A stretch of 64,000 nucleotides of DNA from Embleya hyalina (lineage in GTDB: Bacteria > Actinomycetota > Actinomycetes > Streptomycetales > Streptomycetaceae). Under the pieces are notes generated by a model, which was given only the letters and a program-made list of their open reading frames with translations, had not been told where the DNA came from and made no database searches. Numbering within the stretch: the stretch's first letter is position 1; the number at the start of each line of letters is the position of its first letter. The stretch spans positions 350,881 to 414,880 of the forward strand of contig NZ_BIFH01000016.1 in NCBI RefSeq assembly GCF_003967355.1, in the 5' to 3' direction. Shown here in pieces: positions 1 through 64,000 of this stretch. Made by a program: the position numbers and the translations under genes.

Positions 1-176
1 CCTGGCCGGGCTGGGGTTGGTTCGGTCTTCGGCCGGTGTCCTCAAGCGCCGGACGGGCTGGGTTTTGTGGTTCGAGTGTTTCGGAGCCCGGCCGGGCTTG
101 ATGTCCTCGAACGCCGGACGGGCCTGGGTTGTGGTTTGCGTGGTTGGCTCGGCCGGCGTTCGAGGTGGGGGTCTGC
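1..176. repeat. Intergenic tandem copies of a Streptomyces-type repeat
   Basis: No gene is seen here, downstream of the GH3 stop codon. Two near-identical copies of a motif read GTCCTCAAGCGCCGGACGGG (from 38) and GTCCTCGAACGCCGGACGGG (from 103), each followed by CTGGGTT or CCTGGGTT, 65 bp apart. From memory, this GCCGGACGGGC-type sequence is a common short intergenic repeat in streptomycete genomes; function unknown. Confidence 0.55.
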
Positions 177-2747
177 TCAGGTGGTCGTGGGGGTGGGGAT
201 TGTCAGGGTTGTGGTGAGGGGGAGGTTGGTGCTGGAGCTGCCTATGTGCAGGGTGTATGTGCCTGGTTCGGTTTGGGGGCCCTTGCCGGGTGACCAGTGT
301 TGGAAGGCTCGGGCGGGGATGTGTAGGTCGACTGTGGCTTCCGTGTCGGGGTCGGCGGTGGCGTGGGTGTAGGACGCCAGCCAGGACACCGGGCGTTCGA
401 TGGTGCTGTCGGGGCGGCTCAGGTAGGCCTGGACGAGGTGGCGGCCGGGGCGCGTGCCGGTGTTGCGGACCGTTACCCGGGCCACGAAGTCCGGGCCTGA
501 TGGGCGTGTTTCGACGCCTGCGTGAGTCCAGGTGGTCCAGCCGAGGCCGTGTCCGAACGGGTAGGCCGGGGTCGCGCCGGCTCGGGCCCAGCCGCGGTGG
601 CCGATGTGGATGCCCTCGGTGTAGTCGAGGCGGCCCGCGATCGGCGTGGTGGTCAACACCGCCGGGTCGTCCTCGTACGCGGGCCAGGTCACCGGGAGTC
701 GGCCGCCCGGCTCGACCCGCCCGAGCAGGACGTCGGCCAGTGCCGCGCCGAACTCCTGGCCGGGGAACCAGCCGACCAGGATCGCCGCGACCTCCGACCG
801 CCACGGCAGCAGTACGGGCGAGCCGCTGTTGAGGACCACGATCGTGTTCGGGTTGACCTCGGCCACCCGGCGGATCAACTCGTCCTGCCTGCCCGGCAGG
901 GACAGGTGGATGCGGTCGCGGCCCTCGCTGTCGCTCTCCTCGGTGCTGCCCACGACCACGATCGCCACTTCGGCGTCGGCGGCGACCGCGACCGCGTGTG
1001 CCAGGTCCTCGTTCTCGTGCGCCGCCGGCGGGTCGACGCCCAGGACGAAGCCGGTGCCCGGGCGTTCCAACGCGAACTCGTGGCGCAACCGGAGTTCGAC
1101 CTCCTGGCCGGCCTTCAGGTCCAGTTCGGCCCAGCGCTCGGGCGGGGTCAGGATGCCGCCGAGCGGATCGTCGGTGACCAGGTCCTCGTCCACCACCACG
1201 ACGTCGTCCGCGGCCAGTCGGAAGCGGCCCACGCCGGCGACCCCGATGCGATGCGGACCGTCCTCGCCGACCTCCAGGACGCCGACCGCCTCGATCGCCA
1301 CGGCCTGCGCCACGATCGGATCGTCCAGCCACAACAGCCGCCCGCCGCCCCGCAGTTCCTCGTGCAGCACGTCGCCGTCCGGGCCGAGGAAGCGCACCCG
1401 CAGGCCGCGGGCGCCGGACCCCGGGTCGCGCACCTCGGCCTCGGTGACCGCCGGCAGGCGGTGACGGATCCGCGCGCCGACGGCGTGCTCCACCCGCACC
1501 TCCGGGCCGAGCGCCGCCCGCAATCCCGCGAGCGGGCCGATCGTGTACGGCGGGATCACCGTCGCGCTGCCGCCGCCCTGGATCCGCGGCGTGTCCGCGT
1601 TGGGCCCGAGCACCGCCACGCGGCGCAGCCGGTTCGGGTCCAGCGGCAGCGCCGTCCCCGTGTCGCGCAGCAGTACGATGCCGGCCGCGGCGGCCTCGCG
1701 CAGCAGCGCGGCCGGCTCCGGCGCGGGGGCGGGCGCGAGCGGGGTCGGGGGTACGCCGTCGAGCGCGCCGACCCGGGAGGCGAGGAGCAGCAGGTGCCGC
1801 ACCTTGTCGTCCACGGCCCGCTCCGGCACCCGTCCGTCCCGGACCGCCGCCACCAGGGCGGCGCCCCAGGGCTGGTCCGGGCCCGGGCCCGGCATCGCCA
1901 GGTCCAGGCCCGCCCGCCCGGCGCCCTCGGTCGAGCGGGTCGCGAACCAGTCCGAGACGACCAGCCCGTCGAAGCCCCACTCGGTGCGCAACGGGGTCTC
2001 CAGGAGCGGGCTTTCCGTCATCGTCACGCCGTCGACGGAGTTGTACGCGGCCATCAGCGCCCAGACCCCGCCCGCGCGCACGATCTCCTCGAACGCGGCC
2101 AGGTGCACCTCGTGCAGCGCCCGCTCGGACATCCGCACGTCGACCGAGTAGCGCTCCGTCTCCGAGTCGTTGGCGGTGTAGTGCTTGACCGTGGCCGCCA
2201 CGCCGCCCGACTGCACGCCGCGCACCAGTGCCGCGCCGATCCGTCCGGACAGCAGCGGGTCCTCCGAGTAGCACTCGAAGTGCCGCCCGGCGTACGGGCT
2301 GCGCTGGAGGTTGACGGTCGGGCCGAGCACGACGTCCACCCCCTTGCGGCGCGCCTCGCCGGCGAGCAGCGCGCCGACCCGCTCGACCAGGTCCTCGTCC
2401 CAGGAGGCGGCGAGCGCGGTCGGGCAGGGCAGCGAGGCGGACGGCTCGCGCTCGTCGAAACGTTCGCCGCGCACGCCCGCCGGGCCGTCGCACAGCACCA
2501 TCTCGCGCAGTCCGATCGCCGGTTCGGCGGCGGTGCGCCAGAATCCCGAACCGGTGAGCAGTCGGACCTTGCGTTCCAGATCCAGTTCCGCGAGCGCGGC
2601 CTCGATCCGCGCGTGCGGGTCCGACTCCCGGGCCCGGGCTTCCGGCGCGCGGGGATCCGGTCCACGCTGATCCGGCACGCGCGGCGGGGGTGGTGAGTCG
2701 ATTTCGGGTGACGCGGCGGCGCCGTACGCCGTCGCGACCGGGGGCAT
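177..2747 (-). CDS. GH3 family beta-glucosidase with PA14 domain
   Basis: Hydrolyses beta-linked glycosides, releasing the non-reducing sugar. About 856 residues. The N-terminal GH3 barrel spans roughly 50-350, with the KHY motif near 188-190 and the nucleophile Asp266 in SDW. The C-terminal GH3 domain carries an inserted PA14-like segment (about 420-560), and a fibronectin III-like domain closes the protein. No signal peptide is visible, so it is probably cytoplasmic. The open frame extends upstream to 3224, but the upstream part lies antisense to tetR; the ATG at 2747 is the natural start. It is divergent from the TetR gene and shares its operator. Its partners (rhamnosidase, hydrolase) suggest breakdown of a plant or microbial glycoside imported as a small molecule. 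The family is clear; the substrate is inferred. Confidence 0.93.
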   Translation of the reverse strand: MPPVATAYGAAASPEIDSPPPPRVPDQRGPDPRAPEARARESDPHARIEAALAELDLERKVRLLTGSGFWRTAAEPAIGLREMVLCDGPAGVRGERFDEREPSASLPCPTALAASWDEDLVERVGALLAGEARRKGVDVVLGPTVNLQRSPYAGRHFECYSEDPLLSGRIGAALVRGVQSGGVAATVKHYTANDSETERYSVDVRMSERALHEVHLAAFEEIVRAGGVWALMAAYNSVDGVTMTESPLLETPLRTEWGFDGLVVSDWFATRSTEGAGRAGLDLAMPGPGPDQPWGAALVAAVRDGRVPERAVDDKVRHLLLLASRVGALDGVPPTPLAPAPAPEPAALLREAAAAGIVLLRDTGTALPLDPNRLRRVAVLGPNADTPRIQGGGSATVIPPYTIGPLAGLRAALGPEVRVEHAVGARIRHRLPAVTEAEVRDPGSGARGLRVRFLGPDGDVLHEELRGGGRLLWLDDPIVAQAVAIEAVGVLEVGEDGPHRIGVAGVGRFRLAADDVVVVDEDLVTDDPLGGILTPPERWAELDLKAGQEVELRLRHEFALERPGTGFVLGVDPPAAHENEDLAHAVAVAADAEVAIVVVGSTEESDSEGRDRIHLSLPGRQDELIRRVAEVNPNTIVVLNSGSPVLLPWRSEVAAILVGWFPGQEFGAALADVLLGRVEPGGRLPVTWPAYEDDPAVLTTTPIAGRLDYTEGIHIGHRGWARAGATPAYPFGHGLGWTTWTHAGVETRPSGPDFVARVTVRNTGTRPGRHLVQAYLSRPDSTIERPVSWLASYTHATADPDTEATVDLHIPARAFQHWSPGKGPQTEPGTYTLHIGSSSTNLPLTTTLTIPTPTTT

Positions 2748-2808
2748 GGGGTGGGTGCGGTCATCATGACCGTTGGCCTGCGACACGAGGGGCACACTAC
2801 ATTCAATA

Positions 2809-2824
2809 CATTCCAGCTGGAATG
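2809..2824. promoter_or_regulatory. TetR operator, copy 1 (perfect 16-bp palindrome)
   Basis: CATTCCAGCTGGAATG is a perfect palindrome between the GH3 and TetR start codons. A closely related sequence in the same flanking context lies at 6834-6849 in front of the hydrolase gene, which supports a shared repressor site. Confidence 0.8.
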
Positions 2825-2847
2825 CTTTCACGAGGGGAGCCGGACGG

Positions 2848-3489
2848 ATGTCGGATCGCACGGGGGCGCGGGGCCCGTACGCGCGAGGGGTCGCACGGCG
2901 GCAGGAGATCGTGCACGCGGCCCTGGAGGTCTTCGCCACGCGCGGGTACGACGCGGTGTCGCTGCGCGAGATCGCCGCCCAGGTGGGCCTGTCGCATACC
3001 GGGCTGCGCCACCATTTCGCGTCGAAGGAGGACCTGCTCACGGCGGTGCTGCGGTACAAGGACGAGTTGACGCTCACCCCGGACGAGCCGGTCGACGTCT
3101 CCGGGATCGCCTGGGTGCGGGCGAGCCGGGACGTGGTCGCGCTCAACGCCCGGCAACCGCTGCTGATCCGGCTGTTCGCCACGTTGTCGGTGCAGGCCAC
3201 CGATCCCGCGCATCCGGCGCACACGTACTTCGTCGAGCGCTACCGGATCGCGCGGGAGATCGCCACGCGGCACCTGGTCCAGGCCCGGGACGACGGCGAC
3301 ATCGCCGCCGACGTGGACGCCGAGCACTGCGCGGAGTTGATGCTGGCCGCGATGGACGGCCTCCAGGTGCAGTGGCTGCTCGAACCCGATCGGGTGGACA
3401 TGGTCGCCGCGTACGGGCAGTTCCTGGACCGTTTCCTGGCCGTGCTGGCCGTTCCGCTGCCCGGGGACGGCGGAACGGCGCAGCGGTAG
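2848..3489 (+). CDS. TetR/AcrR family regulator of the glycoside regulon
   Basis: 213 residues. The N-terminal TetR helix-turn-helix (about 20-65) includes an ALREIAAQVGLSHTGLRHHF-type recognition region, followed by an all-alpha ligand domain. ATG 2848 is chosen because it lies 24 bp past the operator palindrome; the preceding GAGGGGAGC acts as ribosome binding site. It is transcribed away from the GH3 gene and ends 8 bp from the convergent GH78 gene. Expected role: repressor of the GH3, GH78 and hydrolase genes, released by a sugar or aglycone. Regulation of the GH78/hydrolase pair is inferred from the second operator copy at 6834. Confidence 0.9.
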   Translation: MSDRTGARGPYARGVARRQEIVHAALEVFATRGYDAVSLREIAAQVGLSHTGLRHHFASKEDLLTAVLRYKDELTLTPDEPVDVSGIAWVRASRDVVALNARQPLLIRLFATLSVQATDPAHPAHTYFVERYRIAREIATRHLVQARDDGDIAADVDAEHCAELMLAAMDGLQVQWLLEPDRVDMVAAYGQFLDRFLAVLAVPLPGDGGTAQR

Positions 3490-3497
3490 CCGGGCGG

Positions 3498-5795
3498 TCA
3501 GCCGCCCGAACGCGCGATCGTGTGCCGGCCCGCCGGGTAGGGCCGGCCCGCGTGCACGAAGGGCAGCGGGCTGTCCACGGTCAGTTCCGTCGGCGTCACG
3601 ACCACGCCGATCGGGCCGGCCGGGCTCGGCACCGCTCCCTCGGCGTGGGTCAGTCGCCCGAGCGCGGGTTCGATCCGGGCCACCGCGAACCCGGGCTCGG
3701 CCGGCTCGACGCCGAGTACCCGGGTCATCAGGTCCCGGGTCGGCGTCGAGGACCAGCCGTGGCTGACCGTGCCGCCGTACCAGGTCTCGCTCCACGAGGT
3801 GTCGCTGCGGTCGAGCAGGACGAGCCAGTCCAGGCACAGGTCCGCGATCAGGTCGGCCCGGCCGGCCAGGGCCAGCGCGTCGTGCACGACGTAGCGGAAG
3901 AACGGCTGGGCCCGGACCACCTGCCGGTCGGTGTCCCACCAGGGTTCCGGCGGCCCCGCCCGCAGGTGCGCGCCGCCGACCTCGGTGTCCGAGCCGGGCT
4001 CGGCGGGACCCTTCGGGGCGCTGAACGCGGCGTGTACGAGGGCGGGTTCGTCGGTGAGCACGTGCACCAGACGATCGATCCGCGCGGCCGGGACCAGGCC
4101 GCCGACCAGCGCCGCGGCCTGCCCGTGCTGGGACGCCATCGGGCGCCGCTCGCCGTCGGCGATCGAGTCGGCGTAGCGCTCGCGTTCGGGGTCCCACAAC
4201 CGCTCGAACCCGGCCGCCAACCGGGCATGCGTGGCGCGCGCCCAGTCGGCGCGGGAACGGTCGCCGAGCCAGGACGCCAGTTCGGCGAATTCGAGCAGCG
4301 CCCGACCCCACAACCCGCACAGCGCGGCCGAGACGCCCTCGGTGTGCACGGCCGACCAGTCGATGATCACCCAGCCGAACACGTCGGTGGGCAGGCCGGA
4401 TTCGTCCAGGAACGGGACGAACCAGCGCAGCACCCGCTCGACCACCGGCAGCAGCTCGGCGATCTCCTCGCGGTCGCCGACATAGCGGTACAGGTTCCAC
4501 ACCGAATGCACCCAGTGCAGCGCCCAGTCCGGGATGACGGTGAAGTCGGCCCACTCGGCGTCGCCCGCCACCGCCATCGGCAACATGCCGTCCGGGCGCG
4601 GCGACGCGGCCAGCCGGGGATGCCAACGGGCCAGTCGCCAGTCGGCGTTGGTGGTCAGGTCCACCATCTGGTGCACCACCGCGTCGCCGGTCCAGGCGCG
4701 TTGTTCGCGGGTCGGGCAGTCGAGGTAGGCGTCCGCCGAGCACAGCGTCACGGTGCGCCGGCCGATCCGCCAGATCTGCTCCAGGCGCGGGTCCGAGCAG
4801 GCGAACCACGCGTCGCCGGTGACCGGATAGGTGCGTTCGCGGACGGCCACGCCGTGTACGACGACACCGTCGGGGGCCTCGACGAGTGCGCCGCGAAGCC
4901 CGTAGGAGTCGACGGATTCGAGGGTGCGGCGGGTGCCGTCGGTGGTCGAGGCCAGGCTCGCGTCGTGTTCGCCGGGTGCGGGCCGCCCGGTCGGGTCGGC
5001 GAACTCGGCGGTGTGTACCAGGACCTCGGCGCCCGCCGGGCCGGTCGCGTCGACCACGAGCGTGCCGGAGAGCACCCGGTCGGCGGTGTACGCGCCGTCC
5101 TCGCCCGGGGTCAGCGCGATCAGGCGCGGTCGCGGCCAGGTGATCGGCCGGCCGCCGAACGGGCCGCCGGGGTAGCTGGGCGGCTCGGGCCGGCCGGGTT
5201 CGCCGGTGGTCATCGCCCGTCGCAGCACCGCCGCGGGCCAGCCGGGGTCGCGGTCGGGGCGCTGCCAGTCGGCGGGCAGCGCGCGGGCGTCGAGCAGTTC
5301 GCGGCCGCGTCCGGAGACGCTGCCGCCGCCGGGGGTGGCGGTCCAGCCGGACAGGACCCGGCCCTGCCAGCGCTCGTCGGTGTGGAACCAGGTGTCCGGG
5401 CCGAGCCGGGCCTCGAGCACGAAGGCGCCGTGCACGAGGTCGTTGGCGAACGGCGACGGCGGCAGCCACCACGCCGTGGGGCCGTCGTGTACCCAGGCGA
5501 GCGCCGTGACGACGTTGGTGCCCGGGCGCAGGGCCGGGGCCAGGTCGAGGTCGTCGTACGGCCGCATGCGCGGGTTCGCGCGCACCGGCCCGCGGGCCAC
5601 CTCGACCCCGTTGACGGCCAGCGCGTAGCCGGACAGGGCGACCACGCGCGTGGGCACCCGCTCGGGGACCCGGTCGAGTTCCAGGACGGCCCGCAGCGCG
5701 ACGGTGTGCCGCCCGGGGGGCGGGCCGTCCGGCGACTCGGCCCAGATCCATCGGGCCCGCCAGCGTCCGGGCGGAAAGTCGATATCGGCGATCAC
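3498..5795 (-). CDS. GH78-type alpha-L-rhamnosidase
   Basis: About 765 residues. A beta-rich N-terminal half is followed by an (alpha/alpha)6 barrel containing DCPTREQRAWTGDA near residue 358, the hallmark segment of bacterial GH78 alpha-L-rhamnosidases, and an end domain with the WGGTVSHGWSSTP segment. It should remove terminal alpha-L-rhamnose from glycosides. The start is a GTG at 5795, preceded by AAGGAA (5803-5808 region); earlier codons lack a ribosome site. It lies 150 bp downstream of the alpha/beta hydrolase on the same strand, probably in one transcript from the promoter near 6850. No signal peptide, so intracellular. Family confident; exact sugar unproven. Confidence 0.88.
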   Translation of the reverse strand: MIADIDFPPGRWRARWIWAESPDGPPPGRHTVALRAVLELDRVPERVPTRVVALSGYALAVNGVEVARGPVRANPRMRPYDDLDLAPALRPGTNVVTALAWVHDGPTAWWLPPSPFANDLVHGAFVLEARLGPDTWFHTDERWQGRVLSGWTATPGGGSVSGRGRELLDARALPADWQRPDRDPGWPAAVLRRAMTTGEPGRPEPPSYPGGPFGGRPITWPRPRLIALTPGEDGAYTADRVLSGTLVVDATGPAGAEVLVHTAEFADPTGRPAPGEHDASLASTTDGTRRTLESVDSYGLRGALVEAPDGVVVHGVAVRERTYPVTGDAWFACSDPRLEQIWRIGRRTVTLCSADAYLDCPTREQRAWTGDAVVHQMVDLTTNADWRLARWHPRLAASPRPDGMLPMAVAGDAEWADFTVIPDWALHWVHSVWNLYRYVGDREEIAELLPVVERVLRWFVPFLDESGLPTDVFGWVIIDWSAVHTEGVSAALCGLWGRALLEFAELASWLGDRSRADWARATHARLAAGFERLWDPERERYADSIADGERRPMASQHGQAAALVGGLVPAARIDRLVHVLTDEPALVHAAFSAPKGPAEPGSDTEVGGAHLRAGPPEPWWDTDRQVVRAQPFFRYVVHDALALAGRADLIADLCLDWLVLLDRSDTSWSETWYGGTVSHGWSSTPTRDLMTRVLGVEPAEPGFAVARIEPALGRLTHAEGAVPSPAGPIGVVVTPTELTVDSPLPFVHAGRPYPAGRHTIARSGG

Positions 5796-5945
5796 GCGAT
5801 CGTTCCTTCGTGTCGGGGAAGTGGGTGCGGCCGGGTCGGGGAGGCGAGCGCGGCGCACCCGTACGCCCTGGGCACTCGTACGCCCGGGGCGGGGTCCTGG
5901 GGCCGATCCGGCGGCGCGGTGCCGCCCGGGGCCGCCGGAGGGGTC

Positions 5946-6848
5946 CTAGCGGGCCAGGTGCCCGCGAACCGCCGCCAGCCAGTCCTGTGGCCGTTCGGTC
6001 TGCGGGCTGTGTTTGGCGCCGGCGATCACCCGCAGCCGGGCGCCGGGGATGCCCGCCGCGAACTGTTCCGCCGCGCCGCGCAGGCGCCGGTCGTGTTCGC
6101 CGACCACCACGGTGACCGGGCAGGAGACCTCGGCCAGCCGGCCGACCAGCGACGGGTACGTGCCGAGCGCCTGCGCGCAGCCGACGAACGCGGCGCGGTC
6201 CATCCCGGCCAGCGCCCGCGACTGCCGCTCGCGGCGGGCCAGGTCCTCGGGCGAGGCGTCGGCGGGCGCGCGCGTCAACGGCTTGAGCAGGGTGAGCAGC
6301 GGCTTGAGGCCCCATCGGCCGACCACCGCGTTCAGGCCCCGGCTCAGCACCCGCTGGACCGGGGTCGAGGTGGGTTCGGCGGCGGTGTCCATCAGCACCA
6401 GCGAGCGCACCCGATCCGGGTGGGCCAGCGTGTACCGCAGCGCCAGCACACCGCCCATCGAGTGGCCGAGCAGGTCGAACGGCTCGGGCAGCACGCGCTC
6501 GGTGAACGACTCCAGGTCGGCCGAGAGGTGGTCGAAGGTGTAGGCCGACCGCTCGCCGAATTTGTCGCTGTCGCCGTGCCCGCGGTGGTCGTACGCGAGC
6601 ACTCGACGATCATGGGCGAGCAGCGGCGCCACGCCGTCCCAGTCGGCCGCGCTGCCCGCGAATCCGTGCAGCAACAGGAGCGGTGCCGCACCCGATCCGG
6701 GGTCGGCCGAGGGCAGGTCGCGGTACCGCAGATCGGCCGCCGACCAGGGCGAACGGGGTGGGTCGAGGTGATGCGCTCGGGCCTCGCCGCGGGTACCGCC
6801 GGCGAGGAGTCGGGATGATGCCGTCCACGAAAGCCTTCCATCTGGCAT
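5946..6848 (-). CDS. Alpha/beta hydrolase
   Basis: About 300 residues. The fold is shown by LLLHGFAG (oxyanion region), the nucleophile elbow GHSMGG near residue 126, the acid in VVGEHDRRL and the catalytic His in GAKHSPQTE. Likely an esterase or C-C hydrolase acting on the aglycone or acyl group of the glycoside processed by its neighbours. The first in-frame ATG (6848) lies inside the TetR operator copy, so either the mRNA is essentially leaderless or translation begins at a later non-ATG codon; the N-terminal 40 residues are poorly conserved-looking. It is the first gene of a probable pair with GH78. Confidence 0.8.
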   Translation of the reverse strand: MPDGRLSWTASSRLLAGGTRGEARAHHLDPPRSPWSAADLRYRDLPSADPGSGAAPLLLLHGFAGSAADWDGVAPLLAHDRRVLAYDHRGHGDSDKFGERSAYTFDHLSADLESFTERVLPEPFDLLGHSMGGVLALRYTLAHPDRVRSLVLMDTAAEPTSTPVQRVLSRGLNAVVGRWGLKPLLTLLKPLTRAPADASPEDLARRERQSRALAGMDRAAFVGCAQALGTYPSLVGRLAEVSCPVTVVVGEHDRRLRGAAEQFAAGIPGARLRVIAGAKHSPQTERPQDWLAAVRGHLAR

Positions 6849-6849
6849 G
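6834..6849. promoter_or_regulatory. TetR operator, copy 2
   Basis: On the minus strand CATGCCAGATGGAAGG matches the tetR operator at 13 of 16 positions. The flanks also match: AATACAT before and GCTTTC after, as at 2809. It overlaps the start of the hydrolase gene. Confidence 0.72.
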
Positions 6850-7084
6850 TATTCGATGTTAGCGTCCCGCCGTCGTGATGTGACACACAAATCCCCCGGA
6901 TTCCCGACGGCCCGGACCTCGCGCCCACCGTCTCGACTCCCGATCCGCCATCGGACGTCGGTGCTCCCCGGCATCGCCCCCACCTCCACCCCCGCCTCCG
7001 CCCCCATCATCCGAACCCACGATCCGAACCCGGGATCGAACCACCGTTGATCCATTGCTTCCTTTGAAGGACAGGTGAGCCGTT

Positions 7085-8419
7085 GTGTTGCTCCGAGGAG
7101 ACGGACCCGCTCCCGCGCGACGTATCGCTGTAGGCGTCCTGCTCGCCGCCTTCGGCCTGACCGCCGCGGCCGGCTGCTCGGTCGAGAAGACGTCGGACGC
7201 CGAGAAGCCCTCGGGCCCGGCCGCCGCCCCGAGCGGCCCGGCCCGAGGCGTCACCGACACCACCGTCAAGCTCGGCGTCGCCGCCACCGACCCCGCCCAG
7301 CTCAAGGCCTTCGGCGTGCCCAGTGAGGGCCCGGCGAGCAAGGACCTGTACGCCGCCTGGGTCGCCGCGCAGAACAAGCGCGGCGGCGTCCAGGGCCGCA
7401 CCATCGAACTCGCCTTCCGCCCGTTCCTGCCCACCGGCCCGGCCGAGGCGCAGGCCGCGTGCGTGGAACTGAGCGAGGACAAGAAGGTGTTCCTGGCCAT
7501 CGGCATCCTCACCGGGGACACCCCGCTGTGCTTCACCGAGACGCACGGCACCCCCTACCTGGGCCAGTGGGGCCAGTCCGCCGAGCGCGACCGCCGCTCG
7601 AAGGCCCCGTTCGTCGCCCTGGAGATGGCCGACGACCGGCAACGCGCCGCCGCCGTGCAGGCGTTGCTCGACCAGAAGTTGTTGCAGGGCAAGAAGGTCG
7701 CGCTCTACTGGGAGGCCCAGGACGCGGCCGTCACCAAGAACACCGTGAAGCCGCTGCTCGACGCGGCCGGCGTCGACGTGGTCGTGCAGACCCCGCTCGA
7801 CGACTACGGCAAGGACCAGGCCGCCGGCGACCAGGCGTTGGACACGCTGGTGCAGAAGATGCGCTCGGCGGGCGCGGACACCATCCTCAACACGTCCAAC
7901 TTCTCCAACCTGATGATCGCGCTGCAACGTGCGAACTGGCTGCCCGAGCAGGTGTACGCCACCTCGGCCCAGGCGCTGAGCCCGGCCGTGGTCAAGACCA
8001 CCGGGATCAAGCCCGCCACCATGCAGCGGGTGACGGTGGCCGCGCCGTACATCCCGACCAAGGCCGAACTGCTGGCCGATCCCGGGCTGACCGCGTGTGT
8101 CGAGGAGTACAACGCGGGCGGCACCGGCGACCGGTTCGACGCGGCCGCGGCGAGCCGCGAGGCGCTGAGCGCGGTGGCCAACTCGTGCGCCGCGTTCCGG
8201 CTGTTCGTCCAGGCGAGCGACGCCGCCGGCCGCGACCTGACCGCCGCCTCCTGGCAGCGCGGCGCCGAATCGTTGACCAAGCTCACCCTGCCGGGCATGC
8301 CGCTCGCCTCGCTCGGCGCCGGCAAGCACAGCGCGGGCGACGCCGTCGGCGTGTTCCGCTGGGACGCGGCACAGAGCCAGATGCTCCCGGCGGGACCGCC
8401 GATCTCCGCCGTCAAGTGA
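7085..8419 (+). CDS. Solute-binding lipoprotein of a LivJ-type ABC importer
   Basis: 444 residues. A basic start, a hydrophobic stretch and a lipobox ending TAAAGC with lipidated Cys31 place it on the outer face of the membrane. The remainder is a type I periplasmic binding fold (TVKLGVAATDPAQ... LLDAAGVDVVVQTPL) as in branched-chain amino acid binding proteins. It starts at GTG 7085 after an AAGGACAGGTGAG ribosome site. It is the first gene of the transporter operon; the two following genes supply the membrane and ATPase parts. Ligand unknown; adjacent esterases suggest an acid, amide or ester rather than an amino acid. Confidence 0.88.
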   Translation: MLLRGDGPAPARRIAVGVLLAAFGLTAAAGCSVEKTSDAEKPSGPAAAPSGPARGVTDTTVKLGVAATDPAQLKAFGVPSEGPASKDLYAAWVAAQNKRGGVQGRTIELAFRPFLPTGPAEAQAACVELSEDKKVFLAIGILTGDTPLCFTETHGTPYLGQWGQSAERDRRSKAPFVALEMADDRQRAAAVQALLDQKLLQGKKVALYWEAQDAAVTKNTVKPLLDAAGVDVVVQTPLDDYGKDQAAGDQALDTLVQKMRSAGADTILNTSNFSNLMIALQRANWLPEQVYATSAQALSPAVVKTTGIKPATMQRVTVAAPYIPTKAELLADPGLTACVEEYNAGGTGDRFDAAAASREALSAVANSCAAFRLFVQASDAAGRDLTAASWQRGAESLTKLTLPGMPLASLGAGKHSAGDAVGVFRWDAAQSQMLPAGPPISAVK

Positions 8420-8459
8420 GCCCGTGACGGCACGCGAAATTCCGAGAAAGGCCGAGCAC

Positions 8460-10781
8460 ATGGACGGCGGCACCGCCGCACCCCAGCGGGACGGCACCGG
8501 AGGCGAGCGCGGCGATCTGGCCGACCTCGCCGGTGCGGTCCTGGACGAATCACCCCCGACGGCCGCGCGACGGCCGTCGGGCCGGACCCGGCGGTCCGCC
8601 GGCACAGCCGACACCGCCGTCCCCGGTGTCGGCTCCGCCGGCGCCGACCCGGCCGGCAAACCCCCCGCCGAGAGCCCGACCCTGCGGCAGGGGCTGCGTC
8701 GCGGCGGCACCTCGGTGTTCACCGTGCTGCTGATCCTGACCGCGCTCGACGAACTGGAGGGCGCCGCACTGGCGGTGCTCGCCCCCGACATCCGGGACAG
8801 CCTGGGCGTGGGCAACGGCACGATCGTCTTCCTCGGCGTCGCGGCGGGCGCGTTCACCGTGCTCGGCGCGGTGCCGATGGGCTGGATCGCGGACCGCTTC
8901 CGACGCGGCCCGGTGATCGGCGCGTCGACCGCGTTCTTCGCGGTGATGGTGTTCCTGTCGGGTTTCGCGATGAACGCGTTCATGTTCTTCTGGACCCGCT
9001 TCGGCGCGGGGGTGGCCAAGTCCAACAGCGGTCCCGTGCAGGGATCGTTGCTCGCGGACACCTACCCGATCGGGATCCGCGGCCGGCTCGGCGCCTCGAT
9101 CGGGGTCAGCGGCCGGCTCTGCGCGGTGCTCAGCCCGCTGGTGGTCGGCGGGATCGCGGCGGCCGTCGGCGGGCCCGACGGCTGGCGATGGGCCTACTAC
9201 CTGCTCGGCCTGCCCGTGGTGATCTTCGCCGCGTTCGCCTTCTTCCTGCCCGAACCCCCTCGCGGGCAGTGGGAGAAGACCGACGTGCTCGGCGAGGTGA
9301 TCGAGGACGAGGACCCGCCGCCGATCTCGATCGAGGCGGCGTTCGCCCGACTCGGCCGGATCCGCACCCTCAAGACGGTCATCCTCGCCTTCGCCGCGAT
9401 GGGCTTCGGCCTGTTCACCACCCCCGTGCTCGGCAATCTGTTCCTGGAACAGGAGTACGGCCTGGACGCGTTCGAGCGCGGCATGGTCGGCACCGCGGGC
9501 GGGGTCGCCGGGTTGCTCGTGCTGCCGTTCGTCGGCCGCTACTACGACCGGCGGTTCCAGGAGGACCCGGCCCGGGCGCTGCGGTTGATCGGGCTGCTCA
9601 TCGTGCCCTCGGCACTGTTCGCGCCGCTCCAGTTCTTCGCCCCGAACCCGGTGTTGTTCGCCGTCTTCGGGGTGCCGCAGGTGGTGCTGCTGTCCTGCGC
9701 GTTCGCGCTGATGGGCCCGCTGATGCAGACGATCGTGCCGTATCGGCTGCGCGGTCTGGGCACCGCGATGGCGTCGATCTACGTGTTCTTCATCGGCGCC
9801 ACCGGCGGCGGCCTGGTCTCCGCGCCGCTGATCGACGGCTTCGGCCCGCGCACCGCGGTGCTGATCACGCTGGTCCCGGCCACGATCATCGGCGGCCTGC
9901 TGATCATGCGCGGCGCCGAGCACGTGCACGGCGACCTCGCGCTGATCGTCGCCGAACTGCACGAGGAACAGGCCGAACACGCGCGCCGGCAGGCCGAACC
10001 GGACCGGTTGCCGGTGCTCCAGGTCAACCACGTGGACTTCTCCTACGGCCAGGTGCAGGTCCTGTACGACGTCGGCTTCGAGGTGCGCCGCGGCGAGGTG
10101 CTGGCCCTGCTCGGCACCAACGGCGCGGGCAAGTCGACCATCCTGCGGCTGATCGCGGGCCTGACCACGCCCGAACGCGGGGTGATCCGACTGAACGGAC
10201 GCACCGTCACCTTCGTCGCCCCCGAACAGCGGGTGCGGATGGGCATCGTGTCGCTGGCGGGCGGGGCGGGGGTGTTCCCGGGGATGAGCGTGCGGGAGAA
10301 CCTGGAGATGGGCGCGTACATCCACCGCGCCGACCCCGACCTGGTGCGCGAGCGCATCGAGCGCTCGCTCGCGCTGTTCCCGCGGCTGGTCGAGCGGGCC
10401 GACGAGCCCGCCTCGGCGCTGTCGGGCGGCCAGCAGCAGATGCTCGCGTTGGCGATGGCGCTGCTGCACGACCCCGAGGTGTTGCTGATCGACGAACTCT
10501 CGCTCGGGCTCGCCCCGGCGATGGTCGGCGAACTCCTGGAAGTGATCGAACGGCTCCGGGCCGAGGGACTGGCGATGATCGTGGTCGAGCAGTCCCTGAA
10601 CGTGGCGATGTCGATCGCCGACCGGGCGCTGTTCCTGGAGAAGGGCCGCATCCGGTTCGAGGGCGCGGCGGCCGACCTGGCCGAACGCGACTTCGTCCGG
10701 GCGGTGTTCCTGGGCGGCGACGCGGGAGCGGACACCTCGGACGAGCGCAGCGCATCCGGAAAGAGCGTCGACCATGGCTGA
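8460..10781 (+). CDS. Fusion of MFS transporter and LivF-like ABC ATPase
   Basis: 773 residues joining two transporter classes. A disordered Pro/Ala-rich tail (1-70) precedes a 12-helix major facilitator domain (about 80-500, with GWIADRFRRG in the loop between helices 2 and 3). A complete ABC ATPase follows: Walker [10 protein letters not shown] at 552-560, signature LSGGQQQ near 654, Walker B LLIDEL near 675, and a VVEQS switch. The ATPase half looks like LivF. Start ATG 8460 is chosen for the GAGAAAGG site at about 8443; an in-frame GTG lies at 8424. It overlaps the next gene by 8 bp (ATGGCTGA). The MFS half may work separately or act as a membrane anchor; that is unresolved. Confidence 0.87.
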   Translation: MDGGTAAPQRDGTGGERGDLADLAGAVLDESPPTAARRPSGRTRRSAGTADTAVPGVGSAGADPAGKPPAESPTLRQGLRRGGTSVFTVLLILTALDELEGAALAVLAPDIRDSLGVGNGTIVFLGVAAGAFTVLGAVPMGWIADRFRRGPVIGASTAFFAVMVFLSGFAMNAFMFFWTRFGAGVAKSNSGPVQGSLLADTYPIGIRGRLGASIGVSGRLCAVLSPLVVGGIAAAVGGPDGWRWAYYLLGLPVVIFAAFAFFLPEPPRGQWEKTDVLGEVIEDEDPPPISIEAAFARLGRIRTLKTVILAFAAMGFGLFTTPVLGNLFLEQEYGLDAFERGMVGTAGGVAGLLVLPFVGRYYDRRFQEDPARALRLIGLLIVPSALFAPLQFFAPNPVLFAVFGVPQVVLLSCAFALMGPLMQTIVPYRLRGLGTAMASIYVFFIGATGGGLVSAPLIDGFGPRTAVLITLVPATIIGGLLIMRGAEHVHGDLALIVAELHEEQAEHARRQAEPDRLPVLQVNHVDFSYGQVQVLYDVGFEVRRGEVLALLGTNGAGKSTILRLIAGLTTPERGVIRLNGRTVTFVAPEQRVRMGIVSLAGGAGVFPGMSVRENLEMGAYIHRADPDLVRERIERSLALFPRLVERADEPASALSGGQQQMLALAMALLHDPEVLLIDELSLGLAPAMVGELLEVIERLRAEGLAMIVVEQSLNVAMSIADRALFLEKGRIRFEGAAADLAERDFVRAVFLGGDAGADTSDERSASGKSVDHG

Positions 10782-13740
10782 CCTGATGACCCGCCAGATC
10801 GCCTTCGACGGTCTGGTCAACGGCCTGGCGATCGGCCTGATCGCGCTCGGCGTGGTGCTGGTGTACCGATCGAGCCGGGTGATCAACTTCGCGGTCGGCA
10901 ACCTCGGCGTGATCGGCGCCGCGCTGCTGCCGCTGGCCGTGATCAACTACGGCGTGCCGTTCTGGGCCGCGCTGCTCGGCGCGCTCCTGGTCGGTACACT
11001 CGCCGGCACCATCGTCGAACTCGCGGTGATCCGCCGCCTGTTCCACTCCGCCCGGGTCACCGTGCTGATCGCCACCATCGGGGTGGCCCAGGCGTGCGTG
11101 GCCGCGGTGCGCTCGTTGCCCGACGTGGACGGCGCGGTCCGGGCGAGCTACCCGGTGGCCATCGACGCCCAATGGCAGATCGCGGGCGTGCGGGTCACCG
11201 GCGCCCAGGTGTGCGTCCTGGTCGTGGTGCCGGTCGTGGCCGGCGCGCTGACCTGGTTCCTCGGCCGCACCACCCGGGGCCGGGCGGTCACCGCCTGTGC
11301 GGAGAACCCCGACCTGGCCCGCACCGTCGGGATCAGCCCCAAGATCGTGTCCACCGTGGTGTGGACCATCGCCGGCCTGCTGTCCACCCTCGCGATGATC
11401 CTCATCGCCGGCCAGTCGGGCCGGGTCTCGGCCACCGCCGACCTGGGCCCCAACACCATGGTGCGGGCGATGGCCGCCGCGGTGATCGCCGGGCTCACCT
11501 CGTTCCGCTGGTCGATGCTCGCGGGCGTGCTGATCGGCGTGCTCCAGGCGGCCGTTCGGTTCAACTTCGTGGAACAGACCGGCCTGGTCGACTTCCTGCT
11601 GCTGTGCGCCGTGGTCACCGCGGTGTGGGTGCGCGCCCGGCGCGACGCGCGCACCGACCAGCGGGCCGGGACCCGGGCGTTCGCCACCGGACCGCGACCG
11701 GCCCCGATCCCGGAGCGGCTGCGCGGGGTGTGGTGGATCCGGCACATGAACAAGCTCGCGCTGATCGTGCCGCTGCTGATCGCCGTACTGCTGCCGCTGG
11801 TGGTCACCCAGGCCTCCCGGCACCTGCTCTACGGCACGATCCTCGCGTTCGCGATCTGCGCGTGTTCGCTCACCGTGCTCACCGGCTGGGCCGGGCAACT
11901 CTCGCTCGGCCAGATGGCGTTCGCCGGACTGGGCGCGCTCACCGCCGCCGCGCTGACGCGCGGTCTGTCGATCGACATCGGCGGCGACCGCACCATCGCC
12001 TTCCAGGCGCTGCCGTTCGCGCCCTCCGTGCTGGTGGCCGCGCTGGTCACCGCCGCGCTGGCCGCGATCGTCGGTGTCGGGGCGCTGCGGGTGGACGGCA
12101 TGCTGCTCGCCGTCAGCACCTTCGCGCTCGGCGTCGCCGCGGCGGCCTACCTGTACCGGCGGCCGTTCCTGACCGACGGCAACGCCTCCTCCGTGCCGAT
12201 GCCCAGGGGTGACCTGCTCGGTCTGGACCTGGCCGACGAACGCACCTACTACTACGTGCTGTTGGTCGTACTGATCGTGGTCCTGGCGCTGCTCGCCCGA
12301 CTGCGTGCACACGGCGTCGGGCGGCGTACGATCGCGGTCCGGGACAACCCGGAGGCCGCCGCGGCCTGCACCGTGCCGCCGCTGCGCACCAAGGTCACCG
12401 CGTTCGCGCTGTCCGGCGCGATCGCCGGCCTCGGCGGCGCGCTGCTCGCGGGCAGCGTGCAGAGCGTGCCGCTGACCGAACGGTTCTTCCAGGTGTCGGA
12501 CTCGTTGACCCTGGTGGCGATCGTGGTGATCGGCGGCCTCGGCTCCACGATCGGTCCGGTGATCGGCGCGGTGTGGGTGGTCGGCCTGCCGGCCTTCTTC
12601 CCGGGCAACGCGCTGGTGCCGCTGTTCGCCTCCAGCATCGGGCTGCTCGTCCTGCTCCTGTACTTCCCCGGCGGGCTCGCCCAGATCGGCAACGCGGCGC
12701 GCGCCGCGCTGCTGGACTGGGCCGAGAGGCGGCTCCCCGAACCGAGTGCGGCGCCGGCGCCGACGCGTGCGCCGAAACCGGAACGCCCCATGCGTGTTCG
12801 GGAGCGGGCCGCCGCCGAGGCGTCCGCCGCCGACGCCGCGTCCGCCGCGCCCGTGCTGGTCACCCGCGACGTGTCCGTGCGCTACGGCGGCAACACCGCC
12901 GTCGACAAGGTGTCCATCGAGTTGCGCCCCGGCGAGATCCTGGGCCTGATCGGCACCAACGGCGCGGGCAAGTCCACCCTGCTCAACGCGATCGGCGGCT
13001 TCGCGCCGGCCACCGGTTCGGTCGAACTGCTCGGCCGCGACGTCTCGCGCCTGGCTCCGGCCCGGCGGGCCGCGCTCGGCCTGGGCCGCACCTTCCAGGC
13101 GGCCCGCCTGTTCCCCGAACTCACGGTGCGGGAGACGGTGTTGGTCGCGTTGGAGGCGCGCGGTCGATCCGGGCTCGGCGGCACCGCGCTGTTCCTGCCC
13201 GCCGCCACGCGGGCCGAACGCCGGCGGCGGGCCGAGGCCGCCGACCTGATCGACCTGGTCGGCCTGGGCCGCTACGCCGACACCCCGGTGGCCCGACTGT
13301 CCACCGGGACCCGGCGCATCGTCGAGTTGGCCAACCTGATCGCGCTCGACGCACGGGTGTTGTGCCTGGACGAGCCGACTGCCGGCGTCGCCCAGCGCGA
13401 GACCGAGGCACTGGGTCCCCTGCTGCTGCGGCTGCGCCGGGAGTTGCGTGCCGCGATGATCGTGATCGAGCACGACATGCCGTTCATGATGTCGATCAGC
13501 GACCGGCTGTACTGCCTGGGCGCGGGCCGCGTCATCAGCGAGGGCACGCCGGAGGAGGTGCGCTCCGACCCGGCGGTGATCGCCGGCTACCTCGGCACCG
13601 ACACCCGCGCCATCGACCGCTCCGGAGCCCTCGGCGCCGACGCCCCCGTCGCGCCGCGACCCGTTTCCGTTTCCGCCCCCGTCCCCGTTTCCGTTCCCGC
13701 CCCGCCGCACCCCGCGGCCGATCCCGCGCCGGAGAGCTGA
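10774..13740 (+). CDS. LivH-LivM-LivG triple-fusion ABC transporter protein
   Basis: 988 residues containing both permeases and one ATPase of a branched-chain-amino-acid-type importer. LivH-like permease spans about 5-290, LivM-like permease about 325-640 (with [16 protein letters not shown]), a linker of about 45 residues, then the LivG ATPase about 690-940 (Walker [10 protein letters not shown] at 727-735, Walker B VLCLDEPT, switch IEHD). The signature reads LSTGT instead of LSGGQ, a looseness usual in LivG. The last 50 residues are Pro/Val-rich. With the previous gene's LivF half this gives the full two-ATPase, two-permease set in only two polypeptides. Ribosome site GGAAAGAG precedes ATG 10774. 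Confidence 0.9.
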
Positions 13741-13743
13741 CCC

Positions 13744-14697
13744 ATGCCCCTGGACCCGCCGATCCAACGCATCATCGACCTGCTCGCCGACCACCGTTCC
13801 GCCGACCCGCCTCCGGGTACGTTGGCCGAGCGGCGCGAACTCGCCAACGCCACGATGCGGCTCGCCTTCACCGGTCGCCCCGACGACGTCACCGCGACCG
13901 ACCACCGGATACCGGTCCCGGGCGGCGAGATCACCGTGCGCATCCTGCGCCCGGCCGGACTGCCCTCCGCCGCACCGGCGTTCTACTTCATCCACGGCGG
14001 CGGCTGGTTCCAGGGCGACCTGGACACCGCCGAGGTGGAGTTGGGGCCGATCACCGCGCAGGTGGCCTGCGCGGTGGCGCTGGTCGACTACCGGCTCGCG
14101 CCCGAACACCCCTACCCGACACCGCTGGAGGACTGCGTCGCGGGTTACGCGTGGCTGCACGCGCACCACGCCGAGCTGGACCTGGACCCGAACCGGATCG
14201 CGGTCGGCGGGTGCAGTGCGGGCGGCAACCTCGCCGCGCTGCTGTGCCTGGTCGCCCGTGATCGACAACTGCCCATGCCGGTCGCGCAGTTGCTGGACGT
14301 ACCCGGGGTGGATCTGACCCGGATGGAACCCTCGGCCGGCCCGGAGGCGACCGCGGACCTCGGCGGCCTGACCCCCGAGGCCTGCAACGAGTTCTTCGAC
14401 CTGTACCTGCCCGAGGGCGTCGACCCGCGCGACCCGCGCGTGTCCCCGCTGTTCGAGCCGGACCTGAGCGGTCTGCCCCCGGCGGTGATCACCATCGCCG
14501 AGCACGACCCGCTGCGCGACCAGGGCGAGCGCTACCTGACCCGGCTGCACGAGGCGGGTGTGCCCGCCGCCGCCTTCCGCGTCCTGGCCCATCTGCACGG
14601 CGGCTGGGTCATCCCCGGCACCGTCACGCACGCCCTCGTGGGCGACCTGCGCGCGGCGTCGGTGCGCCGCGCCCTCGCCGGCACGCTCGCCCCCTGA
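13744..14697 (+). CDS. HSL-family alpha/beta hydrolase (esterase)
   Basis: 317 residues. Oxyanion motif HGGGW at 84-88, nucleophile elbow GGCSAGG with Ser158, acid in AEHDPLRDQ, and His in the LHGGW segment: the hormone-sensitive-lipase pattern. The residue before the serine is Cys157 rather than the usual Asp of GDSAGG. Cytoplasmic, no signal. It starts 3 bp after the transporter gene and ends before a strong terminator, so it is the last gene of the importer operon and probably hydrolyses the imported compound. Confidence 0.88.
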   Translation: MPLDPPIQRIIDLLADHRSADPPPGTLAERRELANATMRLAFTGRPDDVTATDHRIPVPGGEITVRILRPAGLPSAAPAFYFIHGGGWFQGDLDTAEVELGPITAQVACAVALVDYRLAPEHPYPTPLEDCVAGYAWLHAHHAELDLDPNRIAVGGCSAGGNLAALLCLVARDRQLPMPVAQLLDVPGVDLTRMEPSAGPEATADLGGLTPEACNEFFDLYLPEGVDPRDPRVSPLFEPDLSGLPPAVITIAEHDPLRDQGERYLTRLHEAGVPAAAFRVLAHLHGGWVIPGTVTHALVGDLRAASVRRALAGTLAP

Positions 14698-14699
14698 CC

Positions 14700-14748
14700 C
14701 CGGGGCGTGGCTTCGGTCCTCCGCCGGACGACCGAAGCCACGCCCCGG
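14700..14748 (+). terminator. Terminator of the importer operon
   Basis: Perfect 19-bp inverted repeat: 14700-14718 (CCGGGGCGTGGCTTCGGTC) pairs with 14730-14748 across an 11-nt loop. There is no T run, as is usual in high-GC actinomycetes. Confidence 0.85.
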
Positions 14749-14876
14749 TCGGATCCACCCCCGTAACACCACCCCCATCCACCCCGATCCACCGTCCCCG
14801 ACGAAACACGCGCCATCTTCGCCCGTTTCATCCATTTTTGTTCATTTTCACCCTCGCGCGACCTTTGGAGGTCAGG

Positions 14877-16874
14877 GTGTCCGTCCACATCCGCAGACAG
14901 CGGGCCACTCGGCAAGCCGCGGCCAGACGCCGCCTCGTCGTGTCCCTCGGCTCGGTCCTCGCCCTCGTCGCCGCGCTGTTCGGCGCGGTCCCGGCCGGCT
15001 CGACGCCCGCCGCCGCGACGCCGCTCGTGCAGGGCAGCGTCGCGCAGTACGGCGTCGCCACGCAGCTCAACGTCCCCGTCACGATGGCCGACGGAACCGT
15101 GCTTCGGGCCGACGTCCGCACGCCCGCCACTGCCGGCACCACCACCCCGGCCACCGGCTCGTTCCCGGTGCTGCTGACCCAGACCCCCTACGGCCGGGGC
15201 GGGGTCGAGGCCGAACTGTCCTGGTTCACCCAGCGCGGCTACATCACCGTCAGCGCCGACGTGCGCGGCACCGGCACCTCGGCCGGATCCTGGTCGCCGT
15301 GGGCGCCGATCGAGGGCCAGGACGGCGCCGCGCTCGCGAACTGGGCCGCCGCGCTGCCGCACGCCGACGGCAAGGTCGGCCTCTACGGCGGCTCGTACGC
15401 CGGCATCAACCAGATCATGACCGCCGCGGCCGTCGGCCCGAACTCGCCGATCAAGGCGATCTTCCCGCTCGTGGCGGGCAACGACCTGTACCGCGAACTG
15501 GTCACCATGGGCGGCATCCCCGACTCCCAGTTCATGTCCTTCTGGCTCACCTACACCGGCATCTCGCACATGACCGCGCCGCTGGCCGAGGCACTGCGCG
15601 AGGGCTCGACCCAGAACATCCTGGACACCCTCACCCTGGAGATCCAGCACCTCGGCGGCGTCGCCCAATCCAACCTGCCGATCCTCACCGGCCTTCTCGG
15701 CGGCGGCGCGCAGGCCTACGACGGCACCTTCTGGCAGCAGCGGCGCCCCGCCGACATGCTGGCGAGCGTGGTCGCCAACGGCGTGCCGGCGTTCCTGGTC
15801 GGCGGCTGGTACGACCTGTTCCAGCGCGGCGCGTTGATGAACTACGCCGGACTGCAGAACGCGTGGGCCGGTCGCCCGGTCGGCGCGCCGATGACCGCCG
15901 ACCAGCCGGTCACCGACCGCTACCAGCTCCTGATGGGCCCCTGGTACCACGACCCGCGCCAGGACCCGACGCTCGACCTGCCCGCGCTGCACCTGCGCTG
16001 GTATGACAAGTGGCTGAAGGGCATCGACACCGGCATCACCGGCGCCGCGAACCCCAACCCGCTGCACGTCAAGGAACTGGGCACCAACCGCTGGCTGGAC
16101 ACCCGCGCCTACCCGTTCACCGGCGCCGACCCCACCCGCCTGTACCTGGACAAGGGCCGCACCGGCAGCGCCCCGGCCTCGGCCAACGACGGCGGGCTGA
16201 GCACGACCGCGCCCACCGCCAACGGCAGCGAGTGGATCAGCTGGACCGCCAACAACAGCCCGTGCACCCGCTCGACCGCCCAGTGGCTCGGCGGCTTCAT
16301 CAAGGACCCGGCCTGTACCGACAGCAACACCGCGCGGGAGACCGGGACCGGCTCGCTCGTCTACACCACGGCCCCGATGACCGAGACCAAGGTGCTCGCC
16401 GGCCCGATCGGCGCGACCCTGTACGCCCAGTCCAACACCCCCGAGACGCACTGGGTGGTCACCGTCACCGACGTCGCCCCCGACGGCTCGTCGGTGCCGC
16501 TCAGTTCGGGCGCCCTGGCCGGCTCGCACCGCGCGATCGACCCGGCCAAGTCCTGGTACGCCCCGGACGGCAGCATGCTGATGCCGTACCACCCGTCGAC
16601 CCAGGCGACCACCTCGTCCGTGCCGACGAACCAGGTCGTGCGCTACGACGTGGAGGTCTTCCCGACCTTCGCCTCGATCGCCCCCGGTCACCGGATCCGG
16701 GTGAACGTGACCACCGCGGACACCCCGCACCTGTCCGCCACGCTGACCCAGACGCCGGGCCTGCTGGCCGGCATCTGGCAGCTCAAGTCCGGTCCCGCCA
16801 ACCCGTCGTCGGTCACCATCCCGCTGGCGCCGGCCTCGGCGTTCGGCACGGCGTGCACGAGCGTGTGCCCGTAG
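14877..16874 (+). CDS. Secreted CocE/NonD family hydrolase (X-Pro dipeptidyl peptidase-like)
   Basis: 665 residues. A long Arg-rich signal sequence (about 1-47) with a hydrophobic core and an ASTPAAATP-type cleavage area indicates export. The catalytic triad is readable: Ser173 in YGGSYAG, Asp in VGGWYDLF, His in MGPWYHDP. A C-terminal jelly-roll domain (VVTVTDVAPDG) completes the CocE/NonD architecture. Such enzymes cleave esters, X-Pro dipeptides or beta-lactam side chains. Start GTG 14877 sits 5 nt after GGAGG (14867-14871); an ATG at 14838 lacks a ribosome site. Separated by a terminator from the importer operon, yet its products could feed it. Confidence 0.9.
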   Translation: MSVHIRRQRATRQAAARRRLVVSLGSVLALVAALFGAVPAGSTPAAATPLVQGSVAQYGVATQLNVPVTMADGTVLRADVRTPATAGTTTPATGSFPVLLTQTPYGRGGVEAELSWFTQRGYITVSADVRGTGTSAGSWSPWAPIEGQDGAALANWAAALPHADGKVGLYGGSYAGINQIMTAAAVGPNSPIKAIFPLVAGNDLYRELVTMGGIPDSQFMSFWLTYTGISHMTAPLAEALREGSTQNILDTLTLEIQHLGGVAQSNLPILTGLLGGGAQAYDGTFWQQRRPADMLASVVANGVPAFLVGGWYDLFQRGALMNYAGLQNAWAGRPVGAPMTADQPVTDRYQLLMGPWYHDPRQDPTLDLPALHLRWYDKWLKGIDTGITGAANPNPLHVKELGTNRWLDTRAYPFTGADPTRLYLDKGRTGSAPASANDGGLSTTAPTANGSEWISWTANNSPCTRSTAQWLGGFIKDPACTDSNTARETGTGSLVYTTAPMTETKVLAGPIGATLYAQSNTPETHWVVTVTDVAPDGSSVPLSSGALAGSHRAIDPAKSWYAPDGSMLMPYHPSTQATTSSVPTNQVVRYDVEVFPTFASIAPGHRIRVNVTTADTPHLSATLTQTPGLLAGIWQLKSGPANPSSVTIPLAPASAFGTACTSVCP

Positions 16875-16903
16875 TGGTGCCCGCTCGATGACGGCATGAC
16901 CCG

Positions 16904-16944
16904 CACGCGCCCGGCCGGGGGAGGCATCCCCGACCGGGCGCGTG
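16904..16944 (+). terminator. Terminator after the CocE/NonD hydrolase
   Basis: CACGCGCCCGGCCGGGG (16904-16920) pairs with 16928-16944 at 16 of 17 positions, with a 7-nt loop. The rest of the gap to 17135 shows nothing else. Confidence 0.85.
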
Positions 16945-17135
16945 TCCGCGCGACCGCGCCGGCCGTGACCCGCGCCGCCCCACCCCCTGCCGCCCGCGAC
17001 CACCGGTCGTCGGGCGGTTTCGCGGTTCCGGGATCTTTGGCGGATGCGCGTGGCACCGCGCGGTAGACCGCCCGGATCACCCCCGACGCCCGACCCGACT
17101 CGGCGCCGAACCCGGCGGGCGTTTGCAGACCCGCG

Positions 17136-17546
17136 CTAGTAGACCTGGAGTTCGAGGAGGTTGCCGTCGGGGTCGCGGACGTGGGCGCTGTGCAGGCTCG
17201 CGCCCCAGGCCGGGCGGTGGGTGGGCGGCGTGACGGAGCGGGCGCCGTGCGCCAGGCACAGGGCGTAGCCCGCGTCCAGGTCGGTGACCCGGCTGACCAG
17301 CATGGCGCGGTCCTGTGTCGGATCCGGGGCGGCGGCCGGCAGGTGCTCGGTGCCGACCACGGAGGCGAGCATCGCCCGGTCGAACAGGACCAGCGCGCCC
17401 TCGGTGCCCACGTCCCAGCTCGCGTACGGGCCGTTCTCGTCGCCCCGGGCCCGGGTGGCGCCGATCAGCTCGGGCAGTACCGCGTCGTAGAAGCGGAAAC
17501 ACTCGGCGAACCGGTCGACGAGGAGGCGTGGGTGGAGGGCGTCCAT
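17136..17546 (-). CDS. VOC family (glyoxalase-like) protein
   Basis: 136 residues with the two beta-alpha-beta-beta-beta halves of vicinal-oxygen-chelate proteins; the C-terminal VRDPDGNLLELQVY carries the usual metal-ligand Glu. Could be a dioxygenase, lyase or antibiotic-binding protein; the sequence does not decide. ATG 17546 follows AGGAG at 7 nt. It is divergent from a MarR regulator and shares a palindromic operator with it, so it is the likely regulated target, perhaps in electrophile or antibiotic response. Confidence 0.85.
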   Translation of the reverse strand: MDALHPRLLVDRFAECFRFYDAVLPELIGATRARGDENGPYASWDVGTEGALVLFDRAMLASVVGTEHLPAAAPDPTQDRAMLVSRVTDLDAGYALCLAHGARSVTPPTHRPAWGASLHSAHVRDPDGNLLELQVY

Positions 17547-17569
17547 CGGATCTCCTATTCATAGGTGTG

Positions 17570-17584
17570 CACCAATGATTGGTG
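17570..17584. promoter_or_regulatory. MarR-type operator
   Basis: CACCAAT-G-ATTGGTG is a perfect inverted repeat in the 56-bp divergent gap between the VOC and marR-type genes. A TACAAT element (17591-17596) lies just downstream toward the regulator. Confidence 0.72.
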
Positions 17585-17602
17585 TGACCCTACAATAGCG
17601 TC

Positions 17603-18046
17603 ATGGACGAGACCACACCCCCGACGCTGACCGCGCTCAGCACCTACCTGCTGTCCCGCGTCGGCAAGGCGGCCCGGAACCGGCTCGGCGAGCAACTGGC
17701 GCCGCGGGGGCTGCGGTTGTGGCACACGGCCGTGCTCGCCGCGCTGGCCGACTTCGGCGCGCACGCCCAGCGCGACCTCGCCGCACGCCTCGGGATCCAT
17801 GCCAGCGACGTGGTCAAGGTGCTCGACGAACTGACCGCCGCCGGCTGGGTGGAGCGCGCGCGCGATCCCGCCGACCGCCGCCGGGTGCGGGTCACGCTCA
17901 CCCCGGCCGGGCGCGCCGCGCTGGCCGAGCAGGAGGCGGCGGCGCGCGCCGTACAGGAGGAGATCCTGGCCCCCCTGGACGCCGAGGAACGTGCGCTCCT
18001 GCACGACTTCCTGCTCCGGATGCACCGCGAACTGCCGCTTCGCTGA
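17603..18046 (+). CDS. MarR family transcriptional regulator
   Basis: 147 residues. A winged helix-turn-helix (about 30-100) contains QRDLAARLGIHASDVVKVLD and the wing ARDPADRRRVRVTLT with the Asp-x-Arg signature of MarR proteins. Flanking helices form the dimer interface. Probably binds the palindrome at 17570 and controls itself and the divergent VOC gene, with a small phenolic, electrophile or drug as inducer (inference). No ribosome site is evident before ATG 17603; the TACAAT about 7 bp upstream of the ATG is compatible with a leaderless message. Confidence 0.9.
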   Translation: MDETTPPTLTALSTYLLSRVGKAARNRLGEQLAPRGLRLWHTAVLAALADFGAHAQRDLAARLGIHASDVVKVLDELTAAGWVERARDPADRRRVRVTLTPAGRAALAEQEAAARAVQEEILAPLDAEERALLHDFLLRMHRELPLR

Positions 18047-18180
18047 TCCGAAACCGGGCGGCGCCCGCGCCCCGAGGCGCCGATTTGGCCTGCGGATTCA
18101 AAGTGTGTTCGAGTATCCGGGCATGGGCATGATCCGGTGCAGTGGCCGGACGAAGATCACGCGATCGGAGAGGAACACCA

Positions 18181-18783
18181 GTGAGCGATCGCGGGATCCG
18201 GGAGTACGGCCTCGACGGGGAGTTGGCACGTGTCGCGGGTGTCGAGGTCCGACTCGTCGTGGACGGATTCGCGGCCTGGGGCCTGGAGTGGGTCGACGGG
18301 CCCACGGTGGACCGGATGCGCGCCCACGTGGCCGCCGTACGGGCCGGCCGGCGCGGCATCGCGCCGCCCGAACACCGGCTCGAATACCGACGTCGGCAGA
18401 GCCCGCGCGCATGGGCCGCGCGGGCCGTCGCCGCGATGCGGGACGTGAGTTCGGTCCGGGCGGTGGCCGCGGGCGCCGCGCTGCGGCGCAACCACCCGGC
18501 GGGCCGGAGTCGACGCCCCGGCGGGCTCCGGCCGGAGGACCACGCGCTGCTCGACCTGGTGCAGCGGCTGTACGAGGGCAGCGCCGACCCGGAGCGGGCC
18601 GACCGGCCGGAGGACGAGCCGCTGATACGGCGGCTGCTGGCCGAGGGCAACCAGTCCAGGGAGGCGATGTGCCGCATCCTCAACGACGCCGACCCGAACC
18701 TCGGCTTCGGCGCCGACGACCTGCGCCGCACCGAGTCCGGCAGGCCGATCCTGCGCCTGGTGTCGGGGGATTCGGGCCGCTGA
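18181..18783 (+). CDS. Hypothetical protein
   Basis: 200 residues, not recognised. No signal peptide or membrane segment. The middle is Arg/Ala-rich (RRGIAPPEHRLEYRRRQSP) and the C-terminal half (about 115-190) is a regular, helical, charged region (HALLDLVQRLYEG... SREAMCRILNDADPN) that could be a compact DNA- or protein-binding module. GC3 is near saturation, supporting a real gene. GTG 18181 is preferred over a codon at 18142 because GAGAGG lies 8-13 nt upstream. Convergent with the aminotransferase gene; neighbours give no hint. Confidence 0.7.
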   Translation: MSDRGIREYGLDGELARVAGVEVRLVVDGFAAWGLEWVDGPTVDRMRAHVAAVRAGRRGIAPPEHRLEYRRRQSPRAWAARAVAAMRDVSSVRAVAAGAALRRNHPAGRSRRPGGLRPEDHALLDLVQRLYEGSADPERADRPEDEPLIRRLLAEGNQSREAMCRILNDADPNLGFGADDLRRTESGRPILRLVSGDSGR

Positions 18784-18823
18784 GGAGCGCGCGCGCCGTG
18801 CCTGCCGCACCCGCCCCGCCCGC

Positions 18824-19990
18824 TCAGCCGAACGCGGCCACGAACCGTGTGCGCAGGTCGTCCAGCCGCTCGGCCGGCTCGTTGGCGAACACCAGGCGCA
18901 GATACGTGTCGCCCGCCGGGCCCCACCCGTTCATCGGCGTGGCCGCGACCCGGCCGAGTCGGAACAGCCGTTCGGCGGCGACTTCGGGCGGCAGGCCCAT
19001 CGCGGCGGTGTCGATCAGCAGCGACCAGCCGCCGTGCGGGGGGATGCACGGGTAGTCGGCGAGCCGGTCGAGGATCGTCGCGCAGCGGCCCCGCCAGATC
19101 GCCGTCGCGGCGGCGACGTCGGCGTCGGCGTCCGGCGCGGACAGCGCGGCGGCGACCGCCTCCTGGGCGATGCCGACCGGGCAGACCACATTGCTCAGGC
19201 CGACGAGTTTGACGTCGGCCATCAACTCGGCGGGGCCGACCACCCAGCCGACTCGCCAGCCGATCATCCGCAGTTCTTTGGAGGCCGTGCCGCACGTGAC
19301 GGTGCGGTGGGCCAGGCCCGGATGCGCGGCGGGGTGCTCGGGGGCCCTGCCGTCGAAGCGGATGCGCTCCATCGCGGCGTCGTGGATCACCCAGCAGTCG
19401 TGCTCCGCGACCGCCCGGGCCAGCGCGTCCCAGTGGCCGGCGTCGAGCAGCGCGCCGGTGGGCATCGCCGGGGCCATCACCAGCACGGCGGCGGTGTTCG
19501 GGCCGACGGCGGCGGCGAGTTCGTCCGGGTCGGTGTGCCAGCCGGCGGTGCTCGGCGTGCACGGCACATGGCGCGGGACGCCGCCGGCGAGGCGGATCCG
19601 GTTGACCAGGCCGGCGTAGATGGGGTCGGCGATCACCACCTCGCGCCCGGGTTCGACGGTGGCGAGCAGCACGTCGAGCACGCCGTTGAGGCCGCCGGCC
19701 GCGTTGACCACCTCGGTGTCCGGGTCGTACGCGCGCCCCGCGATCCGGCCCACGTGCGCGGCGACGGCCGCCCGCAGCCGCGCCGAGCCGTGGAACGGCA
19801 GGTAGCTGTTGGCGGCGTCGTCGTCGATCGCGGCCCGGGTGGCGGCCAGCGCCACGGCCGGTGGGCGGATGTCGGTGTCCAGGTTCTCCAGGCGCAACAG
19901 CTCCGGGTCGTGCGCGGCGTCGGCCGCGTCGCCGACCCTGTCCACACCGATGCCCGGGATGTGCCGGAGGCGGGTTACCCGAGTGACCAT
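18824..19990 (-). CDS. PLP-dependent aminotransferase, class I/II
   Basis: 388 residues with the fold-type I layout: an NAAGGLNGVLD substrate loop, a NTAAVLVMAPAMPTG segment, and the Schiff-base Lys238 in SKELRMIGWRVG, followed by the phosphate-binding Arg. Acceptor and donor cannot be named; aspartate/aromatic-type specificity is likely from the family. ATG 19990 follows GGGAG and its start faces the XRE-cupin regulator 84 bp away. That pairing is typical of a locally regulated amino acid or amine catabolic gene. Confidence 0.9.
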   Translation of the reverse strand: MVTRVTRLRHIPGIGVDRVGDAADAAHDPELLRLENLDTDIRPPAVALAATRAAIDDDAANSYLPFHGSARLRAAVAAHVGRIAGRAYDPDTEVVNAAGGLNGVLDVLLATVEPGREVVIADPIYAGLVNRIRLAGGVPRHVPCTPSTAGWHTDPDELAAAVGPNTAAVLVMAPAMPTGALLDAGHWDALARAVAEHDCWVIHDAAMERIRFDGRAPEHPAAHPGLAHRTVTCGTASKELRMIGWRVGWVVGPAELMADVKLVGLSNVVCPVGIAQEAVAAALSAPDADADVAAATAIWRGRCATILDRLADYPCIPPHGGWSLLIDTAAMGLPPEVAAERLFRLGRVAATPMNGWGPAGDTYLRLVFANEPAERLDDLRTRFVAAFG

Positions 19991-20042
19991 GATCCCGATC
20001 TCCCTCGCATGTGCCGGTAAACTGGTACGCCGGTCCAGCATA

Positions 20043-20078
20043 ATGAACGCCATGACCATCGCAAGGGAATCCGCATGA
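20043..20078 (+). other. Possible 11-codon upstream leader ORF
   Basis: ATG 20043 opens MNAMTIARESA and its TGA overlaps the regulator's ATG (ATGA at 20075-20078). Its MTIAR matches the first five residues of the regulator itself, so the segment may be a small duplication of the gene start or a translational-coupling leader. Confidence 0.35.
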
Positions 20079-20611
20079 CCATCGCGCGCGACATCGGCAA
20101 CAACATTCGCGTCCTCCGCGAGGCGGCCGGCCACTCGCTCGCCGACCTCGCCGCGAGCGCCGGGCTGAGCAAGACCACGCTGCACGGCATCGAACAGGGC
20201 GAGGCCAACCCGACGCTCAGCACGCTGTGGGCGCTCGCCGCCGCGCTGGACGTGCCGCTGGGCGGCCTGCTCGACGGCGGCGCGTCGGCCGTCACGGTGG
20301 TCCGGGCCGACCAGGGCCCGACGGTGCGCGGCGACGCGGTCCGGGGCCGCCTGCTGCACCGGGTGCACGTGCGCGGCTGGGTCGAGCTGTACGAACTCGA
20401 CGTGGACGCCGCCGAGCAGGTGTCCGAACCGCACCGGCCCGGCGTGGAGGAGTGCCTGCTGGTCACCGAGGGCCGGGTGGAGACCGGACCGGCCGCGGAT
20501 CCGCGGGAGTTGGCGGCGGGCGACTCGATCCGCTTCGACGCGGCCCGGCCGCACGTGTACCGGGGGCTGGACGAGCACAACCGGGCGGTGCTGCTGATGG
20601 TGCACCACTGA
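20075..20611 (+). CDS. XRE-cupin transcriptional regulator
   Basis: 178 residues. The N-terminal XRE helix-turn-helix (about 8-65: LADLAASAGLSKTTLHGIEQ) is joined to a C-terminal single-domain cupin (about 100-178; RPGVEECLLVTEGRVETG and AGDSIRFDAARPHVYRG). The cupin half normally senses a small ligand. It is divergent from the aminotransferase, its likely target. The gap holds CTGG(N9)CCAG and a CATAAT-like -10 near 20040, candidates for operator and promoter. The domain order is standard for the family. Confidence 0.9.
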   Translation: MTIARDIGNNIRVLREAAGHSLADLAASAGLSKTTLHGIEQGEANPTLSTLWALAAALDVPLGGLLDGGASAVTVVRADQGPTVRGDAVRGRLLHRVHVRGWVELYELDVDAAEQVSEPHRPGVEECLLVTEGRVETGPAADPRELAAGDSIRFDAARPHVYRGLDEHNRAVLLMVHH

Positions 20612-20705
20612 CCCCGGGGCCGGCCCCGCCGGGTGTGGGCAGAGTCACCATACTTTGACCAATCTTCTTTGCGTCGAAGCGAGTTCGGGACGATTGACTC
20701 CCGGT

Positions 20706-21827
20706 ATGGCATCCTCATTCGTCCCCGGGGATCCGGTTCGGCCGGACCTGCCGGGGCCCTTCCACATCGGCACCATCGAGTTCCCGTTCTGGACCGGTGG
20801 GCCGGGGTTCACCCTCGCCAAGATCAGCTACCCGGCCGAATACGACGGCTGGATGGCTCCGGCCGACACGTCCGAGGGTTCGTATCCGTCAGTGGTCGTG
20901 GCGCCCGCGACCTGGACCGGTTCGAACATGTACGACTGGTTCACCGACTACGTGGTTCGGCACGGCTACATCGTCTTCCGCTACTTCCCGGAGAACATCC
21001 TCGCGCTCGACCCGCACATCCACGCCGACACCATCGGCGACGCCATCGACAAGCTGATCGACATCGACGACGACCGGTTCAACCCGCTGCGCGGCCTGAT
21101 CAGGAGGGACGCGTTCGCGGCGGTCGGGGTGTCCCTGGGCGGGGCCGGCGCGCTGCTCGCGGCGGCACGGGACAAGCGCGTCCGCGCGGTACTGGGCTTC
21201 GCCCCGGGCCGCAACGTGAAGCAGGCCGAGTTGTACGCGGGCATCGACGTCGAGATCCGCACGGTGGCCACGCCCACGCTGATCGTGTCCGGGCAGAACG
21301 ACCGGATCTCCCCCGGATCGGGGGTGCACTACCTCGACCTGGTCCCACGCGGCTACAAGGCGTACGTGGAGATCTCCGGCGGCAACCACGTGCAGTTCCT
21401 CGACCCGTCCGACGTGGACATCCACCTGCCCGGCCTGCCCCGGGACGGCGAGCCCGGGATCACCTTCGCCGAGCAGCACGCGATCACCAACGTGTACGCG
21501 ACCGCCTTCCTGCACGCGGCGCTGAAGGGATACGGCCACTGCGAGGCACACGTGTCCGGCGCGGACGCGCTGCTGGCGCTGGCGAGCGGCGTACTCTCCG
21601 ACCTGCGCTCGGAGGCGGGGCCGTTGCCGCTGCCGTTGCCCGCCGCGCCGGCGGGGGTGCGCGGCGCGGCGGCGGCAGCGGTGCCAGCGGCGGTCTCCGG
21701 CGACATCGTCGGTGCGGCCGGCACGATGGCGTCGGCGCTGGCACTGCGGGTCAACGGTCTCGTGCGGGACCTGGCCCGAGGGGTGGAACGGGTCACGACG
21801 GAGGTGGAGAAGCGGATCGCCCGATAG
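20706..21827 (+). CDS. Alpha/beta hydrolase, dienelactone-hydrolase-like
   Basis: About 373 residues. The nucleophile elbow GVSLGGAGALLAA, the acid in IVSGQNDRISPG and the His in ISGGNHVQFLD give a complete triad. An N-terminal beta-rich part and a C-terminal helical tail (about 310-373, Ala/Pro-rich then amphipathic) are unusual; the tail resembles a surface-association segment. No signal peptide. ATG 20706 is chosen as the first in-frame ATG before the fold; no Shine-Dalgarno sequence is seen, and a TTGACC element at about 20653 may be the -35. Substrate unknown. Confidence 0.8.
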   Translation: MASSFVPGDPVRPDLPGPFHIGTIEFPFWTGGPGFTLAKISYPAEYDGWMAPADTSEGSYPSVVVAPATWTGSNMYDWFTDYVVRHGYIVFRYFPENILALDPHIHADTIGDAIDKLIDIDDDRFNPLRGLIRRDAFAAVGVSLGGAGALLAAARDKRVRAVLGFAPGRNVKQAELYAGIDVEIRTVATPTLIVSGQNDRISPGSGVHYLDLVPRGYKAYVEISGGNHVQFLDPSDVDIHLPGLPRDGEPGITFAEQHAITNVYATAFLHAALKGYGHCEAHVSGADALLALASGVLSDLRSEAGPLPLPLPAAPAGVRGAAAAAVPAAVSGDIVGAAGTMASALALRVNGLVRDLARGVERVTTEVEKRIAR

Positions 21828-21923
21828 CCCGGCGGCGGGGCGGGGCCGGTCGGCACTCGCCCATTCGGTGTGGTTCGGTGTGCGGCGTGTTTCCGGGCTT
21901 CGACCGGCGTCGACCCTGAACCC

Positions 21924-22313
21924 ATGGCCGACCGTGAACCGATGACCAAAGCCGTTCTCGTGCCCGCCGGCGCCGACCTCGTCGGTGCGCAGGGCACCCG
22001 GATCAGCGAACGGGTATCCACCGCGACGGTGGGTTCCGGACGCCTGTGCGGATTCTTCGCCACGCTCGGACCGGGCGAGCGTACGGCCGTGCACCACCAC
22101 GCGGGGGAGGAGACCGTCGTGCTGCTCACCGCCGGCAGTTGCGACGTCTTCTCCGGCGACGGGCTGAGCGGCGGCGTGCACATGCGGGTGGGCGACGTCG
22201 TGTTCATCCCGTCCGGCTGCGTCCACCAGGTGCTGGCCGGGCCGCACGGCTTCACCGTCTTCGAGGTCAGATCGGGCGGCACGGACCGGACCGAACTGGT
22301 CGACCCCACCTGA
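21924..22313 (+). CDS. Cupin domain protein
   Basis: About 129 residues. Cupin motif 1 appears as HHHAGEETVVLLTAG and motif 2 as GDVVFIPSGCVHQVLAG, with the His/Glu metal ligands present. Could be a small metal-dependent enzyme or a sugar/ligand sensor. Start either ATG 21924 or ATG 21942; neither has a good ribosome site. After its TGA the same frame stays open with coding composition for 47 more codons (see the following entry). Confidence 0.78.
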   Translation: MADREPMTKAVLVPAGADLVGAQGTRISERVSTATVGSGRLCGFFATLGPGERTAVHHHAGEETVVLLTAGSCDVFSGDGLSGGVHMRVGDVVFIPSGCVHQVLAGPHGFTVFEVRSGGTDRTELVDPT

Positions 22314-22457
22314 CCGCACACCCTCCGGGGCGACCCGGCCGAGGCCGCCGCGGTGATCACCGCGGCGCTCGACGCGATCGTCGGGCACCCGGACGTGGTC
22401 CGGGCCGGGATCGACACCTGGGACAACCGGGCCCGCGCCACCACGTTCGCCGACTGA
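22314..22457 (+). pseudogene. Coding-like remnant in frame after the cupin stop
   Basis: In the same frame as the cupin gene and directly after its TGA, 47 codons remain open to TGA 22455-22457. From 22320 all 45 codons end in G or C, the signature of translated DNA in this genome. The residues (GDPAEAAAVITAALDAIVG... RAGIDTWDNRARATTFAD) do not match a family known to me. It has no start codon with a ribosome site, so it is either the tail of a deleted gene or a stop-codon readthrough extension. The rest of the gap to 22683 shows nothing. Confidence 0.5.
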
Positions 22458-22683
22458 GCCGCCCCGAGGGAGGGTGTCCGAGCGGGGCACGTCGGGAGTC
22501 GGGCCGCGACATCGCGCGTGGAACCCGCGACCGGATCCCGTGGAGCGGCCCGCGGACCCGCTCGCCGGGTCGATACGGTTGGGGCTCGCGAGCGGCGATC
22601 GGTGCGACCGAGGGGCGTGCGCGTGGGCCCGGATCCCCGGGCCGCCGACCCGATCGTTCGATCGTGAGCCAGGAGGCAGCGGT

Positions 22684-23043
22684 ATGGAAACGCGCGTCGT
22701 CGACAACCCGGCGAAGTCCCGCTACGAGATATTCATCGCGGCCGACAACGCCGCGGAGGGCGCGTCGGGCCCGGTCGCGCCGCCGCTGCGGGCCGGCGAA
22801 CTCGCGGGCTTCGCCGAATACTTCGTCAGCGGCGACGAGGTCGCGTTCACGCACACCGAGATCGAACCGCGCTTCGGCGGCCGGGGCCTCGGCGGGCGGT
22901 TGACCCACGCGGCGCTGGACGCGGTGCACGAGCGGGGCCTGGCGGTGCTGCCCTACTGCTCGTTCATCCGCGACTGGATCGCCAAGCACCCGGAGTACAC
23001 CGACCTGGTCCCGGAGGACCGCCGCGACGCGTTCGGGCTCTAG
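22684..23043 (+). CDS. GNAT (YjdJ-like) small acetyltransferase
   Basis: 119 residues. A single compact GNAT-like domain with FAEYFVSGDEVAFTHTEIEP, the acetyl-CoA loop RFGGRGLGGRL and LPYCSFIRDWIAKHPEYTDLV, matching the short YjdJ/GCN5-like family. Substrate unknown; the family is often linked to small-molecule or protein N-acetylation. ATG 22684 has an excellent AGGAGG ribosome site 8 nt upstream. Convergent with the LysE-type exporter gene. Confidence 0.87.
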   Translation: METRVVDNPAKSRYEIFIAADNAAEGASGPVAPPLRAGELAGFAEYFVSGDEVAFTHTEIEPRFGGRGLGGRLTHAALDAVHERGLAVLPYCSFIRDWIAKHPEYTDLVPEDRRDAFGL

Positions 23044-23104
23044 TCGTGTCTCCGGCCCCCCGCCCCGGCCACGGCGGGCGGCGATTCCTCCGGGCCCGTC
23101 CCGC

Positions 23105-23743
23105 CTACGACTCCACGGCCATCCGGATGCCCAGGGCGACCATCACCCCGCCGGACGTCTGCTCCAGCCGGCGCCGCACCTCGGCCCGGCCGAGCACGGT
23201 GCGCATGCGGCCGACGAACCACACGTACAGGCCGTAGAAGCCGATCTCGAAGCAGGCCCAGATCGCGGCCAGCACGATCATCGTGGGCAGTTGCGGCGAA
23301 CCGCTCGGGACGAACTGGGGCAGGAACGACATCGCGAACACCGCCGCCTTCGGGTTGGCCAGGTTCAGCGTCAACGCCGCCCGATAGGCCCGCCACCCGC
23401 CGCCGGACTCCTCCTCGCTCGTCGCGCCCTCGGCCGCGGCGGTGAACCCGGTCAGCCCGTCGCGTCGCGCCGCCCGGATGGCCTGCACCCCGAACCCGAC
23501 CAGCACGACGGCCCCGACGATGCGCATGATGTCGTAGGCCAGCTGCGACGCCGCCAACAACCCGGTCAGCCCGAAGGCCGCCGCGAGCCCCCAGACGAAC
23601 ACCCCGCTCTCGTTCCCGAGCACGGCCGCGAACCCGGCCCGCCGACTGCGCAACGAATGCCGAATGATCAATATCGAACTCGGCCCCGGACTGGCCGCGA
23701 TCAACGCACAGGCACCGAGAAACGCCAACAACGTATGAGTCAT
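23105..23743 (-). CDS. LysE/RhtB family amino acid exporter
   Basis: 212 residues and about six membrane helices. The N-terminal ALIAASPGPSSILIIRHSL is the LysE/RhtB signature (SPGP), and ALTLNLANPKAAVFAMSFLPQF is the second conserved stretch. Expected to export an amino acid or derivative out of the cell. ATG 23743 is used; a GTG at 23767 gives eight extra residues. Stands alone; neighbouring EamA exporter is a separate unit. Confidence 0.88.
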   Translation of the reverse strand: MTHTLLAFLGACALIAASPGPSSILIIRHSLRSRRAGFAAVLGNESGVFVWGLAAAFGLTGLLAASQLAYDIMRIVGAVVLVGFGVQAIRAARRDGLTGFTAAAEGATSEEESGGGWRAYRAALTLNLANPKAAVFAMSFLPQFVPSGSPQLPTMIVLAAIWACFEIGFYGLYVWFVGRMRTVLGRAEVRRRLEQTSGGVMVALGIRMAVES

Positions 23744-23869
23744 CCCGGCATCCTGACCCCGAAACAACCCGCGCGGCCACCCATTTCCACCCGGTTCCGA
23801 CCCCGGCCTCGGCGCCGCCCGCCCGGCCCCGGTCCGTTCCGGCGCCGGGGTGCGCGATTGTTCGCTTCG

Positions 23870-24787
23870 TCAGCCGTTCGACGTCCCGGGCGGTGTCGAT
23901 CTCGTGCGTTGGGTGAGGACGATGCAGGCCAGGACGGCGACGGCGGTGACGGGCATCGAGGGGGTCAGGGACTCGTTCAGGATCAGTACCGCCCAGAGCA
24001 ACGTCAGCAGCGGTTGGGCCAGTTGCAGCTGGCTGGCGGCCGGGACGCCGATGCGGGCCATGCCCCGGTACAGGACCACGAAGCCGAGGAACTGCGAGAC
24101 GGCCGCGAGGTACAGCACGCCGGCGACGCCGTGGCCGTCGAGGTGGACCGGCTCGGTGGCCAGGCCCGCCGCGGCGGTCGCCGCCGTGATCGGCGCGGCC
24201 GCCACCACGCCCCACGCGATCACCCGCCAACCCGGGAGGTGTCCGGCCAGTCGGCCACCCTCGGCGTAGCCGGCCGCGCACAACACCAGGGCCGCGAACA
24301 GGTATCCGTCCGCCAGGCCGATGCCGCCGCTGCCCCGGGTGAGCGCGAAGCCCAGGACCACCGCGGCCCCCGCGAGCGCCGCCGCCCAAAAGGTCCGGCT
24401 CGGCCGCTCGCCGGTGCGCAGCACCGAGCACACCGTGGTGGCCATCGGCAGCAGGCCGATCACCACCGCGGAGTGCGCGGTCGACGAGGTCTGCAGCGCG
24501 AGCGTGGTGAGCAGCGGGAAGCCGAGGACGCAGCCGACGGCGACCACGACCAGGCCGAGCCGGTCCCCCCGAGCGGGCAGCGGCGCGCGAACGGCGAGCA
24601 GCGCCGCCCCGGCGAACAGCGCGGCGAGCAGACCGCGCAGGCCCGTGACGCTCCACGGGCCGAAGCCCGCCAGGGCCCAGACGGTGGCCGGGAAGCTGAG
24701 CGAGAAGGCCAGGATCGCCAGTGCGGCGAGAGCCGTTCCGCCGACCGCTATCGGCGCCGGACGAATAGCGCTATTCTGTGCTGTCAT
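23870..24787 (-). CDS. EamA/DMT family exporter
   Basis: About 305 residues with ten predicted helices in two EamA repeats (FPATVWALAGFGPWSVTGLRG in the first, AASQLQLAQPLLTLLWAVLILNE in the second). Probably exports a metabolite or amino acid. Its ATG (24787-24785) overlaps the ATG of the divergent MocR gene inside a single CATG. There is no ribosome site, and a TACTGT element (24793-24798) sits 5 nt from the start, so the mRNA is probably leaderless. Control by the adjacent MocR regulator is very likely. Confidence 0.87.
   Translation of the reverse strand: MTAQNSAIRPAPIAVGGTALAALAILAFSLSFPATVWALAGFGPWSVTGLRGLLAALFAGAALLAVRAPLPARGDRLGLVVVAVGCVLGFPLLTTLALQTSSTAHSAVVIGLLPMATTVCSVLRTGERPSRTFWAAALAGAAVVLGFALTRGSGGIGLADGYLFAALVLCAAGYAEGGRLAGHLPGWRVIAWGVVAAAPITAATAAAGLATEPVHLDGHGVAGVLYLAAVSQFLGFVVLYRGMARIGVPAASQLQLAQPLLTLLWAVLILNESLTPSMPVTAVAVLACIVLTQRTRSTPPGTSNG
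24763..24776. promoter_or_regulatory. Palindromic operator of the MocR/EamA pair
   Basis: GAATAGCGCTATTC is a perfect 14-bp palindrome overlapping the -10 (TATTCT, 24772-24777) of the MocR gene and lying within the first codons of the EamA gene. The likely MocR binding site. Confidence 0.6.
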
Positions 24788-26216
24788 GCACAACAGTAGC
24801 GGTACCGTCGATCTGGTCGCGATCCTGCGCAGTGAGTTGGACCGCTACTCGGTCGGCGAGAAGCTGCCGTCCAGTCGCTCGCTCGTCGACCGCCATCGGG
24901 TCAGCCCGGTGACCGTCTCCCGCGCGATGGCCACACTCGCCGCCGAGGGCCTGGTCGTCTCCCGCCCCGGCGCCGGCGTCTACCGCGCCGACCCGACCCG
25001 CCCGGTGCCGGCCACCGGCGACACCTCCTGGCAGGAGGTCGCGCTCAGCGCCGAACCCGGCCTCCCGCCCCGGCGCAGCCCGGACGCGACCGGCGTGTTG
25101 TCCGCGCTCGCGGTGGCCCCGCCCGAGGTGATCGACCTCAACAGCGGCTACCTGCACCCGTCGCTGCAACCCGAGCGCGCCCTGGCCACGGCGCTGACCC
25201 GGGCCGGCCGGCGTCCCGGCGCGTGGGAGCGGCCGCCCATCGAGGGCCTGACCGAGCTGCGCGCCTGGTTCGCCCGGGACATCGGCGGCGCGGTCGCGAC
25301 CTCGGACGTGCTGATCACCGCCGGCGGGCAGAACGCGCTGACCACGGCGCTGCGTTCGCTGGTCGCGCCCGGGTCGCCGGTGCTGGTCGAATCGCCGACC
25401 TACCCCGGGATACTGGCCGTCGCCCAGGCCGCCGGGCTGCGTCCGGTGCCGGTGCCGGTGGACGCCGACGGGGTGCGTACCGATCTGCTCGCCGACGCGT
25501 TCGCGGCCACCCGCGCCCGCGCGTTCGTCTGCCAGCCGCTGTTCCAGAACCCCACCGGTACGGTGCTCGCCCCCGAGCGGCGCGCGGAGGTGGTGCGTAT
25601 CGCGCACGCGGCGGGCGCGTTCGTCCTGGAGGACGACTACGCCCGCCGCCTGGTGCACGGCGACGCGCCCCCGCTGCCCGCGCCGTTGGCCGCCGACGAC
25701 CCGAACGGCGTGGTGGTGCACATCCGTTCGCTGACCAAGGCCGGCTCGCCCAGCCTGCGGGTCGCCGCGCTGGCCGCGCGTGGACCGGCGTTCGAGCGGC
25801 TGCGCGCGGTCCAGGCGGTGGACAGCTTCTTCGTGCCGCGCGTGCTCCAGGAAACCGCCCTGCAACTGGTCGGCGCCCCGGGCTGGCCGCGACACCTGCG
25901 CGCGCTGGGCGTCGCGCTGCGCGATCGACGCCGGGTCATGGTCGACGCGCTCACCCGGCTGCTGCCCGAACTGCTGCCCGCCCGACTGCCGTACGGCGGC
26001 TACCACTTCTGGCTGCGGCTGCCCGACGGTCGGGACGTCCGGGCGCTGACCTCGGCCGCGTTGCGCGCCGGCGTCGCGGTCACACCCGGACCGGGCTACT
26101 TCACGGCCGAGCCCCCGGCCCCGTACCTGCGCGTGGGTTACGCCTACGCCGAAGGCCCGGAGCGGCTCGTCGAGGGCGTGGAGCGGCTGCGCCGGGCCTA
26201 CACCGAGCACGCCTGA
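24786..26216 (+). CDS. MocR/PdxR-type PLP-dependent regulator
   Basis: 476 residues. A GntR winged helix-turn-helix (about 8-72: LPSSRSLVDRHRVSPVTVSR) is fused to a fold-type I aminotransferase domain (about 100-470) with the PLP lysine Lys318 in RSLTKAGSPSLRV and the QNPTGTVLAPERR segment. MocR proteins use PLP plus an amino compound as ligand and usually control a divergent gene, here the EamA exporter. Start ATG 24786 has no leader; its start codon overlaps that of the exporter on the other strand. Confidence 0.92.
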   Translation: MHNSSGTVDLVAILRSELDRYSVGEKLPSSRSLVDRHRVSPVTVSRAMATLAAEGLVVSRPGAGVYRADPTRPVPATGDTSWQEVALSAEPGLPPRRSPDATGVLSALAVAPPEVIDLNSGYLHPSLQPERALATALTRAGRRPGAWERPPIEGLTELRAWFARDIGGAVATSDVLITAGGQNALTTALRSLVAPGSPVLVESPTYPGILAVAQAAGLRPVPVPVDADGVRTDLLADAFAATRARAFVCQPLFQNPTGTVLAPERRAEVVRIAHAAGAFVLEDDYARRLVHGDAPPLPAPLAADDPNGVVVHIRSLTKAGSPSLRVAALAARGPAFERLRAVQAVDSFFVPRVLQETALQLVGAPGWPRHLRALGVALRDRRRVMVDALTRLLPELLPARLPYGGYHFWLRLPDGRDVRALTSAALRAGVAVTPGPGYFTAEPPAPYLRVGYAYAEGPERLVEGVERLRRAYTEHA

Positions 26217-26303
26217 GGGCCCGCCCCGGGCCCGCCCGACCGGGGGACATGCCTCGGAAGCACCCCTGCCCCGCCCCCCAGTCGCGCCCACCGATCGCCA
26301 CCG

Positions 26304-26681
26304 TCAGGTGTACGGCCGGGTGATGATCTCCATGTTGTGGCCGTCCGGGTCGGCGAAGAACGCGCCTCGGCCGCCGTTCCACGTGTTGATCCGTCCGGCG
26401 ACGCGCCGGTCCGGGTCGGCGTACACGGTCACCTCGGCGCCGCGCAGCCGGTCCACGATCGCGTCGAACTCGGCCTCCTCGACCAGGAACGCGTAGTGCT
26501 GCGGGGTCACCCGCTCCTCGGGCGCGTCCCAGAAGTCGAGGGTGACCCCGTTCGCCGTGCCGACCGGGAGGAACGGGCCGTAGGGTGCGCCGACGGTCAG
26601 GCCCAGGACATGCGCCAGGAAGGCGGCGGAGCGGCGCTTGTCGGTGGCGACGACGATGGTGTGGTTGAGCTGTACCGGCAT
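26304..26681 (-). CDS. VOC family protein (glyoxalase/bleomycin-resistance type)
   Basis: 125 residues; starts QLNHTIVVATDKRRSAAFL with the first metal His and ends FFADPDGHNMEIITRPY with the second His/Glu set, so both halves of the VOC fold are complete. Function may be lyase, dioxygenase or drug binding. ATG 26681 follows GAGGAG. The divergent MFS gene begins 230 bp away; the two may form a resistance pair (inference). Confidence 0.87.
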   Translation of the reverse strand: MPVQLNHTIVVATDKRRSAAFLAHVLGLTVGAPYGPFLPVGTANGVTLDFWDAPEERVTPQHYAFLVEEAEFDAIVDRLRGAEVTVYADPDRRVAGRINTWNGGRGAFFADPDGHNMEIITRPYT

Positions 26682-26912
26682 CTCGACTCCTCGGCTGGGC
26701 GGCGCGTCGGGGGCCGGCCGCGCCGTGTTCCCCCGATCCTCGACGGCCGGGCGACCGGCCGGCAGAGACCCGGACATCCAGGGACCGGGGATCCCAGGGT
26801 GGGCGCTCCACTGCTGCCCGGAGCGTGGTCGTGGCAGCGTTCGGGGGGTCGCCGCCGGCGCCTTCGGGACGGACACCGGCGATCCCCCCACCTCTGTCCG
26901 GAAGGCTTCGCC

Positions 26913-28385
26913 ATGCCCGCATCCGGTACCGCTCCCGCCCTCCGCCGGCCCGGCGCCGCCCTCGCGTTGCTCGCCTTCGCGAGTCTGATCACCTCGCTCG
27001 ACTACAACATCGTCTATGTCGCGCTGCCCGACATCGGCGCGGGCGTCGGCTTCTCCACGCAGACCCTCCAGTGGGTGGTGAGCGCGTACGCGGTCGCCTT
27101 CGGCGCGTTCCTGCTGCTCGGCGGCCGGATGGCCGATCTGCTGGGCCGGCGGCGGATGTTCGTGCTCGGCCTGGGCCTGTTCGCGGTCGCCTCCCTCGCG
27201 GGCGGTCTGGCCGGCGTCCCCGCGGCGCTGATCGCGGCCCGCGCCGGGCAGGGCCTGGGCGCCGCCCTCCTCTTCCCCGCCACGTTGTCCCTGGTCAACA
27301 CCACGTTCGCGGAGGGCCGGGCGCGCAATCGGGCGCTGTCCGTATGGGCCGCGACCGGCTCCGGCGGGCTGATCCTCGGTTCGCTGCTCGGCGGCGTACT
27401 CACCCAGGCGCTGGGCTGGGAGGCGGTGTTCTTCGTCAACGTGCCCCTGGCCGGCTGCGCCGCGCTGCTCGCGTTCGTCGTACTGCCGGCCGATCCGGCC
27501 CGCACCGTCGGCCGCCGCTTCGACGTGCCCGGCGCGCTGACCGCGACGGCCGGCTCCACGTCGGTCGTGTTCGCCCTCGTGCAGGGCCCCGAGCAGGGCT
27601 GGACCGCACCGCGCGTACTCGCCGCCGGCGCGGCCGGGATCGCCGCCCTCGCCGGGTTCGCGCTGATCGAGAGGCGCACCGCCGACCCGCTGATGCCGCC
27701 GCACCTGCTGCGCAACCGCAACCTGGGCACCGGGATGGCGGTGACGTTCCTGTTCATGGCCACGCTCGGCACCCTGCCCTACTTCCTGACCGTCCACTTT
27801 CACGTCGTGCACGGGTACGGCGCGCTGCGCACCGGCTTCGCGTTCCTGATCCCGCTGGGCGGAGGCTTCCTCGGCTCGCTGCTCGGGGGCCGGGCGGCGA
27901 CCCGGTTCGGCGTACGGTCCACGCTGCTCGCCAGTCTGGCCGCGAGCGCGCTCGGCCTGGTCGCGATCGGCCTGGGTATCTCCGCGCACGGCGCCTATCC
28001 CGACCTGATTCCCGGCCTGCTGGTCTTCGGGCTCGGCCAAGGCGTCGTCTACACCACGATGTTCGCCGCCACCGCGACCGGCGTGCCGGCCCCGGAGCAG
28101 GGCGTCGCGTCGGGGATGGCGTCCACGGGGCAACAGGTCGGCGGCGCGATGGGCCTGGCCGTACTGGTCGCGCTGGCCAACTCCGGGACGGGCGGCGGCC
28201 GGAGCGGCGAGGCGCTGCGGGTGGCGACCGCACACGGCCTGCGCGTCGCGGTGTTCGGCGCGGCCGTCGGCGCGGGGGCGGCCGCGCTGGTCGCGCTGAA
28301 CTTCCGGCGCGCGGGGAGCGGCGACGGCGACCGGGCGGCGGAGCCGGATTCGGCCGCCGAGCGCACCCGGGCCGGCGCGCGCTGA
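26913..28385 (+). CDS. DHA2 (EmrB/QacA) family MFS exporter
   Basis: 490 residues and 14 predicted helices. The N-terminus has SLDYNIVYVALPDIG (motif D of DHA2), GGRMADLLGRRRMFVLG (motif A) and the GSGGLILGSLLGGVLTQALGW stretch (motif C of exporters). Expected to pump drugs or natural products by proton antiport. GGAAGG precedes ATG 26913. Charged 25-residue tail at the C-terminus. No regulator is adjacent. Confidence 0.9.
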   Translation: MPASGTAPALRRPGAALALLAFASLITSLDYNIVYVALPDIGAGVGFSTQTLQWVVSAYAVAFGAFLLLGGRMADLLGRRRMFVLGLGLFAVASLAGGLAGVPAALIAARAGQGLGAALLFPATLSLVNTTFAEGRARNRALSVWAATGSGGLILGSLLGGVLTQALGWEAVFFVNVPLAGCAALLAFVVLPADPARTVGRRFDVPGALTATAGSTSVVFALVQGPEQGWTAPRVLAAGAAGIAALAGFALIERRTADPLMPPHLLRNRNLGTGMAVTFLFMATLGTLPYFLTVHFHVVHGYGALRTGFAFLIPLGGGFLGSLLGGRAATRFGVRSTLLASLAASALGLVAIGLGISAHGAYPDLIPGLLVFGLGQGVVYTTMFAATATGVPAPEQGVASGMASTGQQVGGAMGLAVLVALANSGTGGGRSGEALRVATAHGLRVAVFGAAVGAGAAALVALNFRRAGSGDGDRAAEPDSAAERTRAGAR

Positions 28386-28424
28386 CCACGGACGGGTCGG
28401 CCGCACCGCCCGGAACGGTGCCGG

Positions 28425-28994
28425 TCAGGCCGACAGGATCCGATCGGCCGGCACCTCGTAGATGATCTCGAGGCCGTCCACCTCGTCCATCTGCTCGCCC
28501 GTCTCGACGAAGCCGAAGCCCCGGATGGTCGCGAGCGACGCGGCGTTGTCGGGGGAGATGGTCACCCGGACGACCCGCACCTCGGGTTCCTCGGCCGCGC
28601 GCACGAGCAGCGACCTCAGCATCGCCCGCGCGTAGCCGCCGCGGCGCGCCTCCGGCACCACGGTGTAGCCGATCTCCACCATGCCGTTCCCGTCCGGCGG
28701 CCCGTGATAGCCGGCGTAGCCGACCACCGCGCCGTCCGGTTCGGAGACCGCCGCCCGAACCAGCCACGGGGCGCTCGCCGGGTCGGCGGTGACCTGGTCG
28801 AAGCGGTAACGCCACAACCGGCGCGCCTGTTCGGACACGAAGAACTCGGGCAGGTCGAAGCCGGTCTGCTCGCGGGCCTCGGCCAGGTCGCCGGCCAGCA
28901 GGGCGGTCAGCGGCCGGCCGACCAGCGGGATCCAGCGAACCTGCCGCTCGGGGGTGGTGGACGGGGGCCGGGAGGTGTCATCGGGATTGTTCAC
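28425..28994 (-). CDS. GNAT family N-acetyltransferase (RimJ-like)
   Basis: About 189 residues. The core includes VGYAGYHGPPDGNGMVEIGYTVVPEARRGGYARAMLR, with the acetyl-CoA loop RRGGYA, then NAASLATIRGFGFVETG typical of RimJ/RimL acetyltransferases. N-terminal 20 residues are Pro/Thr-rich. Start GTG 28994 is tentative; another in-frame GTG lies 15 nt upstream at 29009, and neither shows a ribosome site. Target unknown. Convergent with the MFS gene. Confidence 0.82.
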   Translation of the reverse strand: MNNPDDTSRPPSTTPERQVRWIPLVGRPLTALLAGDLAEAREQTGFDLPEFFVSEQARRLWRYRFDQVTADPASAPWLVRAAVSEPDGAVVGYAGYHGPPDGNGMVEIGYTVVPEARRGGYARAMLRSLLVRAAEEPEVRVVRVTISPDNAASLATIRGFGFVETGEQMDEVDGLEIIYEVPADRILSA

Positions 28995-29182
28995 CAGCGG
29001 ATCATCGGCGACGGTGGACCGGCCGTCCACCGCATTTCCCGATACCCCCGCCGTAACCGCCCGTTCGGACGCGGGCCGCCCGCGCCCCGACTCTCGCCCG
29101 CCCTCGGGGGCGGGCCGCCGTCGCGGCGACGGGCCGCTCCCGCATCGCCCGCCGCTCCCGCACCCCGCCGAGCCCGAAGGGC

Positions 29183-29962
29183 TCAGTGCACCGAGAGGCC
29201 GCCGTCGACGAAGATCGACCGGCCGGTGACGTACGCCGAACCGGCACTCGCCAGGAACACCGCGGCGGCGGCGAAGTCCTCGGCCACGCCGTTGCGTCCG
29301 ACCATGGTGCGGGCGGCCAGCGCGGCGACCCGCTCCGGGTCGGCCGACAGTCGGGCGTTGAGCGGGGTCATCACGAACCCCGGCACCAGCGTGTTGGCGG
29401 TGACGCCGTGCGGCGACCAGGCCTCGGCCTGGGAGCGGGCCAGCGACTCCAACCCGCCCTTGGACACGCCGTAGACGCCGCTCTGCACGAACGCGCGGTG
29501 TGCCTGCTGCGAGGAGACGTGGATGAGCCGGCCGTAGCCGCGCTCGGCCATGCCGGGGCCGAACCGCTGCCCGAGCAGGTAGGGCGCCTCCAGGTTCACC
29601 GCCATCGTGCGGTCCCACACGTCGTCGTCGATGTCGCCCATCGGCGGGCGCAGGTTGATCCCGGCGCTGTTGACCAGGATGTCGGGCTCACCGAAGATCT
29701 CGGCCGCCGCGTCCGCCGCGGTCCGCACCCCGGCGCGACTGCCCAGGTCCGCGCTCACCCAGGCGGCCCTGGCCCCATGGCCGGTCAACTCGTCGACGGT
29801 GGCCGCCAGTTCGGCCTCCCGTCGGGCGAGGACCACCACACTGGCGCCGGCCCGGGCGAGTGCCCCGGCGATGGCCCGGCCGATACCGGAGCTGCCTCCG
29901 GTCACCACGGCGACCCGGCCGTCCAGCGAGAACAGTTCGGAGAGGTATCCCTGCACGCTCAT
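29183..29962 (-). CDS. Short-chain dehydrogenase/reductase (classical SDR)
   Basis: 259 residues. NAD(P) motif TGGSSGIG near 22-29, NSAGIN, catalytic Ser then YGVSK (Tyr-x-x-x-Lys), and the end PGFVMTPL, which places it with 3-oxoacyl-ACP or sugar-type reductases. Arg-rich segment (ARREAEL) after the first strands suggests NADPH preference. Substrate unknown. Minus-strand neighbour of the MerR-controlled MFS gene, with a 92-bp gap, so co-transcription is possible. Confidence 0.9.
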   Translation of the reverse strand: MSVQGYLSELFSLDGRVAVVTGGSSGIGRAIAGALARAGASVVVLARREAELAATVDELTGHGARAAWVSADLGSRAGVRTAADAAAEIFGEPDILVNSAGINLRPPMGDIDDDVWDRTMAVNLEAPYLLGQRFGPGMAERGYGRLIHVSSQQAHRAFVQSGVYGVSKGGLESLARSQAEAWSPHGVTANTLVPGFVMTPLNARLSADPERVAALAARTMVGRNGVAEDFAAAAVFLASAGSAYVTGRSIFVDGGLSVH

Positions 29963-30054
29963 GTCTGCACCCTAGTGACCCGACCCCCGTCGCGAAGGCG
30001 GGGGCCGAGCCGGGTCGTCGGAGGTGTCGTCGGGGTGTCGCCCGGCGCCCCGGA

Positions 30055-31272
30055 TCACTCGCCGGAGGCGCCGCGCCGAGCCGGAAAGCCGTGCGAACGG
30101 GCGCCGATCACCACGGCCAGGACCGGGACGAGCAGCACCGACACGCTCCACGGGAAGGACGCGGCGCCGAGCACGTCGAGCAGGATCGCGCCGACCACAC
30201 CGCCGCCGGCCATCGCCACGTTCCACAGCGTGACGAGCATGGCCTGCGCCGCGTCCGCGTCCTCGCCACCCGCCTCGCCGACGGCGGTCTGGAGCAGGGT
30301 GGGTGAGCCGCCCCAGCCCAGGCCCCACAGGATCGCCGCGAGATAGACCATGGCGTGGCTGTCGGAGAGCACCGCGAGCACACCGGCACCGGCGGCGAAC
30401 AACAGCGTGGCGGCGATGGTGAGCGCGCGCAGCCGACCGTGGATCCGCGCGCCGACGATCCAGATGCCGACGAGCGACGCGCCGCCGAACACGAGCAGGA
30501 CCAGGTCGGTGGAGCCGTCCATGTCGACGTGGTCGAGGTAGGAGGCGATGTAGGTGTAGAGGATGGTGTGCGCCAGGACGAACACCAGCGTGACGAACAG
30601 GACGGGGCCCACCCCGGGAATGGCCACCGTGCGCAGCAGGGGCTTGCGTTCGTCCGGGCGTCGGCCGGGATGGTCGGGGACGAGCGCGACGATCCAGCCG
30701 ATCAGCACCACGGCCAGCGCGGTCATGATCCAGAACGTGGTGCGCCAGCCGAACGCGTCGCCGAGGAAGGTGCCGGCCGGTACCCCGAGGGACAGCGCGA
30801 CCGGAATGCCGGCCATCACGATGGCGATCGCGCGGCCCTGAAGGTGCGGGGGCGCCAGGCGGCGGGCGTATCCGGCCAGCAGCGCCCAGGCCACGCCCGC
30901 GGCCACCCCGGCCACGAAGCGGGCGACCATGGTGAGCGGGTAGTTCGCCGAGACGGCGGTGACCGTGTTGGCCGCCGCGAAGCCGCCCATCGCGGTCAGC
31001 AACAGCCGTTTGCGGCGCCAACCGGCGGTGGCGGTCGACAGCGGGATCGCGGTCAGCGCGGTACCGATCGCGTAGATCGTCACGGATTGGCCCATCGCGG
31101 ATTCGCCGACCCCGAGGTCGGAACCCATCGCCGGCAGCACCCCGGCCGGCAACGTCTCGGTCAGGCTGGTCGTGAACACGGCGGTGGCCAGTGCCAACAG
31201 CGCGCCCATCGGCAGCTTTCGGTGGGCGATCGTGGTGTGGGAAGGTGATTGTGCGGTGATGTCGTTGCTCAT
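30055..31272 (-). CDS. AraJ/Cmx-like MFS exporter
   Basis: 405 residues, 12 helices. TLPAGVLPAMGSDLGVGESA and the STATAGWRRKRLLLTAMGG loop resemble the AraJ/chloramphenicol-exporter branch of the DHA1 family; AGIPVALSLGVPAGTFLGD is the exporter motif C. Substrate unknown, probably a drug or sugar analogue. ATG 31272 faces the divergent MerR gene; its promoter has a TTGACC -35 followed by the palindrome at 31288, the arrangement that MerR proteins activate by DNA untwisting. Confidence 0.9.
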   Translation of the reverse strand: MSNDITAQSPSHTTIAHRKLPMGALLALATAVFTTSLTETLPAGVLPAMGSDLGVGESAMGQSVTIYAIGTALTAIPLSTATAGWRRKRLLLTAMGGFAAANTVTAVSANYPLTMVARFVAGVAAGVAWALLAGYARRLAPPHLQGRAIAIVMAGIPVALSLGVPAGTFLGDAFGWRTTFWIMTALAVVLIGWIVALVPDHPGRRPDERKPLLRTVAIPGVGPVLFVTLVFVLAHTILYTYIASYLDHVDMDGSTDLVLLVFGGASLVGIWIVGARIHGRLRALTIAATLLFAAGAGVLAVLSDSHAMVYLAAILWGLGWGGSPTLLQTAVGEAGGEDADAAQAMLVTLWNVAMAGGGVVGAILLDVLGAASFPWSVSVLLVPVLAVVIGARSHGFPARRGASGE

Positions 31273-31287
31273 GCTGCGTATGCTCGA

Positions 31288-31312
31288 ACCCTCACATTGA
31301 TGTGAAGGTCAA
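31288..31312 (-). promoter_or_regulatory. MerR-type promoter/operator for the MFS gene
   Basis: ACCCTCACAT-TG-ATGTGAAGGT (31288-31309) is a nearly perfect dyad (one mismatch). On the minus strand TTGACC (31312-31307) overlaps its edge and the dyad fills the long spacer, the hallmark of MerR-activated promoters. Confidence 0.8.
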
Positions 31313-31336
31313 GCGACGAGACGTGAGGTGGATCAC

Positions 31337-31726
31337 ATGCGTATCGGAGAGTTGTCGGAGCGCACCGGTACCCCCCGACGACTGCTGCGCTACTACGAGG
31401 AACAGGGCCTGATCGTCGCCGATCGTTCGGCGAACGGCTACCGGGACTACGACGAGTTCTTCGTGGACCGGGTGATGCAGATCAGAGGACTGCTCGACGC
31501 CGGGTTGCCGACCCGGATCATCCGGCAGATCCTCCCCTGCCTCGACAAGCCGAGGATCATCCACTTCCCCGACGCGACACCGGAGATGATCGCCACGCTC
31601 GAACACGAGCGCGACCGGATGACCGAACGCGTCAACTGCCTGATCCGCAACCGGGACGCGATCGCCGAATACCTGGACGCGGTCCGCACCGACGACCGCC
31701 CCCTGGAATCGACAACGGCCTCCTGA
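31337..31726 (+). CDS. MerR family regulator of the MFS exporter
   Basis: 129 residues. MRIGELSERTGTPRRLLRYY opens the MerR winged helix; a coiled-coil (about 78-118) follows. The LLDAGLPTRIIRQILPCLD segment with a lone Cys closely matches the second MerR at 33890, so they are paralogues of one subfamily. No metal-binding Cys pair, so an organic ligand is likely. ATG 31337 follows GAGGTGG; a GTG at 31328 lies within that ribosome site and is less likely. Confidence 0.9.
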   Translation: MRIGELSERTGTPRRLLRYYEEQGLIVADRSANGYRDYDEFFVDRVMQIRGLLDAGLPTRIIRQILPCLDKPRIIHFPDATPEMIATLEHERDRMTERVNCLIRNRDAIAEYLDAVRTDDRPLESTTAS

Positions 31727-31751
31727 CCCCACCGACACCGGCACGGCCACC

Positions 31752-31782
31752 CGGCCCCGACCGGTAGCGGCCCCGACCGGTA
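31752..31782. repeat. Two 15-bp direct repeats
   Basis: CGGCCCCGACCGGTA occurs at 31752-31766 and 31768-31782 in the short gap between the convergent MerR and M48 genes. No function apparent. Confidence 0.6.
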
Positions 31783-31882
31783 CCGCTCGAACGCGCGCAC
31801 CCGCACCACACCCGGGCCGTCCCCCCGGGACCAAATCCCCTTGCCCGCCCGGAACTTCGACACGGCCGCTTTCCGGCCGCCC

Positions 31883-33733
31883 CTATGGCCTCCCGGTCGA
31901 GCCGGTGCGTGGAATCGTCCACTCACGCGGTCGCAGCGTGAGCGATGGCAGGGGATACCAGTCGTCGATCGGGAATCGGTGCGAGGGCAGGGCCGTCGGC
32001 CGGGCCGAGGCATCGAACGCGGAACCGAACGTCGGTGCGACGCGCGTCGGGTACCCCGCGTACGAGCCCACCGGGATCGACGGACGAAATGGCGGGGGAG
32101 TGTCGTGGATCCGCGCGAACGTCCGCGTCAGGACGGACAGGAGGACGGCGCCCACCAGGACGACCGCGGCCTTCGTTCGCTGCTCGGATGTCGTCGACCG
32201 CGCCGTCGTCGACGGGTCCGCCGCTTCGCGCGCGGTCGCCGCCCCGCCACGTCGCCCGCGGACATCGCTCTCGCTCGGCGCCGCCACGGGGCGGGTGACG
32301 TCCACGCCGCATGCGTCGAGGCGGGTGCGCAGTTCGTGTGCGGTCGCGGGGTCCGATGCGGCGCCGCCCACCAGGGCATGGGCGGCGCCGGCTTCCGCGT
32401 CGGCAGGGCGGAAGACACCCGGACCGACCCAGTTGACCTGCCAGGTGCCCCGCTTCGCCGCGACCAGCTCGTGGCCGACCAAGCTGCCCAGAGCAATGGG
32501 GAGTTGGTCCTCATCGGCGAGTTCCCATCGGCGTTGGCCCCATGCGGTGGCGCGCAGAGCCGCGGACAGTTCCCGGCCGCGGCCGGCCTCCAGGAGGTCC
32601 AGAACGTCGGCCGACGAGACGCCCGACCGCGAGCGCGCCCGGGATGTGGCGATGAGGCCGACGGGCGTGGCGAGTTCGCGCAGAGCCCGGGTCGTCTCCA
32701 GGCGCGTGGCCTCGCGGAGCCAGGTGGCCCACGGCCGGGAGACCTGTGCCCGCCCGGTTCGGAGTCGGGCGAGCGCCGGCCAGACCGTCGCCGGCAGGGT
32801 GCCGGTCGCCTCGAGGAGGACGGGTGTCGGCTCCCGGTCGGCACCCGCAGGTTCGCAAGGCATTTCGGCCAGGGCCGCGAGGCGGTCGCCGAGCGGCGGA
32901 TGCGAATCGTGGCGGGACCCGGCCGACTCGGGGTGGTTCGCACTTCGTGATTCGAGGCGGTCGCGGTATTCGGGATCGGCGAGCATGTTCGCGAACACCC
33001 GGAGCGGGTCGTCCGGCGCCCGGCCCTCGGCGCACATCGGCGTCAGGAACCGATCCTGGAAGTCCCGCCAGGCCAGGTCGATTTCGGGCGTCATGGCGAG
33101 TGCCTCCGCGAGGGCGTCGCGCCCCACGATCCGCGCCGCGACGGCGTCCGCTTCGAACTCCTGGCGGCGCCGGATGGCGAGCGAGAGCAGGTCGTAGCAT
33201 CGGCCGTACACGGACAGGGCGAAGCGCGGGATGGCGAAGGAGTTCACTTTCCAGCCGATCCGGTCGTGGCGGGCGCTGTGGACGAGAACCGAACCCCGGT
33301 GCGTCATCGCCGCAATCCAGGTGTGGCCGCGGGCGTAGTGGGCGAGTTCGTGCGCCGGCACCGCGCGAAGCCGGTCGGCCCCGAGTCCGGCCAGGAGCGG
33401 AAGTCCGATGTACATTCTTCGCGTTCCGCGTTGTTCCCCGAAGGCGGAGTCGTCGACCACGGCGGCGTTCGTTTCCATGGTCAGCCGGATCCGCGACGGG
33501 GGCGCGGTGCCGATACGTTCGGCCAAATCCGTGACCGTGCGCCAGAGTTCGGGCGCCTGCCTCCGCGTGACGGGGACGCTTCCGGGCTTCGAACCGACGG
33601 ATTGCCCGGTGGCACGAAGCCTGCGCATGACGGCGAACAAACCGGGGACGCCCAGAATGATCACCTGCCCCCAGTAGGGAACCTCGTCGGTCGTCTCGGC
33701 GGTGCAGGCCAGCCAGATAGAGTCAGAGGACAC
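31883..33733 (-). CDS. M48-like membrane metallopeptidase
   Basis: About 616 residues. Zinc site HELAH (VPAHELAHYARGH, near residue 125-132) with a third ligand Glu in RRRQEFEADAVAARI, as in M48 (HtpX/Ste24-like) peptidases. There is one N-terminal hydrophobic helix (WGQVIILGVPGLFAV) and one near residue 520 (KAAVVLVGAVLLSVLT), then a Pro/Tyr-rich tail. M48 proteins usually have more N-terminal helices, so the N-terminus may be shortened or the GTG 33733 start is not authentic; no ribosome site is visible. Role probably membrane protein quality control (inference). Composition is less GC3-extreme than its neighbours. Confidence 0.78.
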   Translation of the reverse strand: MSSDSIWLACTAETTDEVPYWGQVIILGVPGLFAVMRRLRATGQSVGSKPGSVPVTRRQAPELWRTVTDLAERIGTAPPSRIRLTMETNAAVVDDSAFGEQRGTRRMYIGLPLLAGLGADRLRAVPAHELAHYARGHTWIAAMTHRGSVLVHSARHDRIGWKVNSFAIPRFALSVYGRCYDLLSLAIRRRQEFEADAVAARIVGRDALAEALAMTPEIDLAWRDFQDRFLTPMCAEGRAPDDPLRVFANMLADPEYRDRLESRSANHPESAGSRHDSHPPLGDRLAALAEMPCEPAGADREPTPVLLEATGTLPATVWPALARLRTGRAQVSRPWATWLREATRLETTRALRELATPVGLIATSRARSRSGVSSADVLDLLEAGRGRELSAALRATAWGQRRWELADEDQLPIALGSLVGHELVAAKRGTWQVNWVGPGVFRPADAEAGAAHALVGGAASDPATAHELRTRLDACGVDVTRPVAAPSESDVRGRRGGAATAREAADPSTTARSTTSEQRTKAAVVLVGAVLLSVLTRTFARIHDTPPPFRPSIPVGSYAGYPTRVAPTFGSAFDASARPTALPSHRFPIDDWYPLPSLTLRPREWTIPRTGSTGRP

Positions 33734-33766
33734 AGGCAGCCGCGTAGGTCAGGACGAGGGCCGGCG

Positions 33767-33801
33767 CAAGCGCCTCGCTCCGATGCGGAACGAGGCGCTT
33801 G
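33767..33801 (-). terminator. Terminator hairpin after the second MerR gene
   Basis: CAAGCGCCTCG (33767-33777) pairs with CGAGGCGCTTG (33791-33801); the inner TCCG-ATG-CGGA extends the stem. It lies between the MerR stop and the M48 start. Confidence 0.75.
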
Positions 33802-33889
33802 TGGATGGGTGGGTTCGCCGAACCAGCCCCGCCGGGTGTGACATCGCGGTTCCGGGCGGTGGCCGGCGCGGACCGGCCCGGGGCCCGTT

Positions 33890-34264
33890 CTACGCGCTGC
33901 GGATCCGCTCGACGCCCGCGCGGCGCAGGGCCGCCGCCAGGTTGTCCCGAGCCGCGGTCTGCGCGGCGATCCGGGCGTCCAGTACGGCCAGCCGGTCGAG
34001 GGCGATGCGCAGGGCGGTGTCCGACGGCGGTCGGGCGGCGACGTCGACCCCGGCGTCCAGGCAGGGCAGGAACGCCCGTACGTCGTCCAGGGTCAGCCCG
34101 ACGGCGAGCAGGTCCCGGATCGACCGGACCCGGGCCACCACCCGCGCGTCGTACTCCCGGTAGCCGTTCGCCGCCCGCGCCGACTCGATCAGCCCCGCCT
34201 GCTCGTAGTGCCGCAACGCGCGCGGGGTGGCCCCGGTCGCGTCCGCCAGCTCCCCGATCCGCAC
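33890..34264 (-). CDS. MerR family regulator, paralogue of the one at 31337
   Basis: 124 residues. VRIGELADATGATPRALRHY forms the winged helix and a C-terminal coiled coil follows. It shares RHYE/RYYE, NGYREYD/NGYRDYD and LPCLD with the MerR at 31337, indicating common descent. GTG 34264 follows GGGAGG. It lies 112 bp downstream of an SDR gene on the same strand, whose promoter carries the matching MerR dyad, so it probably activates that operon and thereby itself. Confidence 0.88.
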   Translation of the reverse strand: MRIGELADATGATPRALRHYEQAGLIESARAANGYREYDARVVARVRSIRDLLAVGLTLDDVRAFLPCLDAGVDVAARPPSDTALRIALDRLAVLDARIAAQTAARDNLAAALRRAGVERIRSA

Positions 34265-34376
34265 CCCGTACCCTCCCGGCCCGCCCGCACGGGTCGGCAC
34301 CCCGGCCCGATCCACACGATCCTCGCACGGCGGTTACGGGGCGAACCGGTCGAACCCCCGCCGAGCCGGCCGGGAC

Positions 34377-35141
34377 CTAACCCACGACCGCGCCGCCGTC
34401 GACCGGGAGCACGACGCCCGTGACGAAGGAGGCGCCCGGAGCGGTCAGGGCCGTGATCGCCCACGCGATCTCCTCCGGCGCGCCGATGCGGCCGAGCGGG
34501 GTGTGGGCCAGTTGCCAGGCGCGGACGGCGGCCTGCCGCTCGGGGCTCACCCCGTTGTGGTCGGCGATCGGGGTGCCGACCGCGCCGGGGGCGACCGCGA
34601 CCACCCGTACGCCGCGCGGCGCCAACTCGACCGCCCAGCTGCGGGTGAGCAGTTCGAGCGCGGTCTTGGTCGCGGCGTAGAGCGAGTTGCCCGGCCACGC
34701 GCGTTGGCCGACCGAGGTGGTGATGTTGACGATCACGCCGCCGGCGCGCTCCAGGAGGGGGAGCGCGGCCTGGGTGAGCAGGAGCGGGGCGATCAGGTTG
34801 GTGGCGAGCAGCGGGTCGATCGTGGTGCGGGTGTAGGCGCCCAGCCCGCCGGTGCCGACGATGCCGGCGTTGTTGACCAGCACATCGAGCCGCCCGTGCG
34901 CCTCGGCGACGGTGCGGACGATGCGCTCGGGCTCGCCCTCGGCGGTGATGTCGGCGGTGAGCGGGGTGATCCGGTCGTGGCCCTCGGCGGTCTCGGCGAG
35001 CGGTGCGGGGCGGCGGCCGACGGCGATCACGTGGGCGCCCTCGGCGGCGTACGCGCGCGCCGCGGCCCGGCCGATGCCGGTGCCGGCGCCGGTGATCAGC
35101 ACGATGCGGGGGTCGGCGACGGGGGTTTCGGTGGTGTCCAT
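34377..35141 (-). CDS. Short-chain dehydrogenase/reductase
   Basis: 254 residues. TGAGTGIG cofactor motif (about 18-25), NNAGIVG, ITTSVGQ with the catalytic Ser and YAATK (Tyr-x-x-x-Lys), then PGAVGTPI. The Arg-Arg in VGRRPAPLA favours NADPH. Substrate unknown. Its promoter has the MerR arrangement (TTGACC plus dyad at 35155), so it is probably induced by the downstream MerR in response to a reactive or toxic compound. A GGAG lies about 11 nt before ATG 35141. Confidence 0.9.
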   Translation of the reverse strand: MDTTETPVADPRIVLITGAGTGIGRAAARAYAAEGAHVIAVGRRPAPLAETAEGHDRITPLTADITAEGEPERIVRTVAEAHGRLDVLVNNAGIVGTGGLGAYTRTTIDPLLATNLIAPLLLTQAALPLLERAGGVIVNITTSVGQRAWPGNSLYAATKTALELLTRSWAVELAPRGVRVVAVAPGAVGTPIADHNGVSPERQAAVRAWQLAHTPLGRIGAPEEIAWAITALTAPGASFVTGVVLPVDGGAVVG

Positions 35142-35154
35142 GCGGCGATGCTCC

Positions 35155-35180
35155 GACCCTGCCGCCAACGGCAGGGTCAA
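35155..35180 (-). promoter_or_regulatory. MerR-type promoter/operator for the SDR gene
   Basis: GACCCTGCCG (35155-35164) and CGGCAGGGTC (35169-35178) are perfect 10-bp arms around CCAA. The minus-strand -35 TTGACC (35180-35175) overlaps one arm. GAGCAT occurs 21 bp past TTGACC, exactly as in the promoter at 31288. Confidence 0.82.
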
Positions 35181-35317
35181 GCCCGAATCGGCCCGGGCGG
35201 CACGTGAGCGACCCGACCCGGACACCTCGAACACGGGTGCGGTGCGGGGACGTACCCTTGCGGATTGGTCCCCGGCCGGCCCCACCGGCTCGTCCCACCC
35301 GTAGGCGGAGGCTGTAG

Positions 35318-36370
35318 ATGTCCCAACCCGCTCCCCGTTCGCGGCCCCGCACCCGGATCGCGATCTTCGGCGCCGGCAGCGTCGGCGGCTACCTGGGCGG
35401 TCGGCTCGCCGCGTTCGCCGACGTCACGCTCGTCGGCCGACCGGCGCTCGCCGACGCGCTCCGGGACGGGTTGACGGTGTCGGGGGCGGGCCGGCCCCCG
35501 ACGGTGGTCGCGCCGGAGCGGCTGACCGTGGCCACCACGCCCGACGCGGTCGCCGGCGCCGATTTCGTGCTGGTCACCGTCAAGTCGGCGGCGACCGCCG
35601 AGGCCGGCCGGGAACTGGCGGGACGGCTGAGCCCGGCCGCGCTCGTGGTCAGCCTGCAGAACGGGGTACACAATCCCGCCGTGTTGCGCGCCGCGTTGCC
35701 CGCGCACACCGTGTTGGCCGGCATGGTCCCGTTCAACGTCGTACGCACCGAGCCCGCCGTGTTCCACCAGGGCACGTCGGGCGCGCTGATGATCGACGCG
35801 AACCCCCGGGCGCTGCCGCTGGTCGACGTACTGGTCGAGGCGGGCGTACCGATCCAGGTCCGCGAGGACATGCCCGAGGTCCAACACGCCAAGCTGCTGA
35901 TGAACCTGAACAACGCGATCAACGCGCTGTCCGGCCTGCCGCTGCGCGACCAACTCGGCCGGCGCGACTACCGGGCCTGCCTCGCGCTGTGCCAGGGCGA
36001 GGCGCTGGCCGCGTTCCGGGCCGAGGGCATCCGCCCGGCCAAGCTCGGCCCGGCCTCCGCCGCGCGTACCCGACGACTGCTCTCGCTGCCCGACCCGCTG
36101 TTCCGCCGGTTGGCGAGTTCGACCCTGCGGGTGGACGCGCAGGCGCGCTCCTCGATGTGGGAGGACCTGGAACGCGGCCGGCCCACCGAGATAGACAGCG
36201 TCCAGGGCGAGGTCCTGGCCATCGCCCGGCGCAACGGCCTGACCGCCCCCGCCAACGCGCGCCTGATCGAACTGATCCGCGAGGCCGAGGCCGCCCCGCC
36301 GGGCGAATCCCGCCACTGGAGCGGCACGGACCTCCTCGCCGAACTCACCCGGGCGGTCGCGGCGGCCTGA
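35318..36370 (+). CDS. Ketopantoate reductase (PanE/ApbA) family protein
   Basis: 350 residues. The N-terminal Rossmann motif FGAGSVGGYLGG, LVTVKSAATAEA and SLQNGVHNPAVL are PanE hallmarks; the catalytic Lys192 lies in HAKLLMNLNNAINAL. Family role: NADPH-dependent reduction of 2-dehydropantoate for CoA biosynthesis, though actinomycetes carry several copies with other 2-ketoacid substrates, so panE is not assigned. Good GGAGG ribosome site before ATG 35318. Convergent with a LysR gene. Confidence 0.88.
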   Translation: MSQPAPRSRPRTRIAIFGAGSVGGYLGGRLAAFADVTLVGRPALADALRDGLTVSGAGRPPTVVAPERLTVATTPDAVAGADFVLVTVKSAATAEAGRELAGRLSPAALVVSLQNGVHNPAVLRAALPAHTVLAGMVPFNVVRTEPAVFHQGTSGALMIDANPRALPLVDVLVEAGVPIQVREDMPEVQHAKLLMNLNNAINALSGLPLRDQLGRRDYRACLALCQGEALAAFRAEGIRPAKLGPASAARTRRLLSLPDPLFRRLASSTLRVDAQARSSMWEDLERGRPTEIDSVQGEVLAIARRNGLTAPANARLIELIREAEAAPPGESRHWSGTDLLAELTRAVAAA

Positions 36371-36421
36371 TCGGCGGTGGCTCGCGGCGGCGGTCGCCGC
36401 GGCCGGATGACCGCGACCGCC

Positions 36422-37414
36422 TCACCACCCCCGCGCCGCCCGGATCAACCGCTGCTCCACCAGGCCCAGATGCGGATGTTGCGCCGCGCCCGCGCGGCGT
36501 ACCAGAAAGCCGGTGTTGATCGGCGGGTCGTCGGGGGTGAGCAGCGGCACCAGCGCGCCGGTCGCCAACTCGGCCGCGCACAGATAGCGCGGCAGGACGG
36601 TCAGGCCCGCGCCGGCGACCACCGCGGCCAGTACGCCGCGCAGATCCGGGACGGTGATCGCGGCACGTTCGGTGAGCCGGGTGCCGAACACGTGTCGCCA
36701 GTAGCGGCGCGCGATCGGCAGGTCCTCGGCGTAGCTGACCAGCGGGATCTCGCGCAGCGCCGCGGGGCCCTCGGCGGCGATCCGCGCCGGGTCGACCCGC
36801 CGCGCCCACACCGGCGCCGCGACCAGCACGAACTCCTCGTCCATCAGCGGTACGGCGGCCAGCGTGCGACCGCGCGGCCGGATCGTGGCGAGCACGAGGT
36901 CGTGCCGACCCGCGCGCAGCCCCTCGAGGAGCTCGTCGGTCAACCCGGTGGCGATGCGCAGCAGCACCCCGCGCTCGATCAGCGGCACCAGCGCGGGCAG
37001 GACGAGCGTGCACAGGATGTCGGCGGGACCGGCCAGGTGCACCGGCTCGGCCGGCGGGTCGACGCCGAACCGGTCCGGCTCGGTGACCTCGGCGAGCGCG
37101 TCCAGCGGCGCCGCGACCCGCACCGCCAGGTCGTCGGCGACGGGCGTGGCCGCCACGCCCCGGGGCAGCCGCTCGAACAGCGTGCGACCCAGTCGCCGCT
37201 CCAGCGCCCGGATCCGGGTGGTGACCGTGGGCTGGGACAGGCCCAGGACCCGGGCGCCACCGGTGAACGAGCCGGCCCGGTGCACGGCCAGGAAGGTGTG
37301 CAGCAGGCTCAGGTCCAACGGGCCGCGCACGTCCGGTATCGCGGACGTCGGCGTCGGCGTCGGAACGGATGGCCGCTCCACGCCCGCCGACCCATCGGAA
37401 TTCGCATGACTCAT
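36422..37414 (-). CDS. LysR family transcriptional regulator
   Basis: 330 residues. An unusual 30-residue Ser/Pro/Thr-rich lead precedes the LysR helix-turn-helix (LSLLHTFLAVHRAGSFTGGA, VLGLSQPTVTTRIRALE), followed by the periplasmic-binding-like sensor domain. Divergent from the DJ-1/PfpI gene 133 bp away, its likely target. ATG 37414 gives the extension; translation could also begin nearer the helix-turn-helix. Confidence 0.9.
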   Translation of the reverse strand: MSHANSDGSAGVERPSVPTPTPTSAIPDVRGPLDLSLLHTFLAVHRAGSFTGGARVLGLSQPTVTTRIRALERRLGRTLFERLPRGVAATPVADDLAVRVAAPLDALAEVTEPDRFGVDPPAEPVHLAGPADILCTLVLPALVPLIERGVLLRIATGLTDELLEGLRAGRHDLVLATIRPRGRTLAAVPLMDEEFVLVAAPVWARRVDPARIAAEGPAALREIPLVSYAEDLPIARRYWRHVFGTRLTERAAITVPDLRGVLAAVVAGAGLTVLPRYLCAAELATGALVPLLTPDDPPINTGFLVRRAGAAQHPHLGLVEQRLIRAARGW

Positions 37415-37547
37415 GATGGAGAGCCTATTTGAACCCTGATGGGTGGGCGATCTACGTTCGAACGCGACGGCGCGAGGGTGTGCCGGCCGATCGCACGAGG
37501 ACGCCCGGGCCCACCCCGCTCGGCCGCCCCGAATGGAGAGATGACAG

Positions 37548-38243
37548 ATGGCGAAGATCCTGTTCGTGCTCACCGGGTCCGACCACTGGACGCTGGCCGA
37601 CGGTACCCGGCACCCGACCGGCTTCTGGGCGGACGAGGCGGTCGCCCCGTTCGAGGCGTTCACCGCGGCCGGTCACGAGGTCGTGGTGGCCACGCCCGGC
37701 GGGGTGGTGCCCACCGTCGACGCGGCGAGCCTGGCTCCGGATGTGAACGGCGGTCCGGACGGGGCGGCGGAGGTCGCCGCGGGCCTGGACCGGTTCGTCG
37801 CGCTGCGTGCGCCGCTGGACCTGGCCGAGGTCGAACTCGCCGACTACGCGGCCGTGTTCTACCCGGGCGGGCACGGGCCGATGGAGGACCTGGCGGTCGA
37901 CGCGACCTCCGGCGCGCTGCTCGTCGCGGCACTGGCCTCGGGCAAGCCGCTGGGCGTGGTCTGCCACGGGCCGGCGGCGCTGCTGGCCACGGCGGACGCG
38001 GACGGCGCGTCGCCGTTCGCCGGCCGTCGGGTGACCGCGTTCACCAATGCCGAGGAGACCCAGGCGGGCTTCGGCGAGCGGGCCCGCTGGCTGCTCCAGG
38101 ACCGGCTGATCGACCTGGGCGTCGACTTCCGCGAGGGTGGGCCGTGGGCGCCGAACGTGGTCGTCGACGACAACCTGTACACCGGCCAGAACCCGTCCTC
38201 GGCGGCCCCGCTCGCCCGGGAGATCGTCAAGGCCCTGGGCTGA
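37548..38243 (+). CDS. DJ-1/PfpI family protein (Hsp31-like)
   Basis: 231 residues. The nucleophile Cys139 sits in VVCHGPAALL with the partner Glu/His of the DJ-1 superfamily, and YPGGHGPMEDLA is the preceding conserved loop. Length and the PTGFWADEAVAP lead match the Hsp31/glyoxalase III-like branch, which detoxifies 2-oxoaldehydes such as methylglyoxal. GGAGAGATGACAG precedes ATG 37548. Probably regulated by the divergent LysR protein. Confidence 0.9.
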   Translation: MAKILFVLTGSDHWTLADGTRHPTGFWADEAVAPFEAFTAAGHEVVVATPGGVVPTVDAASLAPDVNGGPDGAAEVAAGLDRFVALRAPLDLAEVELADYAAVFYPGGHGPMEDLAVDATSGALLVAALASGKPLGVVCHGPAALLATADADGASPFAGRRVTAFTNAEETQAGFGERARWLLQDRLIDLGVDFREGGPWAPNVVVDDNLYTGQNPSSAAPLAREIVKALG

Positions 38244-38258
38244 CCTCGGCCCGCGTGG

Positions 38259-38292
38259 CCCGGCCCGCGGCGTGGGGGCGCCCCGGGCCGGG
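38259..38292. terminator. Terminator between convergent DJ-1 and MFS genes
   Basis: CCCGGCCCG (38259-38267) pairs with CGGGCCGGG (38284-38292), nine perfect base pairs, in a 73-bp convergent gap. Confidence 0.65.
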
Positions 38293-38316
38293 CGGTGCGG
38301 TCCGCGTCCGCACCCG

Positions 38317-39849
38317 TCAGCGCTCCGGCGGCGGGAACACCACGGTGGTGGCGGCGCCCGACGTGGAGGTACCGATCCGGACCGAACCCGAGGCGGGCCC
38401 GGGCGCCGGCGGCGCGGCGGTTTCGAACGGCGCGGCCGCGGGCGGCGCGGCCTCGGGTGCGGCGGGACGGTCGCCGACGGGGGGCGGCGCCGAGGGGTTG
38501 AGCAGCCGCGCGGTCGGGATCAGGACCGCGGTGAGGACGGCGACCACGGCGAACGAGGTGTTGAGCGAGGCGTGGTCGGCGATGGCGCCGACGATCGCGG
38601 GGGCGATCAGGCCGGACGTATAGGTCACCGTGGCCACGCCGGCGATGGACCGGCTCGGATTGTCGCCGACCCGGCCCGCCGCCGCGAAGGTCAGCGGCAG
38701 CACCGCGGCCACGCCGACGCCGAGCAGCGCGAAGCCGAGCGCGGCGGGCAGGGGGGTGTGCGAGGCGGCGACGACGACGGCGCCGACGGTGCTCAGGGCC
38801 GCCCCGGCGCGGATCGTACGGGTCACCCCGAAGCGGTCCACCACCAGCCCGGAGAGCAGTCGGGCGACGGCCATCGTGCAGGCGAATCCGGTGAACGCGA
38901 GGGCCGCGACGCCGGGGGAGGCGCCGGCCACCTCCTTCAGGTGGACCGCGCTCCAGTTCGCCCCGGCGCCCTCGGCGAACACCCCGCAGAAGCCGACGGC
39001 GCCGATCGCGAGCACGGCCTTGGACGGCAGCGCGAAACGTGGTGGGGCCTCGGCGCCGTCGCCGACGGCGGCGGTCGGCCGCGCGTCCAGCAGGTTGCGG
39101 CCGGCGAACCAGCCCGTGACCGCGAGCAGTACGGCCAGGCCCGCCATGTGCAGGCGGGCGTCCAGTCCGGCGAACGCCGCCGCCGCGCCCACGCCCGCGC
39201 CGAACAGCGCGCCGGCGCTCCACATCCCGTGCAGCAGGGGCAACGTCGAGCGCTTGACCCGCTGCTCGACCACGAGACCCTGCGTGTTCATCGCCACGTC
39301 GGACATCCCGGCCCCGACGCCGAACACCAGCAGCGCCGCGCACAACCAGCCCAACCCGGGTGCGGACAGGGGCAACAGCGGCACCGCGCACCACACCGCG
39401 ATCAGGCACCGCAGCGCGGTCCGCCCCCCGTGCCGATGCACCAGCGAAGCAGCCAACGGCATGGCCAGGGACGCCCCGACGGCGGGCGCCGCGAGCGCGA
39501 CCCCCAACTGCCCCGCGCTCAAATCCAGATGCCCCTGCAACCACGGCAACCGAGCCGCGAACCCACCCCCCACGGACCCATGCACCGCGAAGATCAGACA
39601 AGCCGCGACCCGAGCCCGCCCGGCCTCCCCGTCCGTGCCCACATCGCCCACCGCACCGGCCACCGGGCGCCCACCACCCGGCCCGCCCGCATCCGCTCGC
39701 TCGGCCGCACCGTCCACCCGGGCCGTGTCCGGCGGCTCGTGTGCGTCGTTCCCGCCGGCGGTTCGCGGCGGCGATGGCGGGTGGCCCGGGGGCGTTGTGG
39801 TGGGGGGTCTCGGGATGGGCGGGGTGTCTCGGGTGTTCGTGTCGGTCAT
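38317..39849 (-). CDS. MFS transporter beside a ROK regulator
   Basis: 510 residues: an 80-residue Pro/Gly-rich disordered lead, 12 helices (about 82-455) and a 50-residue Ala/Pro tail. The core (HGSVGGGFAARLPWLQGHLDL... GAGMSDVAMNTQG) resembles the FucP/YbjJ sugar-type MFS branch. A GATAAT -10 (39864-39859) lies 9 nt from ATG 39849, so the message is probably leaderless. Divergent from the ROK gene and probably repressed by it; sugar or sugar-like substrate inferred. Confidence 0.87.
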   Translation of the reverse strand: MTDTNTRDTPPIPRPPTTTPPGHPPSPPRTAGGNDAHEPPDTARVDGAAERADAGGPGGGRPVAGAVGDVGTDGEAGRARVAACLIFAVHGSVGGGFAARLPWLQGHLDLSAGQLGVALAAPAVGASLAMPLAASLVHRHGGRTALRCLIAVWCAVPLLPLSAPGLGWLCAALLVFGVGAGMSDVAMNTQGLVVEQRVKRSTLPLLHGMWSAGALFGAGVGAAAAFAGLDARLHMAGLAVLLAVTGWFAGRNLLDARPTAAVGDGAEAPPRFALPSKAVLAIGAVGFCGVFAEGAGANWSAVHLKEVAGASPGVAALAFTGFACTMAVARLLSGLVVDRFGVTRTIRAGAALSTVGAVVVAASHTPLPAALGFALLGVGVAAVLPLTFAAAGRVGDNPSRSIAGVATVTYTSGLIAPAIVGAIADHASLNTSFAVVAVLTAVLIPTARLLNPSAPPPVGDRPAAPEAAPPAAAPFETAAPPAPGPASGSVRIGTSTSGAATTVVFPPPER

Positions 39850-39908
39850 GGCGGGAAAATTATCAGGCAGGGTTCCTGAAAGAAAGACTTTGCGTAGGAT
39901 CGGTTCCC
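39850..39908. promoter_or_regulatory. Divergent leaderless promoters and candidate ROK operator
   Basis: GATAAT on the minus strand (39864-39859) and TAGGAT on the plus strand (39895-39900) each lie 8-9 nt from a start codon. Between them are TCAGG(N7)CCTGA-type arms and CCTGAAAG facing CTTT, candidate repressor sites. Confidence 0.5.
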
Positions 39909-41081
39909 ATGACAGTCACCGCCCGTACCGCCACGCCGAGCACGTGTCGTGCGATCAACGACCGCCTGGCCCTCGATCTGCTGATCGAGCACGGCCCCCT
40001 CACCGCCGCCCAGCTCAAGACGCTGACCGGGCTCTCCCGCCCGACCGTGGCGGACCTGGTCGACCGTCTGGGCAGCGCGGGACTGATCCACCTGGCCGGC
40101 GAGTCCGGCACCCGCCAACGCGGCCCGAACGCGCGGCTGTACGGGATCGTCGCGGAGCGCGCCTACATCGCCGGACTGGATGTCCGCCTGGGCGGCGTCG
40201 AGGTCGTCGTCGCCGACCTGACCGGCCGGATCGCCGCGTCCGGCTCGCTCGCGATACCGGCGAACCGGGAGCCGACCCGCGCCATCGCCGACGTCCTGGC
40301 CCTCGTCGACGACACCGCCGCCCGCGCCGGTGCCGAGACGCTGCACACGTTCGGTGTCGGCGCGCCCGGCCTGATCGACCCCGTCACCGGCAACCTGGGG
40401 GTGGAGGACTTCCTCCCGGCCTGGCACGCGCTCCTGCCGGCCGCGCTCCGCGACCGCGGCCGGGTGGTCCTGGAGAACGAGGCCAACCTCGCCGGCATCG
40501 CCGAACAGCGCTTCGGCGCGGCTCTCGGCCTGGACACGTTCGTCCTGGTGTGGCTGGGCCAGGGGATCGGCGCCTGCGTGATGCTGGACGGCCGACTGCG
40601 TCGCGGCATGTCGGGCGGCAGCGGCGAGTTGGGCTTCCTGCCGGTCCCGGGGACGGGTCGGCTGCCGTCGCGGGCGGATTGCGAGGGCGGCTTCCAGAGC
40701 CTGGCGTCGGGCGCCGCCGTGGAGGAGTTGGCCGCCCGACACGGCCTCACCGGCACCGCCGAGGACTGCGTACGGGCCGCGGTGGAGCGGGACACCGGGG
40801 CCGGGGCCGCGTTCCTCGACGAACTCGCCGACCGGGTGGCACTCGCCGCCGCCGCGCTCGCCGTCATCCTCGACCCGGGCTGCGTGGTGCTGGGCGGGGA
40901 GACCGGGCGGGCCGGCGGCGCGGCGCTCGCCGGGCGGGTCGAGTCGCGACTCGCCGAGCTGACGCCCCTGGCCACCCGGGTACTCGCGGGGACCGTCCCG
41001 GGCAGCGCGATCCTGGACGGGGCGGTCCTGACCGCCCTCGACGACGCCCGCGACGACCTGTTCGGCAGTCCACGACGCTGA
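39909..41081 (+). CDS. ROK family transcriptional regulator
   Basis: 390 residues. N-terminal MarR-like winged helix (about 12-75: TAAQLKTLTGLSRPTVADLVD) joined to an ASKHA sugar-kinase-like domain (GVGAPGLIDPVTG, ENEANLAGIAEQRFG, GQGIGACVMLDG). The Cys-rich zinc signature usual in ROK proteins is absent: the region SGELGFLPVPGTGRLP has no CxCGxxGC. It is therefore a repressor rather than a sugar kinase. Probably controls the divergent MFS gene. Confidence 0.9.
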   Translation: MTVTARTATPSTCRAINDRLALDLLIEHGPLTAAQLKTLTGLSRPTVADLVDRLGSAGLIHLAGESGTRQRGPNARLYGIVAERAYIAGLDVRLGGVEVVVADLTGRIAASGSLAIPANREPTRAIADVLALVDDTAARAGAETLHTFGVGAPGLIDPVTGNLGVEDFLPAWHALLPAALRDRGRVVLENEANLAGIAEQRFGAALGLDTFVLVWLGQGIGACVMLDGRLRRGMSGGSGELGFLPVPGTGRLPSRADCEGGFQSLASGAAVEELAARHGLTGTAEDCVRAAVERDTGAGAAFLDELADRVALAAAALAVILDPGCVVLGGETGRAGGAALAGRVESRLAELTPLATRVLAGTVPGSAILDGAVLTALDDARDDLFGSPRR

Positions 41082-41136
41082 GCCCACCCGGACCCGCCGC
41101 CGGGCGCGCAGCCACGCCCGAAGCCGGGCCGCAAGC

Positions 41137-41184
41137 GGGACCCGACGTGGGACCCGACGTGGGACCCGACGCGGGACCCGACGC
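41137..41184. repeat. Four 12-bp tandem repeats
   Basis: Four consecutive GGGACCCGACGY units (41137-41148, -41160, -41172, -41184; the last base is T, T, C, C), then a decayed copy, in the gap between convergent genes. No stem-loop is formed. Likely a small minisatellite. Confidence 0.85.
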
Positions 41185-41210
41185 GACGCCCGATCGGCGC
41201 GCGTCCCGGA

Positions 41211-42056
41211 TCACGCCCGATACGTACCCGAGAGCATGCCCGCCGGCGCCACCGCGTTCCACGCGTCGAAGAGTTCGGTGACGTTCGAATAGCGCTCCGC
41301 CGGGTCGCGCCGGGTCGCCCGTTCGACCACCGCGAGTTGCGCCAGGGTGCCGCGCCACGCGCGCTCCTCGTCGCCCGCGTCCAGGAGCAGGCGCAGCGTG
41401 CGGCCGAGCAGGAACACCGTGCCGGCCCGGGTGACCAGCGCGCCGCGCCGACTGTGCTCGGGCGGCATGTAGCGGGTGGACCCGGACAGCCGGGCGCAGT
41501 CGAGCACGAACGGCGCGCCGCGGTATTCGTCCAGGTCGATCAGGTGCACCCGACGCGCGGGGAAGTCGTAGAGCACGCAGCCGTCGTACCAGTCCACCCC
41601 GACGTAGCCGGCCGCGTCGATCAGCCGGTGCGCGTCGAGGATCGCGTCCAGGGCCGCGTGTACGTCGTCCAGCGGCAGCGCCCGAAAGCGGGCCAGCGGC
41701 GAGGCCGCGCCGGTGCGCAGCAGCTTGCCCGAACGTTTGACGGTCGCGTGGTACAACACCTCGCCGGACCGCCACGGCCCCACCGTCACGGGCACACCGC
41801 CGGCGGTGAAGGTGTGCAGCACGGGCACGATCGCCGGGTGGCGGACGTGCGCGTGCAGGTCGATCGCACGACGCAGGCTGAGCGCGGACGCGGGGTTGGG
41901 GCCGGTCTTGACGAACCAGTTCCCCTCGGCGTGCACTCCGTAGGAGACCGCACCCGAGTCCTGGTCACCGAAGGTCGTGTGCACGGTTCCGATCGAGCGC
42001 AGGAAAGCGGCGGGATCCTGCGGGGTGTCGACGGCGTCGAGCAATGGGTGCGGCAC
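41211..42056 (-). CDS. Divergent serine/threonine protein kinase-like protein
   Basis: 281 residues. A degenerate kinase fold: the phosphate lysine is Lys50 in WFVKTG, the catalytic loop reads VGVDWYDGC (Asp155 retained, His-Arg of HRD lost) and the metal-binding motif is DLD (174-176) instead of DFG. The helical end (RDPAERYSNVTELFDAW) matches bacterial kinases. There is no extracellular sensor or membrane helix, so it is soluble. May be a low-activity kinase or a small-molecule phosphotransferase. Long unannotated upstream region. Confidence 0.75.
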   Translation of the reverse strand: MPHPLLDAVDTPQDPAAFLRSIGTVHTTFGDQDSGAVSYGVHAEGNWFVKTGPNPASALSLRRAIDLHAHVRHPAIVPVLHTFTAGGVPVTVGPWRSGEVLYHATVKRSGKLLRTGAASPLARFRALPLDDVHAALDAILDAHRLIDAAGYVGVDWYDGCVLYDFPARRVHLIDLDEYRGAPFVLDCARLSGSTRYMPPEHSRRGALVTRAGTVFLLGRTLRLLLDAGDEERAWRGTLAQLAVVERATRRDPAERYSNVTELFDAWNAVAPAGMLSGTYRA

Positions 42057-42910
42057 GGCGATCGGCCTTTCCTGACGGGTGTCCGGGACCCGCCGCCCGG
42101 GGGTCGGCAGCGTGGACGGATCGAACTTGTGGGCATCGGGTCCTTATGGCGAAGGTAGCGCCCCCGGCGAGGGCGATGGGGCGTTTTCCGCCGAAGCCCC
42201 GCAGATGAGGGGCCTGGAAGGGCCGCGACAGGCAGGGAAGGGAACAGGAGTTCGGACGCCGATGTCCCGAAAGCGACAATTATGCAGGCGGGTTGCGACC
42301 GACCCGCTCACCACCCACGCACGACCCACGCACAACTCGCCCGCACCGGTGCGAGACCCCTGCTCGTCGCCCCGACGAGGCGGAGCGCGGGGGTCCGCCG
42401 CGTTCCGCCTCGCCCGCCGCGCCACGGAGGGGCCTCCCCAAAGGCGTTCCGCGGGGCTATTCAATCCGGTTCGGGCCGAACCCCGCCGGATCGGCCGGCA
42501 CGGTGCCGCGATCGCGTTCGGGGCCGGGGGGAGTTGCCTGTACACCGGATCGGACCAGCCACGATGCCGGTTCGGGCCCCTGCCACCGTAGCCCCGCCCA
42601 CTCACCCTCCGACAGTCGATTCCCGGACACGTGCTCGCAGTTCAGCCACGCCGACCCGCCCACGATTTCGGACCGACGCCGCGCGCCGGCACCGGAGTTC
42701 ACCGACCGAGAACACGTGCGGCCCGTGATCACCCCCGCGTCGACGGTCGGGACGAACCGGATCGGGTACACGTCGAGCACCAATTGCCTCACCACCGAAC
42801 CGACCCGGCCCGCCCGCCACGTCATCCGTCGCGGAACACCCGCTACAGGACGGCCACTTCGAGCCCGATCGGCACAACCTCGGGAGCCACGACGGCGCCG
42901 GCACTCCCGC
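42057..42910. other. 854-bp region without a supported gene
   Basis: Composition is less GC3-biased than the surrounding genes. A hairpin lies at 42377-42411 (GAGGCGGAGCGCGG with CCGCGTTCCGCCTC, 13 of 14 pairs). One minus-strand frame, 42457-42825 (122 codons, ATG start), has moderate coding bias at its N-terminus but no ribosome site, no known domain and poor bias later, so it is not called as a gene. The rest may be promoter for the kinase and old deletion debris. Confidence 0.5.
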
Positions 42911-44227
42911 TCACACCACCGCGGCCTCCGGCGTCGGCACGCCTCCGGGCCGCAACATCCGCCACACCATGGCCGTCCCGATGATCGTGGCCACGCCGGA
43001 CAGTGCGATCACATGCCCGGGGTCGAACACTCCGGCCAGTGCGCCGGCCCCGGCCATGCTCACGCCCTGGAGGGTCATCGTCCCGGTCATCGCCAGCCCC
43101 ATCGCCTGCCCGGTGCCCGCCTTCGGGACGGCGGCCAGGAATCGGCGTTGCAGGCCGAGTTGGTAGGCGAAGCCCGCGCCGGAGAGCACGAACAGCGCGG
43201 CCGTCACCCCCACCGGCGGGCTCGCGGCGACGAACAGCAGCGGGATACCGAGTTGGAGCGCCAGCCACGGCACCAGCCGCTCCCGTCGGGTCGGCCGGAC
43301 GAAGCGCCCCACGAGCAGATTGCCGAGCAACATCCCTGCGGCGGTCGAGCCGTACAACAGCCCCGCGTGATCGGGCGCGTACGGCACGATCACCCCCTCG
43401 GCGGCCACGGTCAGGTTCGCCGGCACCCACTGGGCCAGCAGCAGGCCGCGCACGACCGGATCGCCGAGCAGTTCGCGATTGACCCGCCACGTCGCCCGTA
43501 TCGTGCCTTCGGGCCGAGGGCCCGCCCCGGCCCCGCCATCCACCTCGGCCCCGCCACCCGCCTCGGCCCCGCCGCCGGCTTCGCCCCGGCCGCCCACTTC
43601 GGCCCCGCCACCCGACGCGACCCCCTCCGCCGGCGTCCCGCGCGCCAGTCCGAGGCGCACCACCAGCGCCGACACCAGGGCCACGACCCCGGCGAACACC
43701 AGCGCACCGCCCGGCCCGACCAGCGCGAGCAGCACCCCGCCGACCGCGTACCCGAGTACCTGCATCGCCCCGGCGGTCACCCCGAACACCGAGCGGCCCA
43801 GCACATAGGCGTCACCGTGCAGCAGTTCGGGCAGGGTGCGCTGCCGGGCCGCACCCGCGACCGGGCTGACCAGGCCGACGCTCGCGAGCAGCACCAACAC
43901 CGCCCACACGGGCAGCACGTCGACCGCGAGCACCAGCGCCATGACACAGCGGATCAGGTCGTAGCCCACCATCGCCGCCCGTACCGGCAGCCGGTCGGTG
44001 AGCGAGAGCAGCAGCGCCCCGCCGAACGCCTGCGGCACGAAGCCCGCCACGTACGCGAGCGCGGACAGCGCCGGGGACCCGGTGCGTTCGTAGACGAGCA
44101 CCGCGAGCGCGAGCATCCGCACGGTGTCGCCGACCAGCAGGAGTACGTAGGAACCGAAGAGCACCCGGAAGGCGCCCACCGCGAAGATCTCGCGATAGGT
44201 CGCCGGTCTGACGTCGTCACCGATCAT
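42911..44227 (-). CDS. MFS transporter beside an ArsR-type regulator
   Basis: 438 residues, 12 helices. Start YREIFAVGAFRVLFGSYVLLLVGD and LPVRAAMVGYDLIRCVMAL are typical of the MFS group found near ArsR/DUF5937 regulators in actinomycetes. The central cytoplasmic loop (about 200-235) is a Gly-Gly-Ala-Glu repeat encoded by 18-bp DNA repeats. ATG 44227 faces the regulator 86 bp away. Substrate unknown, probably a drug or metabolite. Confidence 0.87.
   Translation of the reverse strand: MIGDDVRPATYREIFAVGAFRVLFGSYVLLLVGDTVRMLALAVLVYERTGSPALSALAYVAGFVPQAFGGALLLSLTDRLPVRAAMVGYDLIRCVMALVLAVDVLPVWAVLVLLASVGLVSPVAGAARQRTLPELLHGDAYVLGRSVFGVTAGAMQVLGYAVGGVLLALVGPGGALVFAGVVALVSALVVRLGLARGTPAEGVASGGGAEVGGRGEAGGGAEAGGGAEVDGGAGAGPRPEGTIRATWRVNRELLGDPVVRGLLLAQWVPANLTVAAEGVIVPYAPDHAGLLYGSTAAGMLLGNLLVGRFVRPTRRERLVPWLALQLGIPLLFVAASPPVGVTAALFVLSGAGFAYQLGLQRRFLAAVPKAGTGQAMGLAMTGTMTLQGVSMAGAGALAGVFDPGHVIALSGVATIIGTAMVWRMLRPGGVPTPEAAVV
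43530..43619. repeat. In-frame 18-bp minisatellite inside the MFS gene
   Basis: Five 18-bp units (43530, 43548, 43566, 43584, 43602) of type GCCCCGCCACCCGCCTCG. Being a multiple of three, they add six-residue Gly/Ala/Glu units to a cytoplasmic loop without a frameshift. Confidence 0.85.
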
Positions 44228-44266
44228 GCGGCGAGCCTGCCGAGGCGCGCCGGACGCGGGCCAAAC

Positions 44267-44284
44267 TTTCGGCACAGACCGAAA
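44267..44284. promoter_or_regulatory. ArsR-type operator between MFS and regulator
   Basis: TTTCGG-CACAGA-CCGAAA: perfect 6-bp arms in the 86-bp divergent gap, likely the binding site of the regulator at 44314. Confidence 0.6.
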
Positions 44285-44313
44285 CCTGGCAGGCTGCGGG
44301 CGGGAGGTGTCGG

Positions 44314-45300
44314 GTGCTCAGGATCCAGGTCGGGCCGGCCGACGTGGCGCGCAGCAGGTTCGCGATCTCCCCGCTGGGCGAGGCCGTGTTGGTGCTGCGG
44401 ACCCTTTCGGGCAGTCATCACGCCGGGCCGCTGCGGCCGTGGATCGAGCGGCTGCGGCCCGCGTACGAGCGGCTGCGTCGGGAGATGCCGGCGGTCGCCG
44501 CGATGACCTCGCTGTATCGGCGCGGCGGCTACAACGCCGACTTCCTGCATCCGCCGCCGGCGGGGATACCGACCGGCATCGGGGACGAACTCGCGGCGGT
44601 ACGGGCCACCCCGCTCGACCGGGCCCGGGGCGAGTTGGCGCGCAATCTGGCCGGGCTGCGCCCGCCGTCGGCGGCGGCGCGCGCGCTGTTCGAGGCGCCC
44701 GACGTGGTCGCGCGGCTCGCGGACGCGATCGAGGCGGCCTGGACGGCGCTCCTGGAGCCGGAGTGGCCGGCGCTGCACGCGGTGTTGCAGCACGATCTGG
44801 TGCGCACCGCCGGGCGGTTGACCACCTACGGCTGGGGCGCCGCGCTGAGCGATCTGTCGCCCCGGCTGCGCTGGCACGACGAGGGCGCGATCGAGGTGGC
44901 CGGCCACCAGGACACCGGCACGATCGTGCTCGGCGGCGCGGGGTTGTTGTTCGTGCCCTCGGCGTTCGGGGCGAGCATCGTCTACGTGGAACCGCCGTGG
45001 CCGTACGCCATCGTCTATCCGGCCCGAGGCGTGGCCGAACTCATGGGCGCCCCGGCTCCCTCCGACGACGCGGCGCTGGCCGACCTGCTCGGCGGCACAC
45101 GCGCGCTGATCCTGCGCGCGTTGCACATCCCGGCCACCACCACACAACTCGCCGCCCGGCTGAACCTACCCCTGGGCACCGTCGGCGACCACCTGGCCGT
45201 ACTGCGCCGCGCCCGGCTGGTCACCGGCCTGCGCGTGGGCCGCTCGGTGCGCTACCAACGCACCGCGCTCGGCGAGGTGTTGACCGAGGGCCCGACCTGA
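44314..45300 (+). CDS. ArsR-like regulator with DUF5937-type N-terminal domain
   Basis: 328 residues. The N-terminal two-thirds (about 1-240) is a helical sensor (SRFAISPLGEAVLVLRTLSG); the C-terminal winged helix (about 255-325: TTTQLAARLNLPLGTVGDHLAVLRRA) is ArsR-like. No metal-binding Cys/His site is seen, so an organic ligand is likely. GTG 44314 follows a GGGAGG-like site. Controls, by position, the divergent MFS gene. Confidence 0.87.
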   Translation: MLRIQVGPADVARSRFAISPLGEAVLVLRTLSGSHHAGPLRPWIERLRPAYERLRREMPAVAAMTSLYRRGGYNADFLHPPPAGIPTGIGDELAAVRATPLDRARGELARNLAGLRPPSAAARALFEAPDVVARLADAIEAAWTALLEPEWPALHAVLQHDLVRTAGRLTTYGWGAALSDLSPRLRWHDEGAIEVAGHQDTGTIVLGGAGLLFVPSAFGASIVYVEPPWPYAIVYPARGVAELMGAPAPSDDAALADLLGGTRALILRALHIPATTTQLAARLNLPLGTVGDHLAVLRRARLVTGLRVGRSVRYQRTALGEVLTEGPT

Positions 45301-45344
45301 ACCACGCGCGACCCGCCACGCACCCCGCCCCCGCGCGGCCCCGC

Positions 45345-46148
45345 TCACCCCACCACCGCGACCAACCCCGGCAGATACCCCTTCGCCTGCCCCGTCGCCG
45401 TCGGGTGGTACGACTCGTCCAGGGGCAACGTCACCCCGTGCAGCCACTCGTCGGCCCCGCAGACCCCGTGGCCGGCGAACCGCTCCCGTACGTCCGCGAA
45501 GTCCGCGCCGGCCGCCGCCGCGCGCCCGGCCGTGGTCTCGTCCAGGATGTCGGCCGCCTCGTCCAGCACCCGCCGCTTGGCCTCGCTCAGCCCGAACAGG
45601 CAACCGCCCGGCTCGAACAGGCGCGGATACCCGAGCACCACCAGCCGCGCACGCGGCGCGAGCAGCCGGATCCGTGCGTAGGTGGCGTCCAGATCGGCCG
45701 GCAGCCGGTCGCGCGCATACGCCGTCCCCGTCGCCACCGCGTCCGCGCAGTCCCTGTCGTCCCCGAGTACACACGTGCGGATCGTGTCGGCGAAGCCGAC
45801 GTCGTTGCCACCGACGCTGATCGTCACGAGCGTGGTGTCGGCGTTCAACACGGACGTCTGCCCGCCCAGCACCTGCGCGGTGGTCGCGCCGGAGCAGGCG
45901 GCGAAGGCGAACTCCGCCGCCGGGTGCGCCCGGTGCCACAGCGAGGGGTAGGCGTTGGCGCTGCGCTTGCAGTCGCCGCCGTCGGGCAGGTAGTCGCCCG
46001 CGCCCACCCCCGAACTGTACGAATCGCCCAGCGCCGCGTAGCTCGACGTCGGCGCGGCCGGCGCCGAATGCGCGGTGGGCGCGGCGAGCCCGCCGAGCAC
46101 GAGGCCGGCGGCGGCGAGGGGGGCGGCGACACGGGCGAGCGAGGGCAC
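45345..46148 (-). CDS. Secreted SGNH/GDSL lipase or esterase
   Basis: 267 residues. Signal peptide about 1-28 (APLAAAGLVLGGLAAPTAHSA). Block I GDSYSSGVGAG has the nucleophile Ser43, block III ISVGGNDVGF the oxyanion Gly/Asn, and the catalytic His is in DESYHPTATG. Six cysteines probably form three disulfides. This is the Streptomyces extracellular lipase type of SGNH enzymes. Divergent from the PhoD gene across a 291-bp gap. Confidence 0.92.
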   Translation of the reverse strand: MPSLARVAAPLAAAGLVLGGLAAPTAHSAPAAPTSSYAALGDSYSSGVGAGDYLPDGGDCKRSANAYPSLWHRAHPAAEFAFAACSGATTAQVLGGQTSVLNADTTLVTISVGGNDVGFADTIRTCVLGDDRDCADAVATGTAYARDRLPADLDATYARIRLLAPRARLVVLGYPRLFEPGGCLFGLSEAKRRVLDEAADILDETTAGRAAAAGADFADVRERFAGHGVCGADEWLHGVTLPLDESYHPTATGQAKGYLPGLVAVVG

Positions 46149-46378
46149 GGGTGGGTCTCCTCCGGAACGTGGGCACGTCGTCGGAGGTATCGGCCGCCCA
46201 GCCGCCCGACTTGACCACGATCACCCCTCCGAAGGACCGGGGCCGCCCGCCGTCCGCACACCGGCCGCCTCCTCGGCCGCAGGTCGGCGCGTACCCCGGC
46301 GGGCCGCCGCCCCGCACATCCGCCGCCCCCTCGACCGCAGGTCGGCGGGCGGATCCACCCCCGGCCCGCCGACCAGTC

Positions 46379-46393
46379 TTGACGAACCGTCAA
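46379..46393. promoter_or_regulatory. Dyad upstream of the PhoD gene
   Basis: TTGACG-AAC-CGTCAA lies 47 bp before the ATG; it may be a -35 region or regulator site. The remainder of 46149-46439 contains two degenerate copies of a roughly 40-bp GC-rich repeat ending CCGCAGGTCGGCG, and no gene. Confidence 0.4.
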
Positions 46394-46439
46394 ACCGGCG
46401 TTCGCCCCCACGTCGCCCGGCGCCACTACACACGTATCC

Positions 46440-47996
46440 ATGACATCAGTGGACAGAAGGACCCTCCTGCGCACCGGCTCCGTCGTCGGAGCCGGCCTGG
46501 CGATCGCCCCCGTCCTGGGCGCCGGCTCCGCCTCGGCCTCGACGTCGGACGCGCCCGCGTTCGTCGCGTCCGGCCGGCCCGCGCTGAGCCACGGCGTGCA
46601 GAGCGGCGACGTCACCGCGTCCTCCGCGATCGTGTGGGGCCGCGCCGACCGGCTCGGTCGACTGATCGTCGAGTACGGCACCCGGCCCGACCTGCGCGAC
46701 GCCTGCCGTGTCCGCGGGCCGTGGCTGACCCCCGACGGCGACCTGACCGGCCGGGTCCGGCTGCGCGACCTGCCGGCGGGCAGGCGGATCCACTACCGGG
46801 TCCGGGTCGAGGGCGAGCGCGGCGCGGCCGGTGAGCCGATCACCGGCTCGCTGGTCACCGCGCCGCACGAGCACAGCCGCTCCGATGTGCGCTTCCTGTG
46901 GTCGGGCGACTGTGTCGGCCAGGGCTGGGGCAGCAACCCCGACCTGGGCGGGATGACCATATTCGAGCAGATGCGCCGACTGCGCCCGGACTTCTTCCTG
47001 CACAGCGGCGACACCGTCTACTCCGACGGCCCGCTCGTGGAGAGCGTCACGCTGCCCGACGGCCGGATCTGGCGCAACGTGGTCACCCCGGAGAAGTCCA
47101 AGGTCGCCGAGTCGCTGACCGAGTACCGAGGCCAGTTCGCGTACAACCTGCTCGACCGCAACTACCGCGCGTTCACCGCCGAGGTCGCCCAGATCAACCA
47201 GTGGGACGACCACGAGGTGCGCAACAACTGGTACCCGGGCCAGATCCTCGACGACGCGCGCTACACCGAGAAGCGCATCGACGTGCTCGCCGCGCGGGCC
47301 AAGCAGGCGTTCCGCGAGTGGGTGCCGATCGGCGACGACCGGGTGTACCGCAAGTTGTCCTTCGGCCGGCACCTGGACGTGTTCGTCCTGGACATGCGCA
47401 CCTACAAGGACCGCAACGACGACAACCGCTACGCCGACCCCAAGCGCGGCATGCTCGGCGACCGGCAGCGCGAGTGGCTGATCGAGGGTCTTTCGCGCAG
47501 TCGGGCCACGTGGAAGGTGATCGCCAACGACCTGCCGCTGGGCCTGGTGGTGCCGGACGGCGCCAACGCGCAGGAGGGTGTCGCGCAGGGCGACCCCGGC
47601 AAGCCGCTGGGTCGGGAGATGGAGTTCGCGACGGTCCTGCGCACCGCGCAGCGTCGCGGTGTCCGGGGCATCGTGTTCCTGACCGCCGACGTGCACTACA
47701 CCGCGGCGCACCACTACGACCCGTCGCGGGCCGCGTTCCAGGACTTCGACCCGTTCTGGGAGTTCGTCTCGGGACCGCTGAACGCGGGCGCGTTCGGCCC
47801 CAACGCGCTGGACGGCACCTTCGGCCCCAAGGCCGAGTTCGTACACGCCCCGCCGCGCGCGAACTTCTCGCCGCTGGAGGGTTTCCAGCACTTCGGCGAG
47901 GTCGAGATCGACGGCCCGTCGGGCAACCTGACGGTCAACCTGCGGGACGCCGCGTCCACCGTCCTGTGGAGCAAGACCCTGCGCCCGACTCGCTGA
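46440..47996 (+). CDS. PhoD-family alkaline phosphatase/phosphodiesterase, Tat-exported
   Basis: 518 residues. The twin-arginine signal DRRTLLRTG (residues 5-13) and hydrophobic stretch to about residue 34 indicate folded export. The PhoD metal motifs are complete: SGDCVGQG, HSGDTVYSDG, QWDDHEVRNNW and TADVHYTAAHHYDP. Releases phosphate from mono- or diesters outside the cell using Fe/Ca. An Ig-like N-terminal domain (SHGVQSGDVTASSAIVWGRAD) precedes the catalytic part. Phosphate starvation control is expected, but a PhoP box is not convincing here. Confidence 0.93.
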   Translation: MTSVDRRTLLRTGSVVGAGLAIAPVLGAGSASASTSDAPAFVASGRPALSHGVQSGDVTASSAIVWGRADRLGRLIVEYGTRPDLRDACRVRGPWLTPDGDLTGRVRLRDLPAGRRIHYRVRVEGERGAAGEPITGSLVTAPHEHSRSDVRFLWSGDCVGQGWGSNPDLGGMTIFEQMRRLRPDFFLHSGDTVYSDGPLVESVTLPDGRIWRNVVTPEKSKVAESLTEYRGQFAYNLLDRNYRAFTAEVAQINQWDDHEVRNNWYPGQILDDARYTEKRIDVLAARAKQAFREWVPIGDDRVYRKLSFGRHLDVFVLDMRTYKDRNDDNRYADPKRGMLGDRQREWLIEGLSRSRATWKVIANDLPLGLVVPDGANAQEGVAQGDPGKPLGREMEFATVLRTAQRRGVRGIVFLTADVHYTAAHHYDPSRAAFQDFDPFWEFVSGPLNAGAFGPNALDGTFGPKAEFVHAPPRANFSPLEGFQHFGEVEIDGPSGNLTVNLRDAASTVLWSKTLRPTR

Positions 47997-48029
47997 CGCA
48001 CCGTCAGTTCACACTGCTGACACACCGTC

Positions 48030-48063
48030 ACGGGAGTCCTCGTCGGCCGACGAGGACTCCCGT
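48030..48063. terminator. Terminator after PhoD
   Basis: A 34-bp perfect palindrome: ACGGGAGTCCTCGTCGG (48030-48046) is followed at once by its complement. Just before it, CTGACGCACCGTCA and CTGACACACCGTCA form a near-perfect direct repeat (47993 and 48017). Confidence 0.85.
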
Positions 48064-48207
48064 CCGGCGGGCAACTGGCGCCATGCATACGGCGAAACGT
48101 CCATCACTACCCGAAAAAGCGCGACAAAGATCGTTCGCCGCTTCGATTACGCTCCGCCTCCGACCGCCCCTAAGGGGTCGAGGCACCGAGCGAAACGAGG
48201 CGCACGC

Positions 48208-49845
48208 ATGGACATCACACGTGAGCATCCCGGCCCCACCCGCCCCGGCGCCCGAGCGGGCGTACCCGTCGGGCGAATCGTGCGCACCGTGGTGCCCGCC
48301 GTAGCCGCCTGTCTGGTGCTCGGCGCGTGCGGTGGCGGCGACGACGCGGCGGCGGGCAAGGACGCGGACACCTCCACGGTGGCGCCCAAGTCCGGTGGCA
48401 CGCTGACCGTGGCGATGGCGAGCGACATGCGCTCGATGGACCCGTTCGGCGCGCTGAGCAATTCGTACACCGACAACAGCCGACTCAACGCGGTCTACGA
48501 CTCGCTGTTCTGGCACGAGGCCAAGACCGGCAAGGTGATGCCGCAGGTCGGCGAGAGCCTGACCCCGGACCCGGGCAACGCGTCCTGGACGCTCAAGCTC
48601 AAGCCGAACGTCAAGTTCTCCGACGGCACCCCCTACGACGCGGCGGCGGTCAAGTTCACCTGGGACGAGCACGCCGCGCCGGCGCGCAAGTCGTATCAGG
48701 CGGGCACCATCGCGGCGGTCAAGGCGACCGAGGTGGTCGATCCCACCACCCTGAAGATCACCCTGACCGGCCCGAACGCCAACTTCGACCACATCGTGGC
48801 CTCGAACCTGTCGTTCATCGTCTCCCCGACCGCGTACCGCAAGGACCCGGCCGGCTTCGCCCGCAACCCCGTCGGCGCCGGCCCGTACACCTTCAAGGAG
48901 TGGACCACCGGCGACCACATGACCTTCGTCAAGAACCGCGGCTACTGGCAGGGCGCGGCCAAGCCGTACGCCGACACGGTGGTGTTCAAGATCATCCAGG
49001 ACAGCACCCAGGGCCTGGAGACGGTCTACTCCGGCGGCGCCGACATGAAGGTCTCGGTCAACGCCGAGGACCCGGTCAAGGCCAAGCAAAAGGGCCTGGA
49101 GACCAAGATCGTCACGATCATCGGCGGCGAGTCGATCTACTTCAACAACAAGCGCGCGCCGTTCGACGACGTGCGCGCCCGGCGCGCGGTGCAACTCGCG
49201 CTCGACGCGGACGAGGTGAACAAGATCTCGTTCAGCGGCAACGGCACGCCTACGCGCAGCATCTTCCCGCCGGAGAGCCCGCTCGTGGACGCGGGCACCG
49301 AGACCGTCCAGCGCACCGACCGTGCGGAGGCGCAGCGGCTGCTGGACGAGTTGGCCGCGGCGGGCAAGCCGCTCGACTTCACCTACTCCATCCCGCAGAA
49401 CGCCAACGCGCAGCGGACCGCCGAATACATCATGACCTCGCTCCGCGCGCTGCGGAACATCTCGGTCAAGATCGCGCCGATGCCGATCGCCGCGTTCCAG
49501 ACCGACATCGTGATCAACAAGAACTACCAGGCCGCGATGTTCAGTTACTACCTCTCGGACGCCGAACCCGGGCTGTACGTGAACCTCTACAGCACCAGCC
49601 CGAACAACTACCTGCTGTACACGAACCCCACCGTCGACCAGAACCTGGACAGGGCCCGGACGACCAACGACCCGGCGCAGCGCAAGGCCGCCTACACCGC
49701 GGTCGCCGCGCAGTTGAAGCAGGACGCGCCGCTGTGGACGTACCAGTCGTCGGTGGTCACCGCGTTCCACCGGTCGACGGTGGTGGGCATGGTGTTGAGC
49801 AACGACGGCATGGTGCTGATGGACCGGATCGGGCTCAAGGGCTGA
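48208..49845 (+). CDS. Peptide-type ABC transporter solute-binding lipoprotein (SBP family 5)
   Basis: 545 residues. Lipobox LGAC with Cys41, then the SBP_bac_5 fold: GGTLTVAMASDMRSMDPFGA near 60, NPVGAGPYTFKEW, and FDDVRARRAVQLALD. Binds oligopeptides, nickel chelates or sugars in its family. It is an orphan: no DppBCDF-type permease or ATPase genes are adjacent. GAGG precedes ATG 48208. Might serve a distant transporter or act as a sensor. Confidence 0.9.
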   Translation: MDITREHPGPTRPGARAGVPVGRIVRTVVPAVAACLVLGACGGGDDAAAGKDADTSTVAPKSGGTLTVAMASDMRSMDPFGALSNSYTDNSRLNAVYDSLFWHEAKTGKVMPQVGESLTPDPGNASWTLKLKPNVKFSDGTPYDAAAVKFTWDEHAAPARKSYQAGTIAAVKATEVVDPTTLKITLTGPNANFDHIVASNLSFIVSPTAYRKDPAGFARNPVGAGPYTFKEWTTGDHMTFVKNRGYWQGAAKPYADTVVFKIIQDSTQGLETVYSGGADMKVSVNAEDPVKAKQKGLETKIVTIIGGESIYFNNKRAPFDDVRARRAVQLALDADEVNKISFSGNGTPTRSIFPPESPLVDAGTETVQRTDRAEAQRLLDELAAAGKPLDFTYSIPQNANAQRTAEYIMTSLRALRNISVKIAPMPIAAFQTDIVINKNYQAAMFSYYLSDAEPGLYVNLYSTSPNNYLLYTNPTVDQNLDRARTTNDPAQRKAAYTAVAAQLKQDAPLWTYQSSVVTAFHRSTVVGMVLSNDGMVLMDRIGLKG

Positions 49846-49910
49846 TCCGGGCCGGGGCCCGGGTGCCGATCCGGCCCAAGCCTCGGCGGCCGTACCCTCG
49901 GGGTTCGGAC

Positions 49911-49933
49911 TTGAGTCTCCACCGGGTGGAGAC
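49911..49933 (+). promoter_or_regulatory. MerR autoregulatory promoter/operator
   Basis: TTGAGT (49911-49916) overlaps GTCTCCACC-G-GGTGGAGAC (49915-49933), perfect 9-bp arms, with CACGGT about 19 bp after the -35: the long-spacer geometry recognised by MerR proteins. Confidence 0.78.
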
Positions 49934-49948
49934 GGCACGGTGAGGGAC

Positions 49949-50881
49949 ATGGACGGCGCGCCCCTGTATTCGATCGGCGACCTGGCCCGGCGGACCGGTC
50001 TGTCGGTCCGCACGATCCGGTTCTACGCGGACGCGGGGGTCGTGCCGCCCACCCGACGAAGTCCCGCCGGCTACCGGCTGTACGACGTCGACGCACTGGC
50101 CCGTCTCGAACTCGTGCGCACGCTGCGCGACCTCGACATCGACCTGGCGACCATCCAACGGGTGTTGGCCCGCGAGGTCACCGTCGCCGAGGTCGCCGAC
50201 GCGCACGCGCGGGCGCTGGACACGCGGATCGAGACGCTGCGGTTGCGTCGGGCCGTGCTGCGCGCGGTGGCCGGGCGGGGTTCGAGTCCCGAGGAGACGA
50301 ACCTGATGCACAAACTCGCCCGACTGTCCGACGAGGAACGTCGGAAGTTGATCACCGACTTCCTCGACGCGACCTTCGCCGACCTGGAGGTGGATCCGGA
50401 CTTCCTGGCCAGGATGCGCTGCGGGCTGCCGAGCCTGCCGGACGATCCGACCCAGGAGCAGTTGGAGGCGTGGGTCGACCTCGGCGAACTGGTCACCGAC
50501 CCCGACTTCCGCGCGTCGATCCGGCGGATGGCGGAGTACCAGGCGCGCGACCGTCCGAACGACCTCCCCCGGGGCACCTACGAGCGGCTGTCCGAACTCA
50601 CCCGGGAGCGGGTCGAGGCGGCCCGCGCGGCCGGGATCGAGCCGACCTCGGCGGCGGCGGAGCCGGTGGTCACCGAGCTGGTCGCGGCCTACGCGACGGC
50701 CTTCGGCCGCCCGGCCGACGCGGCCTTCGTCGCGTCACTGGTGGAGCGGATGGAGGTGGGCGGCGACCCACGCGCGGAACGCTACTGGGCCCTGCTCGGC
50801 GTCATCAACGCCTGGCCCACATGGCCCAGCGCGGCCCCGATCTTCACCTGGTTCACGAAGGCCCTTCGCGCCCGGGGGTAG
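49949..50881 (+). CDS. MerR family regulator with C-terminal helical domain
   Basis: 310 residues. YSIGDLARRTGLSVRTIRFY winged helix and coiled coil to about 115, followed by a 190-residue helical domain (LDATFADLEVDPDFLARMRCG to the end) as in TipA-like or SkgA-like large MerR proteins, probably ligand-binding. The autoregulatory dyad sits just upstream. ATG 49949 is chosen since GTGAGGG precedes it; a GTG at 49940 lies in that site. Target likely itself. Confidence 0.9.
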   Translation: MDGAPLYSIGDLARRTGLSVRTIRFYADAGVVPPTRRSPAGYRLYDVDALARLELVRTLRDLDIDLATIQRVLAREVTVAEVADAHARALDTRIETLRLRRAVLRAVAGRGSSPEETNLMHKLARLSDEERRKLITDFLDATFADLEVDPDFLARMRCGLPSLPDDPTQEQLEAWVDLGELVTDPDFRASIRRMAEYQARDRPNDLPRGTYERLSELTRERVEAARAAGIEPTSAAAEPVVTELVAAYATAFGRPADAAFVASLVERMEVGGDPRAERYWALLGVINAWPTWPSAAPIFTWFTKALRARG

Positions 50882-50888
50882 ACCCACG

Positions 50889-50917
50889 CCCGGGGGCGGA
50901 CATGGTCCGCCCCCGGG
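50889..50917 (+). terminator. Terminator after the large MerR gene
   Basis: CCCGGGGGCGGAC (50889-50901) and its complement (50905-50917) form a perfect 13-bp stem with an ATG loop. The remainder of the 336-bp gap to 51217 holds no gene; its GC is locally lower (a run of seven A at 51116), consistent with a promoter for the next operon. Confidence 0.85.
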
Positions 50918-51217
50918 GAATCCGGTTCGGCGGTCCGGCTCACGATCTCGGCGATCGGGCAACTTCCTTTTCGCGCGGGTAATTTCCCCGTTTTCACCCC
51001 GCGGATCGCGGCATGCAGCACACTCGACACCACGGGTGACGAGCCGGTTTACGCACGACCCGCCACGGCGACGTGCGCGATCGACGCATGGTGAGGGAAT
51101 CGGGCGAGTTCCAGCAAAAAAAGCCGTCGGATCCCGGTACGGGAAGCAGCCTCATCCCCTCCCGACCCGGGAGGGCGTTTCCGGGCGCGCGATCGCGTCC
51201 AAGAATCGGAGTGCCCG

Positions 51218-51400
51218 ATGACGGAACTGCCGACCGCGGCGGCCCGGATCGTCCCCCATGTCACCGCCGCCGCGGCCACGATGGGAATGCAGGTACTCGC
51301 GTCGACCCGGGAGCGGCTCGCCGACGGTGCCGCGCACCGCGGTCGGGTCGTGGGCGATGTCCACGGCGGATACCGACCGGGACCGGTCCAGGGCCCGTGA
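51218..51400 (+). CDS. Small hypothetical protein, first gene of a three-gene operon
   Basis: 60 residues. ATG 51218 follows CGGAG. Its stop TGA overlaps the GTG of the next gene (GTGA, 51397-51400), a sign of translational coupling. The N-terminus is Ala/Thr-rich and mildly hydrophobic, the end Gly/Pro-rich. Not recognised. Could be a small membrane-associated or regulatory protein. Confidence 0.6.
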   Translation: MTELPTAAARIVPHVTAAAATMGMQVLASTRERLADGAAHRGRVVGDVHGGYRPGPVQGP

Positions 51401-52179
51401 ACGCGAGATCCGACGCCGACGAAACCCCGGACGCGAAACGCGGCAGGCATGCCGCGCCGGAACCGACGATCGGCGAAGGCGACCCCCCGGATCGGTTGTC
51501 GGCCGAGCCCAAGAGCCGCGGCGCCATCGCCATCGCCCAGGTGGTGGGCAACGTCATCGTCAGCATCTTTGCCGACGACTCCCGAAGGTGGCGCCTGCCG
51601 CTCTTCTGCGTGGTCATCGCGCTGGTGACCACGGCCCTGCTTCGCAATCCCGGCGGCCCGGAGGACCAGTTCGTCGGGATCTACGTACTGATGGGCATCG
51701 CCCTTCCGGCCACCGTGCTACGCGCGTTGGCGCTCGTGGGCTCCGAGCGGGGCCGGGTGTCGATCACCGTGGTCTCCCTCATCTGCGTGATGGCCGCCTT
51801 CGTGTGGACCGAATACCTGCGCGTGCACGGCGAGGTCGACGTCACCGGGCGGGTCGAGGTCGCGCACGCGATGTCGGTTCCGGACGGCGGTCGCGTCGAC
51901 ATCAAGGTCGTGGGCGTGCCCGACCGTACCCATCTGCGCCTGACCCTCGCGGTCCGGGACGCCGACGAACGAGCCCAGGCGTGTGTCCCGCAGACCAGGC
52001 TCGACCTGGTCCTGACCGGCCCGGGGCGGCCCGTCGCGGTGGACGGCATCCCCGGAGGCACCGCCGTCGATCTCGCGCTCGGCGGCTCCCGCAGCACCGT
52101 CGAGGCCACGGTGACGGTGCACACCGACCCGGGCTGTGCGATGAACGTGTCCGTGACGACCGCGATCCTGCACGACTGA
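51397..52179 (+). CDS. Membrane protein with an extracytoplasmic domain
   Basis: About 260 residues. Acidic cytoplasmic N-terminus (1-45), three hydrophobic helices (LPLFCVVIALVTTALL, VLMGIALPATVLRALALV, ITVVSLICVMAAFVW), then a 120-residue beta-rich outer domain with two cysteines (AQACVPQ and PGCAMN), which could bond. Not recognised as a family. GTG 51397 overlaps the preceding stop. The following gene is a solute-binding lipoprotein, so the two may form a surface sensor or receptor unit. Confidence 0.72.
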   Translation: MNARSDADETPDAKRGRHAAPEPTIGEGDPPDRLSAEPKSRGAIAIAQVVGNVIVSIFADDSRRWRLPLFCVVIALVTTALLRNPGGPEDQFVGIYVLMGIALPATVLRALALVGSERGRVSITVVSLICVMAAFVWTEYLRVHGEVDVTGRVEVAHAMSVPDGGRVDIKVVGVPDRTHLRLTLAVRDADERAQACVPQTRLDLVLTGPGRPVAVDGIPGGTAVDLALGGSRSTVEATVTVHTDPGCAMNVSVTTAILHD

Positions 52180-52211
52180 TCCCGCACGACCGAGGGAGAC
52201 GAACGAACCGG

Positions 52212-53081
52212 ATGAACACGAAGGCCCTTCGACGCCGGGTCGCGTGCCTGCTGCTCGTCGCACTGGCGCCCGTCGCCTGCACGAACGATTCCACCGACCG
52301 GCGATTCTTCGGCAAGTCCCTGCTCGTCGTCGGCATGCACAACGACCTCCCGGGTGTCTCGCTCCTGGAGAACTACCAGCGATCCGGTACCGATGTGCTG
52401 CTCACCACGATGCTCAAGACGAAACTGAAGGTCGAGATCTCCCCCACGGAGGTGTCCTCCAAGGACCGGATCACCAAGCTGCGCTCCGGCCAGGTCGACC
52501 TGGTGGTCGGATCCTTTTCCATCACCCCCGAACGCATGAGGCAGATCGATTTCGTCGGTCCCTACCTCACCACCCGACAGGGATTCCTGGTCGGCCCGGA
52601 CGACGCGAACATCAAGGTGCTCGCGGACCTCAACGGCAAGCGTGTGTGTACGTGGGAGGGAACCACGTCGGAGAACGCGCTGGAACAGTTGCGGACGCAA
52701 AAGGTGGACATGCTGATCGAGGCCGATGCGACGACGTGCATGGCGGACCTGAAAAGCGGTCGGGTGGCCGCGGTCTCGACGGATCAGACCATCCTGTACG
52801 GCTACGCGAACCTGAACGCCGCGGCCGGATTTCGGGTGGTCCCCGACCTGACCATCGGGGCACCGCAGCACTACGGCATCGGGCTCCCGAAGGGCCATCG
52901 CGACGATTGCCGACGGCTGAAGGGGATCATCAAGGAGTACGTGGAGAGCAGCGCCTGGATCGAGGCCATCCGGGTGTCGCTGCCCCAGATACCGATCCAG
53001 GCCCCGGGCTGGATCAGCAACTACAAGCCGATCGCCTCGACCGTCGACAAGTATTCGTGCCTCGACGAGCCGATCCCGTGA
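52212..53081 (+). CDS. SBP family 3 solute-binding lipoprotein
   Basis: 289 residues. Signal peptide and lipobox APVAC with Cys23. The type II solute-binding fold is shown by ITKLRSGQVDLVVGSFSITP, FVGPYLTTRQGFLVG and LADLNGKRVCTWEGTTSENA, as in GlnH-like amino acid binders. Cysteines in the latter region and ATTCMADL may pair. No amino acid permease is next to it; it lies 32 bp after the membrane protein, suggesting a sensing or scaffold function rather than import. Confidence 0.87.
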   Translation: MNTKALRRRVACLLLVALAPVACTNDSTDRRFFGKSLLVVGMHNDLPGVSLLENYQRSGTDVLLTTMLKTKLKVEISPTEVSSKDRITKLRSGQVDLVVGSFSITPERMRQIDFVGPYLTTRQGFLVGPDDANIKVLADLNGKRVCTWEGTTSENALEQLRTQKVDMLIEADATTCMADLKSGRVAAVSTDQTILYGYANLNAAAGFRVVPDLTIGAPQHYGIGLPKGHRDDCRRLKGIIKEYVESSAWIEAIRVSLPQIPIQAPGWISNYKPIASTVDKYSCLDEPIP

Positions 53082-53101
53082 CCCGATCCGAGAAACGCGA
53101 A

Positions 53102-53138
53102 GAGGGTGGCGGGCGGAGGAGATCCGCCCGCCACCCTC
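53102..53138. terminator. Bidirectional terminator
   Basis: GAGGGTGGCGGGCGGA (53102-53117) and its complement (53123-53138): a 16-bp perfect stem with a 5-nt loop between convergent SBP and MmpL genes. Confidence 0.9.
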
Positions 53139-53156
53139 CGGTCGGGTGCTACCGGA

Positions 53157-55286
53157 TCAGCCGACCAGTACGCTCTCGCGGGCGTCGTCGCCGCCCGGCT
53201 CCGGGTCGTCCTCGTCCGGGTGTCGGGCCAGCTTGCTCGGCCACCAGATCTTCTGCCCGATGTCCAGGGTCAGTGCGGTGACCAGGACCGAGCGCACGAT
53301 GAAGGTGTCCAGGAGCACGCCGAGCGCGACGGTGAAGCCCATCTCGGCGAACGCGACGATCGGCAATGTGCCGAGCACCGCGAACGTGCTGGCCAGCACC
53401 AGGCCGGCCGAGGTGATCACGCCACCGGTCGCGGCCAGGCCGATCTGCATGCCGCGTCGGGTGCCGTGTCGCTTCGACTCCTCGTGGACCCGACTCATCA
53501 GGAACACGTTGTAGTCGATGCCGAGCGCCACCAGGAACACGAACACGAAGAGCGGGAAGCCGACGTCCGTGCCCTTGAAGCCGAGCAGGTGCTCGAAGGT
53601 GAACACGCTGATCCCGAGGGCCGCGGCGAACGACAGCACCACGGTGGCGATCAGCACCAGCGGCGCCACCACCGCGCGCAGCAGCAGGCCGAGCACGATC
53701 AGCACCACGAGCAGGATCAGCGGAATGATCACCTTGTCGTCGTGTTCGGACGCCGAGGTGATGTCCATGCGGGTCGCGGTACCGCCGCCCACCTTGGCCG
53801 CGGCGTCCGGGACCCCGTGCACCGAGTCGCGTACCCGCTCGACGGTGCCGTTGGCCGCCTTCGAGTCGGGCGACGCGATCATCGTCGCCTCGATCTGGAC
53901 CCGGCCGCCCACCGCACCGGTCTGGTGCACCTGGCCGGGAGCGATCCCGGGGGTGCCCTGGATCGCCTGGATCAGCGCCGCCGCGGCGGACTCCTTGCCG
54001 ATCACCACGATCGGGTCGCCGGAGCCTGCGGGGAAGTAGCGCTCCGACACCTCCTGGCCGTGGATCGACTGCGGCTTGTTGGTGAAGGAGTCCTTGTTGG
54101 CGATGCCGTCGCCGTTGAGGTTGGTCAGGCCGATGGTCATCACGCCGAGGATGACCGCGGTGATGATCCAGACCACGCGGGGACCACCGGAGATCTTCCG
54201 GCCGACCCGGGCCCAGACACCCTTCTCGTCGTGCGTGATCGCGTCCGGCTCGAACTGCGGACGCACCGGCCAGAACACCCAGCGGCCGACGATCACGAGC
54301 AGCGCGGGCAGCAGCGTGGTCATCGCGATCAGGCCGACCAGGACACCGAGCGCGCAGACCGGGCCCAGGCCCTTGGTGGACTGCATCTCGGCGGCCATCA
54401 GGCACAACATGCCGACGCCGACCGTGGCGGCGCTGGCCACGATCGCCGGTCCGGCGCGGAACATCGCCGCCGCCATGGCCTCGTGCCGGTCCTCGTACCG
54501 GTGCAACTCCTCGCGATAGCGCGCGATCAGCAGCAGCGCGTAGTCGGTTCCGGCACCGAAGATCAACACGGTCAGGATGGCCGCGCTCTGCCCGTTGACG
54601 ACCAGGCCGGCCTTGGTGAACAGGTACACCACGGCCTGGGCGCTGAACAGCGCCCCCACCGCCGAGATCACCGGGAGCAGCCACAGGACGGGACTGCGGT
54701 AGGTGAACAGCAGGATCAGCACCACCACGCCGAGGGTGGCGTAGAGCAGCGTGCCGTCGATGCCCTCGAACGACTCGGCCTGGTCGGCGCCGAGCCCGGC
54801 GGGGCCGGTGACGTACGACTTCAGGCCCGTCGGGTTGTCCTTCAGGGCTTCCTTGAGCTGGTCGACCGCGTCACCGAGATCGTTCCAGCCGCCGTCCTTG
54901 ACGCTGATCGGGACCAGGATCTGGGCGGCCTTCTGATCCTTGTCGAAGGTCGTGTCCTCGACCTTGCCGGTCACGCCCTTGGCCGTGCCGAACATCGTGC
55001 GGTCGGCGACGATCGCGTCCTTGTCCGCCTGGGTCAGGCCCGACGAACGTTCGTAGACCACCACGGCGGGCACCGTGGTGTCGGGACGGAAGTCCTTCTG
55101 CTCGTTGATCACCTTCGTGGACTCGGCCTCGGCGGGTAGCCACGACGAGACCTCGTTGTTCTGTGCGTCGGTCAGCTTGCTCGCCAGGGGCGCCGCCGCA
55201 ACGAGCAGCACCACCCACAGAGCCAGCACGACCCACTTGGATCGGCGCCCGCACGGCAACGCCGCAAGCGCCTTGATCCGGTTCAT
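53157..55286 (-). CDS. MmpL-type RND transporter
   Basis: 709 residues, 12 helices in two halves. Conserved GADYALLL-like FGAGTDYALLLIARYREE in the first half and ALGIDYNVFLMSRVHEE in the second give the proton-relay Asp residues; large extracytoplasmic loops follow helices 1 and 7. MmpL/RND proteins in streptomycetes export lipids, pigments or drugs. The start is at ATG 55286 with a Lys/Arg-positive N-terminus. Its regulator is not obvious; a TetR gene lies 357 bp upstream on the same strand. Confidence 0.93.
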   Translation of the reverse strand: MNRIKALAALPCGRRSKWVVLALWVVLLVAAAPLASKLTDAQNNEVSSWLPAEAESTKVINEQKDFRPDTTVPAVVVYERSSGLTQADKDAIVADRTMFGTAKGVTGKVEDTTFDKDQKAAQILVPISVKDGGWNDLGDAVDQLKEALKDNPTGLKSYVTGPAGLGADQAESFEGIDGTLLYATLGVVVLILLFTYRSPVLWLLPVISAVGALFSAQAVVYLFTKAGLVVNGQSAAILTVLIFGAGTDYALLLIARYREELHRYEDRHEAMAAAMFRAGPAIVASAATVGVGMLCLMAAEMQSTKGLGPVCALGVLVGLIAMTTLLPALLVIVGRWVFWPVRPQFEPDAITHDEKGVWARVGRKISGGPRVVWIITAVILGVMTIGLTNLNGDGIANKDSFTNKPQSIHGQEVSERYFPAGSGDPIVVIGKESAAAALIQAIQGTPGIAPGQVHQTGAVGGRVQIEATMIASPDSKAANGTVERVRDSVHGVPDAAAKVGGGTATRMDITSASEHDDKVIIPLILLVVLIVLGLLLRAVVAPLVLIATVVLSFAAALGISVFTFEHLLGFKGTDVGFPLFVFVFLVALGIDYNVFLMSRVHEESKRHGTRRGMQIGLAATGGVITSAGLVLASTFAVLGTLPIVAFAEMGFTVALGVLLDTFIVRSVLVTALTLDIGQKIWWPSKLARHPDEDDPEPGGDDARESVLVG

Positions 55287-55643
55287 GTATCCCCCAGCTG
55301 ATGGGCTGATTCCGAACGGAAGCAGCGGTCGATCGACTTCACGGATTCAGCTCTGTGCCGGGTTCGAGAACACGCGACCAAGGCTGTCCGCAGCACCACG
55401 CGTAGCCAACCGTGCGGTGCTGTTATTGCTGTGTGCCATACCGAGATTCGGACCGTCCGGCGCCCCGAAACTCATCGCTTGCCGGCGGTCCGACGGCGGA
55501 TTGTCCTGGACGGACTGCCCCACCGTCCACCGAATACCGCCCAGTTGGGCACAGGGCGGGTTAATAGCTGGTGAACTCGTCGAATCGGCGGGGCTGATCG
55601 ACGGGCGAATCGTGACGCAGCGGACGGATGGGGTCGCCATCGG
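55287..55643. other. 357-bp promoter region of the MmpL gene
   Basis: No convincing gene. GC is locally lower around 55420-55440 (TGTTATTGCTG). A 97-codon minus-strand frame lacks coding bias and a ribosome site and is not called. Confidence 0.5.
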
Positions 55644-56372
55644 TCATGCGTCGGGGGCCGCCGTCGGCTCCGCTTTCGGTCGGCGGGGCAGCGCGACCAG
55701 GCCGTCCAGGAAACGTTCCAGGACGAAGGTGAAGCGCTCGTCGATGTCCGGGCCGGTGAGTTCGCGAGCCGCCGCGACCAGGTGCGGGTAGGTGTCCGCG
55801 GGGAACGCCGCGATGGTGTCGCCGATCGCGGACACCGCGTCGCCGACGGGCACCCCGGCGGCCACGGCCGCGGTGATCGGCCGCTGTTCGCTGTACACGA
55901 ATCCGCTCACCAGCAGGCTCAGGCCGTAGGTGATGTAGGCCGCGTCCTGCCGGCCGAAGCCCGCCTCGTGCAGCATGGCGAGCTGATGCTCCATCACCGC
56001 CGCCATCCCGGGTCCGGACGGGAAACGACCCATCAGGACCCGCGTCGAATCCCGGTTGTTCTTGAGGAACCTCCGGAAGGCCCAGGCGAGTTCGCGCAGA
56101 TCCACGCGCCAGTCGCCGAGCGTCGGCGGCAGTTCGCGGGCGCCGCGGCCGAGCAGGCCGTCGGCGAGCAGGTCCAGCAATTCCTCCTTGTCCCGCACGT
56201 GCCAGTACAACGACGGTGCCCGTACCTCGAGTTCGGCCGCCACCGAGCGCATCGACAGCGCGTCGAGGCCGTCGCGTTCGAGCACGGCCAGGCCCGCCTC
56301 GACCAGCGCGTCGAGGGTCACCGCCGGCCGCTTGCGCGTGCCGTCCGGTCGCGCCCGGCCCTTGCCCGTCAT
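55644..56372 (-). CDS. TetR family regulator of the DHA2 exporter
   Basis: 242 residues. N-terminal TetR DNA-binding domain (about 15-65: MRSVAAELEVRAPSLYWHVRDKEELL) and a TetR_C-type helical domain as in TetR(class B)-like repressors. Divergent from the DHA2 exporter 205 bp away, whose promoter contains two tandem dyads. Expected to repress the exporter until its drug ligand binds. ATG 56372; later in-frame starts are absent before the helix-turn-helix. Confidence 0.92.
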   Translation of the reverse strand: MTGKGRARPDGTRKRPAVTLDALVEAGLAVLERDGLDALSMRSVAAELEVRAPSLYWHVRDKEELLDLLADGLLGRGARELPPTLGDWRVDLRELAWAFRRFLKNNRDSTRVLMGRFPSGPGMAAVMEHQLAMLHEAGFGRQDAAYITYGLSLLVSGFVYSEQRPITAAVAAGVPVGDAVSAIGDTIAAFPADTYPHLVAAARELTGPDIDERFTFVLERFLDGLVALPRRPKAEPTAAPDA

Positions 56373-56536
56373 ACCCACTCCTCGTCGTCGACTCCGCCGA
56401 GGGCATTGTCGTCGACCTCGTTCGGTCGATCCTCCCTCGGAATCAGGTCGATTCCCTTCCGCATTCCGGTCGCGCCGCGAACTTCGGGCGCGGGTTCGGA
56501 TCAATCCTCTTGCGCCGGGGGGCGACGCAATGCAAT

Positions 56537-56569
56537 CTAACACCATTAGGGATCGACTAACGCTGTTAG
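56537..56569 (+). promoter_or_regulatory. Two tandem TetR operators
   Basis: CTAAC-ACC-ATTAG (56537-56549) and CTAAC-GCT-GTTAG (56557-56569), centres 20 bp apart (two helical turns), directly before the exporter ATG at 56578. Confidence 0.85.
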
Positions 56570-56577
56570 GGAGAGTC

Positions 56578-58182
56578 ATGTCGCACGAGTCGGGGGCGGG
56601 GCCGATATCCGGGTCGGATCGGGCCGGCGCGCCGCGTAAGGGGCTGATCCTGGCCACGCTGTGTGTGGCGCTGTTCGTGGCGATGCTCGACAACGTCGTG
56701 GTGTCCAACGCGCTGCCGAGCATCGACCGCGACCTCGACGCCGGGGTCAGCGGGCTCCAGTGGGTGATGGAGGGCTACAGCCTCGTCTTCGCCGCGCTGC
56801 TGCTCACCGGCGGCACGCTGGGCGACCGGTACGGCCGACGCCGGGTGTTCCTGATCGGCCTCGGCATCTTCACGGCGGGATCGGTGGCCTGCGCCCTGGC
56901 CGGGTCGTTGGCGGCGCTGATCGCCGGTCGCGCGGTCCAGGGCGTCGGCGGCGCGCTGTTGTTGCCGGGCAGCATGTCGATCATCCGGCACGTGTTCACC
57001 GACGACCGGGAGCGGGCCCGGGCGATCGGCGTCTGGTCGGGGGTCTCCGGCGCGGGGCTGGCGCTCGGCCCGGCGATCGGCGGTCCGTTGGTGGACACGT
57101 TCGGCTGGGCGAGCGTGTTCTGGATCAATGTGCCGATCGGCGTCGCCGGGATCGTGATCGGCGCCCTCGTGCTCCCGGAGTTCGCCGAGCGTCGCGGGCG
57201 CTTCGACGTACCGGGCGTGCTCCTGGGCGTACCCGCCGTCGGCGCGCTGGTGTTCGCGCTGATCGAGGGCCCGGCCCAGGGCTGGACCTCGGCCCGCGTG
57301 CTCGGCGCCGGCGCACTGGCCGTGGTCGCGCTGATCGGCTTCGTCGGGGTCGAACTGCGCGCCGCCCAACCGATGCTCGATGTCGGATTCCTCCGGGACC
57401 GGGTGATCGGCGCCGCCGTGTGGGTCGGATTCGCGGTCAGCTTCGGGATGTTCGGCGCGTTCTTCTTCCTCGGCCTCTACCTCCAGGACGTGCTCGGGTA
57501 CACGCCGACGGAGGCCGGGTTCGCGTCGTTCCCGTCGACCCTGGCGATCATGATCGCGGCGCCGATCTCCGGGCGGGTGGCGGGCCGGATCGGGCCGCGG
57601 GTACCGCTGGTGGTCGGGCTGACGATGTGCGGGATCGCGCTGGGCGGGCTGTCCTTCTACGGCAAGGACGTGACCTACGCGGAGTTCTGCTGGGTGTTGC
57701 CGTTCCTCGGCGGCGGCATGGGCCTGTGCTTCACGCCGATCTCGATCGCGGTGATGTCCCGGGTCGAACCGGCCCGGGCCGGCATGGCCTCGGCGATCTC
57801 CAACACCGCCCGCGAACTGGGCGGCGTGGTCGGCATCGCCGCACTCGGCGCGATCCTCACGGCGCGGATGTCGAGTCGGCTGGGCGACCTCCTGGACCGC
57901 GCGGACGTACCGCCGGACCAGGCCCGGAAGGTGGTCGACGCGAGCACGTCGGGTGGCGGCGGGGGCATCGGGCACCTGGGTACGGCGCCGCCGGTCGTGC
58001 GCGAGGCGGCCTCGACGGCGTTCATCGACGGTCTGCACCTGGCCCTGTGGACCGGGTCGGCGGTACTGCTCGGGTCGGCGGTGCTGGTGGCGTTCCTGAT
58101 GCGGGAGCGGCCGGTGGCGACGGCGGCGCGGGGGCGGGCCGCGGAGCGGACGGAGGTGGCGGGACGGGGTCGCGGCAGGTGA
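56578..58182 (+). CDS. DHA2 (EmrB/QacA) MFS drug exporter
   Basis: 534 residues, 14 helices. VAMLDNVVVSNALPSIDRDL (motif D), GTLGDRYGRRRVFLIG (motif A) and SGAGLALGPAIGGPLVD (motif C) are the DHA2 exporter hallmarks. GGGAGAG gives the ribosome site, overlapping the second operator, so TetR binding would block both promoter and early translation initiation. Likely confers resistance to a toxic compound. Confidence 0.92.
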   Translation: MSHESGAGPISGSDRAGAPRKGLILATLCVALFVAMLDNVVVSNALPSIDRDLDAGVSGLQWVMEGYSLVFAALLLTGGTLGDRYGRRRVFLIGLGIFTAGSVACALAGSLAALIAGRAVQGVGGALLLPGSMSIIRHVFTDDRERARAIGVWSGVSGAGLALGPAIGGPLVDTFGWASVFWINVPIGVAGIVIGALVLPEFAERRGRFDVPGVLLGVPAVGALVFALIEGPAQGWTSARVLGAGALAVVALIGFVGVELRAAQPMLDVGFLRDRVIGAAVWVGFAVSFGMFGAFFFLGLYLQDVLGYTPTEAGFASFPSTLAIMIAAPISGRVAGRIGPRVPLVVGLTMCGIALGGLSFYGKDVTYAEFCWVLPFLGGGMGLCFTPISIAVMSRVEPARAGMASAISNTARELGGVVGIAALGAILTARMSSRLGDLLDRADVPPDQARKVVDASTSGGGGGIGHLGTAPPVVREAASTAFIDGLHLALWTGSAVLLGSAVLVAFLMRERPVATAARGRAAERTEVAGRGRGR

Positions 58183-58200
58183 TGCCGGGCTGCCGCGACC
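58168..58200 (+). terminator. Terminator overlapping the exporter stop codon
   Basis: GGTCGCGGCA (58168-58177) pairs perfectly with 58191-58200, enclosing the TGA stop. Confidence 0.7.
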
Positions 58201-58231
58201 GCCGTCCGTGCGGCGCTTCGGCGACCGCTCT

Positions 58232-59329
58232 TCAGTACATGCCGCGCATCGCCGTCCGGACCTCGCGCAACGTCTCGTCGGCCACCGCGTTCGCCCGCTC
58301 GTTGCCGGCCCGCAACACACGCCGGACCCGCTCGGGATCGCGCGCGTATTCGGTGCGCCGGGCCCGGATCGGGGCCAGGAACTCGTTCACCGCCTCGGTG
58401 ACGGTCCGCTTCAGCGCGGCGGCTCCCGCGGCGCCGATCTCGTCGGCCACCGCGTGCGGGTCGCGCTCCTGGCACAGCGCGGCCAACAGCACCAGGCCCG
58501 CCACCCCGGGCCGGGCGACGGGGTCGTAGGTGATGTGCCGGTCGGCGTCGGTCCGGGCCGCGCGGATCAGCCGGGCCGTCTCGTCCGCGCTCGCCCCCAA
58601 CGGGATCGCGTTGCCCCGGCTCTTGCTCATCTTGGAGCCGTCGGTGCCGAGCAGCAGCGGCGCGGCCGACAGCAGCGCGTCGGGCACCGGGAAGACCGGC
58701 GAACCGCCCGTCGGGTAGCGCTCGTTGAACCGGCGGGCGATGGTCCGGGTGAGTTCGACGTGCGGCAACTGGTCCTGGCCGACCGGGACCAGATTGCCCT
58801 TGCAGAACAGGATGTCGGCGGCCTGATGGGCGGGGTAGGTGAACATCAGCCCGCTGACCGCGGCCTGCCGCGAGTGCGCGATCTCGTCCTTGACCGTCGG
58901 ATTGCGGTTCAGCTCGGCGACCGAGACCAGGCTGAGGAACGGCAGCAACAACTGGTTCAGCGCCGGGATCGCGCTGTGCGTGAAGATGGTGGTGCGGTCG
59001 GGGTCGATCCCGACCGCCAGGTAGTCGAGCACCAGGCCCTCGACGTATTCGACCAGGCGCTCGGCGACGTCGCGGTCGGTCAGTACCTGGTAGTCGGCGA
59101 TGATGAGGAATCCCTCGACGCCGAGATCCTGGAGCCGCACGCGGTTGTGCAGGGTGCCGAAGTAGTGCCCGAGGTGCAGGGGGCCGGTCGGCCGGTCGCC
59201 GGTGAGCACCCGAAACCGCCCGGGCTTGTACCGGATCCGCTCCTCGAGTTCGGCGCTCCGCAGCCGCGCGGCGGAGGTACCGATGGCGTCGGTCGCGGCG
59301 GTCGTGGTGATATCGAGCAGGTCGTTCAT
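58232..59329 (-). CDS. trpS: Tryptophanyl-tRNA synthetase, attenuator-controlled
   Basis: 365 residues. Class I synthetase with HLGH at 52-55 and KMSKS near 233-237 (SKMSKSRGN), GTDGSKM, and FLIIADYQVLTDRD of the Trp/Tyr branch. Charges tRNA-Trp. An open frame extends upstream to 59545, but the upstream part is the attenuator leader; ATG 59329 is the first sound start. The leader is the arrangement I recall for the auxiliary, indolmycin-resistant TrpRS of Streptomyces coelicolor, induced when Trp-tRNA becomes scarce. Whether this is the auxiliary or only TrpRS cannot be seen. Confidence 0.93.
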   Translation of the reverse strand: MNDLLDITTTAATDAIGTSAARLRSAELEERIRYKPGRFRVLTGDRPTGPLHLGHYFGTLHNRVRLQDLGVEGFLIIADYQVLTDRDVAERLVEYVEGLVLDYLAVGIDPDRTTIFTHSAIPALNQLLLPFLSLVSVAELNRNPTVKDEIAHSRQAAVSGLMFTYPAHQAADILFCKGNLVPVGQDQLPHVELTRTIARRFNERYPTGGSPVFPVPDALLSAAPLLLGTDGSKMSKSRGNAIPLGASADETARLIRAARTDADRHITYDPVARPGVAGLVLLAALCQERDPHAVADEIGAAGAAALKRTVTEAVNEFLAPIRARRTEYARDPERVRRVLRAGNERANAVADETLREVRTAMRGMY

Positions 59330-59402
59330 GATCCGTCTCCCGGTGGGTGGTCGGTGAGCCGCCGCCGGAACGACACCCGCCCGCCTCCCGCTTCGGGACA
59401 CG

Positions 59403-59430
59403 AAAAAAGGGCCGTCCGTACGAACGACCC
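59403..59430 (-). terminator. Trp attenuator: terminator with alternative antiterminator pairing
   Basis: On the minus strand GGGTCGTTCG (59430-59421) pairs with CGGACGGCCC (59418-59409), with U-G pairs, followed by six T (59408-59403): an intrinsic terminator. The competing helix joins GGAGCGACC (59458-59450) with GGTCGTTC in the terminator's 5' arm. GGAGCG can alternatively pair with CGCTCC (59469-59464), completing the classic 1:2, 2:3, 3:4 scheme. Confidence 0.88.
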
Positions 59431-59457
59431 CGGTCAGGCCCGAATGGGCGGTCGCTC

Positions 59458-59499
59458 CTATGTGGAGCGCCACCAACTCGTACCCGATACACGATGCAT
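59458..59499 (-). CDS. Trp leader peptide MHRVSGTSWWRST
   Basis: 13 residues with two adjacent Trp codons (TGG TGG) five codons before the TAG. A ribosome stalling there when Trp-tRNA is scarce would sequester CGCTCC and free region 2 to form the antiterminator, allowing trpS transcription. TATGCT (59511-59506) lies 6 nt before the ATG, so this peptide itself is probably translated from a leaderless mRNA 5' end. Confidence 0.85.
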   Translation of the reverse strand: MHRVSGTSWWRST

Positions 59500-59641
59500 A
59501 CCCCGAGCATAACGCGCCGCCGGCGGTGGAGCACAGCGGACGCAAGACGAGCCCGACGGGTCGCGGGAGTCCGGGTGCGCGGGATCGGGGAGTGAACAGC
59601 CGGCCCCGACCCCCAATGCGCGGGCCGGGGCTGACACTGTG

Positions 59642-60751
59642 TCAGGTGATCGACGCCGGTCCGATCTCCACTCGGCCGTTCGGCCCTTCGAGCCACGTCG
59701 ATCGACCGTCACGGGTCACGGTGACCCCGTGTTGTTCGCGCGTGGGCTCGCCCTGGCCGAGCCACGCTTCGTACGCGGCCTCGATCTCCGCCCACAGATC
59801 ACGTGGTCCGTGCTCGCTCACCTCGAACGAGTCCGCACCCGGTTTGTAGTCGATGGCCGCCCATGACTTCCCATCCGAGTACCAGACCGTGAACTCGTCG
59901 GCCCTGTCGGCTCGTCCGAAGAACGTGCGTTGCTCGACATCGGGCAACCGCAACCCGATCGCGAAGTCCGCGTGTTCCCGCCGCAGGGGACGTGGGTCCG
60001 TCAGGGTGTGTCTTACCCGTGCCGTCTCCGGGTCCGGGATGACGTCACCCACGAACGGCCGACCGTCGAACGCCGAGCGCTGCGAGCGGGCCCACATGAA
60101 GTTGACGTTTCCCACGAAGCGACCGCTCGCCGTGCCGCTGCCATCCACGCACAGGCGTAGCAGTCCGCTGACGTTGTACGAGTTCCCCCAGGGTGTGACG
60201 ATCACCCCGCCGGGCTTCACTTGCTCCACCCACGCGTAGGGCACGTGTCGGACGGCCATGGTGGCGATCAGTCTGTCGTAGGGTGCACCGGGCTCGTGTC
60301 CTTCGAGACCGTCCCCGACGACCATGGTCGGCACGGTCCGGCAGCGCTCGCGCAAGACCTTGTGAGCGGCGCCCGCGACCTGTTCGTCGATCTCGATCGT
60401 GATCATGCTCCCTTCGGTCAGCGCGGCGGACAAGAGCGCGCTTGACCATCCGGTTCCCGTACCGAGTTCGAGCACGTGGTGATTCGGGCGGACGTCGAGT
60501 TGCTCGAGCATGAGCCGAACAAGGGACGGCATCGATGCGGACGACGTGGGGATCATGTCGCCGCTGTCGGTGCCGTCGTCCATTTGGATGACAAGAGGCA
60601 CGTCCGCCTCCACGGCGGCCGCCCATGCGTCCGGGTCCGTGTCGCGATTGATCAGCTCGTCGTCGACTCCCCACACGACGGCGGGAATGTACAGGCGACG
60701 GGGCGTGTCCTCGAAAACGTGATCCCAGAAGGGGCCGGGGCGACCCGTCAC
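59642..60751 (-). CDS. PIMT-like (protein L-isoaspartate) methyltransferase, RiPP-maturation type
   Basis: 369 residues. The SAM motif LELGTGTG lies at 94-101, preceded by SSASMPSLVRLML as in protein-isoaspartate methyltransferases, and IEIDEQVAGAA forms motif II. After the methyltransferase core an extra C-terminal domain of about 150 residues (from GNVNFMWAR) marks the group that methylates Asp in ribosomal peptides (lanthipeptide, graspetide and imiditide clusters). GTG 60751 overlaps the stop of the upstream 42-residue peptide (GTGA), and GGAAAAGG is its ribosome site; an in-frame GTG at 60808 would lie deep in the peptide gene. Likely methylates an Asp of that peptide, giving aspartimide after cyclisation. 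Confidence 0.85.
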   Translation of the reverse strand: MTGRPGPFWDHVFEDTPRRLYIPAVVWGVDDELINRDTDPDAWAAAVEADVPLVIQMDDGTDSGDMIPTSSASMPSLVRLMLEQLDVRPNHHVLELGTGTGWSSALLSAALTEGSMITIEIDEQVAGAAHKVLRERCRTVPTMVVGDGLEGHEPGAPYDRLIATMAVRHVPYAWVEQVKPGGVIVTPWGNSYNVSGLLRLCVDGSGTASGRFVGNVNFMWARSQRSAFDGRPFVGDVIPDPETARVRHTLTDPRPLRREHADFAIGLRLPDVEQRTFFGRADRADEFTVWYSDGKSWAAIDYKPGADSFEVSEHGPRDLWAEIEAAYEAWLGQGEPTREQHGVTVTRDGRSTWLEGPNGRVEIGPASIT

Positions 60752-60876
60752 TTGTCCTTTTCCGGGTTCGTAGGGTCGTTCGTCGGGATCGGCTTGTCCT
60801 TCGGCCACTGCCCATCCCGCTGCCTTTGCGGAGTCTTGTCGTCCCCGTCCTTGTCGGGCTTGCCGTGCTCAGGCAT
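60748..60876 (-). CDS. Small charged peptide, probable RiPP precursor (imiditide-type)
   Basis: 42 residues, starting MPEHGKPDKDG and ending NDPTNPEKDK; about two in five residues are Asp, Glu, Lys or Arg and there is no Cys. It contains Asp-Gly at DKDGDDK and at RDGQWP, the dipeptide most prone to aspartimide formation, and a single Trp. GGGAGG stands before ATG 60876. Its stop overlaps the methyltransferase start, so the pair is translationally coupled. This matches the two-gene arrangement of imiditides, whose PIMT-like enzyme modifies an Asp of a small precursor. The product is inferred. Confidence 0.72.
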   Translation of the reverse strand: MPEHGKPDKDGDDKTPQRQRDGQWPKDKPIPTNDPTNPEKDK

Positions 60877-61238
60877 CGTCGAGCCTCCCGAATTGTCGAA
60901 TGGATGTCCATTGTGCGTGCGTACATCCGGTGTGTGGTCACGAACACCCATATGGGGTATGAACTTCCGCTTCGGCCGTGCGGGGCAGGTAGTGTTCGAC
61001 CAACTGTGCACGGAGGTTGTCGACTTGCCCTCCGTGGACGGCTGATGGAGTGGATCGGGTAGCGCGCCGCGGTACGGACCTCCTCGACGGTCCCGCGCGG
61101 CTTGGCGCGGCGGAATCGCGTTCGGGATTTCGATCCGACATTCTGTGCGCCGGGATGTCGAGAACGGTCGGCGGGCTCCGACCCGGATACGAGCGGCCCG
61201 CAGGGGCCGGACGCAGCGGACGCACGAGGAGCGAAGTC
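60877..61238. other. Promoter region between the peptide gene and the YCII-sigma operon
   Basis: No further gene. The left part (60890-61010) is clearly lower in GC than the window average and contains the expected minus-strand promoter area of the peptide gene; the right part holds the ECF-type promoter at 61156. Confidence 0.55.
61156..61183 (+). promoter_or_regulatory. ECF42-type promoter, copy 1
   Basis: TGTCGA (61156-61161), 17 bp, CGAC (61179-61182). The surrounding GATGTCGAGAACG and GCTCCGACC are repeated exactly at 62877-62906. This matches the TGTCGA/CGA promoter type known for ECF42 sigma factors. Confidence 0.85.
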
Positions 61239-61601
61239 ATGAAGTTCATGTTGCTGATCTACAACCGCCCCGGTTTCGTGGAGGAGCTTTCCGAGGCCGA
61301 GCGCACCGAGCTGTTCGGCGAGGTCGACGCGATCATGGCCGAGCTGACCGCGTCCGGTGAACTGCTCGGCGGCGAGGCGCTCGCCGACCCGGCGCAGACC
61401 AGGACGGTCCGGGTGCGGGACGGGGTGCCGGCGGTCACCGACGGCCCGTTCATGGAGGCCAAGGAGCACTTCGCGGGGTATCTCCTCGTCGAATGCGAGA
61501 GCACCGAGCGGGCCACCGACATCGCCGCCCGCTGGCCGGACGCCAGGCGGTGGGCGATGGAGGTGCGGCCGGTGATGTCCGAGTCGGGGACGGAGATGTG
61601 A
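61239..61601 (+). CDS. YCII-related (DGPF domain) protein
   Basis: 120 residues. KFMLLIYNRPGF start and TDGPFMEAKEHFAGYLLVE carry the Asp-Gly-Pro-Phe signature that names the family. Proteins of this type are encoded next to ECF42 sigma factors; their biochemical role is not settled. GAGGAG precedes ATG 61239. Its stop overlaps the sigma factor start (GTGA), so both are produced together from the ECF-type promoter at 61156. Confidence 0.9.
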   Translation: MKFMLLIYNRPGFVEELSEAERTELFGEVDAIMAELTASGELLGGEALADPAQTRTVRVRDGVPAVTDGPFMEAKEHFAGYLLVECESTERATDIAARWPDARRWAMEVRPVMSESGTEM

Positions 61602-62848
61602 GCCTGGACGCGCCCGCCGAGGACCTGCTGCGGGAATTGGCCCCGCAGGTCCTCGGTGTGCTCGTCCGCCGACACGGCCAGTTCGACGCGTGCGAGGACG
61701 CCGTACAGGAGGCGCTGCTCGCGGCGACCGTGCAGTGGCCGGTGGACGGGCTGCCCGACCACCCGTTCGGGTGGCTGCTCACCGTGGCCGACCGGCGACT
61801 GATCGACCACTGGCGCAGCGAACGTGCCCGGCGCAACCGCGAGGAGCGGCTGGCCGCACAGGCGCCGGCCGACGAGCAGGTGGCGCCGGCGCCCGACGGG
61901 GAGCCGGCCGGCGCCCGGGACGACGCGTTGACCCTGCTGTTCCTGTGCTGTCACCCCGCGCTGTCGGGGGCCTCGCAGGTGGCACTGACGTTGCGCGCGG
62001 TCGGCGGGCTGACCACGGCGCAGATCGCCGACGCCTTCCTGGTTCCCGAGGCCACCATGGCGCAGCGGATCAGCCGGGCCAAGCAGCGGATCAAGGCGGC
62101 CGGCGGGCGATTCGGCACCCCCGCCGGGCCCGACGCGGTCGAGCGGCTCCGGGCGGTGCTGCATGTGCTGTACCTGATCTTCAACGAGGGCTACACCGCC
62201 AGTTCGGGCCCCGACCTGCACCGGACCGACCTGACCGCCGAGGCGATCCGGCTCACCCGCGCGATACACCGGCTGCGGCCGGACGACGGCGAGATCGCCG
62301 GCCTGCTGGCGCTGATGTTGCTCACCGACTCGCGGCGGGCCGCGCGGACCGGCGCCGACGGCGCGCTGATCCCGCTCGCCGAGCAGGACCGGACCCGCTG
62401 GCACGCCGAGTCCATCCGCGAGGGCACGGACCTGGTCACCGACGCGCTCACGTGGGGGCCGCCGGGGCCGTACCAGGTCCAGGCCGCGATCGCCGCTGTG
62501 CACGCCGAGGCGGCGCGGGCCGAGGACACCGACTGGCCGCAGATCCTCGCGCTGTATCGGCTCCTGGCCCACCTGTCCCCGGGGCCGATGGTCACCCTGA
62601 ACCGGAGTGTCGCGGCGGCGATGGTGCACGGCCCGCAGGCCGGCCTGGACCTGCTGGACACGCTGGCCGGGGACGAGCGCATGGCCGGCCGGCACCGGGT
62701 CTGGGCGGTCCGGGGCCACCTGCTCGAACTGGCCGGGGACCGCGAGGCGGCCCGGGAGGCGTACCGCACGGCGGCCCGCCGTACCACGAGCCTGCCGGAG
62801 CGTCGCTACCTGGAGATACGCGCGGCGCGGGTGGGCGGGAGCGCCTGA
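61598..62848 (+). CDS. ECF42-type RNA polymerase sigma factor
   Basis: 416 residues. Region 2 (about 20-75: EDAVQEALLAATVQWP, WLLTVADRRLIDHWRSERARR) and region 4 (about 110-165: LTTAQIADAFLVPEATMAQRISRAKQRIK) bind core and DNA. A long C-terminal extension (about 180-416, with LIFNEGYTASSGPDLHRTDLTAEAIRL and repeated helices) is the ECF42 mark and is TPR-like. LFLCCHPALS is a fixed family segment. GTG 61598 overlaps the YCII stop. It should recognise TGTCGA promoters, including its own operon's and that at 62879. Confidence 0.92.
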   Translation: MSLDAPAEDLLRELAPQVLGVLVRRHGQFDACEDAVQEALLAATVQWPVDGLPDHPFGWLLTVADRRLIDHWRSERARRNREERLAAQAPADEQVAPAPDGEPAGARDDALTLLFLCCHPALSGASQVALTLRAVGGLTTAQIADAFLVPEATMAQRISRAKQRIKAAGGRFGTPAGPDAVERLRAVLHVLYLIFNEGYTASSGPDLHRTDLTAEAIRLTRAIHRLRPDDGEIAGLLALMLLTDSRRAARTGADGALIPLAEQDRTRWHAESIREGTDLVTDALTWGPPGPYQVQAAIAAVHAEAARAEDTDWPQILALYRLLAHLSPGPMVTLNRSVAAAMVHGPQAGLDLLDTLAGDERMAGRHRVWAVRGHLLELAGDREAAREAYRTAARRTTSLPERRYLEIRAARVGGSA

Positions 62849-62878
62849 GGGATTTCACCGGAAATCGCTCGGCGCGGA

Positions 62879-62906
62879 TGTCGAGAACGTGTCGTCGGCT
62901 CCGACC
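62879..62906 (+). promoter_or_regulatory. ECF42-type promoter, copy 2
   Basis: TGTCGA (62879-62884), 17 bp, CGAC (62902-62905), with identical flanks and spacing to 61156; 48 bp before the next ATG. Confidence 0.85.
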
Positions 62907-62953
62907 TCACCGTGAGAACAGCGGAAACGGCCCGAATCCCCAGGGAGCACATC

Positions 62954-63520
62954 ATGCGCAGGATCCTCTACATGGTCCACCAGTCGCTCGACGGCTACAT
63001 CGAGGGACCCAACGGTGAGTTCGACTGGCCGACGATGGGTCCGGAGCTGTCCGACTTCGGGCAGACGATCAACGACGGGGTCGACACGTTCCTGTACGGC
63101 CGCGTGGTGTGGGAGATGATGTCCGGCTACTGGCCGATCGTCGAGACCATCTCCACCCATCCGCACGACCTGCGGTTCGCGCCGATCTGGCGGGCCACCC
63201 GCAAGGTCGTGGTCTCGGCCACGCTCAAGCAGGCGGAGCACGGCGCCGAGGTGATCGGTGCGAACGTGGCCGAGGACGTCGCCGCGCTCAAGGCCGAGCC
63301 CGGCAAGGACATCCTGCTGACCGGCGGCGCGGGACTGGCCAACACGCTCACCGAACTGGGCCTGATCGACGAGTACCTGGTCTTCGTGCACCCGCTGATC
63401 CTGGGCGGTGGCAAGCCGGTCTTCCGGAACGACGACGTGCGCCACGCGCTGCGCCTGGTCGATTCGCGGACCTTCGACGCCGGTGTGGTGATGGTGCGCT
63501 ACGCACGCGTCGAGGACTGA
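62954..63520 (+). CDS. DHFR-like reductase (RibD C-terminal domain family)
   Basis: 188 residues. RRILYMVHQSLDGYIEGPNG, LYGRVVWEMMSGYW, ILLTGGAGLANTLTELGLIDEY and HPLILGGGKPVF are the markers of the DHFR-like/RibD-C family, which binds NADPH; true DHFR function is unlikely. CAGGGAGCAC is the ribosome site. The exact repeat of the ECF promoter upstream places it in the sigma factor's regulon. Confidence 0.88.
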   Translation: MRRILYMVHQSLDGYIEGPNGEFDWPTMGPELSDFGQTINDGVDTFLYGRVVWEMMSGYWPIVETISTHPHDLRFAPIWRATRKVVVSATLKQAEHGAEVIGANVAEDVAALKAEPGKDILLTGGAGLANTLTELGLIDEYLVFVHPLILGGGKPVFRNDDVRHALRLVDSRTFDAGVVMVRYARVED

Positions 63521-63526
63521 GCCGAC

Positions 63527-63557
63527 CGAGCCCGGGTCACGGGGGTGCCCGGGCTCG
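63527..63557. terminator. Terminator between convergent genes
   Basis: CGAGCCCGGG (63527-63536) pairs perfectly with CCCGGGCTCG (63548-63557), in the 41-bp gap between the reductase and VOC genes. Confidence 0.85.
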
Positions 63558-63561
63558 CGCC

Positions 63562-64000
63562 TCAGAGCCGGCCGGCCGCCCGGTCGGCGAGCCAGGCATC
63601 GAACGCGGACCGGGCTTCGTCGGCGTCCTGCTCGGTCAACGAGCGGTTCTGGTGCGTGATTTCGAGGTGTACGCCGTTGGGGTCGAAGCAGTAGACGGAG
63701 TACCAGACACCCTCGTGGTCGATCGGGCCGCGCACCTCGACGCCGTGGCGGCGGATCTGCTCGGCCATCGCGTCGACCTCGGCGGGGGAGTCGACGGCGA
63801 GCGCGACGTGCCGGGTCCACCACTCCAGGCCGTCGGGGACCGGCTCGTACTCCTTGGCCACGTCGAAGAACGCGATGCACTCGCCGCTCGCGAGCGCGTA
63901 GAAGACGTGCAGGAACGGCGGGGTCACCTCGCCGTTGCCGATGGTCCGGGACTCCTCGCGTACCGCGCCCGCGAGTTCGGCGCCGACCGCCTCGGTCCAG
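63562..64000 (-). CDS. VOC family protein, partial (runs off the right edge)
   Basis: At least 145 residues; the frame remains open to base 64000 with coding-type codons (AVGAELAGAVREESRTIGNG), so the start lies beyond the window. HVALAVDSPAEVDAMAEQIR and YCFDPNGVHLEITHQNRS provide the VOC metal-binding half. A charged helical tail closes it. Possibly another member of the ECF-linked gene group, since VOC, YCII and DHFR-like genes often sit together; not shown by sequence here. Confidence 0.85.
   Translation of the reverse strand, partial: WTEAVGAELAGAVREESRTIGNGEVTPPFLHVFYALASGECIAFFDVAKEYEPVPDGLEWWTRHVALAVDSPAEVDAMAEQIRRHGVEVRGPIDHEGVWYSVYCFDPNGVHLEITHQNRSLTEQDADEARSAFDAWLADRAAGRL

What the first reader, a model, noticed from the sequence alone, without database searches (positions are those of the whole stretch)
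59642..60876. Two-gene imiditide-like RiPP module: charged 42-residue peptide coupled to a PIMT-like methyltransferase
A 42-residue peptide with no Cys, rich in Asp/Lys, with two Asp-Gly sites overlaps by GTGA a stand-alone PIMT homologue that has the extra C-terminal domain seen in peptide-maturing members. Nothing else biosynthetic (no lanthipeptide synthase, ATP-grasp ligase or protease) is near. This is the minimal layout of aspartimide-forming RiPPs. The peptide's own sequence is not one I recognise, so it may be a new subtype; best target Asp is in RDGQWP.
Basis: partly seen in the sequence, partly recalled or inferred. Interest (0 to 1): 0.88.

Follow-up and report, generated by a model that had tools for sequence, protein, structure and literature searches.

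The report
Two-gene imiditide (type I pamtide) module
A tiny gene pair encodes a 42-residue peptide and an enzyme predicted to rearrange one aspartate in it; it belongs to a recently described natural-product class, and its relatives point to the likely residue and, for the class, to a possible regulatory partner.

Summary
At 60748-60876(-) a 42-aa peptide gene overlaps by GTGA a 369-aa PIMT homologue, 59642-60751(-). The enzyme has the class features: PCMT domain, GxGxG, extra C-terminal domain (AlphaFold pLDDT 94.6; best PDB match 1DL5) and WxxxGxP. Coupling is not chance: a precursor profile found 39 places in 34 of 394 family genomes, and 30 of 30 fetched places (19 of 19 outside the training set) have a PIMT homologue alongside. 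Asp21-Gly22 (RDGQW) is present in 15 of 15 precursors beside enzymes of the supported clade; Asp10 is not conserved, so Asp21 is the predicted site. I could not check whether this DGQW subgroup is already listed. Two additions: the genome carries nine such modules (this one included, one frame-broken), and in some family genomes PIMT-homologue loci lie near XRE-DUF5753 regulators far above chance (16 of 61 within 2 kb in six genomes, about 1 expected), though in this genome 0 of 14 do. That link is published for graspetides; I did not find it for imiditides.

The parts
60748..60876 (-). Precursor peptide gene, 42 aa + stop (ATG start), imiditide/type I pamtide precursor of the DGQW subgroup
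60884..60889 (-). GGGAGG ribosome-binding site of the precursor gene
   Evidence: sequence; GGGAGG also precedes the precursor in L002, L023, L024, L026 and L045, not in L025
60814..60816 (-). Codon of Asp21 (RDGQW), predicted modified residue
   Evidence: Asp21-Gly22 in 15 of 15 precursors beside clade enzymes and in 16 of 16 aligned (these were picked by a DGQ/DGR pattern)
60847..60849 (-). Codon of Asp10, the other Asp-Gly site, not conserved
   Evidence: Asp in 9 of 16
60748..60751 (-). GTGA overlap of precursor stop and methyltransferase start
   Evidence: present in 9 of 9 nearest loci (window included), absent in the 7 other DGQW loci
59642..60751 (-). PIMT-homologous peptide L-aspartyl O-methyltransferase (PAMT), 369 aa + stop
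60449..60463 (-). GxGxG SAM-binding motif (GTGTG, residues 97-101)
   Evidence: G97 and G101 invariant, G99 nearly, in 57 aligned homologues
59678..60034 (-). Extra C-terminal domain (about residues 240-358)
   Evidence: AlphaFold model; Foldseek best match 1DL5 over 355 columns
59744..59764 (-). WxxxGxP motif (WLGQGEP, residues 330-336)
   Evidence: W330, G334, P336 nearly invariant in 57 homologues; motif named in PMC13001092

Best explanation
A two-gene imiditide (type I pamtide) module. The peptide is made first; translation re-starts at the overlapping GTG, giving enzyme in step with substrate. The methyltransferase, using SAM, binds the linear charged peptide through its C-terminal domain and methylates the side chain of Asp21 in RDGQW. 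The ester cyclises onto the Gly22 amide to an aspartimide, which persists or opens to isoaspartate and aspartate. Shown here: gene layout, family, motifs, fold prediction, coupling, conservation of Asp21-Gly22. Inferred from characterised relatives (NmaA/NmaM, SpaA/SpaM): methylation, aspartimide, isoAsp, binding by the C-terminal domain. Inferred from layout: translational coupling. Not known: leader removal, export, biological role.
For: Enzyme family and motifs; model mean pLDDT 94.6 with an extra C-terminal domain; Foldseek top hit T. maritima PIMT 1DL5, E 2.5e-18, the solved structure the literature names for this clade. Precursor beside enzyme in 30 of 30 fetched places, 19 of 19 outside training. 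Asp21-Gly22 in 15 of 15 precursors of the enzyme clade; the four sister-group precursors have exactly one Asp-Gly each. DGQW-type enzymes form a clade, 99/93: 14 labelled rows, L065 (its peptide also reads KQSPKESDGQW but my rule missed it) and orphan L029. Between the window peptide and its six genus relatives pS exceeds pN in 6 of 6 pairs (0.38-0.62 against 0.13-0.30). Published biochemistry of the class.
Against: No chemistry tested. TIGR04188 score is under its curated cut-off. The 1DL5 match is modest as a whole (TM 0.52/0.60, rmsd 7.6, 18% identity). 20 of 64 homologue loci lack a strict precursor, including a 67% relative, L029, with none seen upstream. L059 pairs a DGQW peptide with an enzyme outside the clade. 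The 16 aligned precursors were picked by a DGQ/DGR pattern, so their 16 of 16 is partly by construction; the 15 of 15 by clade is the fairer count. Over all 21 genus pairs pN exceeds pS in 2 (L002-L026, L024-L026). The class review speaks of strong positive charge; this peptide is near neutral (9 K/R, 10 D/E).
Confidence: 0.87

Rival explanations
1. Same module, but Asp10 (KDGD) or Asp12, not Asp21, is modified, or more than one Asp is.
For: Gly11 and Asp12 are kept in 15 of 16 aligned precursors, and Asp10 is Asp in 9 of 16. Several non-genus members carry a further Asp-Gly in HGDGK. Three imiditides of the genus have their Asp-Gly near residue 11 (L030, L031, L035), though there with a shorter leader.
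Against: Asp21-Gly22 is the only Asp-Gly pair shared by all 15 clade precursors, and L065 has no other. Asp12 is followed by a varied residue (Lys, Gly, Ser, Asp, Ala, Arg or Glu). In NmaA the first 20 residues can be removed with some modification left (review).
Confidence: 0.08
2. The peptide is a graspetide precursor acted on in trans by an ATP-grasp ligase elsewhere in the genome, the methyltransferase being a secondary tailoring enzyme.
For: Best NCBIfam model is the graspetide-system methyltransferase TIGR04188; three homologue loci of this genome lie downstream of what look like ATP-grasp genes (L018-L020, recognised by eye, no profile run).
Against: No ATP-grasp domain in the window ORFs scanned. 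The enzymes I labelled graspetide-type group apart, 98/95, from the DGQW clade. Ring-forming Thr/Ser residues are not conserved: the Thr15 column is Q in 9 of 16.
Confidence: 0.03
3. The methyltransferase is an ordinary isoAsp repair enzyme and the peptide a translational leader (uORF) or a binding partner that is not modified.
For: PIMT fold; 4-nt overlap suits a coupling leader.
Against: Peptide sequence is conserved with a constant Asp-Gly in the middle; C-terminal domain and WxxxGxP are the published marks of the peptide-modifying clade; 14 homologues in one genome do not fit a single repair enzyme.
Confidence: 0.03

Closest known systems
Imiditides / type I pamtides (NmaA/NmaM of Nonomuraea maritima; SpaA/SpaM of Streptomyces sparsogenes)
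   Same: Two genes; linear Cys-free ~45-aa precursor rich in Gly/Pro/Asp/Lys with a conserved Asp; PIMT homologue with extra C-terminal domain and WxxxGxP.
   Different: Precursor of a DGQW subgroup whose relation to NmaA/SpaA I could not test (I did not see their sequences in the sections read; they are in figures); near-neutral charge; GTGA overlap.
Cysimiditides / type II pamtides (FcaA/FcaM)
   Same: Two-gene logic and the same enzyme family.
   Different: Those precursors have CxxCxGxG zinc motifs; this one has no Cys.
Graspimiditides, group 13 graspetides (TIGR04188 methyltransferase)
   Same: Homologous methyltransferase; XRE-DUF5753 neighbours are reported there and found here for part of the imiditide loci.
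   Different: No ATP-grasp ligase found here; enzymes fall in another clade.
Thermotoga maritima PIMT, PDB 1DL5
   Same: Best fold match, with a C-terminal extension.
   Different: 18% identity, TM 0.52-0.60 in the Foldseek alignment.

Membership tests
Imiditide / type I pamtide | Two-gene cluster of short precursor and PIMT homologue without another primary RiPP enzyme | tested here: met
   (34 of 47 window ORFs scanned); co-occurrence
Imiditide / type I pamtide | Enzyme with C-terminal domain of over 100 aa and WxxxGxP | tested here: met
Imiditide / type I pamtide | Precursor about 45 aa, Gly/Pro/Asp/Lys-rich, no zinc-binding Cys motif, highly conserved Asp near Gly/Pro | tested here: met
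   42 aa, no Cys; Asp21-Gly22 in 15 of 15 clade precursors
Imiditide / type I pamtide | Conserved charged termini recognised by the enzyme | tested here: inconclusive
   Tail is K/D-rich in the genus, ends KK in several others, and varies in length; recognition untested
Imiditide / type I pamtide | Asp methylation, aspartimide, isoAsp in the precursor | not testable with these tools
   needs co-expression and mass spectrometry
Cysimiditide / type II pamtide | Two CxxCxGxG motifs around the Asp | tested here: not met
   no Cys in the peptide
Graspetide group 13 | ATP-grasp ligase in the cluster | tested here: not met
TIGR04188 (graspetide-system methyltransferase) | Score at or above the curated cut-off of 380 bits | tested here: not met
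   278.3 bits

The most novel reading that the evidence does not exclude
Imiditides and their kin are not secreted antibiotics but intracellular, slowly maturing signals that act on WhiJ-like XRE-DUF5753 regulators of actinomycete development or antibiotic production: the Asp to aspartimide to isoAsp change would serve as a timer on the ligand. Basis: 16 of 61 homologue loci in six genomes lie within 2 kb of a DUF5753 gene, about 1 expected, and in the DGQW subgroup four loci have a DUF6879 + HTH/DUF5753 gene pair as the next genes upstream on the same strand. Against: 0 of 14 in this genome, and the window copy's nearest DUF5753 gene is about 62 kb off, so there the partner would act in trans.
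Probability: 0.1. Interest if true: 0.75.

Novelty: new member of a known kind. Interest (0 to 1): 0.38.

Why it matters
As a member it adds a clean case with the target residue suggested by comparison. The wider value is the setting: one genome with nine imiditide-type modules, and in part of the family a strong neighbourhood link to XRE-DUF5753 regulators. The class review names biological function as the bigger challenge, and this link makes one function directly testable by deletion and reporter assays in a laboratory Streptomyces.

Tried and rejected
Rfam on the whole window and on 59200-61300: nothing. Sigma-70 promoter scan of 59300-61300: none. The genome-contig scan by the enzyme gave two loci, both Embleya scabrispora. 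The plasmid record of Embleya sp. NBC_00888 has no listed genes under the match. Synteny: among flanking ORFs of five genus loci the only homology besides the module is to a second methyltransferase homologue in L046, and no window neighbour has a relative among the flanking ORFs of the 16 other loci at E 1e-8, so it looks like a free two-gene cassette. Membrane action by positive charge, suggested for the class, fits this near-neutral peptide poorly. The codon comparison is weak evidence alone: at most 43 codons per pair.

The DUF5753 test covers 47 homologue loci of five genomes, with graspetide, type I, type II and a few partial PIMT-only matches together. Within 5 kb by genome: G020 9/14, G030 5/9, G017 3/5, G002 1/9, G029 1/10. 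Hand-added totals: 16 of 61 within 2 kb (about 1.0 expected), 20 of 61 within 3 kb (about 1.4), 21 of 61 within 5 kb (about 2.1). The expectation assumes evenly spread genes of 1 kb. Peptides for the near loci were read by a loose score only.

Tree labels came from a pattern and by eye, after seeing the peptides; 63 rows; nine duplicate loci and L022 left out. Flank survey: 94 of 132 called flanking ORFs of 17 loci were scanned, and the answer prints only the 25 commonest families. Homologue counts are lower bounds for genomes where only 32 candidates were scored; G000, G002, G017, G020, G029 and G030 were fully scored.

Not followed: 20 loci (L088-L107) and L086, L087 were fetched and not analysed.

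Full report
What is there. On the minus strand, 60748-60876 encodes a 42-residue peptide with an ATG and a GGGAGG site, and its stop overlaps by GTGA the GTG of a 369-residue methyltransferase, 59642-60751. The longer frame from 60808 that an ORF lister gives (388 aa) would overlap the peptide by 61 bases. The GTG of the overlap is present in 9 of 9 nearest loci (window included), while 3 of these 9 have no in-frame start within 90 bases upstream of it (L023, L025, L045), so I take the overlap start.

Enzyme. PF01135 E 3e-25; NCBIfam best TIGR04188 at 278 bits, under its cut-off of 380, ahead of the PIMT models. A profile of 58 homologues matches solved PIMTs (1JG1, 2YXE, 3LBF, 1DL5). The AlphaFold model (57-row alignment, mean pLDDT 94.6, pTM 0.92) has a C-terminal domain from about residue 240. 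Foldseek ranks 1DL5 first and aligns it over 355 columns (TM 0.52/0.60, rmsd 7.6), while the PIMTs ranked next align over 151-238. Across 57 homologues G97, G101, S71 and others are invariant, and W330, G334 and P336 nearly so: the WxxxGxP motif of peptide-modifying members, as named in the review PMC13001092 (sections read: imiditides, homologues, conclusion).

Precursor family. Upstream of many methyltransferase homologues of this genome and its relatives lies a short peptide of one style: His near the start, Asp-Gly inside, K/R-rich end. A strict detector finds one for 44 of 64 loci and for 1 of 75 control ORFs, that one being an imiditide methyltransferase's own ORF. The 20 misses include the graspetide-type loci, L022, precursors that other calls do show (for example L006, L049, L050, L065) and blanks such as L029. 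The window peptide belongs to a subgroup reading about GD-x-K-(T/Q)-x-x-(R/K)-x-x-DGQW. A profile of 13 such precursors found 39 places in 34 of 394 family genomes (9 of 17 genera). The 30 places fetched all carry a methyltransferase homologue within 1.5 kb, 19 of 19 among those not used in the profile. Nine of the 39 were not fetched.

Target residue. In 16 aligned DGQW precursors Asp21 and Gly22 are invariant, Gln23 15/16 and Trp24 13/16; Asp10 of the other Asp-Gly site is Asp in 9 of 16. Those 16 were picked by a DGQ/DGR pattern. Counted instead by enzyme clade, 15 of 15 precursors have it (the sixteenth enzyme, L029, has no precursor), and the four sister-group precursors have exactly one Asp-Gly each. 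Non-genus members also have an Asp-Gly in HGDGK, which the genus lacks; L065, with an altered N-terminus, has only the one in DGQW.

Phylogeny. In a tree of 63 enzymes the DGQW type forms a clade (99/93) of 16 rows: 14 labelled DGQW, L065 whose peptide is also DGQW, and L029, a genus relative whose upstream region shows no precursor. L059 has a DGQW peptide but a long-branch enzyme elsewhere. Four enzymes labelled graspetide-type by eye and L021 group separately (98/95), where the program warns of joined long branches. The deepest splits are weak (67/80).

Genome setting. The genome (12.05 Mb, 78 contigs) has 14 homologues at E 1e-25 or better, equal highest with G020 among 61 family genomes (some counts are lower bounds). 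Of the 14: nine, the window's own included, have an imiditide-type precursor (one of these, L016, frame-broken), three follow what looks like an ATP-grasp gene (by eye), two have neither. One of the nine, 73% identical, lies about 65 kb to the left on the same contig, outside the window, with peptide MAEHGKPGNDGDGKTPHRDKDGQWPKDKPIPSSDPTDPKDKDK. The genus is probably Embleya: close relatives in named records are Embleya scabrispora and Embleya sp. NBC_00888; the genome itself is unnamed.

Neighbours. Around the window pair lie a tryptophanyl-tRNA synthetase, an MFS transporter, an MMPL protein, an ECF sigma factor with a YCII gene, a RibD-like reductase and a glyoxalase. None has a relative among the flanking ORFs of the 16 other loci compared. 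In those 17 loci, HTH_31, DUF5753 and DUF6879 are the commonest neighbours (9, 7 and 5 of 94 flanking proteins scanned). In L076, L077, L078 and L079 a DUF6879 and an HTH/DUF5753 gene are the next called genes upstream on the same strand. The pair is 46-59% alike among L076, L078 and L079 and about 26-33% to that of L077; the first three share no other flanking gene. Genome-wide in five genomes, 16 of 47 homologue loci lie within 2 kb of a DUF5753 gene (expected 0.79; 0 of 100000 simulations reach it) and 19 of 47 within 5 kb (expected 1.71). In this genome 0 of 14 lie within 2 kb and 2 of 14 within 3 kb, and the only DUF5753 gene on the window's contig is at 348182-348721, about 62 kb from the window module. 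So the link is strong in some family genomes (G020, G030, G017) and weak in the genus. Several of the near loci are type I modules and two are type II (L117, L118) by their peptides. The literature reports DUF5753/XRE neighbours for graspetides (PMC8939145 and PMC13097080, passages). The main texts of PMC10787088 and PMC13001092 contain no 'XRE', 'DUF' or 'regulator', and searches for 'imiditide', 'pamtide' and 'DUF5753' listed no paper under both sets of terms; that is all I can say about its being unreported.

Mechanism. By homology to NmaA/NmaM and SpaA/SpaM: SAM-dependent methylation of Asp21, loss of methanol to an aspartimide with Gly22, hydrolysis to isoAsp/Asp. Asp-Gly aspartimides form and open readily (general knowledge), so isoAsp may be the lasting form. 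This is inference. Role, processing and export are unknown; no transporter or peptidase gene is part of the pair.

Verdict. A real, ordinary member of a known, recently described class, with the target residue supported by comparison. What stays interesting is the DUF5753 association in part of the family and the number of modules in one genome.

Noticed in passing
window 58235-59344 (-) with leader 59458-59499 (-) and terminator 59408-59431 (-): A second tryptophanyl-tRNA synthetase (the genome has two trpS matches) preceded by a short frame MHRVSGTSWWRST with tandem Trp and a terminator-like hairpin: looks like a tryptophan attenuator of the kind I recall for Streptomyces trpRS1.
   Followed up: partly
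L009 (C16:344605-345690), left of the window: Close paralogue of the whole module (enzyme 73%), with an HTH/DUF5753 regulator about 2.5 kb away.
   Followed up: partly
L046:3298-5291: In Embleya scabrispora a radical-SAM gene and a second PIMT homologue (388 aa) lie just upstream of the imiditide pair. The rSAM-PAMT pair is a published arrangement without a known substrate; this neighbour peptide could be a candidate.
   Followed up: no
L029 (G001:C158): A 67% relative of the enzyme with no precursor seen upstream and an alignment starting at residue 22: orphan or remnant.
   Followed up: partly
L016 (G000:C31, about 77.4-78.6 kb): Precursor reads partly in one frame and partly in another; looks frame-broken.
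   Followed up: no
L059 (G029:C34): DGQW precursor paired with an enzyme outside the DGQW clade on a long branch: possible re-pairing or tree artefact.
   Followed up: no
L117, L118: Precursors with CxxCxGxG motifs (type II pamtide style) next to methyltransferase homologues and near DUF5753 genes.
   Followed up: partly
G000:C31: Four of the genome's 14 homologue loci lie on one 229-kb contig.
   Followed up: no
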